Origin: Gammaproteobacteria bacterium
GTDB lineage: Bacteria > Pseudomonadota > Gammaproteobacteria > SZUA-229
Assembly: GCA_029881795.1 (NCBI GenBank)
Contig: JAOULX010000005.1
Location: 1-64,000 of the forward strand
Reading direction: 5' to 3'
Length of the DNA stretch: 64,000 nt
Shown: positions 1-64,000 of the stretch, piece by piece
How positions within the stretch are numbered: the first letter of the stretch is position 1
Layout: the number at the start of each line of letters is the position of its first letter
Position numbers and translations under genes: made by a program
The notes under the pieces: model-generated
Databases searched by the model: none
What the model was told of the DNA's origin: nothing
Seen by the model: only the letters and a program-made list of their open reading frames with translations

Positions 1-126
1 TATTATAGGGACACTTAACCCTCCGTCAACACCTATTTACTATTAATTCCATTTAATTTTAATTTAATCCGCTTTCGGCTATTTTATATACAATATTAGT
101 GAATCATTGTTTACTAAATGAACGAT

Positions 127-1329
127 TTAGACAACGCTAACCTTGGCAAATTTATGTTTACCCACCTGATAAATCCGCGCTTCACTGCCCGCATCGATAA
201 TCAGCTTGGTATCATCTATCTTATTACCATCAATTTTTACAGCACCCTGACGTATCATTCGCATTGCATTCGAGGTACTGGATTCCAGCCCCGCCTCTTT
301 TAGCAGATTAGCGATGCCCATCTTGCCATCAAGCGCATTTACAGTGACTTCTTTTATATCGTCCGGCATTGCACCTTTTTGAAAGCGCGCAATAAAGTTT
401 TTCTGCGCCTGCTCTGCGGCTGCCTGATCGTGAAAGCGCGAGACGATTTCTTCACACAATATGAATTTAATATCACGCGGGTTAGTACCCGCTTCTATCT
501 GCTGCTTATAAGCCGCTATATCAGATTCAGGCCGGAAACTGAGCAATTCAAAATAACGCCACATCAGATCATCGGATATCGACATTAGTTTTCCGAACAT
601 CTCATCAGGCGCTTCGTCGATACCTATATAGTTACCCAACGATTTAGACATCTTCTGCACGCCATCCAGCCCTTCCAGAATTGGCATGGTCAGAACCGTC
701 TGCGGTTTCTGGCCATAGGCCTCTTGTAGCTGACGCCCAACCAGTAAATTAAATTTCTGATCGGTACCACCCAGTTCGACATCTGCTTTCATGGCAACCG
801 AATCATAGCCTTGAACCAGTGGATATAAAAACTCATGTATCGCTATCGACTGACCTGATTTATAGCGCTTATTGAAATCATCCCGCTCCAGCATTCTGGC
901 AACGGTGTGCTTTGCGGTTAGCTGAATCATGTCAGCCGGGCTCATCTCATTCATCCAGCTGGAGTTAAATAACACCAGTGTTTTCGCCGGATCGAGGATT
1001 TTGAATATTTGTTGCTCATACGATTTGGCATTTTCCAGCACATCATCACGCGTTAACGGCGGCCGGGTTGTGCTTTTGCCGGTCGGATCACCTATCATGC
1101 CGGTAAAATCACCAATCAGGAACATCACCTCATGACCCAGATCCTGAAATTGACGAAGTTTATTGATTAACACGGTATGACCCAAGTGCAAATCCGGTGC
1201 TGTTGGATCAAAGCCTGCCTTTATTCTGAGCGCGCGACCGGTTTTTAGCTTTTCAACCAACTCAGCTTCAACAAGAATCTCATCTGATCCTCGCTTGATA
1301 ATATTTAACGACTCTTCAACCGATAGCAT
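127..1329 (-). CDS. tyrS: Tyrosyl-tRNA synthetase
   Basis: Class I aminoacyl-tRNA synthetase that charges tRNA-Tyr in the cytoplasm. The 400-residue protein has the family's usual length. The HIGH-type motif reads PDLHLGHT near the N terminus, the KMSKS loop reads KMSKSLGN, and the C-terminal ~70 residues look like an S4 RNA-binding domain (GAVKIDG). I chose the internal Met (MLSVEES) as start because a GGAG Shine-Dalgarno lies just upstream; six more in-frame residues precede it. It is transcribed away from the M23 peptidase gene. The 126 bases beyond its stop are AT-rich and show nothing I can name. Confidence 0.97.
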
Positions 1330-1439
1330 GTCACTCTCCAGATACAAAACGGGCTATAAGATACCTGCTTTCAGGGAAAAGTCACTATTAATGCCATTAT
1401 TAGGACAATTAAGCGTAATTTAATTGACCTATTCCTGTA

Positions 1440-2876
1440 TTGCAGCTATCTTTAAATAAATTAGAAAATGTATATATATCCGTGAATTACAACAACTTTA
1501 TAAACAAAGACCTGCGAAAGCGTTATTTACACGTTGAAAAGCGACACCCAAGACTTCGATGGGGCCTATTTGCTATTGGCAGTATACTCATTGGCGCGGT
1601 GATTGCTCACACACCCGAAGCACCCAAACCAGAACCTTCTGTTCAGTCTGAACTGCTTAACCTTGAGCACTCTATACGCAACAACACCGGATTTAGTCGA
1701 CTTAGTCAGCCACTGGTACTGCCTGATAATCCATTATCTCCAGTGGCTATCAGCGACCTCGAAGACAAGTTTGAAAACTGGCAGTCAATCCGCGTTAAAA
1801 CAGGCGATAATCTTTCGGTATTGTTTGAGCGGGCCGGTATCAAAACCAGCCAGCTGATCGAGTTTATGCAGCTCGATAGCGCCGTTACACACCTGCTTAA
1901 AATCCTGCCCGGTGAAGTTATAAAACTTAACACCGATAGTGAAGGCATACTAACCGGATTACATTATGATATCGATTTAACTCAGTCGCTCTTAGTAGAA
2001 CGGATTGACGACACGCTGCAATCGACAAAAATTCAACACAATATTGTTACCCGTACTCGCCATGCCACCGGCGTTATCAACGACTCCCTGTTTCTGGCCG
2101 CTCAGAAGGCCGGACTTAATGACAGCATGACGATGGAGCTTGCCGCAATATTTGGCTGGGATATCGATTTCTCTCTGGATATTCGCAAGGGCGACTCCTT
2201 CTCTGTCATTTTTGAAGAGATTTACAAAAATGGCATCCGAATTAAAAACGGTAATATTCTGACGGCTGAATTCATTAACAAAGGCAAATCATACCGAGCC
2301 GCACGTTATGAAGATCCTAAAACCCATAAAACCGGCTATTATTCCGAAGATGGCAAAAATATGCGCAAGGCTTTTTTGCGCAGCCCGGTCAAATTCAGTC
2401 ATATCAGTTCACGCTTCACAACCAAACGTTACCATCCGGTACTGCATAAATTCCGTTCACATAAGGGCGTGGATTACGCAGCTCGCAGAGGCACGCCAAT
2501 ACGCAGTGCCGGTGAAGGAAAAATTGTATATCGCGGCAATAAAGGAGGCTACGGCAAAGTGGTTATTGTGCAACATGGCAGTCGTTATAGCACGCTGTAC
2601 GCCCACCTCTCAAACTTTGACCGAAATGCCCGTAAAGGCCGCCGGGTAAAACAGGGACAGGTTATTGGTTACGTTGGCTCAACCGGACTGGCAACAGGCG
2701 CGCACTTACACTACGAATTCCGCGTTAACGGGGTGCACCGCAACCCATTAACTGTACGCTTCCCAAGCGCCAAAGCCATTAGCCGTCAACATCTGGCTAG
2801 CTACAAGGCAGACACCGCGCATTTATTTGCTCAACTTGATGTGCTCAATCGTAACCAACTGGCACTGAACCAGTAA
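1440..2876 (+). CDS. M23-family peptidoglycan DD-metalloendopeptidase, membrane-anchored
   Basis: Probable cell-wall hydrolase cutting peptide cross-links in the periplasm. One N-terminal membrane segment (about residues 41-58, GLFAIGSILIGAVIA) is followed by an OapA/LysM-like region, with the M23 domain at about residues 335-445. The zinc-site motifs are visible: HKGVDYA, and HLHYEF near the end. Family relatives include MepM/YebA. The start is uncertain: 1440 is a TTG without a clear ribosome-binding site, and a GTG lies at 1482. It overlaps nothing and ends one base before anmK starts, a pairing common in gammaproteobacteria that links wall turnover with muropeptide recycling. Confidence 0.9.
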   Translation: MQLSLNKLENVYISVNYNNFINKDLRKRYLHVEKRHPRLRWGLFAIGSILIGAVIAHTPEAPKPEPSVQSELLNLEHSIRNNTGFSRLSQPLVLPDNPLSPVAISDLEDKFENWQSIRVKTGDNLSVLFERAGIKTSQLIEFMQLDSAVTHLLKILPGEVIKLNTDSEGILTGLHYDIDLTQSLLVERIDDTLQSTKIQHNIVTRTRHATGVINDSLFLAAQKAGLNDSMTMELAAIFGWDIDFSLDIRKGDSFSVIFEEIYKNGIRIKNGNILTAEFINKGKSYRAARYEDPKTHKTGYYSEDGKNMRKAFLRSPVKFSHISSRFTTKRYHPVLHKFRSHKGVDYAARRGTPIRSAGEGKIVYRGNKGGYGKVVIVQHGSRYSTLYAHLSNFDRNARKGRRVKQGQVIGYVGSTGLATGAHLHYEFRVNGVHRNPLTVRFPSAKAISRQHLASYKADTAHLFAQLDVLNRNQLALNQ

Positions 2877-2877
2877 A

Positions 2878-3984
2878 ATGAGCCTATATATCGGCCTGAT
2901 GTCCGGTACTAGCCTTGATGGCATCGATGCATCGATCGTTGATATCAGCCCACATCAGGTCCGCCTAAAACGGTCTGTAGATTACCCGATTCCAGCTGCA
3001 CTCAAACAACAAATACTAACTTTAATGAATAATCAGGGTGGCGATAATATAGAGCTACTTGGCGAGGTTGATGCAAAACTGGGAATCGTCTTTGCTGAAG
3101 CCGCTCAGCATTTACTAGAAAATTCGCCTTATCAGGCCAAAGACATTACTGCGATTGGCTCACATGGCCAGACCATCAGACACCGTCCAGATAGCACTAC
3201 GCCCTTCACCCTTCAAATTGGTGACGCGTCGCGTATTTGCGAACTAACCGGCATTACTACTATCACAGATTTTCGGCGCAGAGATATCGCCGCAGGTGGT
3301 CAGGGCGCACCACTGGTACCTGCTTTTCATCGCGCCGTATTTGCCAGCGCTGATGAAAATCGCTGCATCATCAATATCGGCGGCATGGCCAATATCAGTT
3401 ATCTACCGAAAAATGGTCACCAAGACACCGCCGGATTTGATACTGGCCCGGGCAATGTTTTACTGGATAGCTGGTGTTACCAGCAAACAGGCGAGTACTA
3501 CGACAAAAACGGCAGCTGGGGGAAAAGCGGAAAATCATCCGATGCCTTACTACAGAAGATGCTGCAGGATCCATATTTTTCACAAGCACCACCGAAAAGC
3601 ACCGGCAGAGAACATTTTAATCTGGACTGGATTGATAAAAAACTGGCTGGTAACGCATTCGAGGCGAGAGATGTTCAGGCCAGCTTAACCGAGTTAACCG
3701 CCAGAACCATTATCGATGCGATTGACAATCACTTTGCCGACAGCAGCCAGCTCATCATTTGTGGCGGCGGGGTCTATAATCTGCACCTTAAAGAACGCCT
3801 GCAACAACTATCAGGACAACGCCTGGTTTGCGACACATCCGCGTATGGCATAGACCCGAACTGGGTCGAGGCCGCCGCTTTCGGCTGGCTGGCGCATTGT
3901 TGTTTAAATAAAATACCAGCAAATGAACCAGCCGTTACCGGTGCCCGTTCGCGCGTTATCCTCGGCGCAATCTATCCAAAATAA
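2878..3984 (+). CDS. anmK: Anhydro-N-acetylmuramic acid kinase
   Basis: Cleaves and phosphorylates 1,6-anhydro-MurNAc to MurNAc-6-phosphate with ATP, a step of peptidoglycan recycling. At 368 residues it matches the family. Diagnostic motifs are the N-terminal LMSGTSLDGID, the GSHGQTIRH segment, NIGGMAN, and FDTGPGN with CGGGVYN further on. It starts almost immediately after the M23 peptidase stop, so the two are very probably co-transcribed. It converges on the citrate synthase gene with only nine bases between the stops. Confidence 0.97.
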   Translation: MSLYIGLMSGTSLDGIDASIVDISPHQVRLKRSVDYPIPAALKQQILTLMNNQGGDNIELLGEVDAKLGIVFAEAAQHLLENSPYQAKDITAIGSHGQTIRHRPDSTTPFTLQIGDASRICELTGITTITDFRRRDIAAGGQGAPLVPAFHRAVFASADENRCIINIGGMANISYLPKNGHQDTAGFDTGPGNVLLDSWCYQQTGEYYDKNGSWGKSGKSSDALLQKMLQDPYFSQAPPKSTGREHFNLDWIDKKLAGNAFEARDVQASLTELTARTIIDAIDNHFADSSQLIICGGGVYNLHLKERLQQLSGQRLVCDTSAYGIDPNWVEAAAFGWLAHCCLNKIPANEPAVTGARSRVILGAIYPK

Positions 3985-3997
3985 CAGAAACTGTTAT
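3981..3997. terminator. Small hairpin between convergent genes
   Basis: Seven-base stem ATAACAG/CTGTTAT with an AAA loop, covering the anmK stop and the citrate synthase stop. The following T-run is short (CGTTTT), so it may act as a weak bidirectional terminator. Confidence 0.4.
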
Positions 3998-5148
3998 CGT
4001 TTTGACATGGGCGAATAAGCCCTTATCTCTTCACCGGTATAAATCTGTGTCGGACGGAAAATACGATTATCGGTTAGCTGTTCCTTCCAGTGTGCCAGCC
4101 AGCCAGCACTTCTTGATACCGCAAACAGCGGGGTAAACTGATCAGCAGGGATTCCCATCTCGGTGTAAAGGATTCCGGAATAAAAATCCACATTTGGAAA
4201 CACCCCTTTTGATGCCAGGCGCTCTTCACATAGCTTTTCTAATTCAAGCGCTGTTTCAAACATTTTACTGAGCTTGCCCCTGGTTTTTACCCAGTCTTCC
4301 ATCATCGTTTGCAGGTAAGTAGCACGCGGGTCTTTCACCTTGTATTCACGGTGCCCCATACCCCAGATGACTTCTTTGTTAGCCATTTTTTTATCAAGCC
4401 ATGCTCTGGCGTTTTCAGGGCCACCAATTTCCTGCAACATTTCAACCACACGCTGGTTAGCGCCGCCATGCAATGGCCCGGCCAGCGTTCCTATCGCCGC
4501 AGCCATAACCAGATAAGGACTTGCCAAAGTAGAGCTGGTAACCAGGGCCGCAAAGGTGGACGCATTAATCGTATGCTCTGCATGCAATATTAAACACGCA
4601 TCCATAATACGTGTCAGGTATTCATCCGGCTCCTTACCATTCAACATATATAGCAAATTGGCCGCGTAACTTAAATCATCGCGAGGCAGAATAGAATCGT
4701 AACCGTGACGAATGTTTTCCCACATAGCGACCAGCGTCGCCATCCGAGAAAGAATTTTTACCGACATATTTTTAACATAATTAATATCTTCGCATAAGTC
4801 ACTGCCTGTCAGGCATTCATCACCTGCATAAAACATACCCATGGCTGCCACTGAAGTTTGCAGCATTTCCATTGGGTGACCGGTAGCCGGTAAGTCACGC
4901 ATGATTTTACGGACATTATATTTTACTCGGCGATTAGCTTTCAGATGCGCCTCGAAATCTGCCAGCTGTTGAGAACTGGGCAAATTACCGTTTATTAATA
5001 AGTAGGAGGTCTCTTCAAAACTACTGTTTTCAGCCAGATCAGCTATGGTGTAGCCTCGATATGCTAAAATCCCTTTTTCCCCATCAAGTGAAGAAATTTT
5101 TGATTTGGTAGCAGGGACTCCGGCTAAACCGGGAACATAATCAACCAT
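3994..5148 (-). CDS. Citrate synthase (type II/methylcitrate synthase-like family)
   Basis: Condenses acetyl-CoA with oxaloacetate at the entry to the TCA cycle. The 384-residue protein carries the active-site histidines (LHAEHTINAST and GPLHGGANQRV) and the catalytic Asp region (VDFYSGI). The N terminus (GLAGVPATKSKIS, GILAYRGY) matches the shorter citrate/2-methylcitrate synthase group rather than the long hexameric GltA. No propionate genes lie nearby, so ordinary citrate synthase is the likelier role; 2-methylcitrate activity cannot be excluded by reading. It is separated from erpA by a strong terminator and so has its own promoter. Confidence 0.92.
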   Translation of the reverse strand: MVDYVPGLAGVPATKSKISSLDGEKGILAYRGYTIADLAENSSFEETSYLLINGNLPSSQQLADFEAHLKANRRVKYNVRKIMRDLPATGHPMEMLQTSVAAMGMFYAGDECLTGSDLCEDINYVKNMSVKILSRMATLVAMWENIRHGYDSILPRDDLSYAANLLYMLNGKEPDEYLTRIMDACLILHAEHTINASTFAALVTSSTLASPYLVMAAAIGTLAGPLHGGANQRVVEMLQEIGGPENARAWLDKKMANKEVIWGMGHREYKVKDPRATYLQTMMEDWVKTRGKLSKMFETALELEKLCEERLASKGVFPNVDFYSGILYTEMGIPADQFTPLFAVSRSAGWLAHWKEQLTDNRIFRPTQIYTGEEIRAYSPMSKR

Positions 5149-5230
5149 GCTCGTTATTCCTATTCAATAAAATACTTTAAAGAGAGATTTAAGTTTAACA
5201 GATTATCGACTTTTCCAGACAGCTTTTATT

Positions 5231-5271
5231 AACAAACAAAAAAGGCGCCTGACGCGCCTTTTTTGTTTGTT
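5231..5271 (-). terminator. Rho-independent terminator downstream of erpA
   Basis: Perfect 18-base inverted repeat ending in GGCGC with a CTGAC loop and T-rich tail on either strand. It lies just past the erpA stop and ahead of the citrate synthase gene, both on the minus strand. Confidence 0.9.
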
Positions 5272-5291
5272 GAGTTAAATGCCAGATCTGA

Positions 5292-5651
5292 TCAGATCGA
5301 AAATGATGAACCACAACCACAGGTTGTTTTAGCGTTAGGATTATTAATCTTAAATTGAGCACCACTAAGATCCTCTTTATAATCAATTTCCGCACCTTCT
5401 AAGTACTGAAAACTCATCGGGTCAACAACTAAAATGACACCAGAGTTTTCCACCACGGTATCATCTTCCTCAGTGTTTTCATCAAATGTGAAGCCGTATT
5501 GAAAGCCCGAACAACCACCTCCAGTGACATAAACACGAAGTTTAAGATTGGGATTTTGCTCTTCCTCAATCAATGCTTTCACTTTGTTAGCGGCTGAATC
5601 TGTGAAACCCAGAGCAGAGACCGAACCTGCTTCAACTGCATTACCACTCAT
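5292..5651 (-). CDS. erpA: Iron-sulfur cluster insertion protein ErpA
   Basis: A-type carrier that delivers Fe-S clusters to apoproteins. The 119-residue protein has the three conserved cysteines: one in [11 protein letters not shown] and two in the C-terminal CGCGSSF. The N-terminal 10 residues extend slightly beyond typical ErpA. It is monocistronic, with a strong terminator behind it; the bactofilin gene lies 76 bases upstream on the same strand. Confidence 0.95.
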
Positions 5652-5727
5652 TTAAAGACCCTCAAAAGGAATATAACAATACCTGATAATAACACAAAGA
5701 ACAGTACCTGAGTAATTTAGTCGGGTA

Positions 5728-6165
5728 CTAAACAACAGCTTCCTCAGCCGCTTTGGATTCTTCAGCATGCTCAGAATGCTTTTGATGCTCAAGTAATTTC
5801 TTTTCACTCTCGCAATGAACCAGGCTGCCATTAACCTCAGCACCCATCGCCATTTCGAGCATATTGTAATAAACATTACCGTTTACACGGCCTTTATTTG
5901 AAAACTCAACACGCTCACTGGCATAAACATCACCAATCACGATACCGTTCAGTATCACAACCGGAACCCTGACCTCGCCTTCGATGCAGCCACGGTCACT
6001 AATAATTAATACACAGTTTTCTTTACCATCGGCAATTACATTACCGACTACTTTACCATCTAAGTGTAATCCGCCAGTGAAAACAATATCACCACGAATT
6101 TCAGTACTTTGGCCAATCAAGGTCTCAACTTTGACCGAGCTGCCTTTTTTGTTCCCCCACATCAC
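5728..6165 (-). CDS. Bactofilin (polymer-forming cytoskeletal protein)
   Basis: Small beta-helical polymerising protein that forms nucleotide-independent filaments, often at sites of cell-wall modification. The 145 residues show the repeating pattern GDIVFTGGLHLDGKVVGN ... GCIEGEVRVP ... GIVIGDVYA ... GRVNGNVYY that is typical of the DUF583 core (about residues 15-105). A Glu/Ala-rich tail follows. Its start overlaps the end of the upstream coiled-coil membrane protein by about 40 bases in another frame, so the two are translationally linked and probably act together at the envelope. Confidence 0.92.
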   Translation of the reverse strand: MMWGNKKGSSVKVETLIGQSTEIRGDIVFTGGLHLDGKVVGNVIADGKENCVLIISDRGCIEGEVRVPVVILNGIVIGDVYASERVEFSNKGRVNGNVYYNMLEMAMGAEVNGSLVHCESEKKLLEHQKHSEHAEESKAAEEAVV

Positions 6166-6904
6166 TATTATCTCCTTCAGAGCTTATAGATGTCCAATCG
6201 ACGGTTTTATCTAAACGTGCAAGTCGGGTGCTATTGGGAACGACTTGTACTCGCAGGGTTGAAGGAACAAAGCCTTCAGGTATTTTTACAGTTCCCTGGA
6301 AGCGCTGAAAATACTTAAACCCTAACTTGAATTTGTCAACATTTGATGCCACCAATTTTTCCATATCAATAGAAAATGGTTTGCCTTCTTTCATGCCATC
6401 AAAAGTGACCTGCATAATACCACGAACCACCCGATTGTTATTACCTCTTTGTGTCACCACAATCTTATAATCGAATTCATCCGCTGATTTTCTGACAAAC
6501 TGCAGATCCTGCATGAATAAGCGGCGCTGTGATTTTTCAGGCGAAACAATACTGCGGTAAAAAGCCACCTCTTCATTAAGCTGCAAGATATCATCCTGCA
6601 ACTTAACAATGGTTTCTTTTACCTGTCTATTGGCATCTTTTTCAATATGGTTATTTCTTTCAAGCGAGGTATTCTTGCTCTGCATATTAGCCATTTCGCT
6701 TTGTAATTCGGCCAGTGTTTGCTCAAGCTCGTCTACTCTGCCAGCAGCTTCTATGGAGTCGTAGCCACCTGCAATTCGCCCGCGCTCATAGACCAGCCAC
6801 ATACTCAAACCAATCACCAGTAGAATGCCAAGTATCGACAACAACCAGTGACCAGGGCGTTTAACAGAGATTAAATAATGATTTTGTACAGGGTTTAAGT
6901 CCAT
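6125..6904 (-). CDS. Membrane-anchored coiled-coil protein (DUF6776-like)
   Basis: A 259-residue protein with one N-terminal transmembrane helix (WLLSILGILLVIGLSMWLVY, about residues 20-39). A coiled coil of about 60 residues follows (ELEQTLAELQSEMANMQSKN region), then a C-terminal beta-rich periplasmic domain. Genes of this form commonly sit directly upstream of bactofilin in gammaproteobacteria. The inferred role is an inner-membrane scaffold or anchor for the bactofilin filament; no enzymatic motif is visible. It lies 15 bases beyond the argC stop. Confidence 0.75.
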   Translation of the reverse strand: MDLNPVQNHYLISVKRPGHWLLSILGILLVIGLSMWLVYERGRIAGGYDSIEAAGRVDELEQTLAELQSEMANMQSKNTSLERNNHIEKDANRQVKETIVKLQDDILQLNEEVAFYRSIVSPEKSQRRLFMQDLQFVRKSADEFDYKIVVTQRGNNNRVVRGIMQVTFDGMKEGKPFSIDMEKLVASNVDKFKLGFKYFQRFQGTVKIPEGFVPSTLRVQVVPNSTRLARLDKTVDWTSISSEGDNSDVGEQKRQLGQS

Positions 6905-6919
6905 ATCTGATTTTTATAT

Positions 6920-7951
6920 TTATGGCAACAAAGCCGTTAAGGTTAATCCGGCATTCTCTTTTAAAGAACACATCAGATTCATATTGTGTATTGCCTGTCC
7001 AGCAGCTCCTTTAACCAGATTATCTATCACCGCAGAAACAACAACAACGTCGCCTTCCTGTGGTTGAAAAACGTTCATCCGGCATAAATTACTGCCTTTA
7101 ACACTACGCGTTTCCGGCGCTATCCCTTGAGGCAGAACATCGACAAAAACTTCATCCTTATACCGGGTCTGATACAAGGACTGTAAATCCTGACTGTTGT
7201 CGGTCAGTCGAGCATATAAAGTTGCCTCAATACCACGCACCATCGGTGTTAAATGCGGCACAAAAGTCAAACCCACAGGCTTACCCAATATTGTAGTCAA
7301 TGTTTGACGAATTTCAGGTAAATGTCGATGACCATTTACTGCATAGGCTTTGAATGTTTCGCTGACTTCACATAACAGATTTGCAACCGAGGCACCGCGC
7401 CCTGCACCACTGACACCTGACTTGGCATCGGCAATCAAGCTACTAGGATCAATAATGCCCGCCTCCAGCAGCGGCATAAACCCTAAGGTAACAGCTGTCG
7501 GATAACAGCCCGGATTCGCTACCAGCCTAGCTTTAGCAATCCCAGCGCGGTTTATTTCTGGCATCCCATAAACGGCTTCGTTCAACATTTCGGCACAGCT
7601 ATGCTCCATGCCGTACCACTGCTGCCAGATCTCGGCATCTTTAAGTCGAAAATCAGCCGCCAGATCAATGACCTTAACACCCTCAGCCAGTAATTCCGGC
7701 ACCATTTTCATAGCGGTGCCATTCGGTGTTGCAAAAAACACCAGATCACAGTCCGACAGGGTTTTAATATCCGGCTCACTGAAAACTAAATCACAGACAG
7801 TTCTCAAATTAGGGAACAAGTCAGACACCCGTTTTCCCGCTTCAGAGCGCGAGGTTATTATTTTAATCTCTGCTTGTGGGTGTGCCAGCAACAGACGAAT
7901 CAGTTCAACACCGGTATAACCGGTTCCACCTACGATTCCAACTTGTATCAT
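6920..7951 (-). CDS. argC: N-acetyl-gamma-glutamyl-phosphate reductase
   Basis: NADPH-dependent reduction of N-acetylglutamyl phosphate to the semialdehyde in arginine biosynthesis. The protein is 343 residues from the chosen start, MIQVGIVGG; the longer ORF adds six residues before the Rossmann strand. Visible motifs are [10 protein letters not shown] (nucleotide binding) and ANPGCYPTA (catalytic cysteine). No other arg genes are adjacent. The gene is divergent from a thioredoxin-like gene and is followed closely by the coiled-coil/bactofilin pair. Confidence 0.97.
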
Positions 7952-8079
7952 TGAATACCTGCCAATCATTAACTATGGTCATATTTTATGACGCTTATCG
8001 TCCAAATACATCTCTTATCATCAACTGATGCTGGACTGCCTGATGTTTCAGGGTAAAATGCCCTGACTAATTTAACATT

Positions 8080-8580
8080 ATGACTTATATGAAAAAAATT
8101 GTACCACTAATCATTCTGGCTCTGGCTATTAGCGCGTATTTTCTATTTTCTAGCCCGTCGTTTCGTCCGGCTCCTGCTCTGAGCATGACAGCTATATCAG
8201 GTCAGGTCATCGATACGCAAAAACGAAACAATAAACCACTACTGCTGACTTTTTGGGCCACCAGCTGCTCCTCCTGCGTTAAAGAAATGCCGCATTTAAT
8301 CGAATTACAAAACCAGTATGGCGATTTAATAGATATTGCAGGCATTGCCATGTCCTATGACAACATTCAGCAGATCAATGAAATGATCAAACGTCGACAG
8401 CTTAACTACCACATTGTTTATGATCAAAAGGCTGAAATCGCGCTCTCATTTGGTGGCATACGCCTGACCCCCACCAGCTTTTTAATTTCTCAGCAAGGCC
8501 AGATTATCTACCAGAAAATCGGTGATATTGATTTTCGCAAAATAAAACGGATACTTTCCGAAACGTCGCAGCAAGGGTAA
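8080..8580 (+). CDS. TlpA-like thioredoxin-fold protein
   Basis: Probable periplasmic thiol-disulfide oxidoreductase tethered by an N-terminal membrane segment (IVPLIILALAISAYFLF). The active site is CSSC within WATSCSSCVKEMPHL, and the cis-Pro region reads LTPTSFL. At 166 residues it fits the TlpA/ResA group. It is followed after only five bases by hemJ, which suggests an operon and a possible role in haem-protein or cytochrome maturation; this link is inference. A second in-frame ATG lies nine bases downstream of the chosen start. Confidence 0.88.
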   Translation: MTYMKKIVPLIILALAISAYFLFSSPSFRPAPALSMTAISGQVIDTQKRNNKPLLLTFWATSCSSCVKEMPHLIELQNQYGDLIDIAGIAMSYDNIQQINEMIKRRQLNYHIVYDQKAEIALSFGGIRLTPTSFLISQQGQIIYQKIGDIDFRKIKRILSETSQQG

Positions 8581-8585
8581 CCACT

Positions 8586-9005
8586 ATGCTATGGGTTAAA
8601 GCACTACATATTATTTTTATGGTCACCTGGTTTGCCGGCCTGTTCTATCTGCCCCGTTTGTTCGTCTACCATGCACAATCCGATGATGTGATCAGCCAGC
8701 AGCGTTTTAAGATCATGGAGCGCAAACTGTTCTGGGGTATTACCACACCCGGCGGGATTTTAACCATTCTGTTTGGAGTCTGGCTGATCAGCTACATGCC
8801 CAGCGTGCTGACTCAGGGTTGGTTTCATGCCAAACTATTTCTGGTAGTTTTGCTGGTGCTTTATCATATTTTTTGCGGCAAACTGCTCAAAGATTTCAAG
8901 CTGGATCGCAACAGCAAAAGCCATGTTTGGTTTCGCTGGTTTAACGAAGCGCCTGTAATTGCACTGGTTATCATCATATTACTGGTTGAAATTCAGGGCT
9001 TTTGA
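8586..9005 (+). CDS. hemJ: HemJ-type protoporphyrinogen IX oxidase
   Basis: Integral membrane enzyme (UPF0093/DUF2269-type) that oxidises protoporphyrinogen IX in haem biosynthesis. The 139-residue protein has four hydrophobic helices. The family signature is at the N terminus, LHIIFMVTWFAGLFYLPRLF, with the conserved histidine at residue 8, followed by ITTPGGILTILFG. It is co-directional with the TlpA-like gene and converges on rppH. Confidence 0.9.
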   Translation: MLWVKALHIIFMVTWFAGLFYLPRLFVYHAQSDDVISQQRFKIMERKLFWGITTPGGILTILFGVWLISYMPSVLTQGWFHAKLFLVVLLVLYHIFCGKLLKDFKLDRNSKSHVWFRWFNEAPVIALVIIILLVEIQGF

Positions 9006-9038
9006 TTCAGCTGATTTGTGACCGACAGGGCCCTCAGG

Positions 9039-9542
9039 CTAATACTTTAATAGCATTTCCAGCTCCGTCATCGCAGACTGATAAACATCACGCTTAAAAA
9101 AAACCACTTCTTTCATCGGCTGCCAGTAATCAACCCAGACCCAGCGATCAAATTCCGGTTTTTTGTTAGTCGATAAATCGACACAGGATTCGTCACAAGC
9201 CAGCTTAAGCATAAACCAGATTTGTTTCTGACCAATGCAGACGGGGCGGGAATGTTTTCTGATCATGTGTTTAGGCAGCTTATAACGTAACCAGTCTTTA
9301 GTACTGCCCAGCATTTCCACATGCTCCGGTAGCAGACCGGTTTCTTCACGCAGCTCACGAAACATGGCCTGTTCTGGCGTTTCTGATTCGGCAATACCAC
9401 CCTGAGGAAACTGCCAGGCATCCTGACCACAACGACGAGCCCAAAACACCTTGCCTTCTTCGTTGCTCAGAATTATCCCCACATTAGGACGGTATCCATC
9501 AGAATCTATCACCTGCACCCTCAAAAAGTCTAAATTTATCAA
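9039..9542 (-). CDS. rppH: RNA pyrophosphohydrolase
   Basis: Nudix hydrolase that removes pyrophosphate from 5'-triphosphorylated mRNA and so starts 5'-end-dependent decay. The 167-residue protein has the Nudix box [20 protein letters not shown](T)G, and the family features [15 protein letters not shown] and WVDYW. It is a lone gene with its stop close to that of hemJ. Confidence 0.95.
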
Positions 9543-9660
9543 TACTATAGTGAATATAACACAATCACCCGGCTTGATTGGCGTTTATTGATAAACATCG
9601 CCAAAGCCCAAATTCGGCAGTAAAATAAGCCGCTACTGTAATAACCGGACTAAGAAAACG

Positions 9661-10314
9661 ATGGCACTGGCACTTTTCGACCTTGATAACACCCTGTTAG
9701 CTGGAGACAGCGATTACCTTTGGGGCCGCTTTCTGGTCGAGCAAAAACGAGTGGATGAAGCGTATTATGACAACGAAAACAAGCGCTTTCTCGAGCTTTA
9801 TCAACAAGGAAAACTCGATATTTATGAATTTGCCGCCTTCGCCTTCAGGCCATTAGTCGAGATTGAGCTGCAAACGCTGACCACATTACACCAGCAATTC
9901 ATGCAAGAAAAAATCCGCCCTATTATCACAGACAAAGCACGGGCACTGGTTGAACAACACCGTTCAGCTGGCGACACGCTAATCATTATTACCGCTACAA
10001 ACTCGTTTGTTACCCGCCCCATTGCGACTGAACTTGGCATCGAACATTTAATTGCCACCGAACCGGAACAGATCGCTGGTCGATTTACCGGAAAAATTGC
10101 CGGCACCCCCTGTTTTCAGGAAGGCAAAATACACCGTCTGCAACAATGGCTAATCGATCAGTCTATCGAATTTAAAGACTGCACGTTCTACAGTGACTCG
10201 AATAACGACTTGCCTTTATTGAAAAGAGTCAACCACCCGATTGTTGTCGACCCGGATGAAAAACTGGCTGAATACGCACAGGCACATAACTGGCCCGTTA
10301 TCAGCCTGCGCTAA
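9661..10314 (+). CDS. HAD-superfamily phosphatase, subfamily IB
   Basis: Phosphoserine-phosphatase-like hydrolase of 217 residues. The HAD motif I is FDLDNTLLAGDSD near residue 7. Motif II is ITATNSF, and motif III/IV is FYSDSNNDLPLL. Insertion between motifs I and II fits the HAD-IB hydrolase family often found beside rppH in gammaproteobacteria. The substrate is unknown; SerB-type phosphoserine activity is possible but not shown. Confidence 0.88.
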   Translation: MALALFDLDNTLLAGDSDYLWGRFLVEQKRVDEAYYDNENKRFLELYQQGKLDIYEFAAFAFRPLVEIELQTLTTLHQQFMQEKIRPIITDKARALVEQHRSAGDTLIIITATNSFVTRPIATELGIEHLIATEPEQIAGRFTGKIAGTPCFQEGKIHRLQQWLIDQSIEFKDCTFYSDSNNDLPLLKRVNHPIVVDPDEKLAEYAQAHNWPVISLR

Positions 10315-10355
10315 TTCCTGCAGCGATTCAGAGGTGATTGATACTGATGATTATA

Positions 10356-11201
10356 TCAGTTGATAAGTAGCGCACGGCCTTCTTCAAAATGAAGCTTGGC
10401 CTGTTCCAGTATTTTTTCCAGCGCGTCTAGGGAAATATCCAACCTTTCGAATAATACCGGGTCGATCTCTGCATCATCGTCAAGTACCGGATCACGCTTA
10501 ATATGGTAATGATAAATTTCAAATGCCAAATTAACCAGCATAGCGGCTTTTTGGCTTTCCTCCGGTGCCTTTTCAGGTTGCAAATGGTAGCGCACAGCCT
10601 CAACTTGAAGCGTAGGCAAACCCCAGCCTTGCAATAACGCGCCTCCGACTTGCGCATGATCAAAGCCCAGACGCTGTTCTTCCTTCTCCCTGATCCAATG
10701 CCCATGAAGTTTGCTCTCTGCAATAATTTCTGATGCCTGTTCTGGTAATTGCTGATAAATAATCAATGAACCGAGATCATGCAACAGACCTATAATGAAA
10801 AACTTTTCAACACCTCTTTCTCGGGCATAGGAGGCCAGAATACGTGTAAGCACACCAATCGACAGACTGCGCTGCCAGAATATTGGCATACTGACCAGAT
10901 CATTCGGCATATTATTAAAGGTTTTCAGCGCATGCGAGGTCATCACCAGCTGACGCAATTCCTGAAAACCAATCAGCGCAATAGCACGGTAAACGGTATC
11001 GATGGTTGACGTTAAACCATAAAACGGTGAATTCACCAGCTTCAAAAGCGATGCCGTTAATGCCGGGTCTTCATTAACAATCCGTCCAACCTTAGCACCA
11101 CTAACATCCGGATCATCCAGCGCCTGATTAACACGCATTATCACAGCCGGTAATGACCCCAACTCTCCGCTTTTCTCAATTAACTGCTTGATACTATCCA
11201 C
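10356..11201 (-). CDS. HDOD-domain signalling protein
   Basis: A 281-residue single-domain protein of the HDOD family, a degenerate HD hydrolase fold used in signalling output. The core includes LPAVIMRVNQALDDPDVSG, KLVNSPFYG, AIALIGFQELRQLV and GLLHDLGSLII. The HD pair is partly retained (LLHDLG), so residual metal binding is possible. These proteins usually act in motility, chemotaxis or stress regulation; no partner gene is adjacent except a chemoreceptor fragment downstream of its promoter. Confidence 0.88.
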   Translation of the reverse strand: MDSIKQLIEKSGELGSLPAVIMRVNQALDDPDVSGAKVGRIVNEDPALTASLLKLVNSPFYGLTSTIDTVYRAIALIGFQELRQLVMTSHALKTFNNMPNDLVSMPIFWQRSLSIGVLTRILASYARERGVEKFFIIGLLHDLGSLIIYQQLPEQASEIIAESKLHGHWIREKEEQRLGFDHAQVGGALLQGWGLPTLQVEAVRYHLQPEKAPEESQKAAMLVNLAFEIYHYHIKRDPVLDDDAEIDPVLFERLDISLDALEKILEQAKLHFEEGRALLIN

Positions 11202-11391
11202 ACGCTTCCCCGCGTTTATTATTATTGGTTTTTAAAATGGTGAAATCGACAATCTTTGTTATCCCTGTTAGTGTACAACAAGTCAATATTTCTGCACTTG
11301 TCAGCCGAGCTATTCCAGCAGTTTTTTCTGCTTTCCATCAACATTAGGCCATCCCAATACTTACGATTGCCATCAAAGCGCTCAAAAATAC

Positions 11392-11526
11392 CACAACAAC
11401 TCAGAACAAAATGCGGTTACTGAAGAAATTAACAGTCATATTGTCACTATCAGCAATACCGCCAGTGACGATTTAACGTATCTGGCAACGCAGCTACAGT
11501 CACTGGTTAATCAGTTCAAACTCTGA
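11392..11526 (+). pseudogene. C-terminal remnant of a methyl-accepting chemotaxis protein
   Basis: Forty-four codons ending in TGA read HNNSEQNAVTEEINSHIVTI, then ASDDLTYLATQLQSLVNQFKL. This matches the extreme C terminus of chemoreceptors (Q.AVTEEIN...LA.QLQ.LV..F). Upstream in the same frame (from about 11320) the reading is open but unlike an MCP, and no start is visible. The 190 bases between the HDOD gene and this fragment show nothing else. This is the relic of a receptor gene that has lost everything upstream of its tip-distal end. Confidence 0.75.
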
Positions 11527-11542
11527 TTAACGCCAAGCAAAT

Positions 11543-11573
11543 AAAAAAGCCAAGCTTTGGGCCTGACTTTTTA
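11543..11573. terminator. Imperfect bidirectional terminator hairpin
   Basis: AAAAAAGCCAAGC pairs, with two mismatches, to a downstream GGGCCTGACTTTTTT arm, giving an A/T-flanked hairpin. It lies between the chemoreceptor remnant (plus) and dcd (minus). Confidence 0.5.
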
Positions 11574-11586
11574 GTTGAGGATTTTT

Positions 11587-12168
11587 TCAATCTTCACTAA
11601 TCTTGCTCGCCAGCGGCCCGTTCTGATCCTTGTATTTAGCATTTTCTCTTTTCCGATAAGGCCGCTCAGCCGGCGTCGTCATTGCTTCAAAACTGATCGC
11701 ACCGATTGCCATACCGGCACGCAGTGCCAACGGTAATTTACCGGCATTATAAAATTCCAGCACAATATTGCCGCTCCAGCCCGGGTCAATTCGGTGAGCC
11801 GTAACATGCACCAGCAAACCCAAGCGAGCCAGACTTGAGCGCCCATCTAACCAGCCGACAATATCATCGGGCAAGGTTACCGACTCATGAGTAATACCCA
11901 GAGCCAGTTCACCCGGGTGCAGAAAAAAAGCCTCATCACCTGTAATCGTCACTTCATCACTCATGACTTTATCAATGGCATGATTCATCTGTTCACGGGA
12001 GCCACTCAAGTCTATATAAGGTGTGGTATGGGAACTGAATACCCGAAACCGGTTACCCAGACTTAAATCCGCGCTCACTCCACTAATGCTTTCATCAGAC
12101 GGTCTTGGCTCAATTGAAATAGAGCCACTATTCAGTGCTTCAATAATACTTTTATCGCTCAGTCTCAT
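11587..12168 (-). CDS. dcd: dCTP deaminase
   Basis: Deaminates dCTP to dUTP for thymidylate synthesis. The 193-residue protein shows the family's signature [13 protein letters not shown] near residue 35, [14 protein letters not shown], the active-site segment [17 protein letters not shown], and [10 protein letters not shown]. Length and N terminus (MRLSDKSI) match the family. It is divergent from the Fur-boxed peroxidase gene. Confidence 0.97.
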
Positions 12169-12274
12169 AATATCTCTACTTTATTAGTATTTAACAAAGG
12201 CTTCTGAAGCCCCACACCCAGAGCACCGGCATTCTAGCATGAGCATATGAATAAATTTGAGCTAATTCACAGTT

Positions 12275-12293
12275 ACAAATGAGAATCATTTGC
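12275..12293 (+). promoter_or_regulatory. Candidate Fur box
   Basis: The segment ACAAATGAGAATCATTTGC matches the 19-base Fur consensus (GATAATGATAATCATTATC) at about 13 positions, with the core ATGA-AATCATT intact. It lies about 80 bases upstream of the di-haem peroxidase start. This predicts iron-repressed expression of the peroxidase and probably the LbtU-like porin. Confidence 0.7.
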
Positions 12294-12371
12294 ATTCAAT
12301 CCTCTGTTAATATAATATTCTCAACTCAATTATCACTCAAAATCATGATTTATTAATTTTATAGCTACACG

Positions 12372-13526
12372 ATGAACTCTTTAATGAACCCTAACTTTTC
12401 CATACACTCTTTTTTTATTGTAATCACTGCTTTGAGCCTCTCTTTTTTATTAGCCTCTTGTACGCCTGCTGCCGATGGAAGCAACTCATTAAGCAGTAGC
12501 GAAAAGCTAGGTAAAGCACTTTTTTTTGATACACGCCTGTCATCACCTGAAGGACAGTCCTGCGCTTCCTGCCATCATCCGGAGCGCGGCTTTGCTCACC
12601 CTGATACCAAAATAGCAACCGCCGAAGGCGCCGTAAAGGGTCTATTTGGAAACCGCAACTCACCTTCTATCGCTTATATCAAATACACACCGGCGTTCCA
12701 CAAAACCATCGAAGATGGCGATACACTTTATATCGGTGGCTTTTTTCTCGATGGCAGAGAAAAAACATTACAGGCTCAGGCCATCAAACCCATGCTTAAT
12801 CCGCTTGAAATGGGCAATAAAAACACCAGTGAATTACTGAAAAAAGTTATCGCTGCCGGTTACCAGCCTGCCTTTGATCAGCTTTTTGGAGCAGCTTCGT
12901 TAAACAATGAGAAAATAGCCATGCAGCATATTTCTCAGGTCATCAGCGATTATGAAAACAGCAAAGAATTATCACCTTTTAATTCTAAATACGATGCCCA
13001 TTTGGCAGGAAAAACCCAGCTAAGCAAACAGGAACAACAAGGTTTAAAATTATTTAATGCCGAAGACAAAGGCAACTGCGCGGCCTGTCACCCAAGCAAA
13101 ATTGATGAAAGCACTGGCTTCCCTCCGTTATTTACTGATTACACCTACGACAACCTCGGAGTGCCATCAAACCCTGACAATCATTTTTTGAATAATCCGG
13201 CAATACATAACCCGGAAGGCATCGCATATCGAGACAAAGGCCTGGGTGATTTCCTAAAAGATGAGAAGCAGAACGGTAAATTTAAAGTACCAACATTACG
13301 CAATATTACACTCACGGCTCCTTATATGCACAACGGTGTATTCACCACACTCAAAGAAGTTGTCGACTTTTACAATACACGCGATACCGATAACAAATGG
13401 GCTGATGCTGAAATTTCAGAAAATGTAAATACCGATGAATTAGGTGACCTTAAATTATCTGATGATGAAGTGGATGCAATTGTGGCTTTTCTTAAAACCT
13501 TAACTGACGGTTATCAAACACCTTAA
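12372..13526 (+). CDS. Di-haem cytochrome c peroxidase / MauG-family lipoprotein
   Basis: Periplasmic di-haem protein of 384 residues. A signal peptide ends in an LLASC lipobox (Cys at about residue 30), so it is likely a lipoprotein. Two haem-binding motifs are visible: CASCH at about 64-68 and CAACH at about 236-240. The conserved TLRNITLTAPYMHNGVF segment and GGFFLDGRE fit the bacterial CcpA/MauG superfamily. It may reduce peroxide or oxidise a partner protein. The Fur-type box upstream and the LbtU-like porin downstream suggest a role under iron limitation; that link is inference. Confidence 0.88.
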   Translation: MNSLMNPNFSIHSFFIVITALSLSFLLASCTPAADGSNSLSSSEKLGKALFFDTRLSSPEGQSCASCHHPERGFAHPDTKIATAEGAVKGLFGNRNSPSIAYIKYTPAFHKTIEDGDTLYIGGFFLDGREKTLQAQAIKPMLNPLEMGNKNTSELLKKVIAAGYQPAFDQLFGAASLNNEKIAMQHISQVISDYENSKELSPFNSKYDAHLAGKTQLSKQEQQGLKLFNAEDKGNCAACHPSKIDESTGFPPLFTDYTYDNLGVPSNPDNHFLNNPAIHNPEGIAYRDKGLGDFLKDEKQNGKFKVPTLRNITLTAPYMHNGVFTTLKEVVDFYNTRDTDNKWADAEISENVNTDELGDLKLSDDEVDAIVAFLKTLTDGYQTP

Positions 13527-13621
13527 ACCAACACCTGAAGCAGCAAAATCTAGCTGCTCTTCTACAAAACAAACATTTTATTTCTGCTCATTAAAATCGA
13601 GCCAATGCTGGACTTCACCCT

Positions 13622-14638
13622 ATGAAAAAGCAAACACAATTATTAATACTGAGTTTAGCAATGACTTTATCGTCAACGAGTGTTATTGCCGACTCTAGCC
13701 TCAATAAGTTTATTAGCGAAACCGTTATTAATGGTGCAATCGAAATTGAAAGCCACTTTTCTAATGACTTCACCAATCAAAGTACCAATGATATTTCTGT
13801 CGCAACACTACAATTATTATTTGATTCAGAAATAAACAAGCATGTTTCAACTCATATATCGCTACTACACGAAGACGATGCACCAGTGAGTGTTGACGAA
13901 GCATCTATCCAGATAAAAATAAGCAACAGCGTTAGTCTGATAGTGGGCCAAATGTACCTACCCTTTGGCAATCACAACAGCAATATGCTATCTGACAGTT
14001 TGTCTCATGAGTTTTCTGAAACTAATGAAACCAGTTCCCTACTTAAGTATGAATCTGCCACAGTCAGATCATCTATTTATATCTTCAATGGTGAGACAAA
14101 AACCTCAACCCCATCTGATACTATAGATAACCTGGGTTTTGACATGGCATATGTTTCGGACTCTATTGAAGTTGGCTTTAGCTATACCAACAATATAAGC
14201 AATAGCAATTTGATTGCTGAATCCGTTCCACTGGTAGCATCCCAACCAACCGTGACAGCTTATGTATCAGCAGCTTCTGTTTACACCAACCTGAAGGTTG
14301 GTCAAGTAACGGCCTTTTTCGAACACATCACCGCATTAGATGAGTTTTCTGCCAGTGACTTAAGCATCAGCACGACCAAAACAAGCCCCGAAATTTCGAG
14401 CTTGGAAATATCTATAGCAATACAGGACACGCTATTTTCTATCGGCTTTCAAAGCACACAGGAAACGATCGATTTTCAACTACCTAAACAGCGCTGGTTA
14501 GCTTCCTATTCCAGGAAAGTATTTAAAGACACCGCCCTCACCTTTGAATTGTATACAGATAAAGATTATTCAGTTGCAGATGGTGGTACAAATAATGATG
14601 CCGCTTCAGCAACCGTGCAGTTGGCTGTTGCTTTTTAA
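13622..14638 (+). CDS. LbtU-like outer-membrane siderophore porin
   Basis: A 338-residue protein with a signal peptide (cut near IADS) and alternating hydrophobic beta strands ending in an aromatic C-terminal residue (VQLAVAF), as expected of an outer-membrane barrel. The segments VGQMYLPFGNHNSNMLSD and LSHEFSETNETSSLL resemble the LbtU family, the TonB-independent legiobactin receptor of Legionella. It lies 95 bases after the peroxidase gene with no terminator between, so both may answer to the Fur box. Family assignment is by recognisable motifs only. Confidence 0.7.
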   Translation: MKKQTQLLILSLAMTLSSTSVIADSSLNKFISETVINGAIEIESHFSNDFTNQSTNDISVATLQLLFDSEINKHVSTHISLLHEDDAPVSVDEASIQIKISNSVSLIVGQMYLPFGNHNSNMLSDSLSHEFSETNETSSLLKYESATVRSSIYIFNGETKTSTPSDTIDNLGFDMAYVSDSIEVGFSYTNNISNSNLIAESVPLVASQPTVTAYVSAASVYTNLKVGQVTAFFEHITALDEFSASDLSISTTKTSPEISSLEISIAIQDTLFSIGFQSTQETIDFQLPKQRWLASYSRKVFKDTALTFELYTDKDYSVADGGTNNDAASATVQLAVAF

Positions 14639-14702
14639 CAATATAACACTAGATGTTTATCTGTATATTGATCATTGTGAACAGCTAATATTTCTCACAT
14701 GC

Positions 14703-14734
14703 AATAAAAAAGCAGCCGAAGCTGCTTTTTTATT
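14703..14734. terminator. Bidirectional rho-independent terminator
   Basis: Perfect 14-base stem (AATAAAAAAGCAGC and its complement) with a CGAA loop. It sits between the convergent porin and apbC genes and has T-runs on both strands. Confidence 0.92.
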
Positions 14735-14756
14735 GGCCTAAATACTTCAACAGAAA

Positions 14757-15848
14757 TTAAGTATTCTGAATCACAATATTCGGGAACTTGGCGGTGAAGT
14801 CTTTACCTTGCAGTGCAATCTTTGCCGCTGTGCGACGCGCAATTTCACGGTAAATCATACTGACCTGTGAATCAGGGTCAATCGCCACATCCGGCTTACC
14901 CTCATCAACATTTTTACGAATATTGATATCCAGCGGTAACGCACCGAGAAAATCAACATCATAATCTTCCGACATTTTTTGACCACCACCGGTACCAAAG
15001 ATATGCTCTGCATGACCACATTCAGAACAGATGTGAATACTCATGTTCTCGACGATACCCAGTACAGGGACTTCAACTTTCTCGAACATCTTCAGTCCCT
15101 TACGGGCATCCAGTAATGCAATGTCCTGTGGCGTAGTAACGATAACCGCTCCAGTTAACGGTACTTTCTGGGCCAATGTTAACTGGATGTCGCCGGTGCC
15201 CGGTGGTAAATCGATAATTAAATAATCGAGATTTTTCCACTGCGTGTCCGTTAATAGCTGCTCTAAGGCCTGAGTCACCATCGGGCCACGCCAAATCATC
15301 GGGGTTTCATCATCGATCATGAAACCAATCGACATTGCCTGAATACCGTGACCCACTAATGGCTCTAAGGTTTTACCGTCTACAGATTCCGGTTTACCCG
15401 CGGCAATACCCAGCATACGCGGTTGAGAAGGACCATAAATATCCGCATCTAAAATACCAACCGTCGCGCCTTCTGCCTGCAACGCCAGCGCCAGGTTAAC
15501 GGATGTAGTCGATTTACCAACACCGCCTTTGCCAGAGGCAACAGCGATAATATTCTTGATGCCTTGCAGCGGCTTTAAACTGCCCTGTACAGAATGACTG
15601 GCTATTTCAAAGCTGACATCAACATCGGCAGCTGCCACGCCATCAACCGCTTCAACCCGTTTCTTGATTTCAGCAGCGACTGTGTCTTTATGACCGGCAG
15701 CCGGGTAGCCCAGCACCACTTTAATCCGGACTTTATCAGCCTCAACAGTGATGTCTTTTACCGCCATTGCGGTAACTAAATCTTTTTCCAGATAGGGATC
15801 GATATATTCTTTTATGGCAGTTTCTACCGCCGCCTGAGTAGCACTCAT
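14757..15848 (-). CDS. apbC: Iron-sulfur cluster carrier ATPase ApbC/Mrp
   Basis: P-loop NTPase that binds and transfers Fe-S clusters. The 363-residue protein starts at MSATQAAVE; the longer ORF adds 18 unlikely residues. An N-terminal MIP18-like domain (about residues 5-80) precedes the deviant Walker A GKGGVGKSTT. The C-terminal CSECGHAEHIFG contains the CxxC that binds the cluster. The gene is divergent from metG, a very common gammaproteobacterial neighbour. Confidence 0.96.
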   Translation of the reverse strand: MSATQAAVETAIKEYIDPYLEKDLVTAMAVKDITVEADKVRIKVVLGYPAAGHKDTVAAEIKKRVEAVDGVAAADVDVSFEIASHSVQGSLKPLQGIKNIIAVASGKGGVGKSTTSVNLALALQAEGATVGILDADIYGPSQPRMLGIAAGKPESVDGKTLEPLVGHGIQAMSIGFMIDDETPMIWRGPMVTQALEQLLTDTQWKNLDYLIIDLPPGTGDIQLTLAQKVPLTGAVIVTTPQDIALLDARKGLKMFEKVEVPVLGIVENMSIHICSECGHAEHIFGTGGGQKMSEDYDVDFLGALPLDINIRKNVDEGKPDVAIDPDSQVSMIYREIARRTAAKIALQGKDFTAKFPNIVIQNT

Positions 15849-16064
15849 GAAACTTTCCTCAATTCTGATACAGGAATGAAATTTGCGCGTATTGTACACC
15901 ACACACCAGAGTTATTAACCTTACAGCTCATATTAAATAACACTAATACTCATACTTTCGCCTAAATAGCTCTAAAACTCGCTGATTGTATGCCTGCCGG
16001 ACTAGCCGAAAACCCCTGAAAATGCTACCTTAAGCGGCTTTCACCAGACCGAGTTAAGCATTTC

Positions 16065-18095
16065 ATGTCGAACACCGAGAGACGTCGTATATTAGTCACC
16101 AGCGCATTACCTTATGCTAATGGTCCGATTCACCTGGGTCACTTAGTGGAATACATCCAGACCGATATCTGGGTACGATTCCAAAAAATGCAAGGCCACG
16201 AATGCTATTATGTCTGTGCAGACGATGCTCACGGTACCCCGATTATGCTGCGCGCCAAACAGGAAGGTATTGAGCCAGAACAACTGATCAAGCGAATCAG
16301 CGAGGAACATCAGGCGGATTTCAGTGAGTTTTTAATCGACTTTGATAATTATTACAGCACCCACTCTGACGAAAACAAGACACTATCTGCAGGCATCTAC
16401 ACCGCACTGCGCGATGCCGGACACATTAACAAACGCTCCATACACCAGGCCTACGACCCGGTCGAAAACATGTTTCTGCCAGATCGTTTTGTCAAAGGCA
16501 CCTGCCCAAAATGCGGTACCGATGATCAGTACGGCGATAATTGTGAAGCCTGTGGCACGACTTATGATGCAACCGAATTAAAAAATGCCGTCTCAGTTAT
16601 TTCAGGTGCAACACCTATAGAAAAAGCCTCTGATCATTATTTCTTCAAACTGGCTGATTTCACCGACATGCTAAATAGCTGGTTAAACGAAGGCCACCTG
16701 CAGGAAGAAACCGCCAATAAAGTCAAAGAATGGATGCAGGATGAACTGCGTGAATGGGATATTTCTCGTGATGCACCCTACTGGGGTTTTGAAATCCCGG
16801 ATGCGCCCGGTAAATATTTTTATGTCTGGCTGGATGCACCGATCGGTTACATGGCCAGCTTCAAAAACCTATGCGACAAAAATAACATTGAGTTTGATGA
16901 CTTCTGGAAACCCGGTGGCAATACCGAGCTCTATCATTTCATCGGTAAAGACATTGTTCGCTTCCATGCTTTGTTCTGGCCAGCGGTGTTAACGGGCTCT
17001 GGTTACCGCACCCCTGACAATATTTTTGTGCACGGTTTCCTGACAGTTGATGGCCAGAAAATGTCGAAGTCTCGCGGCACTTTTATTATGGCCCGCACCT
17101 ACCTTGAGCAACTACAGCCGGAATACCTGCGTTATTATTTTGCCGCTAAATTATCTAACGGTGTTGATGACATCGATTTAAACCTCGAAGATTTCATGCA
17201 GCGTGTTAATTCAGATATCGTTGGCAAAGTGGTTAACATTGCCAGCCGTTGCGCCGGTTTTATCAAAAAGAAATTCAATGGCCAGCTGAGTGCCGAATTA
17301 CCTGCACCTGACTTATTTAAAGAAATGACAGATGCCAGCGAGAAAATAGCCGGACTGTTTGAGTCACGCAAATATAATCAGGCGATTCGTGAAATCATGG
17401 CACTGGCTGACAAAGCCAACCAGTATATCGATGACGAAGCCCCCTGGGTTAAAATTAAAAATGAAGACACCGTGGCCGAAGTTCAGGCTATCTGCACTCA
17501 GGGCATCAATATGTTCCGTGTGCTGGTTGCTTATTTGAAACCGGTTATGCCTGCTCTGGCGGAAGGGTCAGAGGCCTTTTTAAATTGCGACGCTATCAAC
17601 TGGAGTGATATTTCGAAGCCTTTACTGAGTCACGAAATCAGTCAATTCAAACCCTTAATGACGCGTATCGAAAAAGAAAAAATCGACGCCATCATCGAGG
17701 CGTCTAGGCAAAACCTGAGCACTCAGGCAGCGGCTATCAGCGGACCTCTTGCAGATGACCCCATCAGCGATGAAATAGAATTTGATGATTTTGCAAAGGT
17801 CGATTTACGCATTGCAAGAATCATTAAGGCAGAACACGTTAAAGGTGCGGATAAATTACTGCAACTGACACTCGATCTTGGCGGCGCAACCCGCAATGTA
17901 TTTGCCGGCATCAAGTCTGCCTACGCTCCAGAAGAGCTTGAAGGCAAACTAACGGTTATGGTGGCCAATTTAAAACCCAGAAAAATGCGTTTTGGAATGA
18001 GTGAAGGCATGGTACTAGCAGCCGGCCCGGGCGGTAAAGACCTGTGGATCCTGAATCCTGACGATGGTGCTCAGCCAGGCATGAAAGTAAAATAA
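16065..18095 (+). CDS. metG: Methionyl-tRNA synthetase
   Basis: Charges initiator and elongator tRNA-Met. At 676 residues it is the long MetG1 type. The HIGH motif is [10 protein letters not shown] (about residues 18-27), and the four-cysteine zinc knuckle is [18 protein letters not shown]. The catalytic loop is KMSKSRGTF. The C-terminal EMAP/Trbp111-like tRNA-binding domain ([11 protein letters not shown] to the end) is complete. It is divergent from apbC with a 216-base intergenic region that holds no feature I recognise. Confidence 0.98.
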
Positions 18096-18166
18096 GCCCC
18101 GATAAAGACCGACAGCCTCATGGAAGTAGCTGTCACTTTTCACCTTATCATGCCTGCCAGCATCCC

Positions 18167-19267
18167 TTACAATACTTCAATCCGGTTTCGGCCTGATGCC
18201 TTCGCTTTATATAAAGCCTGATCCGCACGTTGCTGCATAGACTCCAGCGTATCGGTTACCGAAGCCATTTTCGTCATACCAATACTGGTCGTTATTTGAA
18301 CCCGTTGGTTTTCATATTGATAACCTGATATTTCTACCGCTGCTCTGATTTTTTCTGCTACAAGCTTCGCCGCATTAAGATCGGCATCAAACAGTATCAC
18401 CGCAAACTCCTCACCGCCGACACGACCCAGTAAATCACTTTTTCGAAGACACTCCCTGACTACATCGGCAAACTTTATCAAAATAGTATCACCAACATGG
18501 TGTCCGTACTCATCATTAATTTTTTTAAAATGATCAAGATCCAGATAAAGAAAACTTAACGGGTTATTTTTGCGGGAGGCCGTTTCAATATATTTTTCTG
18601 CCATTTCACTGAACATTCGTTTATTGACGACACCAGTCAGTCCATCAATAGTAGCCAGCACTTCAAGCTCTCTATTTTTAGAGATTAACTTTTTTTCAAA
18701 ATCAGAAACAATCAACACATGAATACTCGCCAGCGCACTGGAAATAACCAGACCAATAATGGCACCCTGTAAGGTAGAGCGGGTCAGAGCCAGCTCAAAC
18801 ACCCCGTCGCTGATTAAAATTATTATGATAGAAAGAATCGAAGTAATAATTCCGGCACGATTACCCAGAGTCATATATGCCACAAACACAACAATATAAA
18901 ACCAGACAATTCGGAACTGATCTTCAACAACAAATATCAATGCCGAGGTAAATACCACCATCGAAATACTAACAAGTAAAAGCGCCACCTGCTTATAACG
19001 TTCAGGTGACCGAATGATCCAGATAAATAATGCCAAGGAAGATATTGAATAGACGTAGTTAACACGCGAATGAAAATAACCCGTGTTATGCAAACCCAGG
19101 TCATACATAACAGCAACACATAAAGCAGAAAATACAGCAACTAAGAGACTGTACTTCAGCAGGCTATGCCTGAACCTGACTAACGATTCGAGTGGTTCAA
19201 ACTGGATTTGATCACCTAAGAGCCTGTTCAAAGCTATAAACACCGATTTTTTAAGGCCGCATATCAT
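18167..19267 (-). CDS. Membrane-bound diguanylate cyclase
   Basis: Synthesises cyclic di-GMP from two GTP. The 366-residue protein has five to six transmembrane helices over the first ~190 residues, then a GGDEF domain. The catalytic motif is intact as GGEEF (RVGGEEFAVILF), and an RKSD inhibitory I-site lies five residues before it, so product feedback is expected. YLDLDHFKKIND is the substrate-binding segment. The sensory region has no recognised ligand motif. It is monocistronic. Confidence 0.93.
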   Translation of the reverse strand: MICGLKKSVFIALNRLLGDQIQFEPLESLVRFRHSLLKYSLLVAVFSALCVAVMYDLGLHNTGYFHSRVNYVYSISSLALFIWIIRSPERYKQVALLLVSISMVVFTSALIFVVEDQFRIVWFYIVVFVAYMTLGNRAGIITSILSIIIILISDGVFELALTRSTLQGAIIGLVISSALASIHVLIVSDFEKKLISKNRELEVLATIDGLTGVVNKRMFSEMAEKYIETASRKNNPLSFLYLDLDHFKKINDEYGHHVGDTILIKFADVVRECLRKSDLLGRVGGEEFAVILFDADLNAAKLVAEKIRAAVEISGYQYENQRVQITTSIGMTKMASVTDTLESMQQRADQALYKAKASGRNRIEVL

Positions 19268-19320
19268 ACACTAGCCGGGAATCGGCGTAAAAAAATCTGA
19301 CAACAGGCAGACTATTTTAC

Positions 19321-19755
19321 TTATTCATTTACTCTGACCGCCAGCACATCACAACTGGCTCCGTGTAAAACGGAATTAGCCGTTGAACCCAGTAACAAAC
19401 CAAAGCCATGACGACCATGACTGCCGACTACCAGCAAGTCAGCATCAAGCATTTCAATTTTACTAAAAATTTCGCTTTTCACAGAGCCAGCTTCAAGATA
19501 ACAATCCGAACTGTCAATCTGATGGTTTGTTGCCAGCTTCTGCATTTGTTGGCTGGCGGTTTTGAACAGCAGCCGATCAAGATTCATATCAACCAGCATC
19601 GTCTGATCCAGAAAATCCACCGGTGCCGGCTCCACAACATGAATCAGTGAAAGCTTAGAATTGCCATTGCCTGCAATAAGCTGCGCTCGCTCAATAACCT
19701 TAGCTATAGACTGGTTAAAATCGACTGCTACCAATATCTGCTGATACGTCTGCAT
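19321..19755 (-). CDS. Universal stress protein (UspA family)
   Basis: Single-domain Usp of 144 residues from the internal start MQTYQQILVAVDF. The ATP-binding signature near the end reads GSHGRHGFGLLLGSTANSVLH, which contains the G-2x-G-9x-G(S/T) pattern, so this is probably the nucleotide-binding UspF/MJ0577-like type. The exact role is unknown. It is divergent from the rsx operon. Confidence 0.92.
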   Translation of the reverse strand: MQTYQQILVAVDFNQSIAKVIERAQLIAGNGNSKLSLIHVVEPAPVDFLDQTMLVDMNLDRLLFKTASQQMQKLATNHQIDSSDCYLEAGSVKSEIFSKIEMLDADLLVVGSHGRHGFGLLLGSTANSVLHGASCDVLAVRVNE

Positions 19756-19865
19756 TGAATCGTCCCTCACATCAAACCTTATGATGATCTTAGCCTACAA
19801 TTACATCCTCGATAAACATATTCTGATACAATCCCTTCTGTATATACATGATAGAAATCAATGAT

Positions 19866-20447
19866 ATGACTGAATTTGCACTCATTCTGCTAAGCACCAT
19901 ACTGGTCAACAACTTTGTACTGGTCAAATTTCTCGGCCTCTGTCCATTCATGGGTGTGTCGCGCAAGCTGGAAACCGCTATCGGAATGGGCATGGCTACC
20001 GCTTTTGTACTGACCTTATCATCGGTCTGCAGCTATCTGGTTAATGAATATTTATTGGCACCTTTCGCGCTGGAATACCTGCGCACGATTATGTTTATTC
20101 TGGTCATAGCCGTGGTGGTTCAGTTTACCGAAATGGTGGTGCATAAAACCAGCCCGGTTTTATACAATGTACTCGGCATCTTTCTGCCACTGATCACAAC
20201 CAACTGTGCCGTACTCGGGGTCGCGCTGTTAAATGTGCAGGAACAACACGGCTTTCTGCAGTCGGCTTTTTATGGCTTTGGCGCTTCGGTTGGCTTCTCA
20301 TTAGTACTGATACTGTTCGCCGCGATGCGTGAACGACTTGAAGTGGCCGATGTACCGGCAATTTTTAAAGGCAATGCCATCGCGTTAATCACCGCCGGCA
20401 TCATGTCGCTGGCCTTTATGGGCTTTTCAGGGCTGATAAAATTATAA
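19866..20447 (+). CDS. rsxA: Rsx/Rnf electron transport complex subunit A
   Basis: Integral membrane subunit of the ion-translocating Rnf complex (called Rsx when it keeps SoxR reduced). The 193 residues from MTEFALILL form six hydrophobic helices. The family segment [15 protein letters not shown] and [12 protein letters not shown] are clear. The chosen Met gives the canonical length; six extra residues lie upstream. It is the first gene of rsxABCDGE-nth. Confidence 0.96.
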
Positions 20448-20451
20448 AACC

Positions 20452-21009
20452 ATGATAACTGCACTTCTTATATTAAGCATTCTGGCTGCTGTTTTTGGCC
20501 TGATACTCGGCTATTCGTCAATACGTTTCAAAGTTGAAGGCGACCCGATCGTTGATCAGATTGACGCGATTTTACCTCAGACGCAGTGTGGTCAGTGCAC
20601 TTACCCGGGTTGCCGTCCCTATGCCACAGCAATTGCCAACGGTGAAGCACCGATAAACCAGTGCCCTCCCGGTGGTGAAGCCACAATACTCCAGCTGGCT
20701 GATTTACTGGGAGTAGAGCCACTTGAGTTGAACCCGGAAAATGGCGAAGAAAGCGGCCCCACAGTGGCACTGATTGATGAAGAAAACTGCATCGGCTGCA
20801 CGTTATGTATTCAGGCCTGTCCGGTCGATGCCATCTTTGGTGCGGCCAAACAAATGCACACGATTATTTCGGATGAATGCACCGGCTGTGATTTATGCCT
20901 GCCACCTTGCCCGGTCGACTGTATCGATATGGTGCCGGTAAAATCTGAAACCACTAACTGGAAATGGTCAATGCCAGTCAGTAACGACTCGACACCGAAG
21001 GCTAAGTAG
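20452..21009 (+). CDS. rsxB: Rsx/Rnf complex subunit B (multi-cluster ferredoxin)
   Basis: Electron-carrying subunit of 185 residues with an N-terminal membrane helix. A Fe-S motif follows ([13 protein letters not shown] with CPPGG), then two bacterial ferredoxin motifs, [16 protein letters not shown] and [16 protein letters not shown]. It starts four bases after rsxA and passes electrons between RsxC and the membrane subunits. Confidence 0.97.
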
Positions 21010-21010
21010 C

Positions 21011-22663
21011 ATGTTTCAACTTTCACATTTCAAAGGTGGTTTGGTACTCGACGGACATAAAAAAATATCCACCTCGAGCGCAATAAAACCGGCGATATTG
21101 CCCGCCCGACTCACCGTCCCGCTGCAACAACATATTGGCCACACTCCCGAACTACTGGTTCAGCTTGGCGATCAGGTATTAAAAGGTCAATGCATTGCCA
21201 AAGCCACCGATGGTATCAGTGCCAGTATCCACGCGCCCAGTTCCGGTCGGGTCAGCGCTATCGATGAGCAGGCCGTGGCACACCCGTCAGGTCTGAAAGC
21301 ACTCTGCGTCACGATTGAAACAGACGGCAAAGAACAATGGTGCGAGCCTTCCGCACTGAAACAAAATTATCGCGACAGCAGCAACCAGCAGTTGCTCAAT
21401 ATTATTAGCGATGCCGGCATTGTCGGTCTTGGCGGTGCCACATTCCCAACCGCCATAAAATTACAAAGTTGCGAGCCGGCAACCATCAACACCCTGATCA
21501 TTAATGGTGCCGAATGTGAGCCCTACATCAGTTGTGACGATATGTTAATGCGCGAACGGGCCAAAGATATTGTGCTCGGCATTCAGATACTGCAACAGGT
21601 ACTGGCTGCAAAACAGACCGTTATCGTGGTAGAAGATAACAAACCGCAAGCCATTCAAAGCTTGCAACAAGCCTTACAAAAACAGGCCATCGACAATATA
21701 GACGTTATCACTATCCCGACTCGTTACCCGACCGGTGGCGAGAAACAGTTAATCAAAGTCGTTACCGGTAAAGAAGTTCCCGCTAATGGGCTGCCGGCAG
21801 ATATCGGTATTCTTTGTCAGAACGTGGCCACAGCCTACAGTGTTTACCGCGCGGTTTATCTTGATCAACCACTGATCTCCCGGATCGTCACCGTGACCGG
21901 TGATGCGATTAACGAACCGGCAAATTTTGAAGTTTTGATCGGCACACCAATGAATGAGCTGATCGCCCAGGCAGGTGGCTACACCGCTAACATCGGCGGC
22001 CTGGTAATGGGTGGCCCGATGATGGGATTCTCCCTGCCGAACGATACTCTGCCGGTAACCAAGGCCTGCAACTGCCTGCTGACACGGGTCACAGAAGACA
22101 CCCGACAGATTCCGGCACAAGCCTGTATCCGCTGTGGAGAATGCGCCGAAGTCTGTCCTGCCAACCTGCTTCCGCAACAGCTCTACTGGTATAGCAGTTC
22201 AAAAAACTTTGACCGGGCGCAGGACCTGCATCTGTTCGATTGCATCGAATGCGGCTGTTGCAGTGCGGTTTGTCCCAGCCATATTCCGCTGGTGCAGTAT
22301 TACCGTTTTGCGAAAACAGAAATCTGGGCTCAGGAAAAAGAACGAAAAAAATCAGATAATGCACGTCAGCGCCACGAATTTCGCGAAGCCCGCATTGCCC
22401 GTGAAAAAGCCGAACGTGATGAAAAACTGCGACTCAAAAAAGAACTGCTGGCGAAGAAAAAAATAGAAGAGGAAGGACAGCAAGCCGCTGTCGACCCTAA
22501 AAAAGCCGTGATTGAAGCAGCATTGGCACGTGTCAAAGCAAAAAAAGACAATACCACAGAAAAACCTAAAAATACCGACAACCTGACGCCGCAGCAACAG
22601 CAAAAGATCGCTGAAGCTGACCAGCGTCGGCAGCAAAAAGATAACAAAGATGAGGCAACATAA
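21011..22663 (+). CDS. rsxC: Rsx/Rnf complex subunit C (NADH-binding)
   Basis: Peripheral subunit carrying NADH, FMN and Fe-S sites. The 550 residues include the NADH/flavin-binding region (GLGGATFPTAIKL, INGAECEPYI), then two 4Fe-4S motifs, CIRCGECAEVCPANLL and CIECGCCSAVCPSHI. A Lys/Glu-rich charged tail of ~120 residues follows. This tail is much shorter than in Escherichia coli RsxC, and such length variation is known for the family. It begins one base after rsxB and overlaps rsxD by one base. Confidence 0.97.
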   Translation: MFQLSHFKGGLVLDGHKKISTSSAIKPAILPARLTVPLQQHIGHTPELLVQLGDQVLKGQCIAKATDGISASIHAPSSGRVSAIDEQAVAHPSGLKALCVTIETDGKEQWCEPSALKQNYRDSSNQQLLNIISDAGIVGLGGATFPTAIKLQSCEPATINTLIINGAECEPYISCDDMLMRERAKDIVLGIQILQQVLAAKQTVIVVEDNKPQAIQSLQQALQKQAIDNIDVITIPTRYPTGGEKQLIKVVTGKEVPANGLPADIGILCQNVATAYSVYRAVYLDQPLISRIVTVTGDAINEPANFEVLIGTPMNELIAQAGGYTANIGGLVMGGPMMGFSLPNDTLPVTKACNCLLTRVTEDTRQIPAQACIRCGECAEVCPANLLPQQLYWYSSSKNFDRAQDLHLFDCIECGCCSAVCPSHIPLVQYYRFAKTEIWAQEKERKKSDNARQRHEFREARIAREKAERDEKLRLKKELLAKKKIEEEGQQAAVDPKKAVIEAALARVKAKKDNTTEKPKNTDNLTPQQQQKIAEADQRRQQKDNKDEAT

Positions 22664-23715
22664 TGCAATTTAACAGCGCCACATCATCACCCCATATGAT
22701 GCGTGATGACGGCATCAGCCAGTTAATGTTACAACTTTTATTCGCGCTGACGCCCGGCGCCATTGCCATGTTTTACTTTTTTGGCTGGGGTGTGGTTTTT
22801 AATCTGATAGTCGCAATCAGTACAGCACTGATTGCAGAAGCTGCGGTACTCAGACTACGACAACGCGAGATAAAGAACACACTGCTGGATTTAAGTGCTG
22901 TGGTCACCGCCTGTTTGCTGGCATTGGCCTTACCGCCTCTGGCTCCGTGGTGGTTAACGCTTGTCGCCACTTTGTTTGCCATTTTACTGGGCAAACATTT
23001 GTACGGCGGACTTGGTTTTAACCCGTTTAATCCAGCCATGGTCGGTTATGTTGTGGTGATGATTTCATTTCCTCGCGAAATGACATTCTGGCTGTTACCA
23101 AGCACAATCAACCCGGCTGCATTAGGTTTTATCGACAGTTTTAATCTGACTTTTTTCTCCCAGCTACCGGCTGCGATGAGCTGGGACAGCATCAGTTCAG
23201 CCACTTTGCTCGATGGTATCAAAAATCACTTGTCACAGGGACATCTGCTGTCATCTATCGATACTAATCAGCAACTGGGAAATTTATTTGGCAAACTTGC
23301 CGGTAACGGCTGGGAGTGGATCAACCTGTGTTATCTTGCAGGCGGTCTCTGGTTATTTAAAAATCGTATTATTGACTGGCGTATTCCACTGGGCCTGATC
23401 AGCAGCTTAAGCCTGCTTTCACTGCTCTTTTATCTCATCGACAGCGAACAATACCTGTCACCATCGACTCATCTGTTAAGCGGCGGCATTATGCTTGCTG
23501 CTTTCTTTATTGCCACCGATCCGGTTTCTGCCAGCACCACACCGCGCGGCAGAATTATTTTTGGCGCGGGTATCGGTGTCTTTATTTACATCATTCGTCA
23601 GTGGGGAGGCTATCCTGACGGTATCGCCTTCGCGGTTTTATTAATGAACATGGCAGCACCACTGATTGATTATTACACCGTACCTGCAGCATTCGGCAAG
23701 CGAGATCAGTCATGA
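22663..23715 (+). CDS. rsxD: Rsx/Rnf complex subunit D
   Basis: Membrane subunit of 350 residues with about nine to ten helices, homologous to NqrB. GLGFNPFNPAMVGYVV is the family signature. A Thr within SSATLLDG lies where RnfD carries a covalently bound FMN; that correspondence is by position and was not aligned. Starts at the last base of rsxC and overlaps rsxG by four bases. Confidence 0.96.
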   Translation: MQFNSATSSPHMMRDDGISQLMLQLLFALTPGAIAMFYFFGWGVVFNLIVAISTALIAEAAVLRLRQREIKNTLLDLSAVVTACLLALALPPLAPWWLTLVATLFAILLGKHLYGGLGFNPFNPAMVGYVVVMISFPREMTFWLLPSTINPAALGFIDSFNLTFFSQLPAAMSWDSISSATLLDGIKNHLSQGHLLSSIDTNQQLGNLFGKLAGNGWEWINLCYLAGGLWLFKNRIIDWRIPLGLISSLSLLSLLFYLIDSEQYLSPSTHLLSGGIMLAAFFIATDPVSASTTPRGRIIFGAGIGVFIYIIRQWGGYPDGIAFAVLLMNMAAPLIDYYTVPAAFGKRDQS

Positions 23716-24350
23716 ACAGGCAAGTTTTAATCACCGCACTGGTACTGACTCTGTTTGCAGCGATTGGCGGCGGTCTGGTATCGTACACCGAGCAAAGCAC
23801 CGCAAGTCAGATCCGTGTAAACGACAAAATGATGCTGCTGCATAGTTTAAAGAGCCTGTTACCGGCACAGCGATATGATAATGACCTGGCCAGCTCAGCC
23901 ATTTCTATCGCACCGCATCAGCTACTGGGAACAACAAAAACCAGCCGCGCATACTCTGCCACTAAAAACACCGATACCGTGGCCTTTATTTTTAATGTCA
24001 TTGCAAACAATGGTTACAACGGTAAAATTTATTTACTGATCGGCGTCTACACCGATGGTTCAATTGCTGGCGTACGAGTCGTCAGGCATAAAGAAACACC
24101 GGGTCTGGGTGATGCGATTGATGAAAATCGCAGTTCATGGATTTTAAATTTTAATCAGCATTCACTCAGCAGCCTGACAGAAAAACAGTGGAAGGTAAAA
24201 AGAGACGGCGGCTATTTTGACCAGTTTACCGGTGCCACTATCACGCCGCGAGCGGTTGTCAATGCAGTACATAATACGCTGCTCTATTACCAGCAACACA
24301 AAGCCGTTCTGTTGCAGGCCACTACTAAACCCGTTAGCCCCAAGGAATAA
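23712..24350 (+). CDS. rsxG: Rsx/Rnf complex subunit G (flavoprotein)
   Basis: Periplasm-facing FMN-binding subunit of 212 residues with one N-terminal membrane helix. The flavinylation motif is TGATIT in [14 protein letters not shown], where the second Thr carries FMN by phosphoester linkage in the family. HKETPGLGD is also diagnostic. It is translationally coupled to rsxD. Confidence 0.96.
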
Positions 24351-24352
24351 AT

Positions 24353-25042
24353 ATGTCTGCCGATTATCAAAAAATCAGTCAGGATGGTTTATGGACCAAT
24401 AACGTTGCACTGGTACAGTTGCTCGGTTTATGTCCTCTGCTAGCCGTAACCGGCACCTTTATTAACGGCCTCGGTTTAGGTCTTGCAACCTTGCTGACCT
24501 TAATCCTGTCGAATGCCAGTGTCTCTGCTATCCGCCACTGGGTAAGACCTGAAATTCGTATTCCTGTTTTTGTTTTAATCATTGCCTCTATCGTTACCAT
24601 TATTGAAATGCTGATGCATGCCTGGGTGCCCGGCCTTTATAATATTCTTGGTATCTTCATACCTCTGATTGTTACCAACTGCTCCATCATAGCGCGTGCT
24701 GAATCGTTTGCTGCAAAGAACCCGGTACTGCCCTCTGTTATTGATGGCTTTATGATGGGCGCTGGTTTTCTGCTGGTTCTGGTCGTGCTCGGTGGGTTAC
24801 GCGAACTGATTGGCTTCGGCACATTACTTGACCATTCTTATTTGATGTTCGGTGAAACAGCCCGGAGCTGGACACTGTCATTTGCTGACGGTTATCGCGG
24901 CTTTCTGCTGGCAGTTTTACCACCGGGCGCTTTTATTGGTTTAGGTTTATTAATTGCCGGCAAAAACTATATCGAACTCAGAAAAACCAAACATCAGACT
25001 GTTAAACTGCAACCAGTTATCGAGAACAGCTCAACTGCATGA
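24353..25042 (+). CDS. rsxE: Rsx/Rnf complex subunit E
   Basis: Membrane subunit of 229 residues, paralogous to RsxA and NqrD/E. Diagnostic segments are [18 protein letters not shown] and [14 protein letters not shown]. It completes the set of six subunits. It overlaps the start of nth by four bases, so nth is part of the same transcript. Confidence 0.96.
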
Positions 25043-25674
25043 ATGCCAGTAAACGTTACCAGATTTTTTCCAGACTGCGAGATGATAATCCTCAGCCTGA
25101 AACCGAATTACATTACAGCACCACGTTTGAACTATTAATTGCCGTATTATTATCCGCACAGTCGACTGATAAAGGCGTTAATAAGGCCACTGATATCATG
25201 TTTCCGGTGGCCAACACACCTGAGGCAATACTGGCTTTAGGGCTGGATGGTTTAAAAAAGTACATTAAAACCATCGGCCTGTATAACAGCAAAGCCGAAA
25301 ACATCATGAAAACTTGCCAGCTGCTTATTGAGCTGCATGGCAGTGAAGTTCCCGATGACCAGCAGGCGCTGGAAGCACTGCCCGGGGTCGGCAGAAAAAC
25401 CGCCAATGTGGTCCGCAACACGGCTTTTGGTCACCCGGTCATGGCTGTCGATACGCATATCTTTCGGGTCTCCAACCGCACAAAAATTGCCCCCGGCAAA
25501 AATGTTCTTGAGGTGGAAAAGAAATTACTCAAATTCATTCCTGATGAATTCATGGTTAACGCCCATCACTGGTTAATTCTGTTAGGCCGCTACACCTGCG
25601 TAGCCAGAAAACCCCGCTGCGGCTCCTGTTTGATTGAAGATTTATGTGAATTCAGACAAAAGACTTCTGACTAA
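25039..25674 (+). CDS. nth: Endonuclease III
   Basis: DNA glycosylase/AP lyase for oxidised pyrimidines. The 211-residue protein has the helix-hairpin-helix [12 protein letters not shown] with the catalytic Lys. The catalytic Asp lies in AVDTHIFRV. The C-terminal 4Fe-4S loop is [17 protein letters not shown] (C-x6-C-x2-C-x5-C). The rsx-nth linkage is widely conserved in gammaproteobacteria. Confidence 0.98.
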
Positions 25675-25701
25675 ATCCGGTCGGCGACAGCAAACTACCC
25701 A

Positions 25702-25724
25702 CAGCCGCATCAGGCTGCTTTTTT
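25702..25724 (+). terminator. Rho-independent terminator of the rsx-nth operon
   Basis: Stem CAGCC/GGCTG with a six-base loop, followed by CTTTTTT. It lies 28 bases beyond the nth stop. Confidence 0.75.
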
Positions 25725-25915
25725 ATAGCGTCAGACTGTCAAGCTCTGCACCTGCTTAGCGGGATATACTGACTTCGGTTTAGCCTGAATGCGCAGTAAA
25801 TACGCTTGATATTTTTGCCTCATCGCCTATAGTTAGAGACTATCAGCGCATATCAATAAGGACTTGATAGGTCACCTCAGAAGACCGTCTAAAAATATAC
25901 GAGAGTCCGTCACTA

Positions 25916-27931
25916 ATGTTTAAACTGAACCGTTATTATTCCATTGCCAGCCTGATTGGTATCGGCATTGCCGTCTTTATCTTGTCGCTATTCTTTAATC
26001 AGCTGGCCTTACAGACCCTGATGGAAAACCAGACCCGCGCTAACACCGACCTTACCCACAGTTTTGCAAATTCTGTCTGGCAACAGTTTGATGTTTTTTT
26101 TACAGACGCCTCACAGCTCTCAGCTAATGACATTAAATCCCGCTCAGAATTAAAAGCATTACAGCAGATCATGCGCTCGCGCATGAAAAATACCACTATT
26201 GTAAAAGTCAAAATATACAACCTCAACGGGCTCACTATTTTCTCTACCGATCCCAGCCAAATTGGCAGCGACAAAAGTCAGAACCCGGGCTTTTTACAGG
26301 CTAAATCTGGCACCCCAGCCAGTGAAATTACGTTCAGAAATGAGTTCTATGCTTTTGAGAAAGTTATAGTCGATCGCAATCTGATTTCGTCATACATTCC
26401 AATCCATGACAGTCAACAACGCATCAAGGCCGTGTTTGAGGTTTATTCCGATGTAACTCCGCTGGTCGAGCATATGGATTCGACGCAGCAGAAAATCATA
26501 CTCGGGGTACTGGCTGCACTCGGTGTACTTTATATTTTTTTATACCTGATTGTGCGCAGAGCCGACTGCATCATCAGACTGCAAAATCTTGAGCGTGAAG
26601 CCAACGAAGAAAAAATGCGCTTCCAGGCCTATCACGACAGCCTGACAGAACTGCCAAATCGTCATGCTTTTATCGAACGCATTGATGAAGCGATAAAACG
26701 TGCGGTTCGCCATTCAGAAAGTGGCGCTCTATTATTTCTTGACCTGGATCGCTTTAAGCTGGTTAATGACAGCCTCGGACATGATGCCGGTGACACCTTG
26801 CTAAAAATCGTCGCACAACGCATTCAGTCCTGTCTGCGAGAAACCGATCTTGTGTTCCGCCTCAGCGGCGATGAATTCGTCATAATTCTGGAAGATCTGA
26901 AATCACCCGAGACAGCCTCCAATGTAGCACGCAGAGTGCTTCAGGAAATGGCCAAACCGGTCATGCTTAATGAATATGAAGTCATCATCAATATCAGTAT
27001 CGGCATTACCATTTTCCCGAAGGCCGATAACAGTGCCGACTCATTACTCAATGAAGCTGACATTGCCATGTATCAGGCAAAAAAAGTCAATCAGAATCAT
27101 TTTGAGTTTTATGTTGAAGAAATGAACACCCGCGCCAATGAACGATTTCAGCTTGAAACCGATTTACAGCATGCACTACAGAACAATGAATTCACTCTGT
27201 ATTATCAGACCAAGGTCAGCGCCGATACTTTACAAACCTGCAGTCTGGAAGCTCTGATTCGCTGGAATCATCCCACTAAAGGCCTGATCACCCCGGATCA
27301 CTTTATCCCTTTACTGGAAGATACCGGTTTAATTTACGAGGTCGGCAGCTGGGTAATCCGTACAGCCTGCCAACAGGCACAGCACTGGCTCAAACAGGGG
27401 ATTCCAGCATTACGCCTGTCAGTCAATGTGTCGGCAAAGCAGTTTCGTAATCCCAGTTTGCTCAGTACGGTAAAATCAGCTCTGTCCGAGTCCGGCCTTA
27501 AAGCTGAACACCTGGAGCTTGAATTAACCGAAACCATGTTTATTGATAATACCGAGCATGCGATTGCGACCATGCACCTGCTAAAAGAAATCGGCGTAAA
27601 ACTATCGATTGATGACTTTGGTTCTGGCTACTCATCCCTCAGTTACCTTAAGAATTTCCCAGTCGATTTCTTAAAAATAGACCGCTCATTTATCAAAGAC
27701 CTGGACACCAATAGCAAGGATACCGCGATCACCACAGCAATTATTGCACTGGCCAAAAGTCTCAACCTGCGGCTGATTGCAGAAGGTGTCGAAAATAACA
27801 ATCAAATGACGTTTTTGCGGGAGCAGCAATGTGATGAATTGCAGGGCTATTTATTCAGCAAACCACTGCCGGCTGATCAGGTTGTCAAGCAACTGACACA
27901 CCAGAGCACTGAAGACAGTCAGCCTGTTTAA
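25916..27931 (+). CDS. GGDEF-EAL cyclic di-GMP turnover protein
   Basis: Inner-membrane protein of 671 residues. Helices near residues 10-28 and 190-208 flank a ~160-residue periplasmic sensor of Cache-like appearance. A GGDEF domain (about 240-395) has the motif SGDEF in place of GGDEF, with an RETD I-site before it. The EAL domain (about 415-660) is complete: SLEALIRW, ELTETMF, DDFGSGYSSLSYLK, and AEGVE. It is therefore probably a phosphodiesterase, with uncertain cyclase activity because of the Gly-to-Ser change. No terminator separates it from the DUF1841 gene downstream. Confidence 0.93.
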   Translation: MFKLNRYYSIASLIGIGIAVFILSLFFNQLALQTLMENQTRANTDLTHSFANSVWQQFDVFFTDASQLSANDIKSRSELKALQQIMRSRMKNTTIVKVKIYNLNGLTIFSTDPSQIGSDKSQNPGFLQAKSGTPASEITFRNEFYAFEKVIVDRNLISSYIPIHDSQQRIKAVFEVYSDVTPLVEHMDSTQQKIILGVLAALGVLYIFLYLIVRRADCIIRLQNLEREANEEKMRFQAYHDSLTELPNRHAFIERIDEAIKRAVRHSESGALLFLDLDRFKLVNDSLGHDAGDTLLKIVAQRIQSCLRETDLVFRLSGDEFVIILEDLKSPETASNVARRVLQEMAKPVMLNEYEVIINISIGITIFPKADNSADSLLNEADIAMYQAKKVNQNHFEFYVEEMNTRANERFQLETDLQHALQNNEFTLYYQTKVSADTLQTCSLEALIRWNHPTKGLITPDHFIPLLEDTGLIYEVGSWVIRTACQQAQHWLKQGIPALRLSVNVSAKQFRNPSLLSTVKSALSESGLKAEHLELELTETMFIDNTEHAIATMHLLKEIGVKLSIDDFGSGYSSLSYLKNFPVDFLKIDRSFIKDLDTNSKDTAITTAIIALAKSLNLRLIAEGVENNNQMTFLREQQCDELQGYLFSKPLPADQVVKQLTHQSTEDSQPV

Positions 27932-28047
27932 GTCTTAACGACTTGCAGCATCTGAAGCCACTGCCCCGTAATATACAGCGATTAAACCAAACACCGTCAG
28001 TTCTGGTAAACTTGGCAGACACATTCAATTTAAGACTGATAAATTTC

Positions 28048-28476
28048 ATGTTCTACAGCAATGACCGCACCAAACTACGCCGGACGTATTTCGAGATCTG
28101 GCAAAAAACCATTAGTAAAATGCCACTTGAGCCGATGGAGCAGCTCATTTCACAAGTGATCAGCGAACACCCTGAATACCATGTGATGTTTGCAAACGAG
28201 GCCGCTTTACACAAAGAGTTTTTTGCCGAAAATGAAGTTAACCCTTTTATGCACATGGGATTACATCTGGGCATCCGTGAACAAATTGCGACCAACCGCC
28301 CCGCCATACTGGCCCGCTGTTATCAGGCCCTGTGTAAAAAACACGGTAACTCTCATGATGCCGAACACCAGATTATGGACTGTTTAACCGAGATGTTATG
28401 GACCGCGCAGCAAAACAACAGCGCTCCCGACGAACAAAATTATATTAATTGCCTGACAAAACTGCTGAATAGCTGA
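28048..28476 (+). CDS. DUF1841 family protein
   Basis: Conserved protein of 142 residues and unknown function. The start at MFYSNDRTKLRRTYFEIW matches the family N terminus; the longer ORF adds 35 residues overlapping the upstream spacer. The family segments PLEPMEQLI, HPEYH and NPFMHMGLHLGIREQ are present. The protein is soluble, with no signal peptide and no catalytic motif that I recognise. Confidence 0.88.
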   Translation: MFYSNDRTKLRRTYFEIWQKTISKMPLEPMEQLISQVISEHPEYHVMFANEAALHKEFFAENEVNPFMHMGLHLGIREQIATNRPAILARCYQALCKKHGNSHDAEHQIMDCLTEMLWTAQQNNSAPDEQNYINCLTKLLNS

Positions 28477-28546
28477 ATTTAATGAACTTGATTTGCCCAA
28501 CGCTGTCTTTAAAGCTGACTATTTTATAAAAATTAAGGATACTCAA

Positions 28547-28888
28547 ATGAAAAACACCATCAGAACTGCCGCACTTTTAGCCGGCACCTCAATCGCTATC
28601 AGTCTGGCCGCTTCACCTCAGGTACTGGCAGACAATAACCCGTTCAGCATGAACAAACTATCAGCACAATCACTGCAGCTTGCCGAAGGTAAATGTGGTG
28701 AAGGTAAATGCGGCGGCGGTATGCAAAAAGATAGCAACGAAGGAAAGTGCGGTGAAGGTAAATGTGGCGGCAGCACGAAAAAAGACAGCAATGAAGGAAA
28801 GTGCGGTGAAGGCAAGTGTGGTGGCAGCATGAAAAAAGACAGCAGCGAAGGCAAATGCGGTGAAGGTAAATGCGGAGGCATGAAATAA
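28547..28888 (+). CDS. hvfA: HvfA-like RiPP metallophore precursor with eight EGKCG motifs
   Basis: A 113-residue secreted precursor peptide. The signal peptide (MKNTIRTAALLAG... cut after QVLA, about residue 28) is followed by a short spacer and then a Cys-rich region from residue 47. That region holds four copies of EGKCGEGKCGG separated by linkers such as SMKKDSS, eight cysteines in all. In the HvfA family, EGKCG cysteines are converted by an MNIO enzyme plus a DUF2063 partner into metal-binding oxazolone-thioamide groups; both partner genes lie 4-5 kb downstream. I chose the ATG at 28547 because AAGGA precedes it; the longer ORF starts at an unlikely TTG. A terminator follows, so the precursor may be made in excess over the enzymes. 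Confidence 0.88.
   Translation: MKNTIRTAALLAGTSIAISLAASPQVLADNNPFSMNKLSAQSLQLAEGKCGEGKCGGGMQKDSNEGKCGEGKCGGSTKKDSNEGKCGEGKCGGSMKKDSSEGKCGEGKCGGMK
28685..28885 (+). repeat. 54-base tandem repeat encoding the EGKCG units
   Basis: Three full 54-base units (28685-28738, 28739-28792, 28793-28846) and a 39-base partial fourth. Each encodes EGKCGEGKCGG plus a seven-residue linker, the fourth being cut short after MK. Third-position differences between units show that the copies are not very recent. Confidence 0.93.
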
Positions 28889-28905
28889 CACCGAGACTTA
28901 CCAGC

Positions 28906-28936
28906 AAAAAAAGCCCTGTTTATCAGGGCTTTTTTT
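28906..28936 (+). terminator. Terminator after hvfA
   Basis: AAAAAAAGCCCTG-TTTAT-CAGGGCTTTTTTT hairpin directly after the precursor gene and ahead of the acetolactate-synthase-like gene. Partial read-through would give high precursor and low enzyme levels. Confidence 0.9.
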
Positions 28937-28990
28937 GTTATTAACAACTATTATTTAACAAACTGATAACGTATTTTTCAAGGATAGCGA

Positions 28991-30625
28991 ATGAAAGCGT
29001 CAGATTTGTTTGTAAAATGTCTGGAAAACGAAAAAGTCGAATATATATTCGGCATCCCCGGCGAGGAGAACCTCGATGTGATGGACTCACTGCTCTCCAG
29101 CCCTATTAAATTTATTCTCACACGCCATGAACAAGGCGCAGCGTTCATGGCTGACGTCTATGGTCGACTAACCGGCAAAGCCGGAGTCTGTCTGGCCACA
29201 CTCGGGCCCGGTGCCACCAACCTTGTAACCGGTGTTGCCGATGCTAATATGGACCACTCACCGGTAGTCGCCATCGCCGGCCAGGGTTCGACCACACGTA
29301 TGCACAAGGAAAGCCATCAGATACTTGATCTGGTCAATTTATTTGCACCGATCACTAAATACAGCACGCAGATTCGTGAACCCGAAGTCATTCCTGAGAT
29401 CGTTCGCAAAGCTTTCAAAGTCGCAGAAGCTGAAAAACCGGGTTGTAGTTTTATCGACTTCCCCGAGAATATCGCCGAGATGGATATTGCAGCATTGCAG
29501 CCGCTTAAAGTTCAGCAAGCCAGCTTACCCGCACCACGTGCCGACAAGGTCAAACAGGCAGCGGACATTATCGCTCATGCCAAATACCCCATCATCATGG
29601 CTGGCAATGGCGTGATACGAGCCAGAGCAGAAAACTCGCTGATCGGCTTCGCGGAAGCCCTGCATATCCCGGTCGCCAATACCTTTATGGCCAAAGGCGT
29701 GATTCCTTTCTCTCATCCCTTGTGTATCGGCACGGTGGGATTGCAGGCCCGTGATTTCGTGTCCTGCGGTATCGACCGCGCTGATGTGATTATTTGCGTG
29801 GGCTATGACATGGTTGAATACCACCCCTATTTGTGGAACCCGGACAACCGCCACAGCATTATTCACATTGACTCAATGCCAGCAGAAGTTGACAGTCACT
29901 ATATTGTTGAAACCGGCATTATTGGTGATATCGTGCAGTCATTAAATGAACTGGCTGATGAAACCACTGCTGCTGACATCACTCACAGCGACAATCTGAA
30001 ACAGACCATAGAAGAAGAATTCAGCCAGCATGCAAATGATATCGAGTTCCCGCTTAAACCACAGAAAATCATCTGGGATTTACGTCAGGCTGTAGCTGAT
30101 GACGATGTTGTTATCAGCGATGTCGGTGCCCATAAAATGTGGATGGCACGAATGTTTCAGTCAGAAGCCAGCAATACCTGCATCATCTCCAACGGTTTTG
30201 CTGCAATGGGCATTGCATTACCGGGTGCCATCGCAGCAAAACTGGCCCGACCAGACAGTGCCGCCATCGCAATCACAGGTGATGCCGGTTTTTTAATGAA
30301 TGTGCAGGAACTTGAAACCGCGATGCGAATCAACACACCCATCGTGGTGATAGTCTGGAATGATTCAAATTATGGCCTGATCAAATGGAAACAGGAAGCC
30401 CAGTTTGGGCGTGAAAGCAACGTCCATTTCAATAACCCCGATTTCGTCAAACTGGCAGAATCCTTTGGTGCCAAAGGCTACCGCATCAAACAAACACAGG
30501 AACTGTTGCCGACTATTCAACAAGCCATTAAAGATAACACGGTGGTGATTATCGACTGTCCGGTTGATTATTCTGAAAACATGAAATTAACCCAGAAACT
30601 GGGTGATTTGATTTGCCCAATTTAG
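28991..30625 (+). CDS. Thiamine-diphosphate-dependent enzyme, acetolactate synthase large-subunit-like
   Basis: A 544-residue TPP enzyme with the normal three-domain layout. The catalytic Glu is in LTRHEQGAAFMADVYGRLTG, and LGPGATNLVTG follows. The TPP/metal motif is GDAGFLMN...WNDSNYG rather than the canonical GDG...NN spacing seen in IlvB. No small subunit (ilvN) is next to it. It is therefore more like the catabolic AlsS or an uncharacterised acetolactate-synthase-like family than the biosynthetic enzyme. It lies between the HvfA-like precursor and the MNIO genes and is followed by the FMN enzyme, which suggests an operon of unknown product. Confidence 0.85.
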   Translation: MKASDLFVKCLENEKVEYIFGIPGEENLDVMDSLLSSPIKFILTRHEQGAAFMADVYGRLTGKAGVCLATLGPGATNLVTGVADANMDHSPVVAIAGQGSTTRMHKESHQILDLVNLFAPITKYSTQIREPEVIPEIVRKAFKVAEAEKPGCSFIDFPENIAEMDIAALQPLKVQQASLPAPRADKVKQAADIIAHAKYPIIMAGNGVIRARAENSLIGFAEALHIPVANTFMAKGVIPFSHPLCIGTVGLQARDFVSCGIDRADVIICVGYDMVEYHPYLWNPDNRHSIIHIDSMPAEVDSHYIVETGIIGDIVQSLNELADETTAADITHSDNLKQTIEEEFSQHANDIEFPLKPQKIIWDLRQAVADDDVVISDVGAHKMWMARMFQSEASNTCIISNGFAAMGIALPGAIAAKLARPDSAAIAITGDAGFLMNVQELETAMRINTPIVVIVWNDSNYGLIKWKQEAQFGRESNVHFNNPDFVKLAESFGAKGYRIKQTQELLPTIQQAIKDNTVVIIDCPVDYSENMKLTQKLGDLICPI

Positions 30626-30683
30626 ACGATAAAGATGTAAGCACCAATCCAAGTTTATATAAAAGATTATAAAGGACTACTCA

Positions 30684-32216
30684 ATGTTTAATCATGAGCT
30701 AATGGTTACCATACTCAACTACTTTGCCATCGTATTTATTTTTATTATCGGCATTCTGGCTCTCGTTATAATCATCACTTATTTTCTGGATATTTTTCAG
30801 AGCAAACAGGCCATCCGCAGAAACTATCCCGTTATCGGTCACTTCCGCTACATGTTTGAACATATCGGCACCTTCTTTCGTCAGTACTTTTTCTCTGCCG
30901 ACCGCGAAGAACTGCCTTTTAATCGCGCCGAAAGATCCTGGGTTTATCGTGCCGCCAAGAATCTCAGCAATACCGTTGCTTTCGGTTCAACCCGTGATCT
31001 GAAACCTGTCGGCAGCGTTTTTTTTGTGAACTGTCCTTTTCCGACATTAGCCGACGCCGCCGCCGAACCGGAGCCGGTTATTATTGGCAGTGATTGCAGA
31101 CAACCTTATTGCGCGCATTCAATCCTCAATATTTCCGGCATGAGCTACGGTGCTATCTCCAAACCAGCTGTACTAGCCTTATCAAAAGGCGCCAAAAAAG
31201 CCGGCTGCTGGCTCAACACCGGCGAAGGCGGTTTATCACCCTATCACCTCAGAGGCGGAGCTGACATTGTCTTTCAAATTGGCACTGCCAAATACGGTGT
31301 GCGTGACGACGCCGGCAATCTGTCGGATGACAAGCTGCGTAATATTGCCAGGCATGAACAGGTTAAAATGTTCGAAATAAAAATGAGCCAGGGAGCCAAA
31401 CCGGGCAAGGGTGGCATTTTACCGGGTAACAAGGTCACCGAAGAAATTGCCCAGATCAGAGGAATTCCTCAGGGCATTGATTCAATCAGCCCCAACCGTC
31501 ACCCGGATATTAACAGTATTGACGATCTGCTCGATATGATCGAGCGGGTCAGAAACGTCACCGGCAAACCGGTAGGTTTTAAAATTGTTCTGGGCTCTTA
31601 TGACTGGCTTGATGAATTATTCAATGCGATTAACCAGCGCGGCCAGCAATCAGCACCTGATTTTATCACTCTTGATAGCGCAGATGGTGGCACCGGCGCA
31701 GCACCCATGAGCCTAATTGACTATGTCGGCCTGCCAATTTCAGAAAGCCTGCCGCTGCTGATCGATGCGTTAAACCGACACGCATTACGCTCGCGTATTA
31801 AAGTCATTGCTTCCGGCAAATTAATCAATCCTGCCAATGTTGCCTGGGCACTTTGCGTCGGTGCCGACTTTATCAGCTCTGCCCGCGGTTTTATGTTTGC
31901 TCTGGGCTGCATTCAGGCCCTGCAGTGCAATAAAAACACCTGCCCCACTGGCATTACCACACACAAGAAAAATTTACAGAAAGGCCTTGATGTAAACATC
32001 AAGTCTGAACGAGTCAAAAACTTTGTCGAAAATTTGGTACATGAAGTCTGTATTATCAGCCATTCAGTCGGCGTTCATTCACCACGCGAACTGCGTCGAA
32101 TACACGCCCGTATCGTGCAGCATACAGGCTTCTCAGTACCACTCAATGAGGTCTATCCTGATATTGTGGCACAGCCTGCCGCCGATAATATCAGCCACCT
32201 AAAGCAACAAGACTGA
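30684..32216 (+). CDS. FMN-binding glutamate-synthase-like oxidoreductase, membrane-anchored
   Basis: A 510-residue protein with an N-terminal transmembrane helix (about residues 10-36), then the GltB FMN/Fe-S barrel domain. Visible motifs are GEGGLSPYH, GAKPGKGGILPG (2-oxoglutarate/FMN region), DSADGGTGAAP and the 3Fe-4S cysteines in CIQALQCNKNTCPTG. It lacks the glutaminase domain of full GltB, so it cannot use glutamine itself. The family is common and annotated only as 'FMN-binding glutamate synthase family'. It lies 58 bases after the TPP enzyme and 55 before the DoxX gene. Confidence 0.88.
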   Translation: MFNHELMVTILNYFAIVFIFIIGILALVIIITYFLDIFQSKQAIRRNYPVIGHFRYMFEHIGTFFRQYFFSADREELPFNRAERSWVYRAAKNLSNTVAFGSTRDLKPVGSVFFVNCPFPTLADAAAEPEPVIIGSDCRQPYCAHSILNISGMSYGAISKPAVLALSKGAKKAGCWLNTGEGGLSPYHLRGGADIVFQIGTAKYGVRDDAGNLSDDKLRNIARHEQVKMFEIKMSQGAKPGKGGILPGNKVTEEIAQIRGIPQGIDSISPNRHPDINSIDDLLDMIERVRNVTGKPVGFKIVLGSYDWLDELFNAINQRGQQSAPDFITLDSADGGTGAAPMSLIDYVGLPISESLPLLIDALNRHALRSRIKVIASGKLINPANVAWALCVGADFISSARGFMFALGCIQALQCNKNTCPTGITTHKKNLQKGLDVNIKSERVKNFVENLVHEVCIISHSVGVHSPRELRRIHARIVQHTGFSVPLNEVYPDIVAQPAADNISHLKQQD

Positions 32217-32271
32217 ACTCTGAACAGACTATTGAGTCATACGTTTAACTTAAAAAAAAGCGGAGCGAGAT

Positions 32272-32730
32272 GTGGATAAAATAATTGATCTTATGGACAG
32301 GACAATAGAAAAACTTAACACTATTGGTGAGTTTCTTCCCTTATTAGCCATTCGCCTGCTGATTGCCTATGAGTTTTTCGATGCCGGCATTGAAAAATTC
32401 AAAGGTCAGAACTGGTTCAGCCAGATTCAGGATCAGTTTCCATTTCCATTTAATCTGCTACATACTGATATCAGCTGGTTTTTGGCAACCTGGTCTGAAA
32501 TTCTGGGATCAGTCGCCATTGCTGTCGGATTCGCAACACGCTTTTCAGCACTCTCACTCATCATTCTTGATCTGGTCGCCTGGTATAGCGTTCATGCCGA
32601 CAGCGGATACAATGTCTGCAGCAACGGCTTTAAACTGCCATTAATGTATCTGGTGTTATTATTGCCTTTATTATTTATCGGCCCAGGTCGTGCCAGCATC
32701 GATCACTTTATTGCTAAAAAATATTTATGA
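32272..32730 (+). CDS. DoxX family membrane protein
   Basis: A 152-residue protein with four hydrophobic helices and the DoxX segment LLAIRLLIAYEFFDAGIEKFKG. The start is a GTG, preceded by GGAG at a good distance. It overlaps the MNIO gene by four bases, so they are translationally coupled. DoxX proteins are regular members of hvf/buf/gig type MNIO operons (HvfD-like), where the role is not firmly established; membrane redox support or export is possible. Confidence 0.88.
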   Translation: MDKIIDLMDRTIEKLNTIGEFLPLLAIRLLIAYEFFDAGIEKFKGQNWFSQIQDQFPFPFNLLHTDISWFLATWSEILGSVAIAVGFATRFSALSLIILDLVAWYSVHADSGYNVCSNGFKLPLMYLVLLLPLLFIGPGRASIDHFIAKKYL

Positions 32731-33605
32731 TAGACAACTCAAATAAAACATTCCCGGTGCAGGATGCCGGCCTCGGCTTACGTCGCGAAATCATGGACGA
32801 AATGATGCAGGCAGATTTAAGCTCGCTTGGTTTCATGGAAGTCGCGCCGGAAAACTGGCTTGGCATGGGCGGTGCTTATGCAAAAAAATTTCGGCAAATG
32901 ACAGAACAACATGATTTTGTCGCGCATGGCTTATCATTGTCGATTGGCGGCCCCACAAAACTTGATACCGACTTTGTTAAAGACATCGCCCGATTTATCA
33001 AACATCATGACATCAAATGCTATTCAGAGCATTTAAGTTACTGTTCTGACGACGGACATATGTACGACCTGATGCCTATTCCCTTTACTGAAGAAGCAGT
33101 ACATTATGTTGCCAAACGTATCCGTCAGGTTCAGGATATTATCGGGCAGCGCATGGCAATAGAAAACGTTTCTTACTATGCCACTGTGGGTCAGGAATTA
33201 TCTGAGATCGAATTTATTAATGCTGTTATTTCTGAAGCAGACTGTGAGTTGCTGCTCGATGTTAATAATATCTATGTAAATTCTGTTAACCACTCTTATG
33301 ATGCGACAGCGTTTTTAAAACAACTGCCGGGTCAGCGTATTGCCTACGGCCATATTGCCGGCCATTACAATGAAGCCGATGATTTAATTGTCGATACGCA
33401 TGGTGCCGATGTCATTGATTCGGTCTGGCATCTGCTTGAAGCGGCTTATAAAGAATTCGGTGTATTCCCTACACTACTAGAACGTGATTTTAATATTCCA
33501 CCGGTCGCGCAGTTACTGGATGAAGTCGGGCAAATAAGCGCTTTGCAAAATAAATACAGCGCGCCGACAAGCGCAACCAATCAGCCAGCTAAGATTCATG
33601 CTTAA
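32727..33605 (+). CDS. hvfB: MNIO (DUF692) multinuclear iron oxidative enzyme
   Basis: A 292-residue TIM-barrel enzyme of the multinuclear non-haem iron family that modifies precursor-peptide cysteines using O2. Family blocks are GLGLRREIMDEM, EVAPENWLGMGG, HGLSLSIGG, SEHLSYC, IENVSYYA, LLDVNNIYVNS, AYGHIAGHY and DTHGADV, which supply the His, Glu, Asp and Asn metal ligands. It is coupled to the DoxX gene upstream and overlaps the DUF2063 gene by eight bases. Expected substrate is the EGKCG precursor encoded at 28.5 kb. Confidence 0.93.
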   Translation: MIDNSNKTFPVQDAGLGLRREIMDEMMQADLSSLGFMEVAPENWLGMGGAYAKKFRQMTEQHDFVAHGLSLSIGGPTKLDTDFVKDIARFIKHHDIKCYSEHLSYCSDDGHMYDLMPIPFTEEAVHYVAKRIRQVQDIIGQRMAIENVSYYATVGQELSEIEFINAVISEADCELLLDVNNIYVNSVNHSYDATAFLKQLPGQRIAYGHIAGHYNEADDLIVDTHGADVIDSVWHLLEAAYKEFGVFPTLLERDFNIPPVAQLLDEVGQISALQNKYSAPTSATNQPAKIHA

Positions 33606-34371
33606 ACAACAAGCGGTGTTTATACAGAAGCAATTCGAGTTTACGGCTAACATCCGCGACCCTGAAAACACGCAGACTCCGGCCGGCGTTGAAGAACGCC
33701 GAATGAATATATACCGCGAACTTTTTTACAATAATATCGAAGGCTTCATCAGCTCCGCCTTCCCGGTATTAAAAACCATTTACAGTGATCAGCACTGGCA
33801 TAAAATGGTGCGTGATTTTTTTATTAAACACCGCTGCCAAACCCCGCTGTTTCTTGAAATATCTCAGGAGTTTCTGTCTTACCTGCAGAATGAACGGATA
33901 CCACAGCCGGAAGACCCTGTGTATTTACACGAACTTGCACATTATGAATGGGTAGAGCTGGCATTAATGATCTCGGAGCAGCAAACCGACCTCAGTAATA
34001 TTGACCCCAACGGCGACTTACTTCTTAACTGCCCGGTTATCTCACCGCTGGCCCTTGTTTTAAGCTATCACTACCCGGTACATAAACTGGGTAGCGACTT
34101 CGTGCTTGACTGCAAGCCATCAACGGCGACGCATTTGATTGTTTATCGTAATCGCAACGACAAAGTCGAGTTCATGGAAGTTAACCCGGTAACCGCCCGA
34201 CTGCTGCAACTACTGAATGAAAACAAAACACTGAGCGGACAGCAAGCACTGCAGCAAATTGCCGAAGAACTGCAGAGTGAGCAACCTGACTTTATCATCA
34301 CAGCCGGTCATCAGGCACTACAGCAGTTACAACAACAGGGTATTGTATTAGGCGCAAGATACAGTTCATAA
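33598..34371 (+). CDS. hvfC: DUF2063 partner protein of the MNIO enzyme
   Basis: A 257-residue protein. The N-terminal DUF2063 domain (about residues 5-95: MNIYRELFYNNIEGFISSAFPVL, FFIKHRCQTPLFLEI) was once called a DNA-binding domain but acts as the peptide-recognition partner in MNIO complexes. A C-terminal winged-helix/RRE-like region follows. The short overlap with the MNIO gene fits a stable BC complex. The last gene of the maturation group. Confidence 0.92.
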   Translation: MLKQQAVFIQKQFEFTANIRDPENTQTPAGVEERRMNIYRELFYNNIEGFISSAFPVLKTIYSDQHWHKMVRDFFIKHRCQTPLFLEISQEFLSYLQNERIPQPEDPVYLHELAHYEWVELALMISEQQTDLSNIDPNGDLLLNCPVISPLALVLSYHYPVHKLGSDFVLDCKPSTATHLIVYRNRNDKVEFMEVNPVTARLLQLLNENKTLSGQQALQQIAEELQSEQPDFIITAGHQALQQLQQQGIVLGARYSS

Positions 34372-34403
34372 ATGGCAGTTCTTAAAAAGAAATTGCCGTA
34401 CAG

Positions 34404-34862
34404 TCACGATGAAAATATTTTATTCCACCAGCGCTGACGTGATTTTGGTGGTGGGAAAGCCTGCTGCAAATCACAGGGTGCCATCTTACTCATGACCCAG
34501 CCGGGTAAAGGTGGATTGTCACTGAAACCACAGCTAACCCCCAGATTATTGGGATCAAAAATTTTTATAAATGCAGGTTTTTCGGCATTATCAACATAAA
34601 CAATGCCGCAATAATCTTCATCATGTTCTTTGCGCAGCAACTGATCAATTTCATCGACAAACCTGAGCACTGATTCGGCATCTTTCGTCTCGGCAGGCAC
34701 CTCATCACCAACTGCATAAATAAACCAGCCGTCATCTATCTGCTTTTTAACATTAGTCCAGAGCTGATCGAGTTCAGGCCATTTCGTCATACCGTAAAAC
34801 AGCCCGCGGAATTTTTCTGCATACGGATGCAGCGTTTTTTTCTCAGCTTGTTTCATACTCAC
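34404..34862 (-). CDS. Conserved protein of the BTH_I0359 type, unknown function
   Basis: A 152-residue soluble protein. The segments LHPYAEKFRGLFYG, GWFIYAVGDEVP, HDEDYCGIVYVDN, KIFDPNNLGVSCGFSDNPPLPGW and a C-terminal SRQRWWNKIF tail recur in a conserved proteobacterial hypothetical family. The two cysteines may matter but no catalytic role is known. It converges on the MNIO group and is co-directional with the tetR gene upstream. Confidence 0.7.
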   Translation of the reverse strand: MSMKQAEKKTLHPYAEKFRGLFYGMTKWPELDQLWTNVKKQIDDGWFIYAVGDEVPAETKDAESVLRFVDEIDQLLRKEHDEDYCGIVYVDNAEKPAFIKIFDPNNLGVSCGFSDNPPLPGWVMSKMAPCDLQQAFPPPKSRQRWWNKIFSS

Positions 34863-34887
34863 CTGCTTGTTACTCAGTGTTTAAAGC

Positions 34888-35466
34888 TCAGTTTGCATTA
34901 AGCAAATCCGTCAACCACTGTTTATGTTGTTGTATACTCTGGCGTAAAAAATCAATATCATGGTAAACATTTGCAAGCACTGTTACACCCTGTAAACGTG
35001 CTAACATTTCCATTGATAATGATTTTGATCTTTCGGCTAAACCAGCCGCTAACATTTTTATCTCGATCCATTGCCGTAGCGTTTCAAAAATATCCGTTAC
35101 CTGCATCTGCAAATTTACAGATGATTTACTTAACTCCGAACTTATTGTGCCAACAGGGCAACCGTATTTAACAATATTTTCTTCATCTCGAAGCAGAACT
35201 TCCAGCAGATAAATCAGCTGCGCTTTAACATCATTCGAATAATTTTCACAGTCTTGCAGCAACTGTTTTATCAGCTGATGACGCTGCGTTAACACTGCGG
35301 TCAGAATGTCATCCTTGGTTTTAAAATAATAATAGAAATTCCCCCTTGGGATACCCGCTTTATCAGAAATATCACTGAATGAAGTCTGACTATAGCCATA
35401 CTGATAAAAGAGCTGGTCTGCCGCCTCAACGATCAGTTCTTTATTATTCAATCCCTGTTGATTCAT
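34888..35466 (-). CDS. TetR family transcriptional regulator
   Basis: A 192-residue repressor-type protein. The N-terminal helix-turn-helix reads YGYSQTSFSDISDKAGIPRGNFYYYFKTKDD, which is typical of the TetR/AcrR group. The C-terminal all-helical domain would bind an unknown ligand and has one cysteine (YGCPVG). It is preceded on the same strand by a DsrE2 gene. Dyads before each gene are candidate operators. Confidence 0.92.
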   Translation of the reverse strand: MNQQGLNNKELIVEAADQLFYQYGYSQTSFSDISDKAGIPRGNFYYYFKTKDDILTAVLTQRHQLIKQLLQDCENYSNDVKAQLIYLLEVLLRDEENIVKYGCPVGTISSELSKSSVNLQMQVTDIFETLRQWIEIKMLAAGLAERSKSLSMEMLARLQGVTVLANVYHDIDFLRQSIQQHKQWLTDLLNAN

Positions 35467-35487
35467 TAGCTATCAATCCGCGTTAAA

Positions 35488-35518
35488 CATGATGACGCAT
35501 ATTATATGCATAATCATG
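35488..35518. promoter_or_regulatory. 31-base dyad ahead of tetR
   Basis: CATGAT ... GCATAT-T-ATATGC ... ATCATG, twelve of fifteen pairs symmetrical about base 35503. It lies 22 bases before the tetR start and after the DsrE2 stop. It may be an operator for autoregulation. Confidence 0.5.
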
Positions 35519-35534
35519 ATCTGGCAGTATTAAA

Positions 35535-35999
35535 TCAGATAAACAAACAGACATCCGTTTCACCGGCAAATTCAAAAAAGGCTGCGGCCCCACCATAGTC
35601 CGCCTCATCAATAAACTCTGAATTGTCATAGTCAAATAAATCAACCGTCATCTGACAAGCCATCATCGATACCTCTGCTTCAATACAAAGATCACGCAGC
35701 TCTTCGATCGAGGCCACCCCTTTCGATTTCATTTTTTTCTTCATCATCACCGTCATCATGCTTTGCATACCCGGCACTGCCTGCAGTAAAACCGGAACTG
35801 GCATCGGCATTGGCATGCCCGGGTTACCAAGTGATGACACCTTTAGATCCAGCTTTTTTTTCATCAGCTCAAGACCATAAAAGGTAAAGAATATCTTCAC
35901 ATCATATCCCAGTGCCGCTGCCGTAGACGATAGAATAAATGGCGGATAGGCCCAGTCCAGTGTGCCCTTAGTAGCGATAATACCGAGTGATTTGCTCAT
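35535..35999 (-). CDS. DsrE2-like sulfur-relay family protein
   Basis: A 154-residue DsrE/DsrF/DsrH-like protein. The N terminus (LGIIATKGTLDWAYPPFILSS), a Met/Pro-rich stretch (GMPMPMPVPV) and the conserved cysteine in VSMMACQMTVDLF match the DsrE2 group, which handles persulfide sulfur via that cysteine. It is transcribed toward tetR, so the repressor probably controls a small sulfur-related operon. Confidence 0.85.
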   Translation of the reverse strand: MSKSLGIIATKGTLDWAYPPFILSSTAAALGYDVKIFFTFYGLELMKKKLDLKVSSLGNPGMPMPMPVPVLLQAVPGMQSMMTVMMKKKMKSKGVASIEELRDLCIEAEVSMMACQMTVDLFDYDNSEFIDEADYGGAAAFFEFAGETDVCLFI

Positions 36000-36035
36000 C
36001 TTTCATTCTCCTGTTTATTATTTGATCACACAAAT

Positions 36036-36057
36036 ATAAGACAGTCGTCTGACTAAT
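36036..36057. promoter_or_regulatory. TetR-type operator candidate
   Basis: A 22-base dyad (ATAAGACAGTCGTCTGAC...) with eight of eleven symmetrical pairs and an AGAC-4-GTCT core. It lies between the divergent DsrE2 and ABC-transporter genes, in a position to control both. Confidence 0.5.
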
Positions 36058-36167
36058 GCAAAATTTTACCCTATGAATTTGTTTATCGATAACAATAAAC
36101 CCACTTGATTATGACAAAACTGCCGATATAACTTATGATTCAGGGACAATACAGATCACGGATATTC

Positions 36168-37103
36168 ATGAAAGCTCTTAGTATTAATAATCTTCACAAA
36201 ACCTACCCTAACGGCTTTAGCGCTCTCAAAGGCGTCAACCTTGAGGTCGAGCAAGGTGATTTCTTTGCCTTGCTGGGTGCTAACGGCGCCGGTAAATCCA
36301 CCACCATTGGCATCATCAGCTCTCTGGTCAATAAAACCAGCGGTGAAGTCAGTGTGTTTGGTTACGACATCAATACTCAAACCAGTCTGGCTAAATCCTG
36401 CATCGGTCTGGTTCCGCAGGAATTTAATTTCAATGTGTTTGAGCCACTCGAAGAAATCCTGATCAATCAGGCCGGTTATTACGGCATTCCCCGTTCGCTT
36501 GCCAAACAACGTGCCGAAAAATATTTGAAGCAATTGCAACTCTGGGATAAACGCCGTGAAATGGCTCGTGAGCTGAGCGGCGGCATGAAACGCCGCTTAA
36601 TGATTGCCCGCGCACTGGTGCATGAACCCAGGTTACTGATACTGGACGAACCTACCGCCGGCGTTGATATAGAAATACGTCGTTCAATGTGGGACTTTTT
36701 GAAGCAGATTAATAATGAAGGCGTGACCATCATTCTGACTACGCACTATCTGGAAGAAGCAGAAAGTTTATGCAACCGTATTGCAATCATTGATAAAGGC
36801 GTCACCAAAGAACAGACCGATATGAAATCACTACTATCGAGTCTCAACAACGAAACCTTTGTGCTCGACCTCAACACCAATGACCATAAGATACCGGACT
36901 CGGTTGAAGGCTGCGAAATGATACTGATCGATAACAGCACCATCGAAGTCAATATTGCCAAAACACACAGCCTCAATGACCTGTTCGATGCACTCTCCAG
37001 ACATGGCATCGATGTAATGAGCATGCGCAACAAAACCAATCGGCTTGAACAGCTGTTTTTAAACGTGCTTGATGATCAAACACAAGCCCGCAACAAACCT
37101 TAA
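36168..37103 (+). CDS. ABC transporter ATP-binding protein (YadG/CcmA-like)
   Basis: ATPase of an ABC-2 type exporter, 311 residues from MKALSINNLH. Walker A is GANGAGKSTT, the signature is LSGGMKRRL, Walker B is LLILDEPTAGVD, and the H-loop is TTHYLEEAE. The C-terminal ~90 residues are a regulatory extension common in this group. Pairs with the permease gene 18 bases downstream. The substrate is unknown. Confidence 0.94.
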   Translation: MKALSINNLHKTYPNGFSALKGVNLEVEQGDFFALLGANGAGKSTTIGIISSLVNKTSGEVSVFGYDINTQTSLAKSCIGLVPQEFNFNVFEPLEEILINQAGYYGIPRSLAKQRAEKYLKQLQLWDKRREMARELSGGMKRRLMIARALVHEPRLLILDEPTAGVDIEIRRSMWDFLKQINNEGVTIILTTHYLEEAESLCNRIAIIDKGVTKEQTDMKSLLSSLNNETFVLDLNTNDHKIPDSVEGCEMILIDNSTIEVNIAKTHSLNDLFDALSRHGIDVMSMRNKTNRLEQLFLNVLDDQTQARNKP

Positions 37104-37121
37104 ACGGAACCCGTAATCACC

Positions 37122-37895
37122 ATGACCTTTAGCGAACAGTTTGTTGCTTTTAAAACCATTGTAATAAAAGAATACCTGCGATTTATGCGCATCTGGGTTC
37201 AGACACTGATCCCACCAGTGATTACCGTGGCCCTGTATTTTGTAATCTTTGGCAACCTTATCGGTTCGCAAATCGGTAACATCGGTGAATTTACCTATAT
37301 GCAGTTTATAGTGCCGGGGCTGGTATTAATGGCGCTGATCAGTAACTCATACGCCAACGTGGTATCGTCTTTTTATGGCTCGAAGTTTCAGCGAAACATT
37401 GAAGAAATGCTGATATCGCCTCTGCCCAATTACCTTATTTTAATCGGTTTTATTTCTGGCGGCATTGCACGCGGTGTTATCGTCGGGCTGTCGGTATTAG
37501 TGGTCTCACTTTTTTTTAGTGACTTACATATCCACAGCTACCTCATTACCATTATTGTTTTTTTATTAACCTCGACACTGTTTTCGCTGGCCGGCATTAT
37601 CAACGCCATTTACGCCAACAGTTTTGATGACATAACCATTATCCCGACCTTTGTACTGACACCGTTAACCTATCTAGGTGGGATATTTTATTCGATCCAG
37701 ATGTTACCGGAGTTCTGGCAACAGGTTTCGTTAATCAACCCGATACTTTATATGATTAACGCTTTTCGCTACGGTTTACTTGGCGTCAGCGATATTTCTT
37801 TAAGCCATGCCTTCATCATTATCATCGGTTTTATCATTGCGCTGTTTATGTTCTCGCTGCATTTACTGAACTCCGGCAAGGGACTTAAACACTGA
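37122..37895 (+). CDS. ABC-2 type transporter permease (YadH-like)
   Basis: A 257-residue permease with six hydrophobic helices. Segments FMRIWVQTLIPPVITVALYFVIFG and FVLTPLTYLGGIFYSI are typical of the YadH/ABC-2 family. It forms an export system with the preceding ATPase. Substrate not evident. Confidence 0.92.
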   Translation: MTFSEQFVAFKTIVIKEYLRFMRIWVQTLIPPVITVALYFVIFGNLIGSQIGNIGEFTYMQFIVPGLVLMALISNSYANVVSSFYGSKFQRNIEEMLISPLPNYLILIGFISGGIARGVIVGLSVLVVSLFFSDLHIHSYLITIIVFLLTSTLFSLAGIINAIYANSFDDITIIPTFVLTPLTYLGGIFYSIQMLPEFWQQVSLINPILYMINAFRYGLLGVSDISLSHAFIIIIGFIIALFMFSLHLLNSGKGLKH

Positions 37896-37936
37896 TCGCA
37901 GAATGAATTAACAGACTCAGCATACAGGGAACTATT

Positions 37937-39379
37937 ATGAGCAAACATTATCCACTAATGATTGCAGATCAGCAGATAGCCGCTGCCGGCCTGCTGGAAG
38001 TTAAAGCTGCTTTTGATGCCGAATTAATTGCCAGTGTTGATACAGCAGGTCCGGCTGCTGTTGAATCCGCCTTAGAAACCGCTGATGCACTGTTTAAAAA
38101 CAAACAAGACTGGCTACCGGTTGCCCGTCGTATCGAAATTTTTGAAAGCGCTGCCGAGATCATGCTGCAAAGCGCCGAAGAGCTGGCCCTGAATGCTGCA
38201 CAGGAAGGCGGCAAACCGCTGCTTGATTCACGAATTGAAGTGACCCGTGCGATTGATGGGATCAAAAACTGCATTGAGTTAATGCGTAATAATCACGGCG
38301 AAGAAATTCCGATGAGTATTAACGCCAGCTCCGCTAACCGACTGGCAATGACACGCCGTGAACCGATTGGCGTGGTAGTAGCTGTCAGCGCTTTCAATCA
38401 CCCGCTAAATTTAATTGTTCATCAGATCGGCCCTGCACTCGCAGCCGGATGTCCCGTCATTATCAAACCTGCTGAGGACACACCACTATCGTGTTTTGAT
38501 CTGATCAATATTTTTCGCGAAGCCGGCTTGCCCGCAGAATATTGCCAGGCGCTGGTCGTCAGTGACTTAACCGTTGCAACACAGTTAGTCACCGATCCAC
38601 GGGTCGGTTTTTTTAGTTTTATCGGCAGCGCCAAAGTGGGCTGGATGCTGCGCTCACAACTGGCAGCCGGCACCCGCTGCGCGCTGGAACACGGCGGAGT
38701 GGCTCCGGTCATTATTGCCGCCGATGCCGATTTAGATGATGTACTGCCACTGCTTGCGAAAGGTGGCTTTTACCATGCCGGCCAGGTCTGTGTTTCGGTG
38801 CAACGGGTCTTTGCCGAGGCTTCGGTTGCCCGCGAGGTCGCACAACGGCTCGCCGAGCTCGGTAACAATATGACGATCGGTGATCCGATGCTGGCAAGCA
38901 CTGAAATCGGCCCGCTAATTAGGCCACAGGAAACACGGCGCATCAGTGATTGGGTCAATGAAGCCATCAGTGAGGGCGCTGAATGTCTTGCCGGCGGTAA
39001 AGCCATCAGTGACAGTTGTTATCCTGCCACCGTACTTTATCAGCCTGACCGCAGCAGCAAAGTCTCGGTTAATGAAATCTTCGGCCCGGTGATCGCTGTT
39101 TATGCCTACGAAGATATCAATGATGCGATAGCACAAGCCAACGCACTTCCTTTTGCCTTCCAGGCCGCTGTTTGCACTAGCAACATTGATACGGCAATGC
39201 ACGTTTATAAAAACATAAATGCATCCGCGCTTATGATTAATGACCACACCGCTTTCAGGGTCGACTGGATGCCGTTCGCAGGTCTCAAACAATCCGGCCT
39301 CGGTGTCGGTGGTATTCCCCACACTTTCCGCGATATGCAGACCGAAAAGCTGCTGGTACTGCGCTCTAAAAACCTGTAA
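37937..39379 (+). CDS. NAD(P)-dependent aldehyde dehydrogenase family protein
   Basis: A 480-residue aldehyde dehydrogenase. The active-site Cys is in GGFYHAGQVCVSVQRV and the general-base Glu in ALEHGGVAP, where most relatives have LELGG. FSFIGSAKVGW is the cofactor-binding segment and NEIFGPVIAVY the C-terminal signature. The substrate is unknown. It lies between the ABC exporter and a disulfide reductase gene. Confidence 0.9.
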   Translation: MSKHYPLMIADQQIAAAGLLEVKAAFDAELIASVDTAGPAAVESALETADALFKNKQDWLPVARRIEIFESAAEIMLQSAEELALNAAQEGGKPLLDSRIEVTRAIDGIKNCIELMRNNHGEEIPMSINASSANRLAMTRREPIGVVVAVSAFNHPLNLIVHQIGPALAAGCPVIIKPAEDTPLSCFDLINIFREAGLPAEYCQALVVSDLTVATQLVTDPRVGFFSFIGSAKVGWMLRSQLAAGTRCALEHGGVAPVIIAADADLDDVLPLLAKGGFYHAGQVCVSVQRVFAEASVAREVAQRLAELGNNMTIGDPMLASTEIGPLIRPQETRRISDWVNEAISEGAECLAGGKAISDSCYPATVLYQPDRSSKVSVNEIFGPVIAVYAYEDINDAIAQANALPFAFQAAVCTSNIDTAMHVYKNINASALMINDHTAFRVDWMPFAGLKQSGLGVGGIPHTFRDMQTEKLLVLRSKNL

Positions 39380-39437
39380 CTCAGAATACAGACAAGGTAT
39401 CATTTGTCGCCTGACTCAAACAACACAGGTATCAGCC

Positions 39438-40844
39438 ATGCAAAAACACGTAGATGTCGCGATCATCGGAGCGGGCAGCGCCGGTCTGTCAGCGGTACAC
39501 CAGGTTCGCCGCTTCACCGATAACTACCTCATCGTCGATGGCGGTGAACTTGGCACTACCTGTGCCCGGGTTGGTTGCATGCCGTCCAAAGTCCTGATTC
39601 AAATCGCCGAAGACTTTCACCGCCGCAACTTGTTTGAACGCGAAGGTATCAACAACGGTGATCAGCTCAGCATAGATGATGCTGAAGCGATGGAACATGT
39701 ACAGGATCTGCGCGATACATTTGTCGACATGGTCTTCGGTTCAATGGAACCAATAGAAGAAGCCGGCAAGCTGATCGAAAGTTATGCCCGCTTTAGTTCC
39801 GACAACACACTAGAGATCGACGGCGAAACCGTCAGCGCTGATAACATCATAATTGCTACCGGTTCCAGCCCGGTATTTCCTGAGGCCTGGAAAAAATTTG
39901 GCGACCGTATTCTCACCACCGATGATTTTTTTGAACTGGAAACACTGCCACAAAGCATGGCCATCATCGGCATGGGCGTAATTGGATTAGAGCTCGGGCA
40001 GTCGCTAAACCGGCTTGGCGTAAAAGTTGTCGGTATCGATCAGCAAGAGATCATTTCTGATATCAAGGACCCGGTTATTAATAAAGTGGCGATTGATACC
40101 ATCGGCAATGAAATGACGATGTGGCTGGGTTCAGCTGCAGACATCACCGAAGCAGACAATGGAAAATTAAAAATTACAGCTGGTGACAACAGTATCGAAG
40201 TTGAAAAAGTGTTAGTTAGTATTGGCCGCAGCCCTAACCTTAAAAACCTCGGCTTAGAAAACACCAGTCTTGAACTCAACGAAAACGGCATTCCGCTTTA
40301 CGACCCGACCACAGCACAATGCGGTAGCAGTCACATTTTTATTGCCGGTGATGTCAATGGCAGCCGGCCGATTCTGCACGAAGCCGGACACGAGGGCCGG
40401 GTCGCAGGCATCAACGCTGCCAGTGGAAAGATAACCGCTTACCAGCAAAAAACCCCGATGGCAATCACCTTCAGTGAACCCAATATCTGTAGCTGTGGAT
40501 TATCATTTGATGAACTCGACGAAGCGACCACAGCGATCGGCGAAATGCGCATGGGCCCGGTAGGACGCGCACTGATCATGGGTAAAAATAAAGGCATGAT
40601 TCGTATTTATGCGGAAAAACACAGCGGTAAACTACTCGGCGCTTCGCTTTGCACCAGCAAAGCAGAAAGCCTGATTCACATGCTGACCTGGGCCATACAA
40701 AATGCTCAGACCGTACAGGATTTACTGGCCATGCCATTTTATCACCCGGTACTGGAAGAAGCTGTGCAGGCTGCGCTTTATGACCTCTATGCAAAACTCG
40801 ATGTCGATAAAACCCATCCGGTACAATTAGTACCGCTTAAGTAA
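39438..40844 (+). CDS. Dihydrolipoyl-dehydrogenase-like pyridine nucleotide disulfide reductase
   Basis: FAD- and NAD-dependent oxidoreductase of 468 residues. The FAD motif is AIIGAGSAGLSA, and the redox-active disulfide is TTCARVGCMPSK. The NAD motif is GMGVIGLELGQ, and the C-terminal catalytic His/Glu pair is in FYHPVLEEAV. The start was moved to MQKHVDVAI because the longer reading overlaps the dehydrogenase gene for 140 bases. No lipoylated E2 gene is nearby, so it may serve another disulfide substrate. Confidence 0.9.
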   Translation: MQKHVDVAIIGAGSAGLSAVHQVRRFTDNYLIVDGGELGTTCARVGCMPSKVLIQIAEDFHRRNLFEREGINNGDQLSIDDAEAMEHVQDLRDTFVDMVFGSMEPIEEAGKLIESYARFSSDNTLEIDGETVSADNIIIATGSSPVFPEAWKKFGDRILTTDDFFELETLPQSMAIIGMGVIGLELGQSLNRLGVKVVGIDQQEIISDIKDPVINKVAIDTIGNEMTMWLGSAADITEADNGKLKITAGDNSIEVEKVLVSIGRSPNLKNLGLENTSLELNENGIPLYDPTTAQCGSSHIFIAGDVNGSRPILHEAGHEGRVAGINAASGKITAYQQKTPMAITFSEPNICSCGLSFDELDEATTAIGEMRMGPVGRALIMGKNKGMIRIYAEKHSGKLLGASLCTSKAESLIHMLTWAIQNAQTVQDLLAMPFYHPVLEEAVQAALYDLYAKLDVDKTHPVQLVPLK

Positions 40845-40911
40845 CTGCATCAACTGTCAGCAATCAATAGTTTGCTGACAGCTTTCACTCTACCGTGTTC
40901 GGCCAGTGCGT

Positions 40912-42708
40912 TTAGCTCGCCAGATATTGTCGCCAGCCACCCAGCGCTGTAATTTCTCGGGCAGCTTCTGCTGCATAGCCTTCACAAATAAAGCCCGGTA
41001 ACCAGCGACCATCTTCTGTTTCAACCTTACCAATACCCAGAGGCGCCGGAATACCTGCAACAAAACTACCGAACTCGGCTTTTGGCACAGACCATATTTC
41101 AATATCGATACGGCTGCCATTTTCACTGTCCCTGATCATACCCGGTCGCTCGATCGCACCGTCAATCACAAACATTCGGTAGGCGGCGGATGATGTTGTT
41201 TTTTCTACAAAGACCGCACCGCGTTCTTTCAACTGCCAATTAAGTGCCAGTCCGTCAAGATGCGCACCACAAACAATCACTGGCAAGGTATCAGAAAAAC
41301 TGACGACAGCGGCGCTGGTCGCTGCCAGCGGTAGCTGCAGATTACCCGGTGATAGCTGATTATGCTGCTGCCATTTATTAGCAAATGACAAAAGTTTACG
41401 ATCACTCATCGCCAGACTCACCAGGCTGATTCCCCAAGGCAGTCCATTATCAAGAAAACCAGCCGGCACAGCGACCGCTGCACAGTCCAGTAAATTCATA
41501 AAGTTGGTGTAATAACCCATGTCACTGTTCTTTTTAATCGGCTCGGCATTGACTTCATCTATTGTATAAATAGTGCCGGCAGTGGGCGTCATCATAAAGT
41601 CAAAGCCAGCCAATAACTGTTTTGCACTGGCACGGTAACTCTGCATTTTATATTCCGCTTTAAACGCATCGGCAGCTGTCTTGTTTTCACCGCTGCCAAT
41701 AATGGTGTTGATAACCGGTAATAATTCCTCTGGGTGGTTGCTAATTAATTCCTCAATCGCAACATAACGCTCTGTCACCCACGGACCTTGGTAAAGCAAA
41801 ATAGCCGCTTCTAAAAAAATACTGAAATCAATCTCTTCCTTAATACCACCAAGCGCCTGCATTTTTTCTACACTTTTTTGAAACAGTTGCTGAGCTGAAT
41901 CATCGCCAAAGAACTCAAGCTGCTCGGCTCTTGGCACTGCAAAAGTAAAGGCATCATCGGCTAAGCCGTATTGACGCTGATTGTTGTCATACGAAACAGC
42001 TCGCGCATACTGATCGTTAACATCATAAACTGCCGCCTGCTCAAGTACCTTATTTGCATCATCAGTTGTCAGCGCAAAAATACTGACACAATCAAGACTA
42101 CGACAGGCCGGTAAAACACCTGTCATACTCAGCAATCCTTTTGACGGCTTTAATCCGATCAGGTTATTAAACGCTGCCGGCACGCGTCCTGAACCGGCGG
42201 TATCGGTACCCAGAGAAAAACTCGCCAATCCAAGCGCAACCGACACTGAGGAACCGGAACTTGAACCACCGGAAATATAATCTTTATTAAATGAGTTTTT
42301 ACAGGCTCCCCATGGCTCTGGCGAGCGCACACCAACCAAACCTGTTGCAAACTGATCAAGATTTGTTTTACCAATAGGAATAGCACCGGCATTAATCAAT
42401 TGCTGTACCACAAATGCCGATTGCTCCGGTACATGACTGAATGCAGGACAGGCTGCTGTTGTTGCAACACCGGCAAGATTAATATTATCTTTAATGGCAA
42501 ACGGTATGCCATACAACGGTAAATCATCAATGTTTTTAAGCTCAAGTTTTTTCAGATACGGTTCAATTTCCTGCAAACTTAACTGGTGAATCCAGATATT
42601 ATGATCCGTAAACTGATGACTTCGCGTTATAATGTCGGCAACCAACTGACGCGGTGTCAGGGTGTTATTTTTATAGGCCTGATGCAAATGGGCAATATTC
42701 AAATTCAT
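40912..42708 (-). CDS. atzF: Allophanate hydrolase
   Basis: Hydrolyses allophanate to ammonia and CO2, the last step of ATP-dependent guanidine or urea breakdown. The 598-residue protein has an amidase-signature domain (about residues 1-430). Its catalytic Ser/Lys region is YISGGSSSGSSVSVALG, with IPFAIKDNINLAG upstream. The C-terminal ~130-residue AtzF/gamma-glutamylcyclotransferase-like domain (VIVCGAHLDGLALN to PGFICEGYAAEAA) is complete. It is two bases beyond the carboxylase stop, so the pair is co-translated. Confidence 0.95.
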   Translation of the reverse strand: MNLNIAHLHQAYKNNTLTPRQLVADIITRSHQFTDHNIWIHQLSLQEIEPYLKKLELKNIDDLPLYGIPFAIKDNINLAGVATTAACPAFSHVPEQSAFVVQQLINAGAIPIGKTNLDQFATGLVGVRSPEPWGACKNSFNKDYISGGSSSGSSVSVALGLASFSLGTDTAGSGRVPAAFNNLIGLKPSKGLLSMTGVLPACRSLDCVSIFALTTDDANKVLEQAAVYDVNDQYARAVSYDNNQRQYGLADDAFTFAVPRAEQLEFFGDDSAQQLFQKSVEKMQALGGIKEEIDFSIFLEAAILLYQGPWVTERYVAIEELISNHPEELLPVINTIIGSGENKTAADAFKAEYKMQSYRASAKQLLAGFDFMMTPTAGTIYTIDEVNAEPIKKNSDMGYYTNFMNLLDCAAVAVPAGFLDNGLPWGISLVSLAMSDRKLLSFANKWQQHNQLSPGNLQLPLAATSAAVVSFSDTLPVIVCGAHLDGLALNWQLKERGAVFVEKTTSSAAYRMFVIDGAIERPGMIRDSENGSRIDIEIWSVPKAEFGSFVAGIPAPLGIGKVETEDGRWLPGFICEGYAAEAAREITALGGWRQYLAS

Positions 42709-42710
42709 TT

Positions 42711-45700
42711 TTAATTCTCTTGTAAAATTAATAACGGCTGTCCGGCATTAACCTGACTGCCTTCATCGCGCTTGACAGCAAAGACGGTACCTGCATGCGG
42801 TGAGGTAATTTCAATTTCCATTTTCATCGACTCAACAATAACCACTGCCTGTCCTTCTGCTACCGCATCACCCGGCTTTACCAGCATTTTCCAGACATTA
42901 CCGGCAACGGGACTCTCAATCGCCAGGCAATTTTCCGGCAATTCATTTTCCTCAGGCTGATCATTTGCCATACCCTGACCGGAATCAAAATTAATCTGTC
43001 CTGATTCAATCCAACGCTGCAACTCTTCATCAAATGCTTTTTCACGCCGCTCTGTAAATGACTGAATACTGCTTTCATTTTCCAACAAAGATGCTTGATA
43101 CGCTTTCAAATTAAAACGCGTATCTTCAATTTTTAAACCGTAACGTCCTTTGGGAAAGTCATAGCGAATTTGTATAAGCTCTTCAGCGCTGACTTCATAA
43201 AATCTGATCTGATCAAAAAAGCGTAATAACCAGGGCTGAGTGAATTCTTTTGTTTTGTTGTAGCGATTCCACATTTGCAAAGTACGTCCGACAAACTGAT
43301 AACCTCCCGGACCTTCCATGCCATAGACGCACATATACGAACCACCAATTCCCACTGAGTTCTCAGCCGTCCAGGTTCTGGCAGGATTGTATTTGGTTGT
43401 GACCAGACGATGCCGGGGATCCATTGGTGTAGCCACCGGAGCACCGAGATATACATCACCCAGACCCATCACCAGATAACTGGCATCAAATACAATCTCT
43501 TTAACCTGTTGAATACTATCGAGACCGTTAATCCGGCGAATAAATTCAATATTACTCGGACACCACGGTGCATCGTGTCGCACCGACTGCATGTATTTCT
43601 CAATCGCCTGACGACAGGCATCATCATCCCAGCTCAGTGGTATATGAACAACACGAGCCGGCACATCAAGATCTTCAATACCTTCCAGTGCCGCAATCGC
43701 TTGATCAATAACAGCCATCAAGTCATCCACTGATATTACCTGACTATCATAATGTAGCTGCAGCGAACGAATACCCGGTGTTAATTCAAGCACACCTTTA
43801 TAATCTGATTTTTGCAGACTTAGCATCAACGCGTGCACACGAAACCGTAGTTCGATATCCAACACCTGTTCACCAAACTCAACCAACAGAAATTTATCGC
43901 CGCAAGGCCGGTAAACTACCTGGCAACCGTGTTCTTCCTGTTCGATGAGTTTTAGAACTGGCGTAACTGCCGGCTCGGCTTTAACTATTTTCTGAATATG
44001 TTCCAGTCTGCTAATGGATTCAAGCTGTGCTTTTTCTAATGCCACCGCATCACTGATACTAACCGGAATAAATTTTACTTTATCACCGGCTTTAAGCTGT
44101 CCCAGCTTCCACAGATCGGCTGTAATGACAGTGGCCGGACAAACAAAACCGCCCAAAGACGGACCATCCGGGCCAAGTATCACCGGCATGTCGCCGGTAA
44201 AATCAACCGTACCAAAAGCATAAGCGTTATCGTGAATATTGGATGGATGCATACCGGCTTCGCCACCATCACTTCTTGCCCACTGCGGTTTAGGCCCTAT
44301 CAGACGAACACCGGTACGGCTTGAGTTGTAATGAATCTCCCAGCTTGTATCAAAAAAAGTTTTAATATCCGTGTCGGTAAAAAAGTCCGGTGACCCATGC
44401 GGCCCATAGATCACTCTCAATTCCCAGTTATTATGAATCTCTGGCAGTAGTTCTGCCGGCAGCTTATTTTTTGCCGTGATTTCTTTTAACGGATTAAAAT
44501 GCAGCACATCACCAACCCGAAGAGCACGACCGGCATGGCCGCCAAACTGACCCAGTGTAAAGGTTGATTTTGAACCGAGATAATCAGGACAGTTAAAGCC
44601 TTCTTTTACACATAAATAGGCGCGCGCACCGGCAGACTGTGTTTTACCAATTTTAAGTGTTTGCCCGGCTTTAATATCCACCACTTGCCAGAATGAAACA
44701 GCAACATCATCAAGATGTGCATCCATCGCTGCACCGGCCAGTACAATTTGAGTATCGTTATTAAAACGCAACACCGGACCATTCAGCGTTATTTCAAGAC
44801 CCGCTGCTGTATCCGTATTATTCAGTAATCGATTAGCCAGATTAAATGAGTAAGCATCAAACGGCCCGGACGGTGGCACGCCAACATTCCAGTACCCACT
44901 GCGTGCCGGGTAATCCTGAATCGTGGTTAAGGTACCAGCACTAATCACGTCTATCGAACAAGGTCTGGTAACAAAATCATTAAGATAACGGGTGAAAATC
45001 TCACCTTTCTTAAAAATATCTGTGTCCAGAATTTCAGCAACGTAATCAATATTCGTTTCGATGCCATACAGACTTGTTTCCAATAGTGCCTGACGTAACT
45101 GAGAGACAGCTGTTTCTCGATCATTGGCAGTAACCACAATTTTTGCAAGCATCGGATCAAATAGCGGCGAAACCTCTATACCAGTTACAAGCCAGTGATC
45201 AATTCGTAAATGCTCAGCCACTGGAAAGTTAACTTCGCTCAGTAGACCGGCACTCGGTTGAAAATCTTTGTTCGGGTCTTCTGCATAAACACGCGCCTGA
45301 ATCGCATGACCAGATAATTTTAATCCGGCTGCAAGCTCGTCAAGATCCACAAGTTCATTACTTGCCTGTTTCACCATCCATTCAACAAGATCTACATTAA
45401 ATACTTGCTCGGTAACACCGTGCTCAACCTGCAATCGGGTATTGACTTCAAGAAAGTAAAACTGATCTGTTTTCTGATCATAAACAAATTCCACTGTACC
45501 CGCGTTACGGTAATTAACAGCCTCTACTAATCGCACAGCAGTCTGATGTAATTCTTTTCTTATTGCATCGCTAAGGTTGGGCGCAGGGGTTTCTTCAATG
45601 ACTTTCTGATTACGGCGCTGGGTAGAACAATCGCGCTCACCTATTGAAATCGCTTTACCCTGACCATCACCGAAAACCTGTACTTCAATATGACGAGCGT

Positions 45701-46310
45701 ATTCAATAAACTTTTCAATAAACACACCGCTATTTGAAAAATTATTTTCACCCATGCGACGAACTGAATCATAAGATTTTTCAAGCTCATCTCTGTTCCA
45801 GCACAGTTGCATGCCGATACCACCGCCCCCGGCTGTGCTTTTCAGCATCACAGGATAACCAATTTCATCAGCTGATTTGACTGCACCAGCTATGTCGTCA
45901 AGCAGATCAGTCCCTGGTAAAAGCGGAATATTATTATCTTCAGCCAGCTGACGCGCAGTATGTTTAAGACCAAACGATTTCATTTGATCTGTTGTAGGTC
46001 CAATAAAGGTAATACCGTTTTCTTCACAACGTGCTACAAAACCAGGATTCTCACTGAGAAAACCATAACCAGGATGCACGGCATCTGCGCCACTTTGTTT
46101 TATAATTTCAAAAATTTTATCCTGATTTAGGTAGGTATCAGAAGCCCGACCTTTTCCCAACGAGTAGCTTTCATCAGCATTTTGTACGTGTAATGAATCT
46201 GCATCTGCATCGTTATAGATTGCAACTGACTGGCAGTGCATATTTTTCAGGGTGCGGATAATTCGATTAGCGATCGCACCGCGGTTCGCAATCAGTATTT
46301 TTTTAACCAT
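42711..46310 (-). CDS. Guanidine carboxylase (urea carboxylase family)
   Basis: Biotin-dependent carboxylase of 1199 residues. The biotin carboxylase domain (about 1-450) has the ATP-grasp loop KSTAGGGGIGMQ and EVNTRLQVEHGVTE. The carboxyltransferase region (about 465-1010) is made of AHS2- and AHS1-like parts. The C-terminal biotinyl domain has VESMKMEIEI with the biotin Lys. The start at MVKKILIANRGAIA is supported because the 26 residues ahead of it in the longer ORF are encoded by a guanidine-II riboswitch. That riboswitch and the DUF1989 pair next door indicate guanidine rather than urea as substrate; urea side activity is possible. Confidence 0.93.
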   Translation of the reverse strand: MVKKILIANRGAIANRIIRTLKNMHCQSVAIYNDADADSLHVQNADESYSLGKGRASDTYLNQDKIFEIIKQSGADAVHPGYGFLSENPGFVARCEENGITFIGPTTDQMKSFGLKHTARQLAEDNNIPLLPGTDLLDDIAGAVKSADEIGYPVMLKSTAGGGGIGMQLCWNRDELEKSYDSVRRMGENNFSNSGVFIEKFIEYARHIEVQVFGDGQGKAISIGERDCSTQRRNQKVIEETPAPNLSDAIRKELHQTAVRLVEAVNYRNAGTVEFVYDQKTDQFYFLEVNTRLQVEHGVTEQVFNVDLVEWMVKQASNELVDLDELAAGLKLSGHAIQARVYAEDPNKDFQPSAGLLSEVNFPVAEHLRIDHWLVTGIEVSPLFDPMLAKIVVTANDRETAVSQLRQALLETSLYGIETNIDYVAEILDTDIFKKGEIFTRYLNDFVTRPCSIDVISAGTLTTIQDYPARSGYWNVGVPPSGPFDAYSFNLANRLLNNTDTAAGLEITLNGPVLRFNNDTQIVLAGAAMDAHLDDVAVSFWQVVDIKAGQTLKIGKTQSAGARAYLCVKEGFNCPDYLGSKSTFTLGQFGGHAGRALRVGDVLHFNPLKEITAKNKLPAELLPEIHNNWELRVIYGPHGSPDFFTDTDIKTFFDTSWEIHYNSSRTGVRLIGPKPQWARSDGGEAGMHPSNIHDNAYAFGTVDFTGDMPVILGPDGPSLGGFVCPATVITADLWKLGQLKAGDKVKFIPVSISDAVALEKAQLESISRLEHIQKIVKAEPAVTPVLKLIEQEEHGCQVVYRPCGDKFLLVEFGEQVLDIELRFRVHALMLSLQKSDYKGVLELTPGIRSLQLHYDSQVISVDDLMAVIDQAIAALEGIEDLDVPARVVHIPLSWDDDACRQAIEKYMQSVRHDAPWCPSNIEFIRRINGLDSIQQVKEIVFDASYLVMGLGDVYLGAPVATPMDPRHRLVTTKYNPARTWTAENSVGIGGSYMCVYGMEGPGGYQFVGRTLQMWNRYNKTKEFTQPWLLRFFDQIRFYEVSAEELIQIRYDFPKGRYGLKIEDTRFNLKAYQASLLENESSIQSFTERREKAFDEELQRWIESGQINFDSGQGMANDQPEENELPENCLAIESPVAGNVWKMLVKPGDAVAEGQAVVIVESMKMEIEITSPHAGTVFAVKRDEGSQVNAGQPLLILQEN

Positions 46311-46329
46311 AATATTTTCATCGGGTCCT

Positions 46330-46371
46330 GCAGGCCGTCCTGCTGTTAAATATTTCAGCGGGTCGTCCCGC
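46330..46371 (-). promoter_or_regulatory. Guanidine-II (mini-ykkC) riboswitch
   Basis: On the minus strand there are two hairpins with ACGR tetraloops. The first is GCGGG-ACGA-CCCGC (46371 to 46358) and the second GCAGG-ACGG-CCTGC (46343 to 46330). A 14-base AU-rich linker joins them. Five-base stems, ACGR loops and paired hairpins are the diagnostic features of the guanidine-II class. It ends 19 bases before the carboxylase start, where guanidine binding would free the ribosome-binding region. AGGACCCG right after P2 could pair with the CGGG of P1 in the unbound state (inference). Confidence 0.88.
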
Positions 46372-46405
46372 CGTATCATTTTTATCATTTACACAGCGGC
46401 TTTAC

Positions 46406-47044
46406 CTAATCCCAGATCAGAACCTCAATCGGCGTAGGATTGTAACCATTGCAGGGATTATTTAACTGAGGACAATTCGAGATCAACACAATCGTATCCA
46501 TCAAGGTTTTCATCTCGACATATTTTCCTGAACCAGAAATACCATCTTCAAAAGTCAGGCCGCCCTCTTTTGTAACTGGCACATTCATAAAAAAATTAAT
46601 ATTGTGGGTAATATCTCTTTTTGTTAGACCGAACTCTTCATGCTCAGATACTGCCAGCATCCAGCTGTCACGACAGGCGTGCATACATTGTTTATCCAAA
46701 GCATAACGAACCGTATTACTTTCAGTCGCACAGGCACCACCTAGAGTGTCATGGCGCCCACAGGTGTCAGACACAATTTCCAGCATTACATTGCCTTCAT
46801 TTGAAATCAGTTTTGTTCCTGCCGTTAAATACACATTACCTTGTTCACGAATAGTATCCATTGCGCTGTAACGCTCTGCTGTATTATCGGCATTATAAAA
46901 AAGCGTATCGGCAGCCTGATTACCTTCCAGATCCAGTATTCGGATGGTCTGACCTTTCTTAACCACATCAATGTAATAATCACCTGCAGCAACCAGCTCA
47001 CGTGAAACAGCCTGATCAGCTGTTAACAGACTTTCTTTAATCAT
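46406..47044 (-). CDS. DUF1989 protein, carboxyguanidine deiminase subunit-like (UAAP2 type)
   Basis: A 212-residue member of the 'urea carboxylase-associated protein' family. DUF1989 segments include [36 protein letters not shown] and [11 protein letters not shown], with conserved Cys and His that may bind metal. In characterised guanidine pathways, paired DUF1989 proteins (CgdA/CgdB) deiminate carboxyguanidine to allophanate plus ammonia. The start at MIKESLL gives an eight-base overlap with the partner gene; longer starts would overlap it by up to 119 bases. Confidence 0.85.
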
Positions 47045-47822
47045 GTGAACAGTCCTGGCTAGCAGCATTGTTATGCGGGCAGGCACCTGCATGATAAATT
47101 TTGTTATTTTCAAAACCGCGGCGATTTTCAGGTCGGAAATTTTTACAGAAATCATCGTCTGCTACTTCTGCAGACTGAACAATCTGATAACGAATAGCTT
47201 TACGCGGATATTCTGACGCAGGATTAAGCGGATGAGGGCAGGTATGAAATATCACCAGTGTATCCATCTCGAATCGAAGCTCAATCGAGTCACCGGCCTT
47301 GCTGTTATTTTCTTTAAACTGCAAATTACCCATATCATCGACACTAACCGAACTAAACAGATTCAAATTAGCGGCCATATCTTTTTTACCCAGCCCATAT
47401 TTAGCCAGCTCAACCAGAAAGCTGTCATAGCCATTCTGATTCCATCCATTATGATAATCCTGGTAAGTTTTCTCACCCCACTTTTTTTTAACAATATTTT
47501 TTGTACTATTGCCACAGATTGTTTCATGCCAGCCTATGCTGTCATCGGTAATTGAGCAAAAAACACGGCCCATGTCTGAATACAAACAGTTGCCTTTTTT
47601 CAGATTAAAAGTGTGCTGACATTTTAGCGTGTCGGGTGCGTTATATCGCTCCAACAAATTTTCAGGATTGAAAAATAGCATACCAACATTTGCTCCACCT
47701 TCTTCATCAATCAGTTTCAACACCGTACCTTTTCGCATTCTGATTGACCAGTGACTGGCCGCTTCAATACGACTCTCGTATATAACCGTACCAGGGGCTG
47801 CTTCTAATAACGCCATTGTCAT
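47037..47822 (-). CDS. DUF1989 protein, carboxyguanidine deiminase subunit-like (UAAP1 type)
   Basis: A 261-residue paralogue of the preceding protein. Shared DUF1989 features are [49 protein letters not shown] and [10 protein letters not shown]. It is expected to form a heteromeric carboxyguanidine deiminase with its neighbour, between the carboxylase and allophanate hydrolase steps. Translational overlap of the two genes supports a fixed-ratio complex. Confidence 0.85.
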
Positions 47823-47872
47823 AAATTATCTCCAGTGTTCACCCTTCCAGTGAACGTATATATGTTTTTTAA

Positions 47873-48352
47873 TCAGTTAATACTGTATTTTTCTTTTCTG
47901 TTTTTTCCATGCTCAGGCAATGGGTGAACCTGTGGCAGTAAAGCTGCTGATAATTGCAGACTTGCGTTAATTACTCCGCGACAGGCTTCCATCTTTTCAG
48001 CAATGATTTTCAGCTTTGCAGCAGGTCCCTGAACCAGAATCACCTCCATGGCTTTATCCTGCATTAAGTACACATGTAATGAGCTAATCACTTCATCGAT
48101 ATACTGATGTTGCAAGTCAGTCAGTTGTTTTTGCAGGCCGGGTGTTGAATGGTCATAGACCAGGTTAATAGTCCCGGCCATTATTTCTTCCCCAAAGCCA
48201 CATCGATGCTCTGTAATTTGATGCTGTATCATGCTGGCAAGTGCCTGCGACCTGCTTTCAAAACCACGCTGCTCGACAAGAATATCCATATCTCTGAGTA
48301 ACTGCTCAGATAATGAAATACTGATACGGCTGACTCCTTGCTTCACTGTCAT
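47873..48352 (-). CDS. NikR-like ribbon-helix-helix regulator lacking two nickel ligands
   Basis: A 159-residue regulator. The N-terminal RHH domain (SRISISLSEQLLRDMDILV) and the C-terminal ACT-like domain match NikR. By position, the NikR nickel ligands His76, His87, His89 and Cys95 correspond here to His82, His93, Tyr95 and Ala101, so only two remain. It therefore probably does not sense nickel the usual way. It lies inside the guanidine operon and shares its start base with the ABC ATPase stop. A role as a ligand-responsive regulator of this pathway is inference. Confidence 0.85.
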   Translation of the reverse strand: MTVKQGVSRISISLSEQLLRDMDILVEQRGFESRSQALASMIQHQITEHRCGFGEEIMAGTINLVYDHSTPGLQKQLTDLQHQYIDEVISSLHVYLMQDKAMEVILVQGPAAKLKIIAEKMEACRGVINASLQLSAALLPQVHPLPEHGKNRKEKYSIN

Positions 48353-49266
48353 CAGAAAACGCTCTCAACTTCACTATCGACGCGTACCATACGCACCATA
48401 TTTAAGTTATCTTCCTTTATTCCAGTATCTTCTACCGGCGGGTGAATTAGTTCTTCAAGACGTTTTCTTGTTGCCAGAAACTCCGGGTTCAATAACTGAT
48501 CCGGTGAACGCGGATGTGGCACTGGCACTTCAATCACTTCCTGAACCTCACCGGGGTTGGCTTTTAGTACAAGCACACGGTCAGCTAAATAAACCGCCTC
48601 ATCAAGATCGTGAGTGATAAATAAAATAGTCACATCAATATTTTTCCAGATCTCATGCAGGTAACTTTGCATCTTAGATCGAGTCTGTGCATCCAGTGCC
48701 CCAAACGGCTCGTCCATTAACAAAATCCGTGGTTGATTTGCCAATGCTCGTGCGATTGCGACACGCTGTTTCATACCGCCTGATAGTTGATGAGGATAAG
48801 ATTTTGCAAATTTACTAAGCCCAACGAGATCTATCCACTGAAACGCCTGCTCTTCACAGCTAGCTTTACTGTGACCTGACATCTCAAGACCAAACATGAC
48901 GTTATCTTTAACAGTCAGCCATGGGAACAATGTATAACCCTGAAAAACCATACCGCGATCAGGCCCAGGCCCGCTAAACGTTTCTCCATCAAGCAACACA
49001 TCGCCAGAACTATGTGTTTCAAGACCAGCCAGAATTCGTATCAGCGTTGACTTGCCGCAACCTGATGGACCTATCACGCAAACAAATTCACGTTTGTAGG
49101 TTTCAAAATTAATATTTTTTAAGGCCGTAACTTTTCCCTGTGGTGTATCAAACTCCTTACACAGATTCTTAACCTGCAACGTCACTGGACGCTTCTTCAT
49201 ACGATTAAATCGGTCTTTCACCATATCGCTTTGATCGAGATAACTGGGCAATTCAAGATGATTCAT
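48352..49266 (-). CDS. ABC transporter ATP-binding protein (nitrate/sulfonate type)
   Basis: A 304-residue ATPase of the importer. Walker A is GPSGCGKST, the signature LSGGMKQRV, Walker [13 protein letters not shown], and the H-loop [10 protein letters not shown]. It has a ~30-residue N-terminal and ~45-residue C-terminal extension beyond the core, as is usual in urea-carboxylase-linked transporters. Expected substrate is guanidine. Confidence 0.93.
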
Positions 49267-49324
49267 TATTTACCTACTCTGTACCTGTTTTTTATCGTCA
49301 GTCTCATTATCTTTCATCGAAATA

Positions 49325-50293
49325 TCAGGCCTGCGCCTGATTTTTTTCCCAGGGAAAAATTCTGCGTCCAGCTGCTGCCAGTATTAAATCTGTCGTAAGA
49401 CCGATAATGCCGATGATAATAATGGCAGCAAACACATTATCGAAATTTTTATAACGCGCCTGTTGCGTAATAAACCAGGTAATACCTGAACTCGTACCGA
49501 TCAGCTCCGCTACTATCAGGTAAGTCCATGCCCAGCCCAACAGCAGTCGCAAATCTTTATACAAATGAGTAATAATGCCGGGCACAACAACCCTGAACAA
49601 AAGTGAAATCCGTTTTGCTCCCAGCGTCATAGCAGCTTCCAGTAATGCAGGATCCAGCTTACGTGTCGTATTGGATATCACCAGCACCTGTTGAAAGAAA
49701 GTACCAATAAATATGATTGCTATCTTTGGTGCATCGTAAATACCAAGCACAGCGACAGCCAGCGCCCCAAATGCCGGAGCAGGAAGATACCGAAAAAACT
49801 CTATAAACGGTTCAAACAATTTTGCAAAAACATCATAAGTTCCGGCAAGTATGCCCAGCGGCACACCAAACAATGATGATATTAAAAAACCCCAGAAGAT
49901 AACCTGGATGCTATCCCACAAACTTTCATGCAACCATTTTTCATTTCGCCGTTTTGGTTCTGTAGTAAAAGCAGAAAACATAGCCGTTGCCACTTCATGT
50001 GGCGCAGGCAAGTAAACGGGGTTAGCCGGTACTCCCATTGGAATTGATTTTGAATTCTTTATCGCCGTTTCAACTTCCCTGTCGAACACTTCACGGTCAA
50101 TCAACAAGCCTTCTTTAAAATAACTGACATCTCCTGGCACAGATACTTCGACCTTTGGATGCCAGATAAATGGCACATAACTTATCAGACTCCAGATCAG
50201 CAACGGCAGAAAAAAACTGAATATTGAAAAAGCAATGCGTTCTTTAGCATCAAGTTTTTTACCTGCCGAAAACAATTTAGAAATTATCATCAT
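49325..50293 (-). CDS. ABC transporter permease (nitrate/sulfonate type)
   Basis: A 322-residue permease with a cytoplasmic N-terminal stretch, about six helices, and the EAA-type coupling loop (LDPALLEAAMTLGAKR). The long periplasmic loop between helices 1 and 2 (VSVPGDVSYFKEGL ... PAPHEVATAM) is characteristic of carboxylase-linked SsuC/NrtB-like permeases. Confidence 0.93.
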   Translation of the reverse strand: MMIISKLFSAGKKLDAKERIAFSIFSFFLPLLIWSLISYVPFIWHPKVEVSVPGDVSYFKEGLLIDREVFDREVETAIKNSKSIPMGVPANPVYLPAPHEVATAMFSAFTTEPKRRNEKWLHESLWDSIQVIFWGFLISSLFGVPLGILAGTYDVFAKLFEPFIEFFRYLPAPAFGALAVAVLGIYDAPKIAIIFIGTFFQQVLVISNTTRKLDPALLEAAMTLGAKRISLLFRVVVPGIITHLYKDLRLLLGWAWTYLIVAELIGTSSGITWFITQQARYKNFDNVFAAIIIIGIIGLTTDLILAAAGRRIFPWEKNQAQA

Positions 50294-50322
50294 TAATACT
50301 TCACTGGTATCCGTTGTATATT

Positions 50323-51303
50323 TTACAAGCCTGATGTTAATGAAGGATCAATATAGGATTCCACATCTTGTGGTTTATCATAAACTTTATTCGCAATATT
50401 GAAATCATCTGAGATCTGAGTCGAACCATAAATTGATGTATATCCTTTTCCTTTCTTAAAGAATGACTTGGCTTCTTTCAATGTCAGAATTTTTGTTCCT
50501 TTTACAAACGATTTGTATTCGTCAGCTTTGAGCCCAACACGTGACGCCATAATCCTGATTGCATCATCAAAGGTAGCCGGGTTGTTGATATAATTAACAA
50601 TCCGATACCAGACTTTCATAACTTTTTTCCAGTCATCTTTACGTTTTGCATAGCTCTGTGGTGTAACCACATACATATCGTAAATAAGTCCTGGTTCGTC
50701 TTCACTGGTATAAATTGCTTTTGATCCTGGTACCTGTGTCAGCGCAATACCTGAACTTGGCTGCCAGGCAACAATCGCATCTACATCTCCCGATGCAAGC
50801 ACCTGTGGTGTTTCGTTAGTTGGCACATTCACCAGCTCCACATCAGTTTCATTCATGCCATTTTTTTCAAGTGCATTGAGTAATAACAGATGACTGACAA
50901 AACCAACTTCAACACCTATCTTTTTTCCTTTTAGCTGCTTAATAGAGCTGATACCTGGCTTAGCAATGATCATGTCATTGCCATTACTGTAATCATTCAT
51001 AAGAATCATCACGCCCTTACCACCGGTTGCCCCAGTCACCAGCGCATCACCATTCGTCATGCCGACACCATCAAGTTTACCGGCTGCAAAAGCATCCATT
51101 GATGCAACGTAATCAAACCATTCAAACTTTACGTCAACTCCTTCTTCTTTAAACCACTGTTTTTCTATTCCCACTTCCCAGGCAACCCAGCCAGGCCAAT
51201 CGCTATAACCTATCTTTAATGGTTCAGCCGACGTCATGCCGAATGCCCCCAACATGACAACAGCAGAAAGTGATTTTGCAAATGTTTTAACTATCTTCTT
51301 CAT
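50323..51303 (-). CDS. ABC transporter substrate-binding protein, guanidine/urea type
   Basis: A 326-residue periplasmic binding protein of the NMT1/SsuA-like fold. The start MKKIVKTF gives a signal peptide cut after MTSAE. The [15 protein letters not shown] segment near the mature N terminus is diagnostic for the carboxylase-linked family. It is the first gene of the operon, about 40 bases downstream of the predicted sigma-54 transcription start. Confidence 0.92.
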
Positions 51304-51352
51304 TATGAGCCCCATAAGTATTACTAAAACCAAAATTAGTAATACTCACTAT

Positions 51353-51368
51353 TGCAATCCGTATGCCA
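51353..51368 (-). promoter_or_regulatory. Sigma-54 promoter for the guanidine operon
   Basis: On the minus strand TGGCATACGGATTGCA matches TGGCACG-N4-TTGCW, with GG and GC at the exact 12-base -24/-12 spacing. It lies 50 bases before the start of the binding-protein gene. Confidence 0.75.
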
Positions 51369-51439
51369 ACTGACCAAATCCTCATCTACTCCGCCACAAC
51401 ACCGTTATATTTTTTATATCTAACAAAAACATAAACGCT

Positions 51440-51456
51440 CGCACAATAACAGTGCA
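51440..51456. promoter_or_regulatory. NtrC-like enhancer site
   Basis: CGCACAATAACAGTGCA contains GCAC-N7-GTGC, the core of the NtrC consensus (TGCACC-N5-GGTGCA). It lies about 80 bases from each of the two flanking -24 elements. Confidence 0.6.
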
Positions 51457-51525
51457 GGTTTTTTCTCTTATGCATCATTAAAGCTCAGTTTTATTTTGCA
51501 AGATGGATGCAGTGCTTTTTATCAC

Positions 51526-51541
51526 TGGTACAACTTTTGCT
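51526..51541 (+). promoter_or_regulatory. Sigma-54 promoter for the TIM-barrel gene
   Basis: TGGTACAACTTTTGCT keeps GG and GC at the -24/-12 spacing and the TTGCT end. It lies 34 bases upstream of the start of the divergent TIM-barrel gene. Confidence 0.65.
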
Positions 51542-51575
51542 CTTAAAACCGCATCAGTCATTATTGAGAGTCAAC

Positions 51576-52415
51576 ATGCAGTTACAGTTATTTAAAACCC
51601 TGTGGGGACATCAGGGCTCAATTCACGAAGCGATCAAGCAGACACTTGCCGCAGGTATGCACGGCATCGAAGCCGCCGCACCCGACAATCCAGTACAGCA
51701 GCAGGCCATGCTGGAATTACTAGAAAGTTCCGGGCTCTCTTATATTGCCGAAATTACCACTGCTGGTAGTTACGTACCTGACCGACGGGCCAGCCTTCAG
51801 CAACATCTGGATTCTCTTGAAAGAAAACTGTCATACAGCGCTCCATTCAGACCTTTATTTGCCAACTGCCTAGGCGGCTGTGACGCCTGGCCGGAACAGA
51901 AAAGTCTGGAATTTTTTGATCGCGCTATCGCTCTTGCAAAGCAATATCATATAGAAATCAGCTTTGAAACCCACCGCAGTCGCTCGTTTTTTAACCCATG
52001 GGTAACTCAACGGATTTCCCAACAAATACCTGAGCTTTTGATAACAGCTGACTTCAGTCACTGGTGTGTGGTTTGTGAGCGACTAATGGACACCGAACTC
52101 GATGTTATTCATTCCATTGCTGATAAAATAAAACACATTCATGCCAGAGTTGGTTACGATCAGGGCCCGCAAGTACCGGACCCGCGAGCCGCTGAATACG
52201 AATACGCGCTGCGTGCTCACCAGCACTGGTGGCAGATTATCTGGCAATCACAAATTAATAGACAGTTTACGCATAGCACCATGACGCCTGAATTTGGTCC
52301 AGATGGTTATTTACATGAGCAACCATATACTCGTGAGCCAGTAGCTGATTTGTGGGAACTTAATTGCTGGATGGCAGCTGAGGAAAAGAGACATTTTGAA
52401 TTATTCAGACTCTAA
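51576..52415 (+). CDS. Sugar-phosphate isomerase/epimerase-like TIM-barrel protein
   Basis: A 279-residue xylose-isomerase-like TIM barrel. Candidate metal ligands are in SFETHRSRS (Glu), TADFSHWCV (Asp), HIHARVGYDQGPQVPDP (His) and MTPEFGPDGY (Glu). The ATG at 51576 was chosen because the upstream 23 codons overlap the sigma-54 promoter. Divergent from the guanidine operon and likely under the same nitrogen control, so it may act on a nitrogen-containing sugar or another nitrogen source; the substrate is unknown. Confidence 0.8.
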   Translation: MQLQLFKTLWGHQGSIHEAIKQTLAAGMHGIEAAAPDNPVQQQAMLELLESSGLSYIAEITTAGSYVPDRRASLQQHLDSLERKLSYSAPFRPLFANCLGGCDAWPEQKSLEFFDRAIALAKQYHIEISFETHRSRSFFNPWVTQRISQQIPELLITADFSHWCVVCERLMDTELDVIHSIADKIKHIHARVGYDQGPQVPDPRAAEYEYALRAHQHWWQIIWQSQINRQFTHSTMTPEFGPDGYLHEQPYTREPVADLWELNCWMAAEEKRHFELFRL

Positions 52416-52574
52416 TTACTGTCGCACATGAGTTTTTGCGTCTGACCCATGACACTTGCCGCTTAAATAACCAGCCAACAAGAGACCCGGTGTTACAAGC
52501 TCAACGAATAGGGTAAAATAGCTTAATCTGTATACTATCAGCATAAACAATGACTAACTGCAACCGAGCTAGCT

Positions 52575-53336
52575 ATGCCTAAAGAAATCACACCACAAAT
52601 AATCGCCTCATTCAAAACACAGCTGGAAAACCATCCGATTTATGAGGCTGTTGCCACTATTGAAGACCTGCAACAGTTTATGCAACACCATGTGTATTCA
52701 GTCTGGGATTTTATGTCACTGATTAAATACCTGCAGTCTGTCATCGCACCCACACAATACCCATGGACTCCTCAGGGCGACGGCAGTGTACGTCGCTTTA
52801 TCAATGAACTGGTGCTTGAAGAAGAGTCCGATGAAACAAATAACAGTGGTGAATATTCCAGTCATTTTGAGCTATACCATAAAGCCATGATTGAAATCGG
52901 TGCCGATATTTCCGTATCAACAGACTTTATCAACACCGTCAGAAACAAAGGTATCGACAGTGCATTGAAGATGGCTAGCATCCCGTCACCTTCTGCTGAG
53001 TTTACAGCAACTACGTTCGACTTTATCAATAACAATAAACCGCATCAGGTTGCCGCTGCCCTGTCACTCGGCCGTGAGCACATTATTCCCTGTATGTTCC
53101 GATCTATTCTGAAACGCACCGGTGTCACAGAAAAACAGGCGCCGATCTTTCACTATTACCTGAACCGACACATCGGACTTGATGAGGATTTCCATGCCCC
53201 CTTGTCGTTACGATTGCTGAATGAATTGTGTGATAATGATGATGTAAAAATTGAAGAAGCAATTGCCGCTGCAAACACCGCTGTCGTTGCCAGGGTCAAA
53301 TTCTGGGATGGCGTACTGGAAGCACTTAATCGTTAG
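52575..53336 (+). CDS. DUF3050 domain protein (haem-oxygenase-like fold)
   Basis: A 253-residue helical protein. HPIYEAVATIEDLQQFMQHHVYSVWDFM, then ELVLEEESDE, SHFELYHKAM and YLNRHIGLDEDFHAPL, match DUF3050. This family is predicted to share the haem-oxygenase-like fold, and its conserved Glu/His residues could bind two irons. The reaction is unknown. Monocistronic, with a hairpin after it. Confidence 0.85.
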   Translation: MPKEITPQIIASFKTQLENHPIYEAVATIEDLQQFMQHHVYSVWDFMSLIKYLQSVIAPTQYPWTPQGDGSVRRFINELVLEEESDETNNSGEYSSHFELYHKAMIEIGADISVSTDFINTVRNKGIDSALKMASIPSPSAEFTATTFDFINNNKPHQVAAALSLGREHIIPCMFRSILKRTGVTEKQAPIFHYYLNRHIGLDEDFHAPLSLRLLNELCDNDDVKIEEAIAAANTAVVARVKFWDGVLEALNR

Positions 53337-53340
53337 TAAT

Positions 53341-53360
53341 AAAAGTTAATGCTAACTTTT
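53341..53360 (+). terminator. Hairpin downstream of the DUF3050 gene
   Basis: Perfect eight-base stem AAAAGTTA/TAACTTTT with an ATGC loop, starting four bases past the stop codon. Confidence 0.5.
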
Positions 53361-53475
53361 GCGCCAGTTACTTTTTAACCGCTTACGCTAATTTACCGGC
53401 ACAACTAGAGTCTACACAAGCTTTTTCCAAAACAGTTCTATAATTGTATTTGTCGTACCAACAAAGGATCAACCG

Positions 53476-53976
53476 ATGAACTGGTTAGCAATGGCATTAA
53501 TTATTGTCATAGTACCACTGGCACTTAATAAACTTAAGCAGTCAGGCCATGAGGCTGCCGCCCACAGAGACGGCAAACTATGGCTAGAGTACGGAAAAAG
53601 CGTGAAACTTTTTTCATTTATTGCTGTAATGGTGCCGGTAGGCATTAGCATCACATTATTTTATGTTGATGCAGACGATATATTTTCAATCACCATGCTT
53701 GTGGCGCTGTTTTCTGTGCTAACGATTCCTTTGTTTCTGGAATCATTTTTTGTCAAAATCTGCTTTGATGATACAACGCTATACTGTTACTCTCCATGGC
53801 GCCCATCAAGAACAGTGCCACTCAATGAACTTAAACCCGCCTACTATTCTGATCTGATGAAATGGTGGGTCATTCCAACACAACAACATGGCTTTATACG
53901 ACTGCCAGACTTTATATCGGGTAAAGACGACTTATTAAACAAGCTCAATGAAATTAACCAGCAGGACATTGTATAA
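53476..53976 (+). CDS. Small membrane protein with a PH-like soluble part, unknown function
   Basis: A 166-residue protein with an N-terminal hydrophobic segment (residues 3-18) and two further helices (about 45-62 and 70-90). A C-terminal ~70-residue beta-rich domain (VKICFDDTTLYCYSPWRPSRTVPLNEL) resembles bacterial PH-type domains. I cannot name the family. A ribosome-binding AAAGGA precedes the ATG. It stands alone. Confidence 0.7.
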   Translation: MNWLAMALIIVIVPLALNKLKQSGHEAAAHRDGKLWLEYGKSVKLFSFIAVMVPVGISITLFYVDADDIFSITMLVALFSVLTIPLFLESFFVKICFDDTTLYCYSPWRPSRTVPLNELKPAYYSDLMKWWVIPTQQHGFIRLPDFISGKDDLLNKLNEINQQDIV

Positions 53977-54113
53977 TTTTTTATATTGACAGCTTTTATG
54001 ACTGTTGAGAGCAATCATCCCAAACTAAATTAGAGCCAAAGCACTCATTAGTTAATACAGCGGCCAAACCACTGCTGCTGACCACGCTGTTATTGGCCGC
54101 TGCAGTCTTTACA

Positions 54114-54950
54114 CTATTTTATCGACGACGCCTTCATCGCAGTTACCCTAACACTCCATAACTTGTTTGCTAAGGGCCTGAGTAATCGATTTAGTAACAA
54201 GATGACAAAGGAATTGCCGCAACAACCCATCTTTTGTATAAACAACGGCATTGTATTAACGATAACCGCTGCCATTTGCCGCGCAGAGTAATACTGTCTG
54301 CCTACAATATCGCAGTTAATCATTCCAGCTTCCTTAAGACCATGCAGATATTCACTTTCAGAAATTGCGCCGGCTACACAGGCCGCATTAAGCGCACCGC
54401 TATACCGCACCCACCATGGTAACTTCTCAGCTACAATATCGGATACGAGCATCGTCCCGCCCGGGCGCAGAACTCTGTTCACCTCAAAAAAAACACTGTT
54501 TTTTTCTGCAGAGAGATTAATAACACAATTTGATATCACCCAGTCAACTGAATCTGATTCAACCGGTAAGTTTTCAATCACACCTTTACGCAGTTCAATA
54601 TTTTTTAAGCCACTTTCAGCGATGTTTTTTCTGGCTTTATCCAGCATTGCATCGGTCATATCAACACCAACAACCCTGCCTGTATCACCGGTTTTTTCTG
54701 CTGCAATAATCAGATCTAGACCGGCTCCGCAACCTAGATCAAGAACGCTCTGACCCGGTTTTACATCCGTAAATGCAAGCGGGTTACCACAACCAAACGA
54801 ATTTTCTATTGCATCTTTAGGTATATGATTAAGCTCTTCAGGCTGATATGAAGCAAATTTAGCAGCGCCAGTTTGTCTAACCACCCCTGATGAGTAATCA
54901 CTGACTGCTTCACTGTATTTTTTAGCTATGCTTGACCGTGTATCTTTCAT
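54114..54950 (-). CDS. ArsM-like SAM-dependent methyltransferase
   Basis: A 278-residue class I methyltransferase, start MKDTRSSIAKKY. The SAM motif is VLDLGCGAGLDL. Three cysteines sit in ArsM-like contexts: SFGCGNP (54), ISNCVINL (142) and NAACVAGAIS (191), with spacing close to the arsenic-binding trio. This suggests arsenite or another metalloid as substrate. A C-terminal ~60-residue extension has a GCCGN pair. It lies just downstream of a MerR gene and a MerR-type promoter. Confidence 0.82.
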   Translation of the reverse strand: MKDTRSSIAKKYSEAVSDYSSGVVRQTGAAKFASYQPEELNHIPKDAIENSFGCGNPLAFTDVKPGQSVLDLGCGAGLDLIIAAEKTGDTGRVVGVDMTDAMLDKARKNIAESGLKNIELRKGVIENLPVESDSVDWVISNCVINLSAEKNSVFFEVNRVLRPGGTMLVSDIVAEKLPWWVRYSGALNAACVAGAISESEYLHGLKEAGMINCDIVGRQYYSARQMAAVIVNTMPLFIQKMGCCGNSFVILLLNRLLRPLANKLWSVRVTAMKASSIK

Positions 54951-54995
54951 AATAATCTCCTGTGAATACATTTCTTGTTACTATCGACATAACAC

Positions 54996-55027
54996 AGGAT
55001 AAGGTCTTCCCTATAGGGCAGAGTCAA
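54996..55027 (-). promoter_or_regulatory. MerR-type promoter/operator for the methyltransferase
   Basis: On the minus strand TTGACT (-35) and TATCCT (-10) are separated by 20 bases. The elongated spacer contains the dyad TCTGCCC-TATA-GGGAAGA. Overlong spacing with a central dyad is the hallmark of MerR-activated promoters. The -35 box overlaps the stop codon of the merR gene. Confidence 0.75.
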
Positions 55028-55407
55028 GTATTTTTATCAGTCAGTTTACATTCAGGATGACTGGCAAGACATTTTCGAATATCACGCTGATACTGTAGCA
55101 AAGCAGCCCGTTTATTTTGCAGACAAGTTACTTCGGCATCAATCGACAAAATCTTCTTCTCCATCATGTCAAGTACGCCAACCCATGGAGCTTCAGAACG
55201 GTTAAGCGTCATCATTTGTCGAATCTCTGCCAGTGTAAAACCCAATTTTTGTGCCTGCTTTATTAAACCAACCAGCTGCACATCCAGCTCGGTAAATATT
55301 CTATATTGACCAGATCTTGATACACCGGGCAGCAAACCCATTTCATCATATATTCTGATAGCTTTAGCAGAAGCACCTGTTTTCTTTACAACATTACCGA
55401 TATACAT
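55024..55407 (-). CDS. MerR family metal/metalloid-responsive regulator
   Basis: A 127-residue regulator. The N-terminal winged helix reads IGNVVKKTGASAKAIRIYDEMGLL, followed by a dimerisation coiled coil. Cysteines at 95, 113 and 120 (CLASHPEC at the end) could bind a metal or metalloid and resemble those of heavy-metal MerR proteins. It is directly upstream of the methyltransferase and likely activates it. Confidence 0.9.
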   Translation of the reverse strand: MYIGNVVKKTGASAKAIRIYDEMGLLPGVSRSGQYRIFTELDVQLVGLIKQAQKLGFTLAEIRQMMTLNRSEAPWVGVLDMMEKKILSIDAEVTCLQNKRAALLQYQRDIRKCLASHPECKLTDKNT

Positions 55408-55605
55408 GATTCAATTACCTTCCATAGATAGCTAACAACTATGAGACTCAGATAAAAATGCTCTGTAATTATAAGCACGCCCGAGTATTACACCGTTATT
55501 TTCCTGACCATTTGATTTCAATATTAATTCCAATCAAAGGGCTCGATGACAAACACTAATGGTTTTCATTTTTTCACCGCCCCCTTTTAATTTCCAATCT
55601 ATGGT

Positions 55606-55746
55606 TTAGTGACAGTGAACCACACCAGTGCTGTTATCAATATGACAGCATTGCCCAGGCGGCGAACTCTTGCGGCAGCCACCGCCATGAGCAAATGCAG
55701 CATCTGTAGTTAACACAAACATTATTGTAAGAATAAATATTTTCAT
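55606..55746 (-). CDS. 46-residue secreted Cys/His-rich peptide
   Basis: Small ORF with a signal peptide (MKIFILTIMFVLTTDAAFA) and a 27-residue mature part, HGGGCRKSSPPGQCCHID followed by NSTGVVHCH. Four cysteines and four histidines in 27 residues suggest metal binding. Similar HGGG...CCH...HCH tails occur in small YHYH-like periplasmic proteins. The ribosome-binding site is weak. The 198 bases before merR on its 3' side hold nothing I recognise. It is not named by any family I am certain of. Confidence 0.65.
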   Translation of the reverse strand: MKIFILTIMFVLTTDAAFAHGGGCRKSSPPGQCCHIDNSTGVVHCH

Positions 55747-55796
55747 CTTATTTCACCGCTCTCACTATTTCTATTATTACCGGCGCCTTTAATTTT

Positions 55797-55823
55797 GTAG
55801 GCTGGGGTGAGTACGCGAACCCA
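55797..55823 (+). repeat. GTAGG(T)TGGGGTGA repeat, copy A
   Basis: 27-base element GTAGGCTGGGGTGAGTACGC(GAACCCA). It faces copy B across 25 bases, so together they form a large imperfect inverted repeat. Confidence 0.75.
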
Positions 55824-55848
55824 ATCAGCTTTTATGATCGTTTCTCGT

Positions 55849-55875
55849 CGGGATTCATTCCTCACCCAAATCTAC
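55849..55875 (-). repeat. GTAGG(T)TGGGGTGA repeat, copy B
   Basis: On the minus strand GTAGATTTGGGTGAGGAATG(AATCCCG), which matches copy A at most positions. It overlaps the last codons and stop of the 79-residue membrane-protein gene. Confidence 0.7.
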
Positions 55876-56094
55876 GGGGTTTTTTTCTCTTGATATGTCT
55901 TTATCACTTATAGAAGCCAGTTGATCTCTCAGCGCAGCTAACTGTTCGTTTGTTTTTTGTGACTCTTGAATTAACTCAGTTAATTTGTCTTTTGTGCCAA
56001 AAATTGCAAATGGCAACAAAAACCATAATATAGCTAAAATAAATAAGAACAAGATGACAACTAAACCAAATCCACCACCTAACATTTGTCCCAT
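55855..56094 (-). CDS. Small membrane protein with coiled-coil tail
   Basis: A 79-residue protein. One strong transmembrane helix (GLVVILFLFILAILWFLLPFA, about residues 10-30) is followed by a short coiled coil (LTELIQESQKTNEQLAALRDQL) and an acidic tail. The function is unknown. Its stop codon lies inside repeat copy B. An AAGGA ribosome-binding site precedes the start. Confidence 0.7.
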   Translation of the reverse strand: MGQMLGGGFGLVVILFLFILAILWFLLPFAIFGTKDKLTELIQESQKTNEQLAALRDQLASISDKDISREKNPVDLGEE

Positions 56095-56250
56095 TGTATT
56101 TTCCTTTTCATGTCGACTTATAAATTATTGCTACTACGTATTTAAGAAAAAAGCAAAGGTCTGGCGACCTACGCTGACGCTAATTATTCTCATTTTTTAC
56201 CTAAACCTTTCTGTCTTGTGTTAATAATTTACATATGCATATTCGTTTTC

Positions 56251-56280
56251 TGTTGGGGTTCATTCTTCACCCCAACCTAC
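56251..56280 (-). repeat. GTAGG(T)TGGGGTGA repeat, copy C
   Basis: On the minus strand GTAGGTTGGGGTGAAGAATG followed by AACCCCAACA, a self-complementary element with a seven-base TTGGGGT/ACCCCAA stem. It is the best copy of the family in the window. Confidence 0.8.
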
Positions 56281-56369
56281 GGGCTCATATTACTTAATAA
56301 TAAGCCAAATGATAATGGCGCAAGTAATGCCGCTAAAATGATTGAAGTAATTGTGAATAATGTAATCAT
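56277..56369 (-). CDS. Possible 30-residue hydrophobic ORF after the last attC
   Basis: Reads MITLFTITSIILAALLAPLS followed by FGLLLSNMSP and a TAG inside repeat C. The sequence is one membrane helix. It may be the start of a membrane-protein gene cut off by the repeat, or chance. The 300-odd bases between 56095 and 56442 otherwise hold only the repeat and attC1. Confidence 0.25.
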   Translation of the reverse strand: MITLFTITSIILAALLAPLSFGLLLSNMSP

Positions 56370-56377
56370 GATTTATA

Positions 56378-56448
56378 AGCTAACGCCTAGCTCATCGGAA
56401 AAATGCGAGCGCAGCGAGTATTTGGTCCGGTGGATCTATTTGTTATAC
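56378..56448 (-). repeat. attC site 1 (terminal)
   Basis: Minus strand: GTATAAC ... GTTAGCT, 71 bases, with an imperfect central palindrome. It overlaps the stop codon of the NucS-like gene. It is the last site of the array. Confidence 0.75.
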
Positions 56449-57501
56449 CTTTTCGAATTTCAGATTCAGCATTTCTATAAGACGTTTCGCTTTGAAAGGG
56501 TCGATAGATACCGAAGTGCTCAATGGATGATAGATATCAAATTGATCCCGAACCTCAGCAGGCTTAATGCCATTAGAAAGCTTGGGTGCTACCGTTTTCC
56601 ATTTTATTGACAGTCTGTGCATACAGTCTCCTTGTAGTCGATCTTCGCTACTTCCAACCTTTGCAAGCTTATATGATTCAGGCTTTTCAATTACACCCCA
56701 GCCAATTGCACCATAACCCTTAGAATAGGCAACAATTACATCGCCTGATATGTAGCTGGTTAATATTTTTTCTCCTTGGTCACCTGGCGCACTATCAAAA
56801 CATGCTGGTATTTGTTTTTCCTCAACTAGATACTCCCACCACTTTTGATCTGCACGAGCGATATTGTGCCAGTAATAACTCGGCTCTCTAGCAGTTGCGC
56901 CAAATGCAAGAGGATTCAATATGTCTTTCGAACGGTCGAAGGCAATACTAAAAGAAATAAACCGTTTCTCATCAATTTCAGTTGGTTCATATTGGATACA
57001 GCGAAATGCAACACCATTATTTGAAAGCCATTCGCCCATTGAATAGATAGTAGGATCAAATTCTCTAGCCAATAAAATAATTCGACTTGATTTATTTATA
57101 TCTTTTAGAGTGGCATTTCCACCGATAAATGAGTTTATTTCTTCTTCTAGTTGAGTATTTGTTTTTGAAAACCTTTTTATGAAATCTTGGCCTTTGTATG
57201 CTGAAAAATCAGCAAGATATTGTAATGCTTGGGTTTCAACACCCAAGAAGCCACGATCACGTTTTAGCTCAATGATTACCCCATTTCCATAGCGATCTAT
57301 GGCAAGAATATCGGCTCTTTTCTTAAACTTTGTTTTAACCTGATTGCTAACTATTAAAAGCGGCTCTCCAATGACGGAAGGATCAAGGATATTGTTATCA
57401 CTATCAGCGGATACTATAAATTTTTCAACATCCAGTTCGCGAGGCTGCCATTTAGAGAGATACCTCTTTAAAGAATTATTTTTCGTAATCTCGAATAACA
57501 T
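56443..57501 (-). CDS. NucS-like (PD-(D/E)XK) nuclease with C-terminal sensor-like domain
   Basis: A 352-residue protein alone in its cassette. A DUF91/NucS-like nuclease core is visible: Asp64 in RADILAID, Glu78-Leu-Lys80 in GVIIELKRD and Gln91 in ETQALQYLADF, the order D...ExK...QxxxY. The C-terminal ~130 residues (GEKILTSYISGDVIVAYS, YGAIGWGVI) resemble EVE/PUA-like modified-base readers; this is inference from a short pattern. Such fusions occur in modification-dependent restriction. Its stop lies inside attC1. Confidence 0.72.
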   Translation of the reverse strand: MLFEITKNNSLKRYLSKWQPRELDVEKFIVSADSDNNILDPSVIGEPLLIVSNQVKTKFKKRADILAIDRYGNGVIIELKRDRGFLGVETQALQYLADFSAYKGQDFIKRFSKTNTQLEEEINSFIGGNATLKDINKSSRIILLAREFDPTIYSMGEWLSNNGVAFRCIQYEPTEIDEKRFISFSIAFDRSKDILNPLAFGATAREPSYYWHNIARADQKWWEYLVEEKQIPACFDSAPGDQGEKILTSYISGDVIVAYSKGYGAIGWGVIEKPESYKLAKVGSSEDRLQGDCMHRLSIKWKTVAPKLSNGIKPAEVRDQFDIYHPLSTSVSIDPFKAKRLIEMLNLKFEKV

Positions 57502-57517
57502 GAAAGCTTCCTATTGG

Positions 57518-57601
57518 GTATAACGCTGTGCTCAGCGGAAAATTGCCTGTGTAGCTGATAGGCGAAGCAGGTGATTTTTCCGCTGAAGCTAATTGTTAGA
57601 T
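57518..57601 (-). repeat. attC site 2
   Basis: Minus strand: ATCTAAC ... GTTATAC, 84 bases. The arms contain the perfect complement CAGCGGAAAA/TTTTCCGCTG. ATCTAAC fits RYYYAAC exactly. Confidence 0.88.
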
Positions 57602-57608
57602 TTATTTG

Positions 57609-59378
57609 TTAATCAATACTTAAAACTATTTCTATTTGTTCAAAAATAGGCCTAAAGCATTCAAATTCCTCATCTTCTTGTTGAAGCACCCATTTGGCAA
57701 ATTTCATTTTAGTATCTTTTTTAACCTTCCTTGATAAGTAAAGGTAATTCCCTGGTAAGTTACTTGCATATATTTCTGTAAGATTAATGGTTGTTGGTAA
57801 TTCAGGATCGTTCGCCTTGACAATTCTGTCATCAAGTTCGATTGTTCCTTCTTCTAACGCTCTATTTATTAAGTCAGCAGAAAACATAAACTCTATTGGT
57901 ATGGGTAGATTTAAATGATCGCCTTCTCTAGCTTTAAGGTCAGCCTCAATATCCTGTAATACAGCTGGTAAAGGCAAAATACCTGCATATAAATGTCGAC
58001 TATGAGAAATTACTACAAAATCAGTGTCGCCAACACACTTGTTATCCTTGAACTCTTTCATTTGCTTTCGCCCTTCACTATCACGATCAAGCAAGCCTAT
58101 AATAGGGTGGCTCACTTCCTTTGATAGCACCTTGGCAGATTTTAAATATGGGGGAATATTTGTTGCGCCACCAGCGTGAATAAATTCACATATCTTCTCA
58201 CGCTCTGGATATAATCTGTTAAATGCCTCTTCCATTATCATCTTATCTGTCGGCCCCTCTACGATTACATGGGGTATGTTTCCTGCTTTAACTTCCATAT
58301 CTAGTCGATCAACAGTTGCACTTAGATCTTTTATTTGTTGATAAGCCTCCTTGGCTCTAGCAGCAACTAGTGCTGCTACTCCTAGCTTGCTATCAAGTAG
58401 ATCTTGTGAGCTGACTAATTCGGCTTTTGTTTCTTGCTCGCCATTCACAAGTTCTTGGTGCACAAACCACTTGCTAACATGCGTACCAGATAAATCATAA
58501 AATGCTGGAGAGTGTGTTGTAAGAAAAACCTGATTCTCTATGCAAAACTCACTATCAAATTGACCTGCTAGCTCAAATGCTGGGCCCATCTCTAAGGATG
58601 TTTCAGGTTCTTCATAGGCCCATATATGATGTTTTTTTGAATGTTTAGCTACAAAGTCTAATATAAATGGAATATGACGGCTCTGTATTCCATCGCCTCT
58701 TTTTTGTAATGGGATGCTATGGCCACTATATCCTGTAGAAAAATCGAGAGCATTAAAAAGTATCTTAAGATCTGTAGGTGGCTGGATATTGCTTTCTATA
58801 CCAACACCGTTGAGGATACGATCGCTCATTTCTTCAGTGTTTTCATTAATAACTTTTATCAATTCTTCAGTAGAATTAACAAGCCCAGCTTTTTCATCAT
58901 CAAGGAGAGCATCATGAAGCAACGAAAGAAAGTGTGCAAAAATATCTCTGCCTCGCACAGCTGGAACATAGTGAAATGATAGCTTGTTCAAAAACTTTGC
59001 TAGTATGATAGTTGAAACGTCTTTCGGGTATGCGATTTCAGGCTGATCCGAATATCTGTTCCAGGTCTTTTTTATTACAAATTCATTTGGCAGGGATTTC
59101 CAATTTAAAAAATTATTGAAATATACTTTAATCCATATTGTTGCCCTTCCCTTTGCAGAACGAGCTTCTTGCTCTCTTTTTCTCGTCAAGTCATCTAGAA
59201 AGGAAAAGACTTGTTCGTGCTCGGTTTTATTATTAAAAAACAGATTAAGTGACTTAAGAATATTAGATTTGCCGCTATCATTGGCCCCGATAAATATATT
59301 AAGATCGCTGACATCTTTAAGATCAACAGAGTAGGTGGATCTAAAGTAATTTATTTCTATTTTCGTTATTATTTTCAT
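57609..59378 (-). CDS. OLD-family ATPase with TOPRIM nuclease domain
   Basis: A 589-residue protein. The ABC/SMC-type ATPase has Walker A GANDSGKSN (31-39), a signature-like RGDGIQSRH (227-235), and Walker B WAYEEPE (253-259). The TOPRIM domain starts at VEGPTDK (Glu375) and has the LLDRDSEG Asp pair (431/433). This is the overcoming-lysogenization-defect layout, used in anti-phage systems. No partner helicase (GajB) or reverse transcriptase is next to it, and an attC lies on each side, so it is a solo class of OLD. Confidence 0.85.
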   Translation of the reverse strand: MKIITKIEINYFRSTYSVDLKDVSDLNIFIGANDSGKSNILKSLNLFFNNKTEHEQVFSFLDDLTRKREQEARSAKGRATIWIKVYFNNFLNWKSLPNEFVIKKTWNRYSDQPEIAYPKDVSTIILAKFLNKLSFHYVPAVRGRDIFAHFLSLLHDALLDDEKAGLVNSTEELIKVINENTEEMSDRILNGVGIESNIQPPTDLKILFNALDFSTGYSGHSIPLQKRGDGIQSRHIPFILDFVAKHSKKHHIWAYEEPETSLEMGPAFELAGQFDSEFCIENQVFLTTHSPAFYDLSGTHVSKWFVHQELVNGEQETKAELVSSQDLLDSKLGVAALVAARAKEAYQQIKDLSATVDRLDMEVKAGNIPHVIVEGPTDKMIMEEAFNRLYPEREKICEFIHAGGATNIPPYLKSAKVLSKEVSHPIIGLLDRDSEGRKQMKEFKDNKCVGDTDFVVISHSRHLYAGILPLPAVLQDIEADLKAREGDHLNLPIPIEFMFSADLINRALEEGTIELDDRIVKANDPELPTTINLTEIYASNLPGNYLYLSRKVKKDTKMKFAKWVLQQEDEEFECFRPIFEQIEIVLSID

Positions 59379-59422
59379 ATGCTAAATATTATTTGATCAG
59401 AAGCTTTATTCTATGTGTACAA

Positions 59423-59506
59423 ATCTAACGATTCAATAAGGGGCCGCCGCAGTTTGGCGGTCCCAGCGCGCGCTTTTTGCGTGCGATCTTGATTGGCTTG
59501 TTATGT
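59423..59506 (-). repeat. attC site 3
   Basis: Minus strand: ACATAAC ... GTTAGAT, 84 bases, with a GC-rich palindromic middle. The TAA stop of the cyclase-like gene is part of the ACATAAC core. Confidence 0.85.
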
Positions 59507-60223
59507 GTCATTACCTAATCTGCTTCCTTCGATCCACCGTTGCGGAGGGCATGGTTCAGTTTTTATATAATTTTCGAATTTCTCTTTTAATTGGTCTTCA
59601 GCACCAAACGCCAGATTGGCTTTTTGGGAAATATACTTAGCCAATTCATTTTCGTCTGACTGCCAATTTACAAAGCTTATATTTGAAGCAGTTTTCGTAA
59701 CTCGTTCTGTTGGTATAATCGAAAACTGCATATTATCCACAACCAAAACATTCCCCGATACTTTACTAGCCAACTTATGAGCTTTTGTTAAAGCAGTACC
59801 CATGACGGGTATCGATGTCATTAAGCCCGCACCAAGTTGCAATCTTCCATCTTGTGAATTTCGCATTTCATCTGGATAACATCCATTGATACCAGACATG
59901 CCACCTGTAGAAATAGCCACTTTAGTTGCGTAGCCTTTTAGTAACATGTGCCTCATCAAGGCTGTTGCTATGGCGATACAGCGCCCGGCATCGGTCTCTT
60001 CAAAGTCCGAAACAATAATAAAACCATCACCAAATTGATGAGCGAATATCCTATCGCTTTCATTTATGTTGGGATCACCCGGATAAACATTTATTCCAAT
60101 TTGGATAATGGAGTGCATTAATTCACGAAGGCCCAAAATAGCTTTTGACTGGTTATCGTAATTCGATTCGTAGAGGTTAGAAAATCCTTCTATATCGATA
60201 TTTAGACCCCACCGCTTATCCAT
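59501..60223 (-). CDS. Class III nucleotide-cyclase-like protein
   Basis: A 240-residue protein. DIEGFSNLYE (Asp10) and HQFGDGFIIVSD (Asp66) are the two metal-binding Asp motifs of class III cyclases, 56 residues apart. AISTGGMSG matches a later core strand. A stand-alone cyclase domain without a membrane sensor resembles the Pycsar cyclases (cCMP/cUMP) of phage defence. No effector gene is in the same cassette. The product nucleotide cannot be read from sequence. Confidence 0.72.
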   Translation of the reverse strand: MDKRWGLNIDIEGFSNLYESNYDNQSKAILGLRELMHSIIQIGINVYPGDPNINESDRIFAHQFGDGFIIVSDFEETDAGRCIAIATALMRHMLLKGYATKVAISTGGMSGINGCYPDEMRNSQDGRLQLGAGLMTSIPVMGTALTKAHKLASKVSGNVLVVDNMQFSIIPTERVTKTASNISFVNWQSDENELAKYISQKANLAFGAEDQLKEKFENYIKTEPCPPQRWIEGSRLGNDT

Positions 60224-60248
60224 TATTTATAGCTCATTAGTATTAAAC

Positions 60249-60320
60249 ACATAACGCCGCGCTCTGCGGCAAATTTGGAGCGCAGCGGAAAATTTGTCCG
60301 ACAGCAGCGCCTTGTTATAT
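60249..60320 (-). repeat. attC site 4
   Basis: Minus strand: ATATAACAAGGCGCTG ... GCGGCGTTATGT, 72 bases, including the GCGC-rich stem. It begins four bases after the ATPase stop. Confidence 0.88.
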
Positions 60321-60324
60321 GCGA

Positions 60325-62988
60325 CTATAAAGAATATATATTCTGTCTCTGCAAAAATGCTCTTTCTCCTCCTTCGAGGATTGCACAGCAATCTTTCTGT
60401 ATAGATTCCCTATCGATCGATCCTCGATTTACAATCGACGTCTTATCACTTGTGCTTCGTAAAGGGACAATTAATTCTGCATCGCCCAGAACTGCAATAT
60501 TTGCATTATGCGTAACGATAATTACCTGTCTCATTTCTTTTATCTTCTTTAGATTTGCAACAATAGTTTTGTATACAAATTCGCTGTCTAGGTGATCTTC
60601 GGGCTGATCAATTAACAGTGGAATATTATTTTTAGATTGAATGAGAATTGCCAGTAGAATTGACTGCTGCTGACCTAACGACAACTTAGATATTGACTTA
60701 GAGATATTCCTTTTCTTACCTCCTACTTCTACTACTTTGGTCACCAAAATGTGTGGCCTGTCTTCGTATGTAAGCGATTGGAAATCCTCATATGAATTAT
60801 TCTCTCCGACTTGATCAAATATTCTCTCTATATCTTCATCTGATAAAACACGATCCCCATTCTCATCCAGTATTTTTACAAATGTCGACTTTCGTCGACG
60901 CTTAACTTCTGAAGAAAAGGTTATAGGTGACATATGAGAGGCTATAATTTCTGACCTTTTAACCTGGGAAGTCCTCCATCCCATCATTTGCTTGAGAAGC
61001 TCTTCGAACCTTGGCGAGTAACTCCCTTCGGTGAACTTCGCGGAAACGAACAAACCATCAACTGAATTTTTTAAATTATTATTTATCTGTGTGCTAAAGG
61101 AATATCGTTCTTTATAAATACTTTTTTTCAGATCAAACCGGTTTTTCAGTAGCTCAGCTCTTTCCTTCTCTGTTTCAGTCAGCTTAATCTGGTCAGCTTT
61201 GAGCTTTCTAAGGCGTTTCTCATAATACTCAAGATCTTTAGCAATCTGATTAATCTTACCAATATCAAAAGGAATTCCTGCTTTTTCTAATTCCGACTTT
61301 TTGTCGTCAATTTGTTGTTGAATTTCGGACTCTTTTGATCTCCATGATTCGAGTTGAATTTTAAGAAGACCAACTTTTTCTTCTAAGGCAACGTTCAACT
61401 CGTCTGATTTACCTTCCACAATTTCAGAAAACTCGTTAACAAGCTTCTTTACTTGGGCTATTTGGTCTCTTCCTACAATGATTTCATCAGCACAAAATTC
61501 ATCAAAGTATTCAAATAACGTTGAATCTTTAAGAACCTCCCGATAGCTTTTAACAAGATTATTTAGCTGTTCTATTAGATCGTCCCTTATCCCCTTCTCT
61601 TTAACCAAAGCAACTTGGTGCTTAACAAGATCGCCAACCTTGTCTTGCTCTAGTCGCGACTTCTTCTCCTTTAGAGAATTAAGTTGCCGCTCGGTATCTT
61701 TTATTGCTGCAACCTCAATTCGCAACTTCCCTATAGTGCTTTGATTATCAAGCAGCAACTGGCAGACATTTTCATCTTCCAATTTTAAATGCTCTATTTC
61801 CAAAAACCCGTCGAGAAAGTCTAGCAAATTTTTAGGATCGTCATCACTGTTCTTAATTGTATCGGCCGTTTCACTTTGCCCATAACACTCCATAGGAACT
61901 TTTTGGAGGCCATCATCACCATCCGTGTGATTGAATGCATAACCATTCTTGGATCGACGGAATTCAATTACTTTTCCTGTTTCATCTTCATAAAACAAAC
62001 TAATATCATCGGGCCACACGTCGCTATCAACAACATCCTTTGAGGATTCATTTCCTGATGCTACGCGAATAATCTCCATCAATGTTGACTTACCAGTTCC
62101 CCTACCTCCTATTATGCAGCTTAGATTATTACTAAAATCAATAAACTGATCATCTAGGAGCCCTCCCTTAATCTGCACTTTGACAAATTTTGGAACCTTT
62201 TCAGGGATTACATCTTCGACACGAACTCGGGATTCATAGGACATCAAAGCAATGCGGAGTGCCTGAAAACTCAATTCATCGACCTTAAAACGTGTTAGTT
62301 TCTTATTTCCTTCTGCGTTTGTTCCAAGCTTATTTATTGAATGTGAATCAGATGACATGACTTTAGGTAGTATTACATCATCATGGAGGTTAAGTTTTTT
62401 TCTTCTCTCTTTTACTAGAGCCAATCGATTACTATCTGGATCTTCATCTGTATAAAGCTCATAACTACCTTTTTTACTTATTTCAAGCGCAAGCAATGCT
62501 GGATGGCAGAATATATCATCCATTTGAGAATTAAATCGTACTACCGTCTTTTCAAATCCTGAATCTAACTCAATATGTGCAAGGATTCCAAAACCATTGA
62601 ATTGAGAAGCTACATTTAAGCACTCAACAATTCCCTGCGAGCAGCGCTCTTTGTCCTCAGCTATAGTAAGCTTCCCATGAAAGGATCTTAACTCTTGAAA
62701 GCTAGAAAAATAAACAAGAAGGTGGCCCTGTGTTGTGCTTACCTCAATTCCGGGTACTACAAATATATCCTTGCCTTCAGCATAATTAATTGCAGCCTTA
62801 CTATTTAAAATTTCGTTGTGATCTGTAATGCTAATTATTTTCAGATTAGACTCTATTGCTGTGTCTACAATTTGTTCAGGCGTCATATTTTGATCAGTAA
62901 CGTCAAAAGAACCTGAATCTTTTCCATAAGAATGTATGTGAAGATCAGCTCGAATAAACCTAGCTCCATTGTTAAAGGTAATATCCAA
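60325..62988 (-). CDS. PHP-domain/SMC-like AAA ATPase (TrlF-like)
   Basis: An 887-residue protein. The N-terminal PHP phosphoesterase domain has ADLHIHSYG (His17/His19), ITDHNE (56-59), VPGIEVST (Glu82), ILAHIE and SDSHSIN. An ABC-type ATPase follows, with Walker A GGRGTGKST (294-302), a long coiled coil (about 400-640), signature LSLGQQQS and Walker B LLIDQPEDHLD. The layout fits PHP-ATPases found in defence islands. The PHP domain could cleave nucleic acid or nucleotides under ATPase control; no substrate is known. Confidence 0.82.
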   Translation of the reverse strand: MDITFNNGARFIRADLHIHSYGKDSGSFDVTDQNMTPEQIVDTAIESNLKIISITDHNEILNSKAAINYAEGKDIFVVPGIEVSTTQGHLLVYFSSFQELRSFHGKLTIAEDKERCSQGIVECLNVASQFNGFGILAHIELDSGFEKTVVRFNSQMDDIFCHPALLALEISKKGSYELYTDEDPDSNRLALVKERRKKLNLHDDVILPKVMSSDSHSINKLGTNAEGNKKLTRFKVDELSFQALRIALMSYESRVRVEDVIPEKVPKFVKVQIKGGLLDDQFIDFSNNLSCIIGGRGTGKSTLMEIIRVASGNESSKDVVDSDVWPDDISLFYEDETGKVIEFRRSKNGYAFNHTDGDDGLQKVPMECYGQSETADTIKNSDDDPKNLLDFLDGFLEIEHLKLEDENVCQLLLDNQSTIGKLRIEVAAIKDTERQLNSLKEKKSRLEQDKVGDLVKHQVALVKEKGIRDDLIEQLNNLVKSYREVLKDSTLFEYFDEFCADEIIVGRDQIAQVKKLVNEFSEIVEGKSDELNVALEEKVGLLKIQLESWRSKESEIQQQIDDKKSELEKAGIPFDIGKINQIAKDLEYYEKRLRKLKADQIKLTETEKERAELLKNRFDLKKSIYKERYSFSTQINNNLKNSVDGLFVSAKFTEGSYSPRFEELLKQMMGWRTSQVKRSEIIASHMSPITFSSEVKRRRKSTFVKILDENGDRVLSDEDIERIFDQVGENNSYEDFQSLTYEDRPHILVTKVVEVGGKKRNISKSISKLSLGQQQSILLAILIQSKNNIPLLIDQPEDHLDSEFVYKTIVANLKKIKEMRQVIIVTHNANIAVLGDAELIVPLRSTSDKTSIVNRGSIDRESIQKDCCAILEGGERAFLQRQNIYSL

Positions 62989-63092
62989 AATAATCTCCTA
63001 CTCCTAAATGCGCAGCACTAACAGTGCTACAAATATTACATTCAGCTCTTTTCGAGCCTAGATAAAATTTCGAACTACTCGATCTGACGGGC

Positions 63093-63164
63093 ATATAACG
63101 TTCAAGCTGTGCGGTGCAAACGAAGCGCAGCGTAGTTTGCATCCGAACGAGTGCCTTGTTAGCG
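63093..63164 (-). repeat. attC site 5
   Basis: Minus strand: CGCTAACAAGGCACTCG ... GAACGTTATAT, 72 bases. Long arms GATGCAAAC/GTTTGCAcC pair in the middle. Confidence 0.88.
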
Positions 63165-63171
63165 CATGCTG

Positions 63172-63999
63172 TTAGTTGACTGAAACGCATTTTAACTTTA
63201 CGTTAAGAATCTTTGCTCTTTCCTTTAGTTCGGGAGTGAGCTGTCGCTCAGTAACTAATATAGATTGAACGTTTACAGAATATGGGGCGTGTTCAGCGAT
63301 TTTAACTTCTCTATACTTAACGCACTGATATATGCCTCTTTTGAAGTCTTCATCGTTTGAGCGTATAGACTTCACCTCTACCGTGACAAAAGAATCACCC
63401 TCAGAAAATAGAACATCAATTTCGTCACCGGATAGAAGCCGAGATTCTTTTACCCCAGTACCAAATGATTGACGAATACCGATAGCCTTGGGGTTGTTTG
63501 AAACCCAGTTCTTGAGTTTTTTATGCTCTTTGCTTTCAGCAGGGCCTCCATGATGTGGTGTCTTATAATTGTCATCATTTGCTTCTTGCTTTTTTCTTAG
63601 CGCAGGTGTTTTCTTTCCGAAGAGTTTATTATTTAAATCGCTCCATTTTGTATATTCGAAAATCTTTTTACGCTCTCTTTCGATTATTTCTTTTTTTCTT
63701 TTTAGTGAAACCTTATTCCATTTACGAAGACTTTCATCATTATATCTATCGGCAAGATAACCACCCACACCTACACCAGGTATTCCATTTGGTCTTGTGA
63801 TTAAAACATTGATAAGTGGTGCTTTTGGGGCTACTTCTAAGATTTGATTCATTAGGGACCCAGCTACATGCCCGATTTGCGTGGGAAATATTGTTTTTAT
63901 TTTAAGTTGATGCTCTAACTCAGAGCCAATATCACCATAAGTAATGAATGGCTCGCCAGAGCCAATACACTCAAGAAGCATGGCCATTGCGAACGGAGG
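63172..63999 (-). CDS. Restriction-endonuclease-like cassette protein, 5' end off window
   Basis: At least 271 residues. The first in-frame Met (63987) is preceded by further open codons to the edge, so the true start is probably outside. A basic middle part (RKKEIIERERKKIFEY) is followed by a C-terminal DEIDVLFSEGDSFVTVEVKS, a D...ExK core typical of PD-(D/E)XK nucleases. The stop is eight bases before attC5. It would be the fifth cassette. Confidence 0.7.
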   Translation of the reverse strand, partial: PPFAMAMLLECIGSGEPFITYGDIGSELEHQLKIKTIFPTQIGHVAGSLMNQILEVAPKAPLINVLITRPNGIPGVGVGGYLADRYNDESLRKWNKVSLKRKKEIIERERKKIFEYTKWSDLNNKLFGKKTPALRKKQEANDDNYKTPHHGGPAESKEHKKLKNWVSNNPKAIGIRQSFGTGVKESRLLSGDEIDVLFSEGDSFVTVEVKSIRSNDEDFKRGIYQCVKYREVKIAEHAPYSVNVQSILVTERQLTPELKERAKILNVKLKCVSVN

Positions 64000-64000
64000 G

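Follow-up and report, generated by a model that had tools for sequence, protein, structure and literature searches.

Two short hairpins lying upstream of a gene annotated as a urea carboxylase (46330-46371, minus strand) raise the question of what this gene and its operon respond to, and by what means, in the 64-kb window (the whole 64,000-nucleotide stretch of DNA analyzed here). The reading that we favor, with a probability of about 0.93, is that these hairpins constitute a Guanidine-II aptamer within a guanidine-assimilation operon, and that they switch on the downstream gene (gca), and probably also the following gene (atzF), in the presence of guanidine or methylguanidine.

In order of transcription, the operon encodes a substrate-binding protein, a permease, an ATPase, a NikR-like regulator, cgdA, cgdB, Guanidine-II, gca and atzF, with Guanidine-II sitting in the 95-nt gap that separates cgdB from gca. 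A complete guanidine-assimilation pathway is thus contained in a single operon:

50323-51303, minus strand: ABC transporter substrate-binding protein, first gene of the operon
49325-50293, minus strand: ABC transporter permease
48352-49266, minus strand: ABC transporter ATPase
47873-48352, minus strand: NikR-like regulator, with His89 replaced by Tyr and Cys95 by Ala (NikR_C, 91.6 bits; PRK04460, 112 bits; 2bj1 alignment)
47037-47822, minus strand: cgdA, carboxyguanidine deiminase subunit (UAAP1, DUF1989; TIGR03425, 321 bits, over cut-off)
46406-47044, minus strand: cgdB, carboxyguanidine deiminase subunit (UAAP2, DUF1989; TIGR03424, 337 bits, over cut-off)
42711-46310, minus strand: gca, guanidine carboxylase (annotated as urea carboxylase family), 1199 aa, with D703 and D952 (TIGR02712, 1853 bits; 5i8i/3va7 alignment)
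40912-42708, minus strand: atzF, allophanate hydrolase (TIGR02713, 752 bits)

A gene for a DUF3050 protein (52575-53336, plus strand; 298 bits) is also found close to this operon.

The identity of the carboxylase was assessed on its full-length alignment with the K. lactis urea amidolyase (5i8i/3va7), in which D703 is aligned to N1330 of 5i8i, a position where Asn denotes a urea carboxylase, and D952, within a GLGD motif, is aligned to the GLGD of the K. lactis chain (position 1584). Aspartates at these two positions (1330 and 1584 in K. lactis) are the criteria for calling a guanidine carboxylase (PMC11410670), and their presence as D703 and D952 therefore supports guanidine, rather than urea, as the substrate of gca. 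The pathway accordingly runs from guanidine through carboxyguanidine and allophanate to ammonia and CO2.

The hairpins preceding gca are arranged as follows:

46358-46371, minus strand: Guanidine-II P1 hairpin, GCGGG-ACGA-CCCGC (sequence and Rfam alignment)
46344-46357, minus strand: 14-nt linker between P1 and P2, TGAAATATTTAACA (sequence)
46330-46343, minus strand: Guanidine-II P2 hairpin, GCAGG-ACGG-CCTGC (sequence and Rfam alignment)
46308-46310, minus strand: ATG start codon of gca, its position and the N-terminus conserved in L010, L011, L012 and most of 86 operons

The sequence-only reading had described these two hairpins, 14 nt apart and upstream of the gca start, and its description is exact to the base, on the minus strand. 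It had also proposed a run of the mini-ykkC covariance model, and Rfam cmscan on the 64-kb window returned a Guanidine-II (RF01068) match at 46330-46374 (minus strand) that covers the full model (1-48) with 35.2 bits, over the gathering score of 32. No other Rfam family reached its own cut-off in the window, weak miRNA matches in a permissive scan were dismissed as chance, and the element was also recovered in a whole-genome search. Both loops present the ACGR sequence and GG/CC loop-closing pairs; the P1 stem is extendable to 7 pairs and the P2 stem comprises 5 bp. The linker, at 14 nt, agrees with the observation that Guanidine-II linkers are mostly at least 13 nt long (PMC5486947).

In the published model for this class, the two loops kiss around two guanidinium ions and the RNA operates as a translational ON switch (PMC5486947, PMC9094411, PMC12186494). 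Based on this work, we infer that kissing of the P1 and P2 loops, with two guanidinium ions bound, would improve ribosome access to the gca start. The minimum-energy fold of the window sequence already holds both hairpins, with no alternative start-hiding structure predicted, and the accessibility of the start region is on average the same (0.42 and 0.43) when folding is performed with and without the hairpins enforced. An anti-Shine-Dalgarno segment in the linker has been put forward in the literature; across 56 operons, linker-to-RBS pairing was no stronger than with shuffled linkers (mean z 0.02), and in the window the linker can form a 7-bp A/U pairing with AAAATATT, immediately ahead of the ATG, at a cost of 3.7 kcal/mol relative to the minimum-energy fold. 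For this group, these results speak neither for nor against an anti-Shine-Dalgarno in the linker and, because the minimum-energy fold has both hairpins and linker complementarity stays at the level of shuffled sequences, we treat the expression platform as putative. P2 is separated from the gca ATG by 19 nt, a stretch with only an AGGA, approximately 15 nt from the ATG, which is poor spacing for a Shine-Dalgarno. Close behind this AGGA begins an out-of-frame, 9-codon mini-ORF (MKILWLKKY; 46292-46321, minus strand), which starts 11 nt before the gca ATG, overlaps it, and was seen in none of the near relatives.

These folding results bear on an alternative in which the Guanidine-II fold is real, but mainly senses methylguanidine or a different small compound of the guanidine type, or affects the stability of the mRNA or Rho-dependent termination within the operon instead of Shine-Dalgarno access. 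A route other than the Shine-Dalgarno is in line with the lack of a masking structure, and a different ligand is in line with a binding pocket that is open on one side (PMC5486947) and with the Guanidine-II of Vreelandella (Halomonas) boliviensis, which lies between cgdB and gca and bound guanidine (93 µM) and methylguanidine (83 µM) alike in in-line probing (PMC12508155). Nonetheless, the window operon has no mgdH/mgdL between gca and atzF, unlike that of V. boliviensis, and the literature proposes translational control for this class (PMC12186494). We regard this alternative as unlikely, though it deserves some weight, and retain a switch responsive to guanidine or methylguanidine, putatively translational, as the preferred reading. 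Given that a Guanidine-II in the same operon position elsewhere binds both compounds, we word its signal as guanidine or methylguanidine. The sequence-only reading had set guanidine as the real substrate signal; the gca aspartates support guanidine as the substrate.

The closest known systems share most of this architecture. As in the window, the V. boliviensis operon comprises an ABC transporter, cgdAB, gca and atzF, with Guanidine-II between cgdB and gca (PMC12508155). It differs in carrying mgdH/mgdL and a Guanidine-I at its start (PMC12508155), whereas the window operon presents a NikR-like gene between the ATPase gene and cgdA and its genome has no Guanidine-I. The Raoultella and Klebsiella guanidine operons likewise have the transporter and cgdAB in front and Guanidine-II before gca and atzF, but they are headed by Guanidine-I (PMC12186494), in contrast with the sigma-54-type promoter and NikR-operator-like repeat of the window. 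The location of Guanidine-II between cgdB and gca is therefore already published (PMC12186494, PMC12508155) and common, and the window switch is an ordinary riboswitch of a known class.

What sets the window operon apart is its head; the sequence-only reading mentioned neither the absent Guanidine-I nor the NikR-like gene. Canonical operons begin with Guanidine-I, which is present in 48 of the 50 genomes with related cgdB loci, a frequency that would favor conventional dual control with a Guanidine-I that was merely missed. However, searches with RF00442 found nothing at E up to 10 across the entire window genome (97.5% complete), nor at E up to 5 in the operon region, and Guanidine-I is equally absent from other genomes with a NikR-like gene in the cgd operon. 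A missed Guanidine-I is accordingly very improbable, and was ruled out on the genome-wide result. Guanidine-I was found above its cut-off in 48 of 49 genomes without an operon NikR-like gene and in none of the ten genomes with this gene inside the cgd operon (Fisher p = 1.8e-10, uncorrected for relatedness).

The NikR-like protein combines a ribbon-helix-helix N-terminus with a NikR_C domain (PF08753), the domains also found in E. coli NikR, and aligns over nearly its full length with P. horikoshii NikR (2bj1). The square-planar nickel site of NikR is formed by His76, His87, His89 and Cys95 (PMC7055735). The window protein retains the first two, whereas positions 89 and 95 are occupied by Tyr and Ala, leaving the nickel site incomplete, and every operon-linked relative lacks Cys95, often together with His89, His87 or His76. 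Apart from one protein at 40%, the operon-linked proteins fall into a group that shares 55-89% identity with the window regulator. The window regulator thus departs from E. coli NikR both in the absence of Cys95 and in residing in a guanidine operon, not beside nickel transport genes. Copies of the regulator are also encountered apart from cgd operons, either beside a type III glutamine synthetase gene and an ABC transporter (L037, L050) or at other genomic positions (G371, G372). The genomes with such copies do have Guanidine-I, and the regulator is thus a module that can become linked to guanidine genes. In several relatives, the ABC transporter and the NikR-like gene are separated by a type III glutamine synthetase gene that is missing from the window, and L033 additionally has a creatininase-family gene:

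L032:5819-7177, L033:6399-7757, L034:8719-10077, L037:6245-7603, L050:3078-4433: type III glutamine synthetase gene

Upstream of the first operon gene, three sequence elements were identified:

51441-51455, minus strand: NtrC-like site, GCAC-N7-GTGC
51354-51368, minus strand: sigma-54-type promoter TGGCATACGGATTGC, TGGCAT-N5-TTGC, with 1 mismatch to TGGCAC-N5-TTGC
51318-51345, minus strand: perfect inverted repeat GTATTAC-N14-GTAATAC, proposed operator of the NikR-like protein (sequence and recurrence in relatives)

The sigma-54 promoter consensus is TGGCAC-N5-TTGC, and the NtrC consensus is of the GCAC-N7-GTGC type. The repeat lies 14 nt before the start codon of the first operon gene, and it recurs before the same genes in eight loci besides the window. 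It is perfect in the window, L010, L011, L032, L034 (twice) and L050, perfect with its arms swapped in L037, and present in L036 with one mismatch and, arms swapped, in L033 with two. A search of 77 related loci (1.49 Mb) at 0-1 mismatch found no copy, and L094, L109 and L116, which share the transporter type but whose genomes have no NikR-like gene, likewise lack it. With at most 1 mismatch, a sigma-54-type sequence was found in 8 of 9 promoters, in each case 22-23 nt ahead of the repeat, compared to 21 of 2000 random 130-nt stretches. When relaxed to 6-nt arms with 1 mismatch, genome-wide counts of the repeat were at background in AT-rich genomes, and the analysis was therefore confined to promoter copies with 7-nt arms. 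Additional copies with 0-2 mismatches (L034:5338-5365, L034:8162-8189 and L033:8402-8429) precede cgdA and the gca riboswitch within two operons, as if there were one operator per transcription unit.

The E. coli NikR operator is GTATGA-N16-TCATAC (PMC7055735); written with 6-nt arms, the window repeat reads GTATTA-N16-TAATAC and matches it at 5 of 6 bases per arm and in the N16 spacing. This resemblance and the recurrence of the repeat suggest that the NikR-like protein may bind GTATTAC-N14-GTAATAC and control the operon. Since Guanidine-I, the head of canonical operons, is absent from the window genome, we infer that transcription of the whole operon would start upstream of the ABC transporter at the sigma-54-type promoter, gated by the NikR-like protein. 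More broadly, a NikR-family regulator devoid of the nickel site, acting at GTATTAC-N14-GTAATAC beside a sigma-54 promoter, may have replaced Guanidine-I at the operon head in this and several other gammaproteobacterial families, with Guanidine-II often staying in place and the C-terminal domain sensing guanidine, a related compound or nitrogen status, a proposal on which we put even odds.

The Guanidine-II element itself is widely conserved at its position. Two congeneric relatives (L010, L011) show the same gene order and the same switch, and in one relative from the same family (L012) the switch precedes gca. Scanning named genomes by cgdB yielded 80 loci, and the comparison comprised 86 operons, those in which both cgdB and the gca start were readable. 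Tandem ACGN hairpins occupy the cgdB-gca gap in 60 of these operons, including those of Neptuniibacter, Vibrio, Psychromonas, Marinomonas, Halomonas, Alcanivorax and Microbulbifer. Both loops read ACGR in 59 of the 60, and the linkers measure 12-24 nt in 58, most relatives falling within 12-20 nt. The loop-closing pairs are G-C, and the outer pairs vary with compensation, several Watson-Crick types being observed at P1 pairs 3-6 and P2 pairs 4-5. Together with the RF01068 score, the tandem hairpins and their compensated stems support the assignment to the mini-ykkC class made from the sequence alone. In L012 (1591-1638), an otherwise conserved Guanidine-II before gca has ACGC instead of ACGR in the P1 loop, which makes it a naturally occurring test of the final position in the loop.

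A chance or generic palindrome with no sensing role (a spacer repeat or a weak terminator) is scarcely credible and was ruled out by resampling and conservation: even though single ACGR hairpins of at least 5 bp are common (9 in the real window compared to about 5 per resampled window), tandem ACGR hairpins with stems of at least 5 bp, 5-40 nt apart, numbered 3 in 200 windows resampled with a first-order Markov model, the real window having exactly one pair, at 46330-46371, the Rfam score is above the cut-off, the same position bears hairpins with compensated changes in the 60 operons noted above, and no T-run follows the hairpins.

Conservation also bears on the start of gca. The longest gca ORF, from 46388, would place the Guanidine-II switch within the coding region, and the start at 46310 had been proposed instead from the position of the hairpins. 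In nearly all relatives with hairpins the gca start lies 11-24 nt downstream of P2, which supports the ATG at 46310, and relatives begin at the same M-x-K-(K/V)-x-LIANRG position directly after the switch.

The only other Guanidine-II in the genome (L003:6992-7038, corresponding to contig C7:66991-67037, minus strand; 41.5 bits) lies approximately 20 kb from the window copy and 3 kb past the window end. It directly precedes a membrane desaturase gene (PF00487), followed by genes for an MBL-fold hydrolase and an EamA transporter. Guanidine-II also precedes desaturase homologs in six other genomes from several families (G035, G039, G034, G401, G180 and G172), the G034 element scoring 30.8 bits, just below the cut-off, and in G293 (L155) the desaturase homolog is preceded by a Guanidine-I (75 bits) instead. 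Among 17 Guanidine-II sites in a class-wide sample, 9 are located before gca, 5 before an SMR-type small membrane protein and 3 before a desaturase. G172 presents the order glutamine synthetase, Guanidine-II, desaturase, TIM-barrel protein, Guanidine-I and cgdA, and its TIM-barrel protein is a homolog of the product of window gene 51576-52415. This xylose-isomerase-like gene (plus strand) is divergent from the window operon, as it is in L010 and L011, and in L161, L156 and Haliea salexigens (L108) its homologs are neighbors of genes homologous to the desaturase. No paper linking a guanidine riboswitch to a desaturase was found among open-licence PubMed Central papers, and the desaturase is apparently an undescribed, recurrent target of guanidine riboswitches. 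With its MBL-fold hydrolase or TIM-barrel partner, it may uncover a new step in the metabolism or tolerance of guanidine.

Taken together, the switch corrects the annotation of the gene that follows it: the "urea carboxylase" operon of this organism assimilates guanidine. The operon also offers a testable case in which the Guanidine-I layer of control has apparently been swapped for a protein of a metal-sensor family without the usual nickel site. If true, an RNA sensor would have been exchanged for a protein sensor in control of the same pathway.
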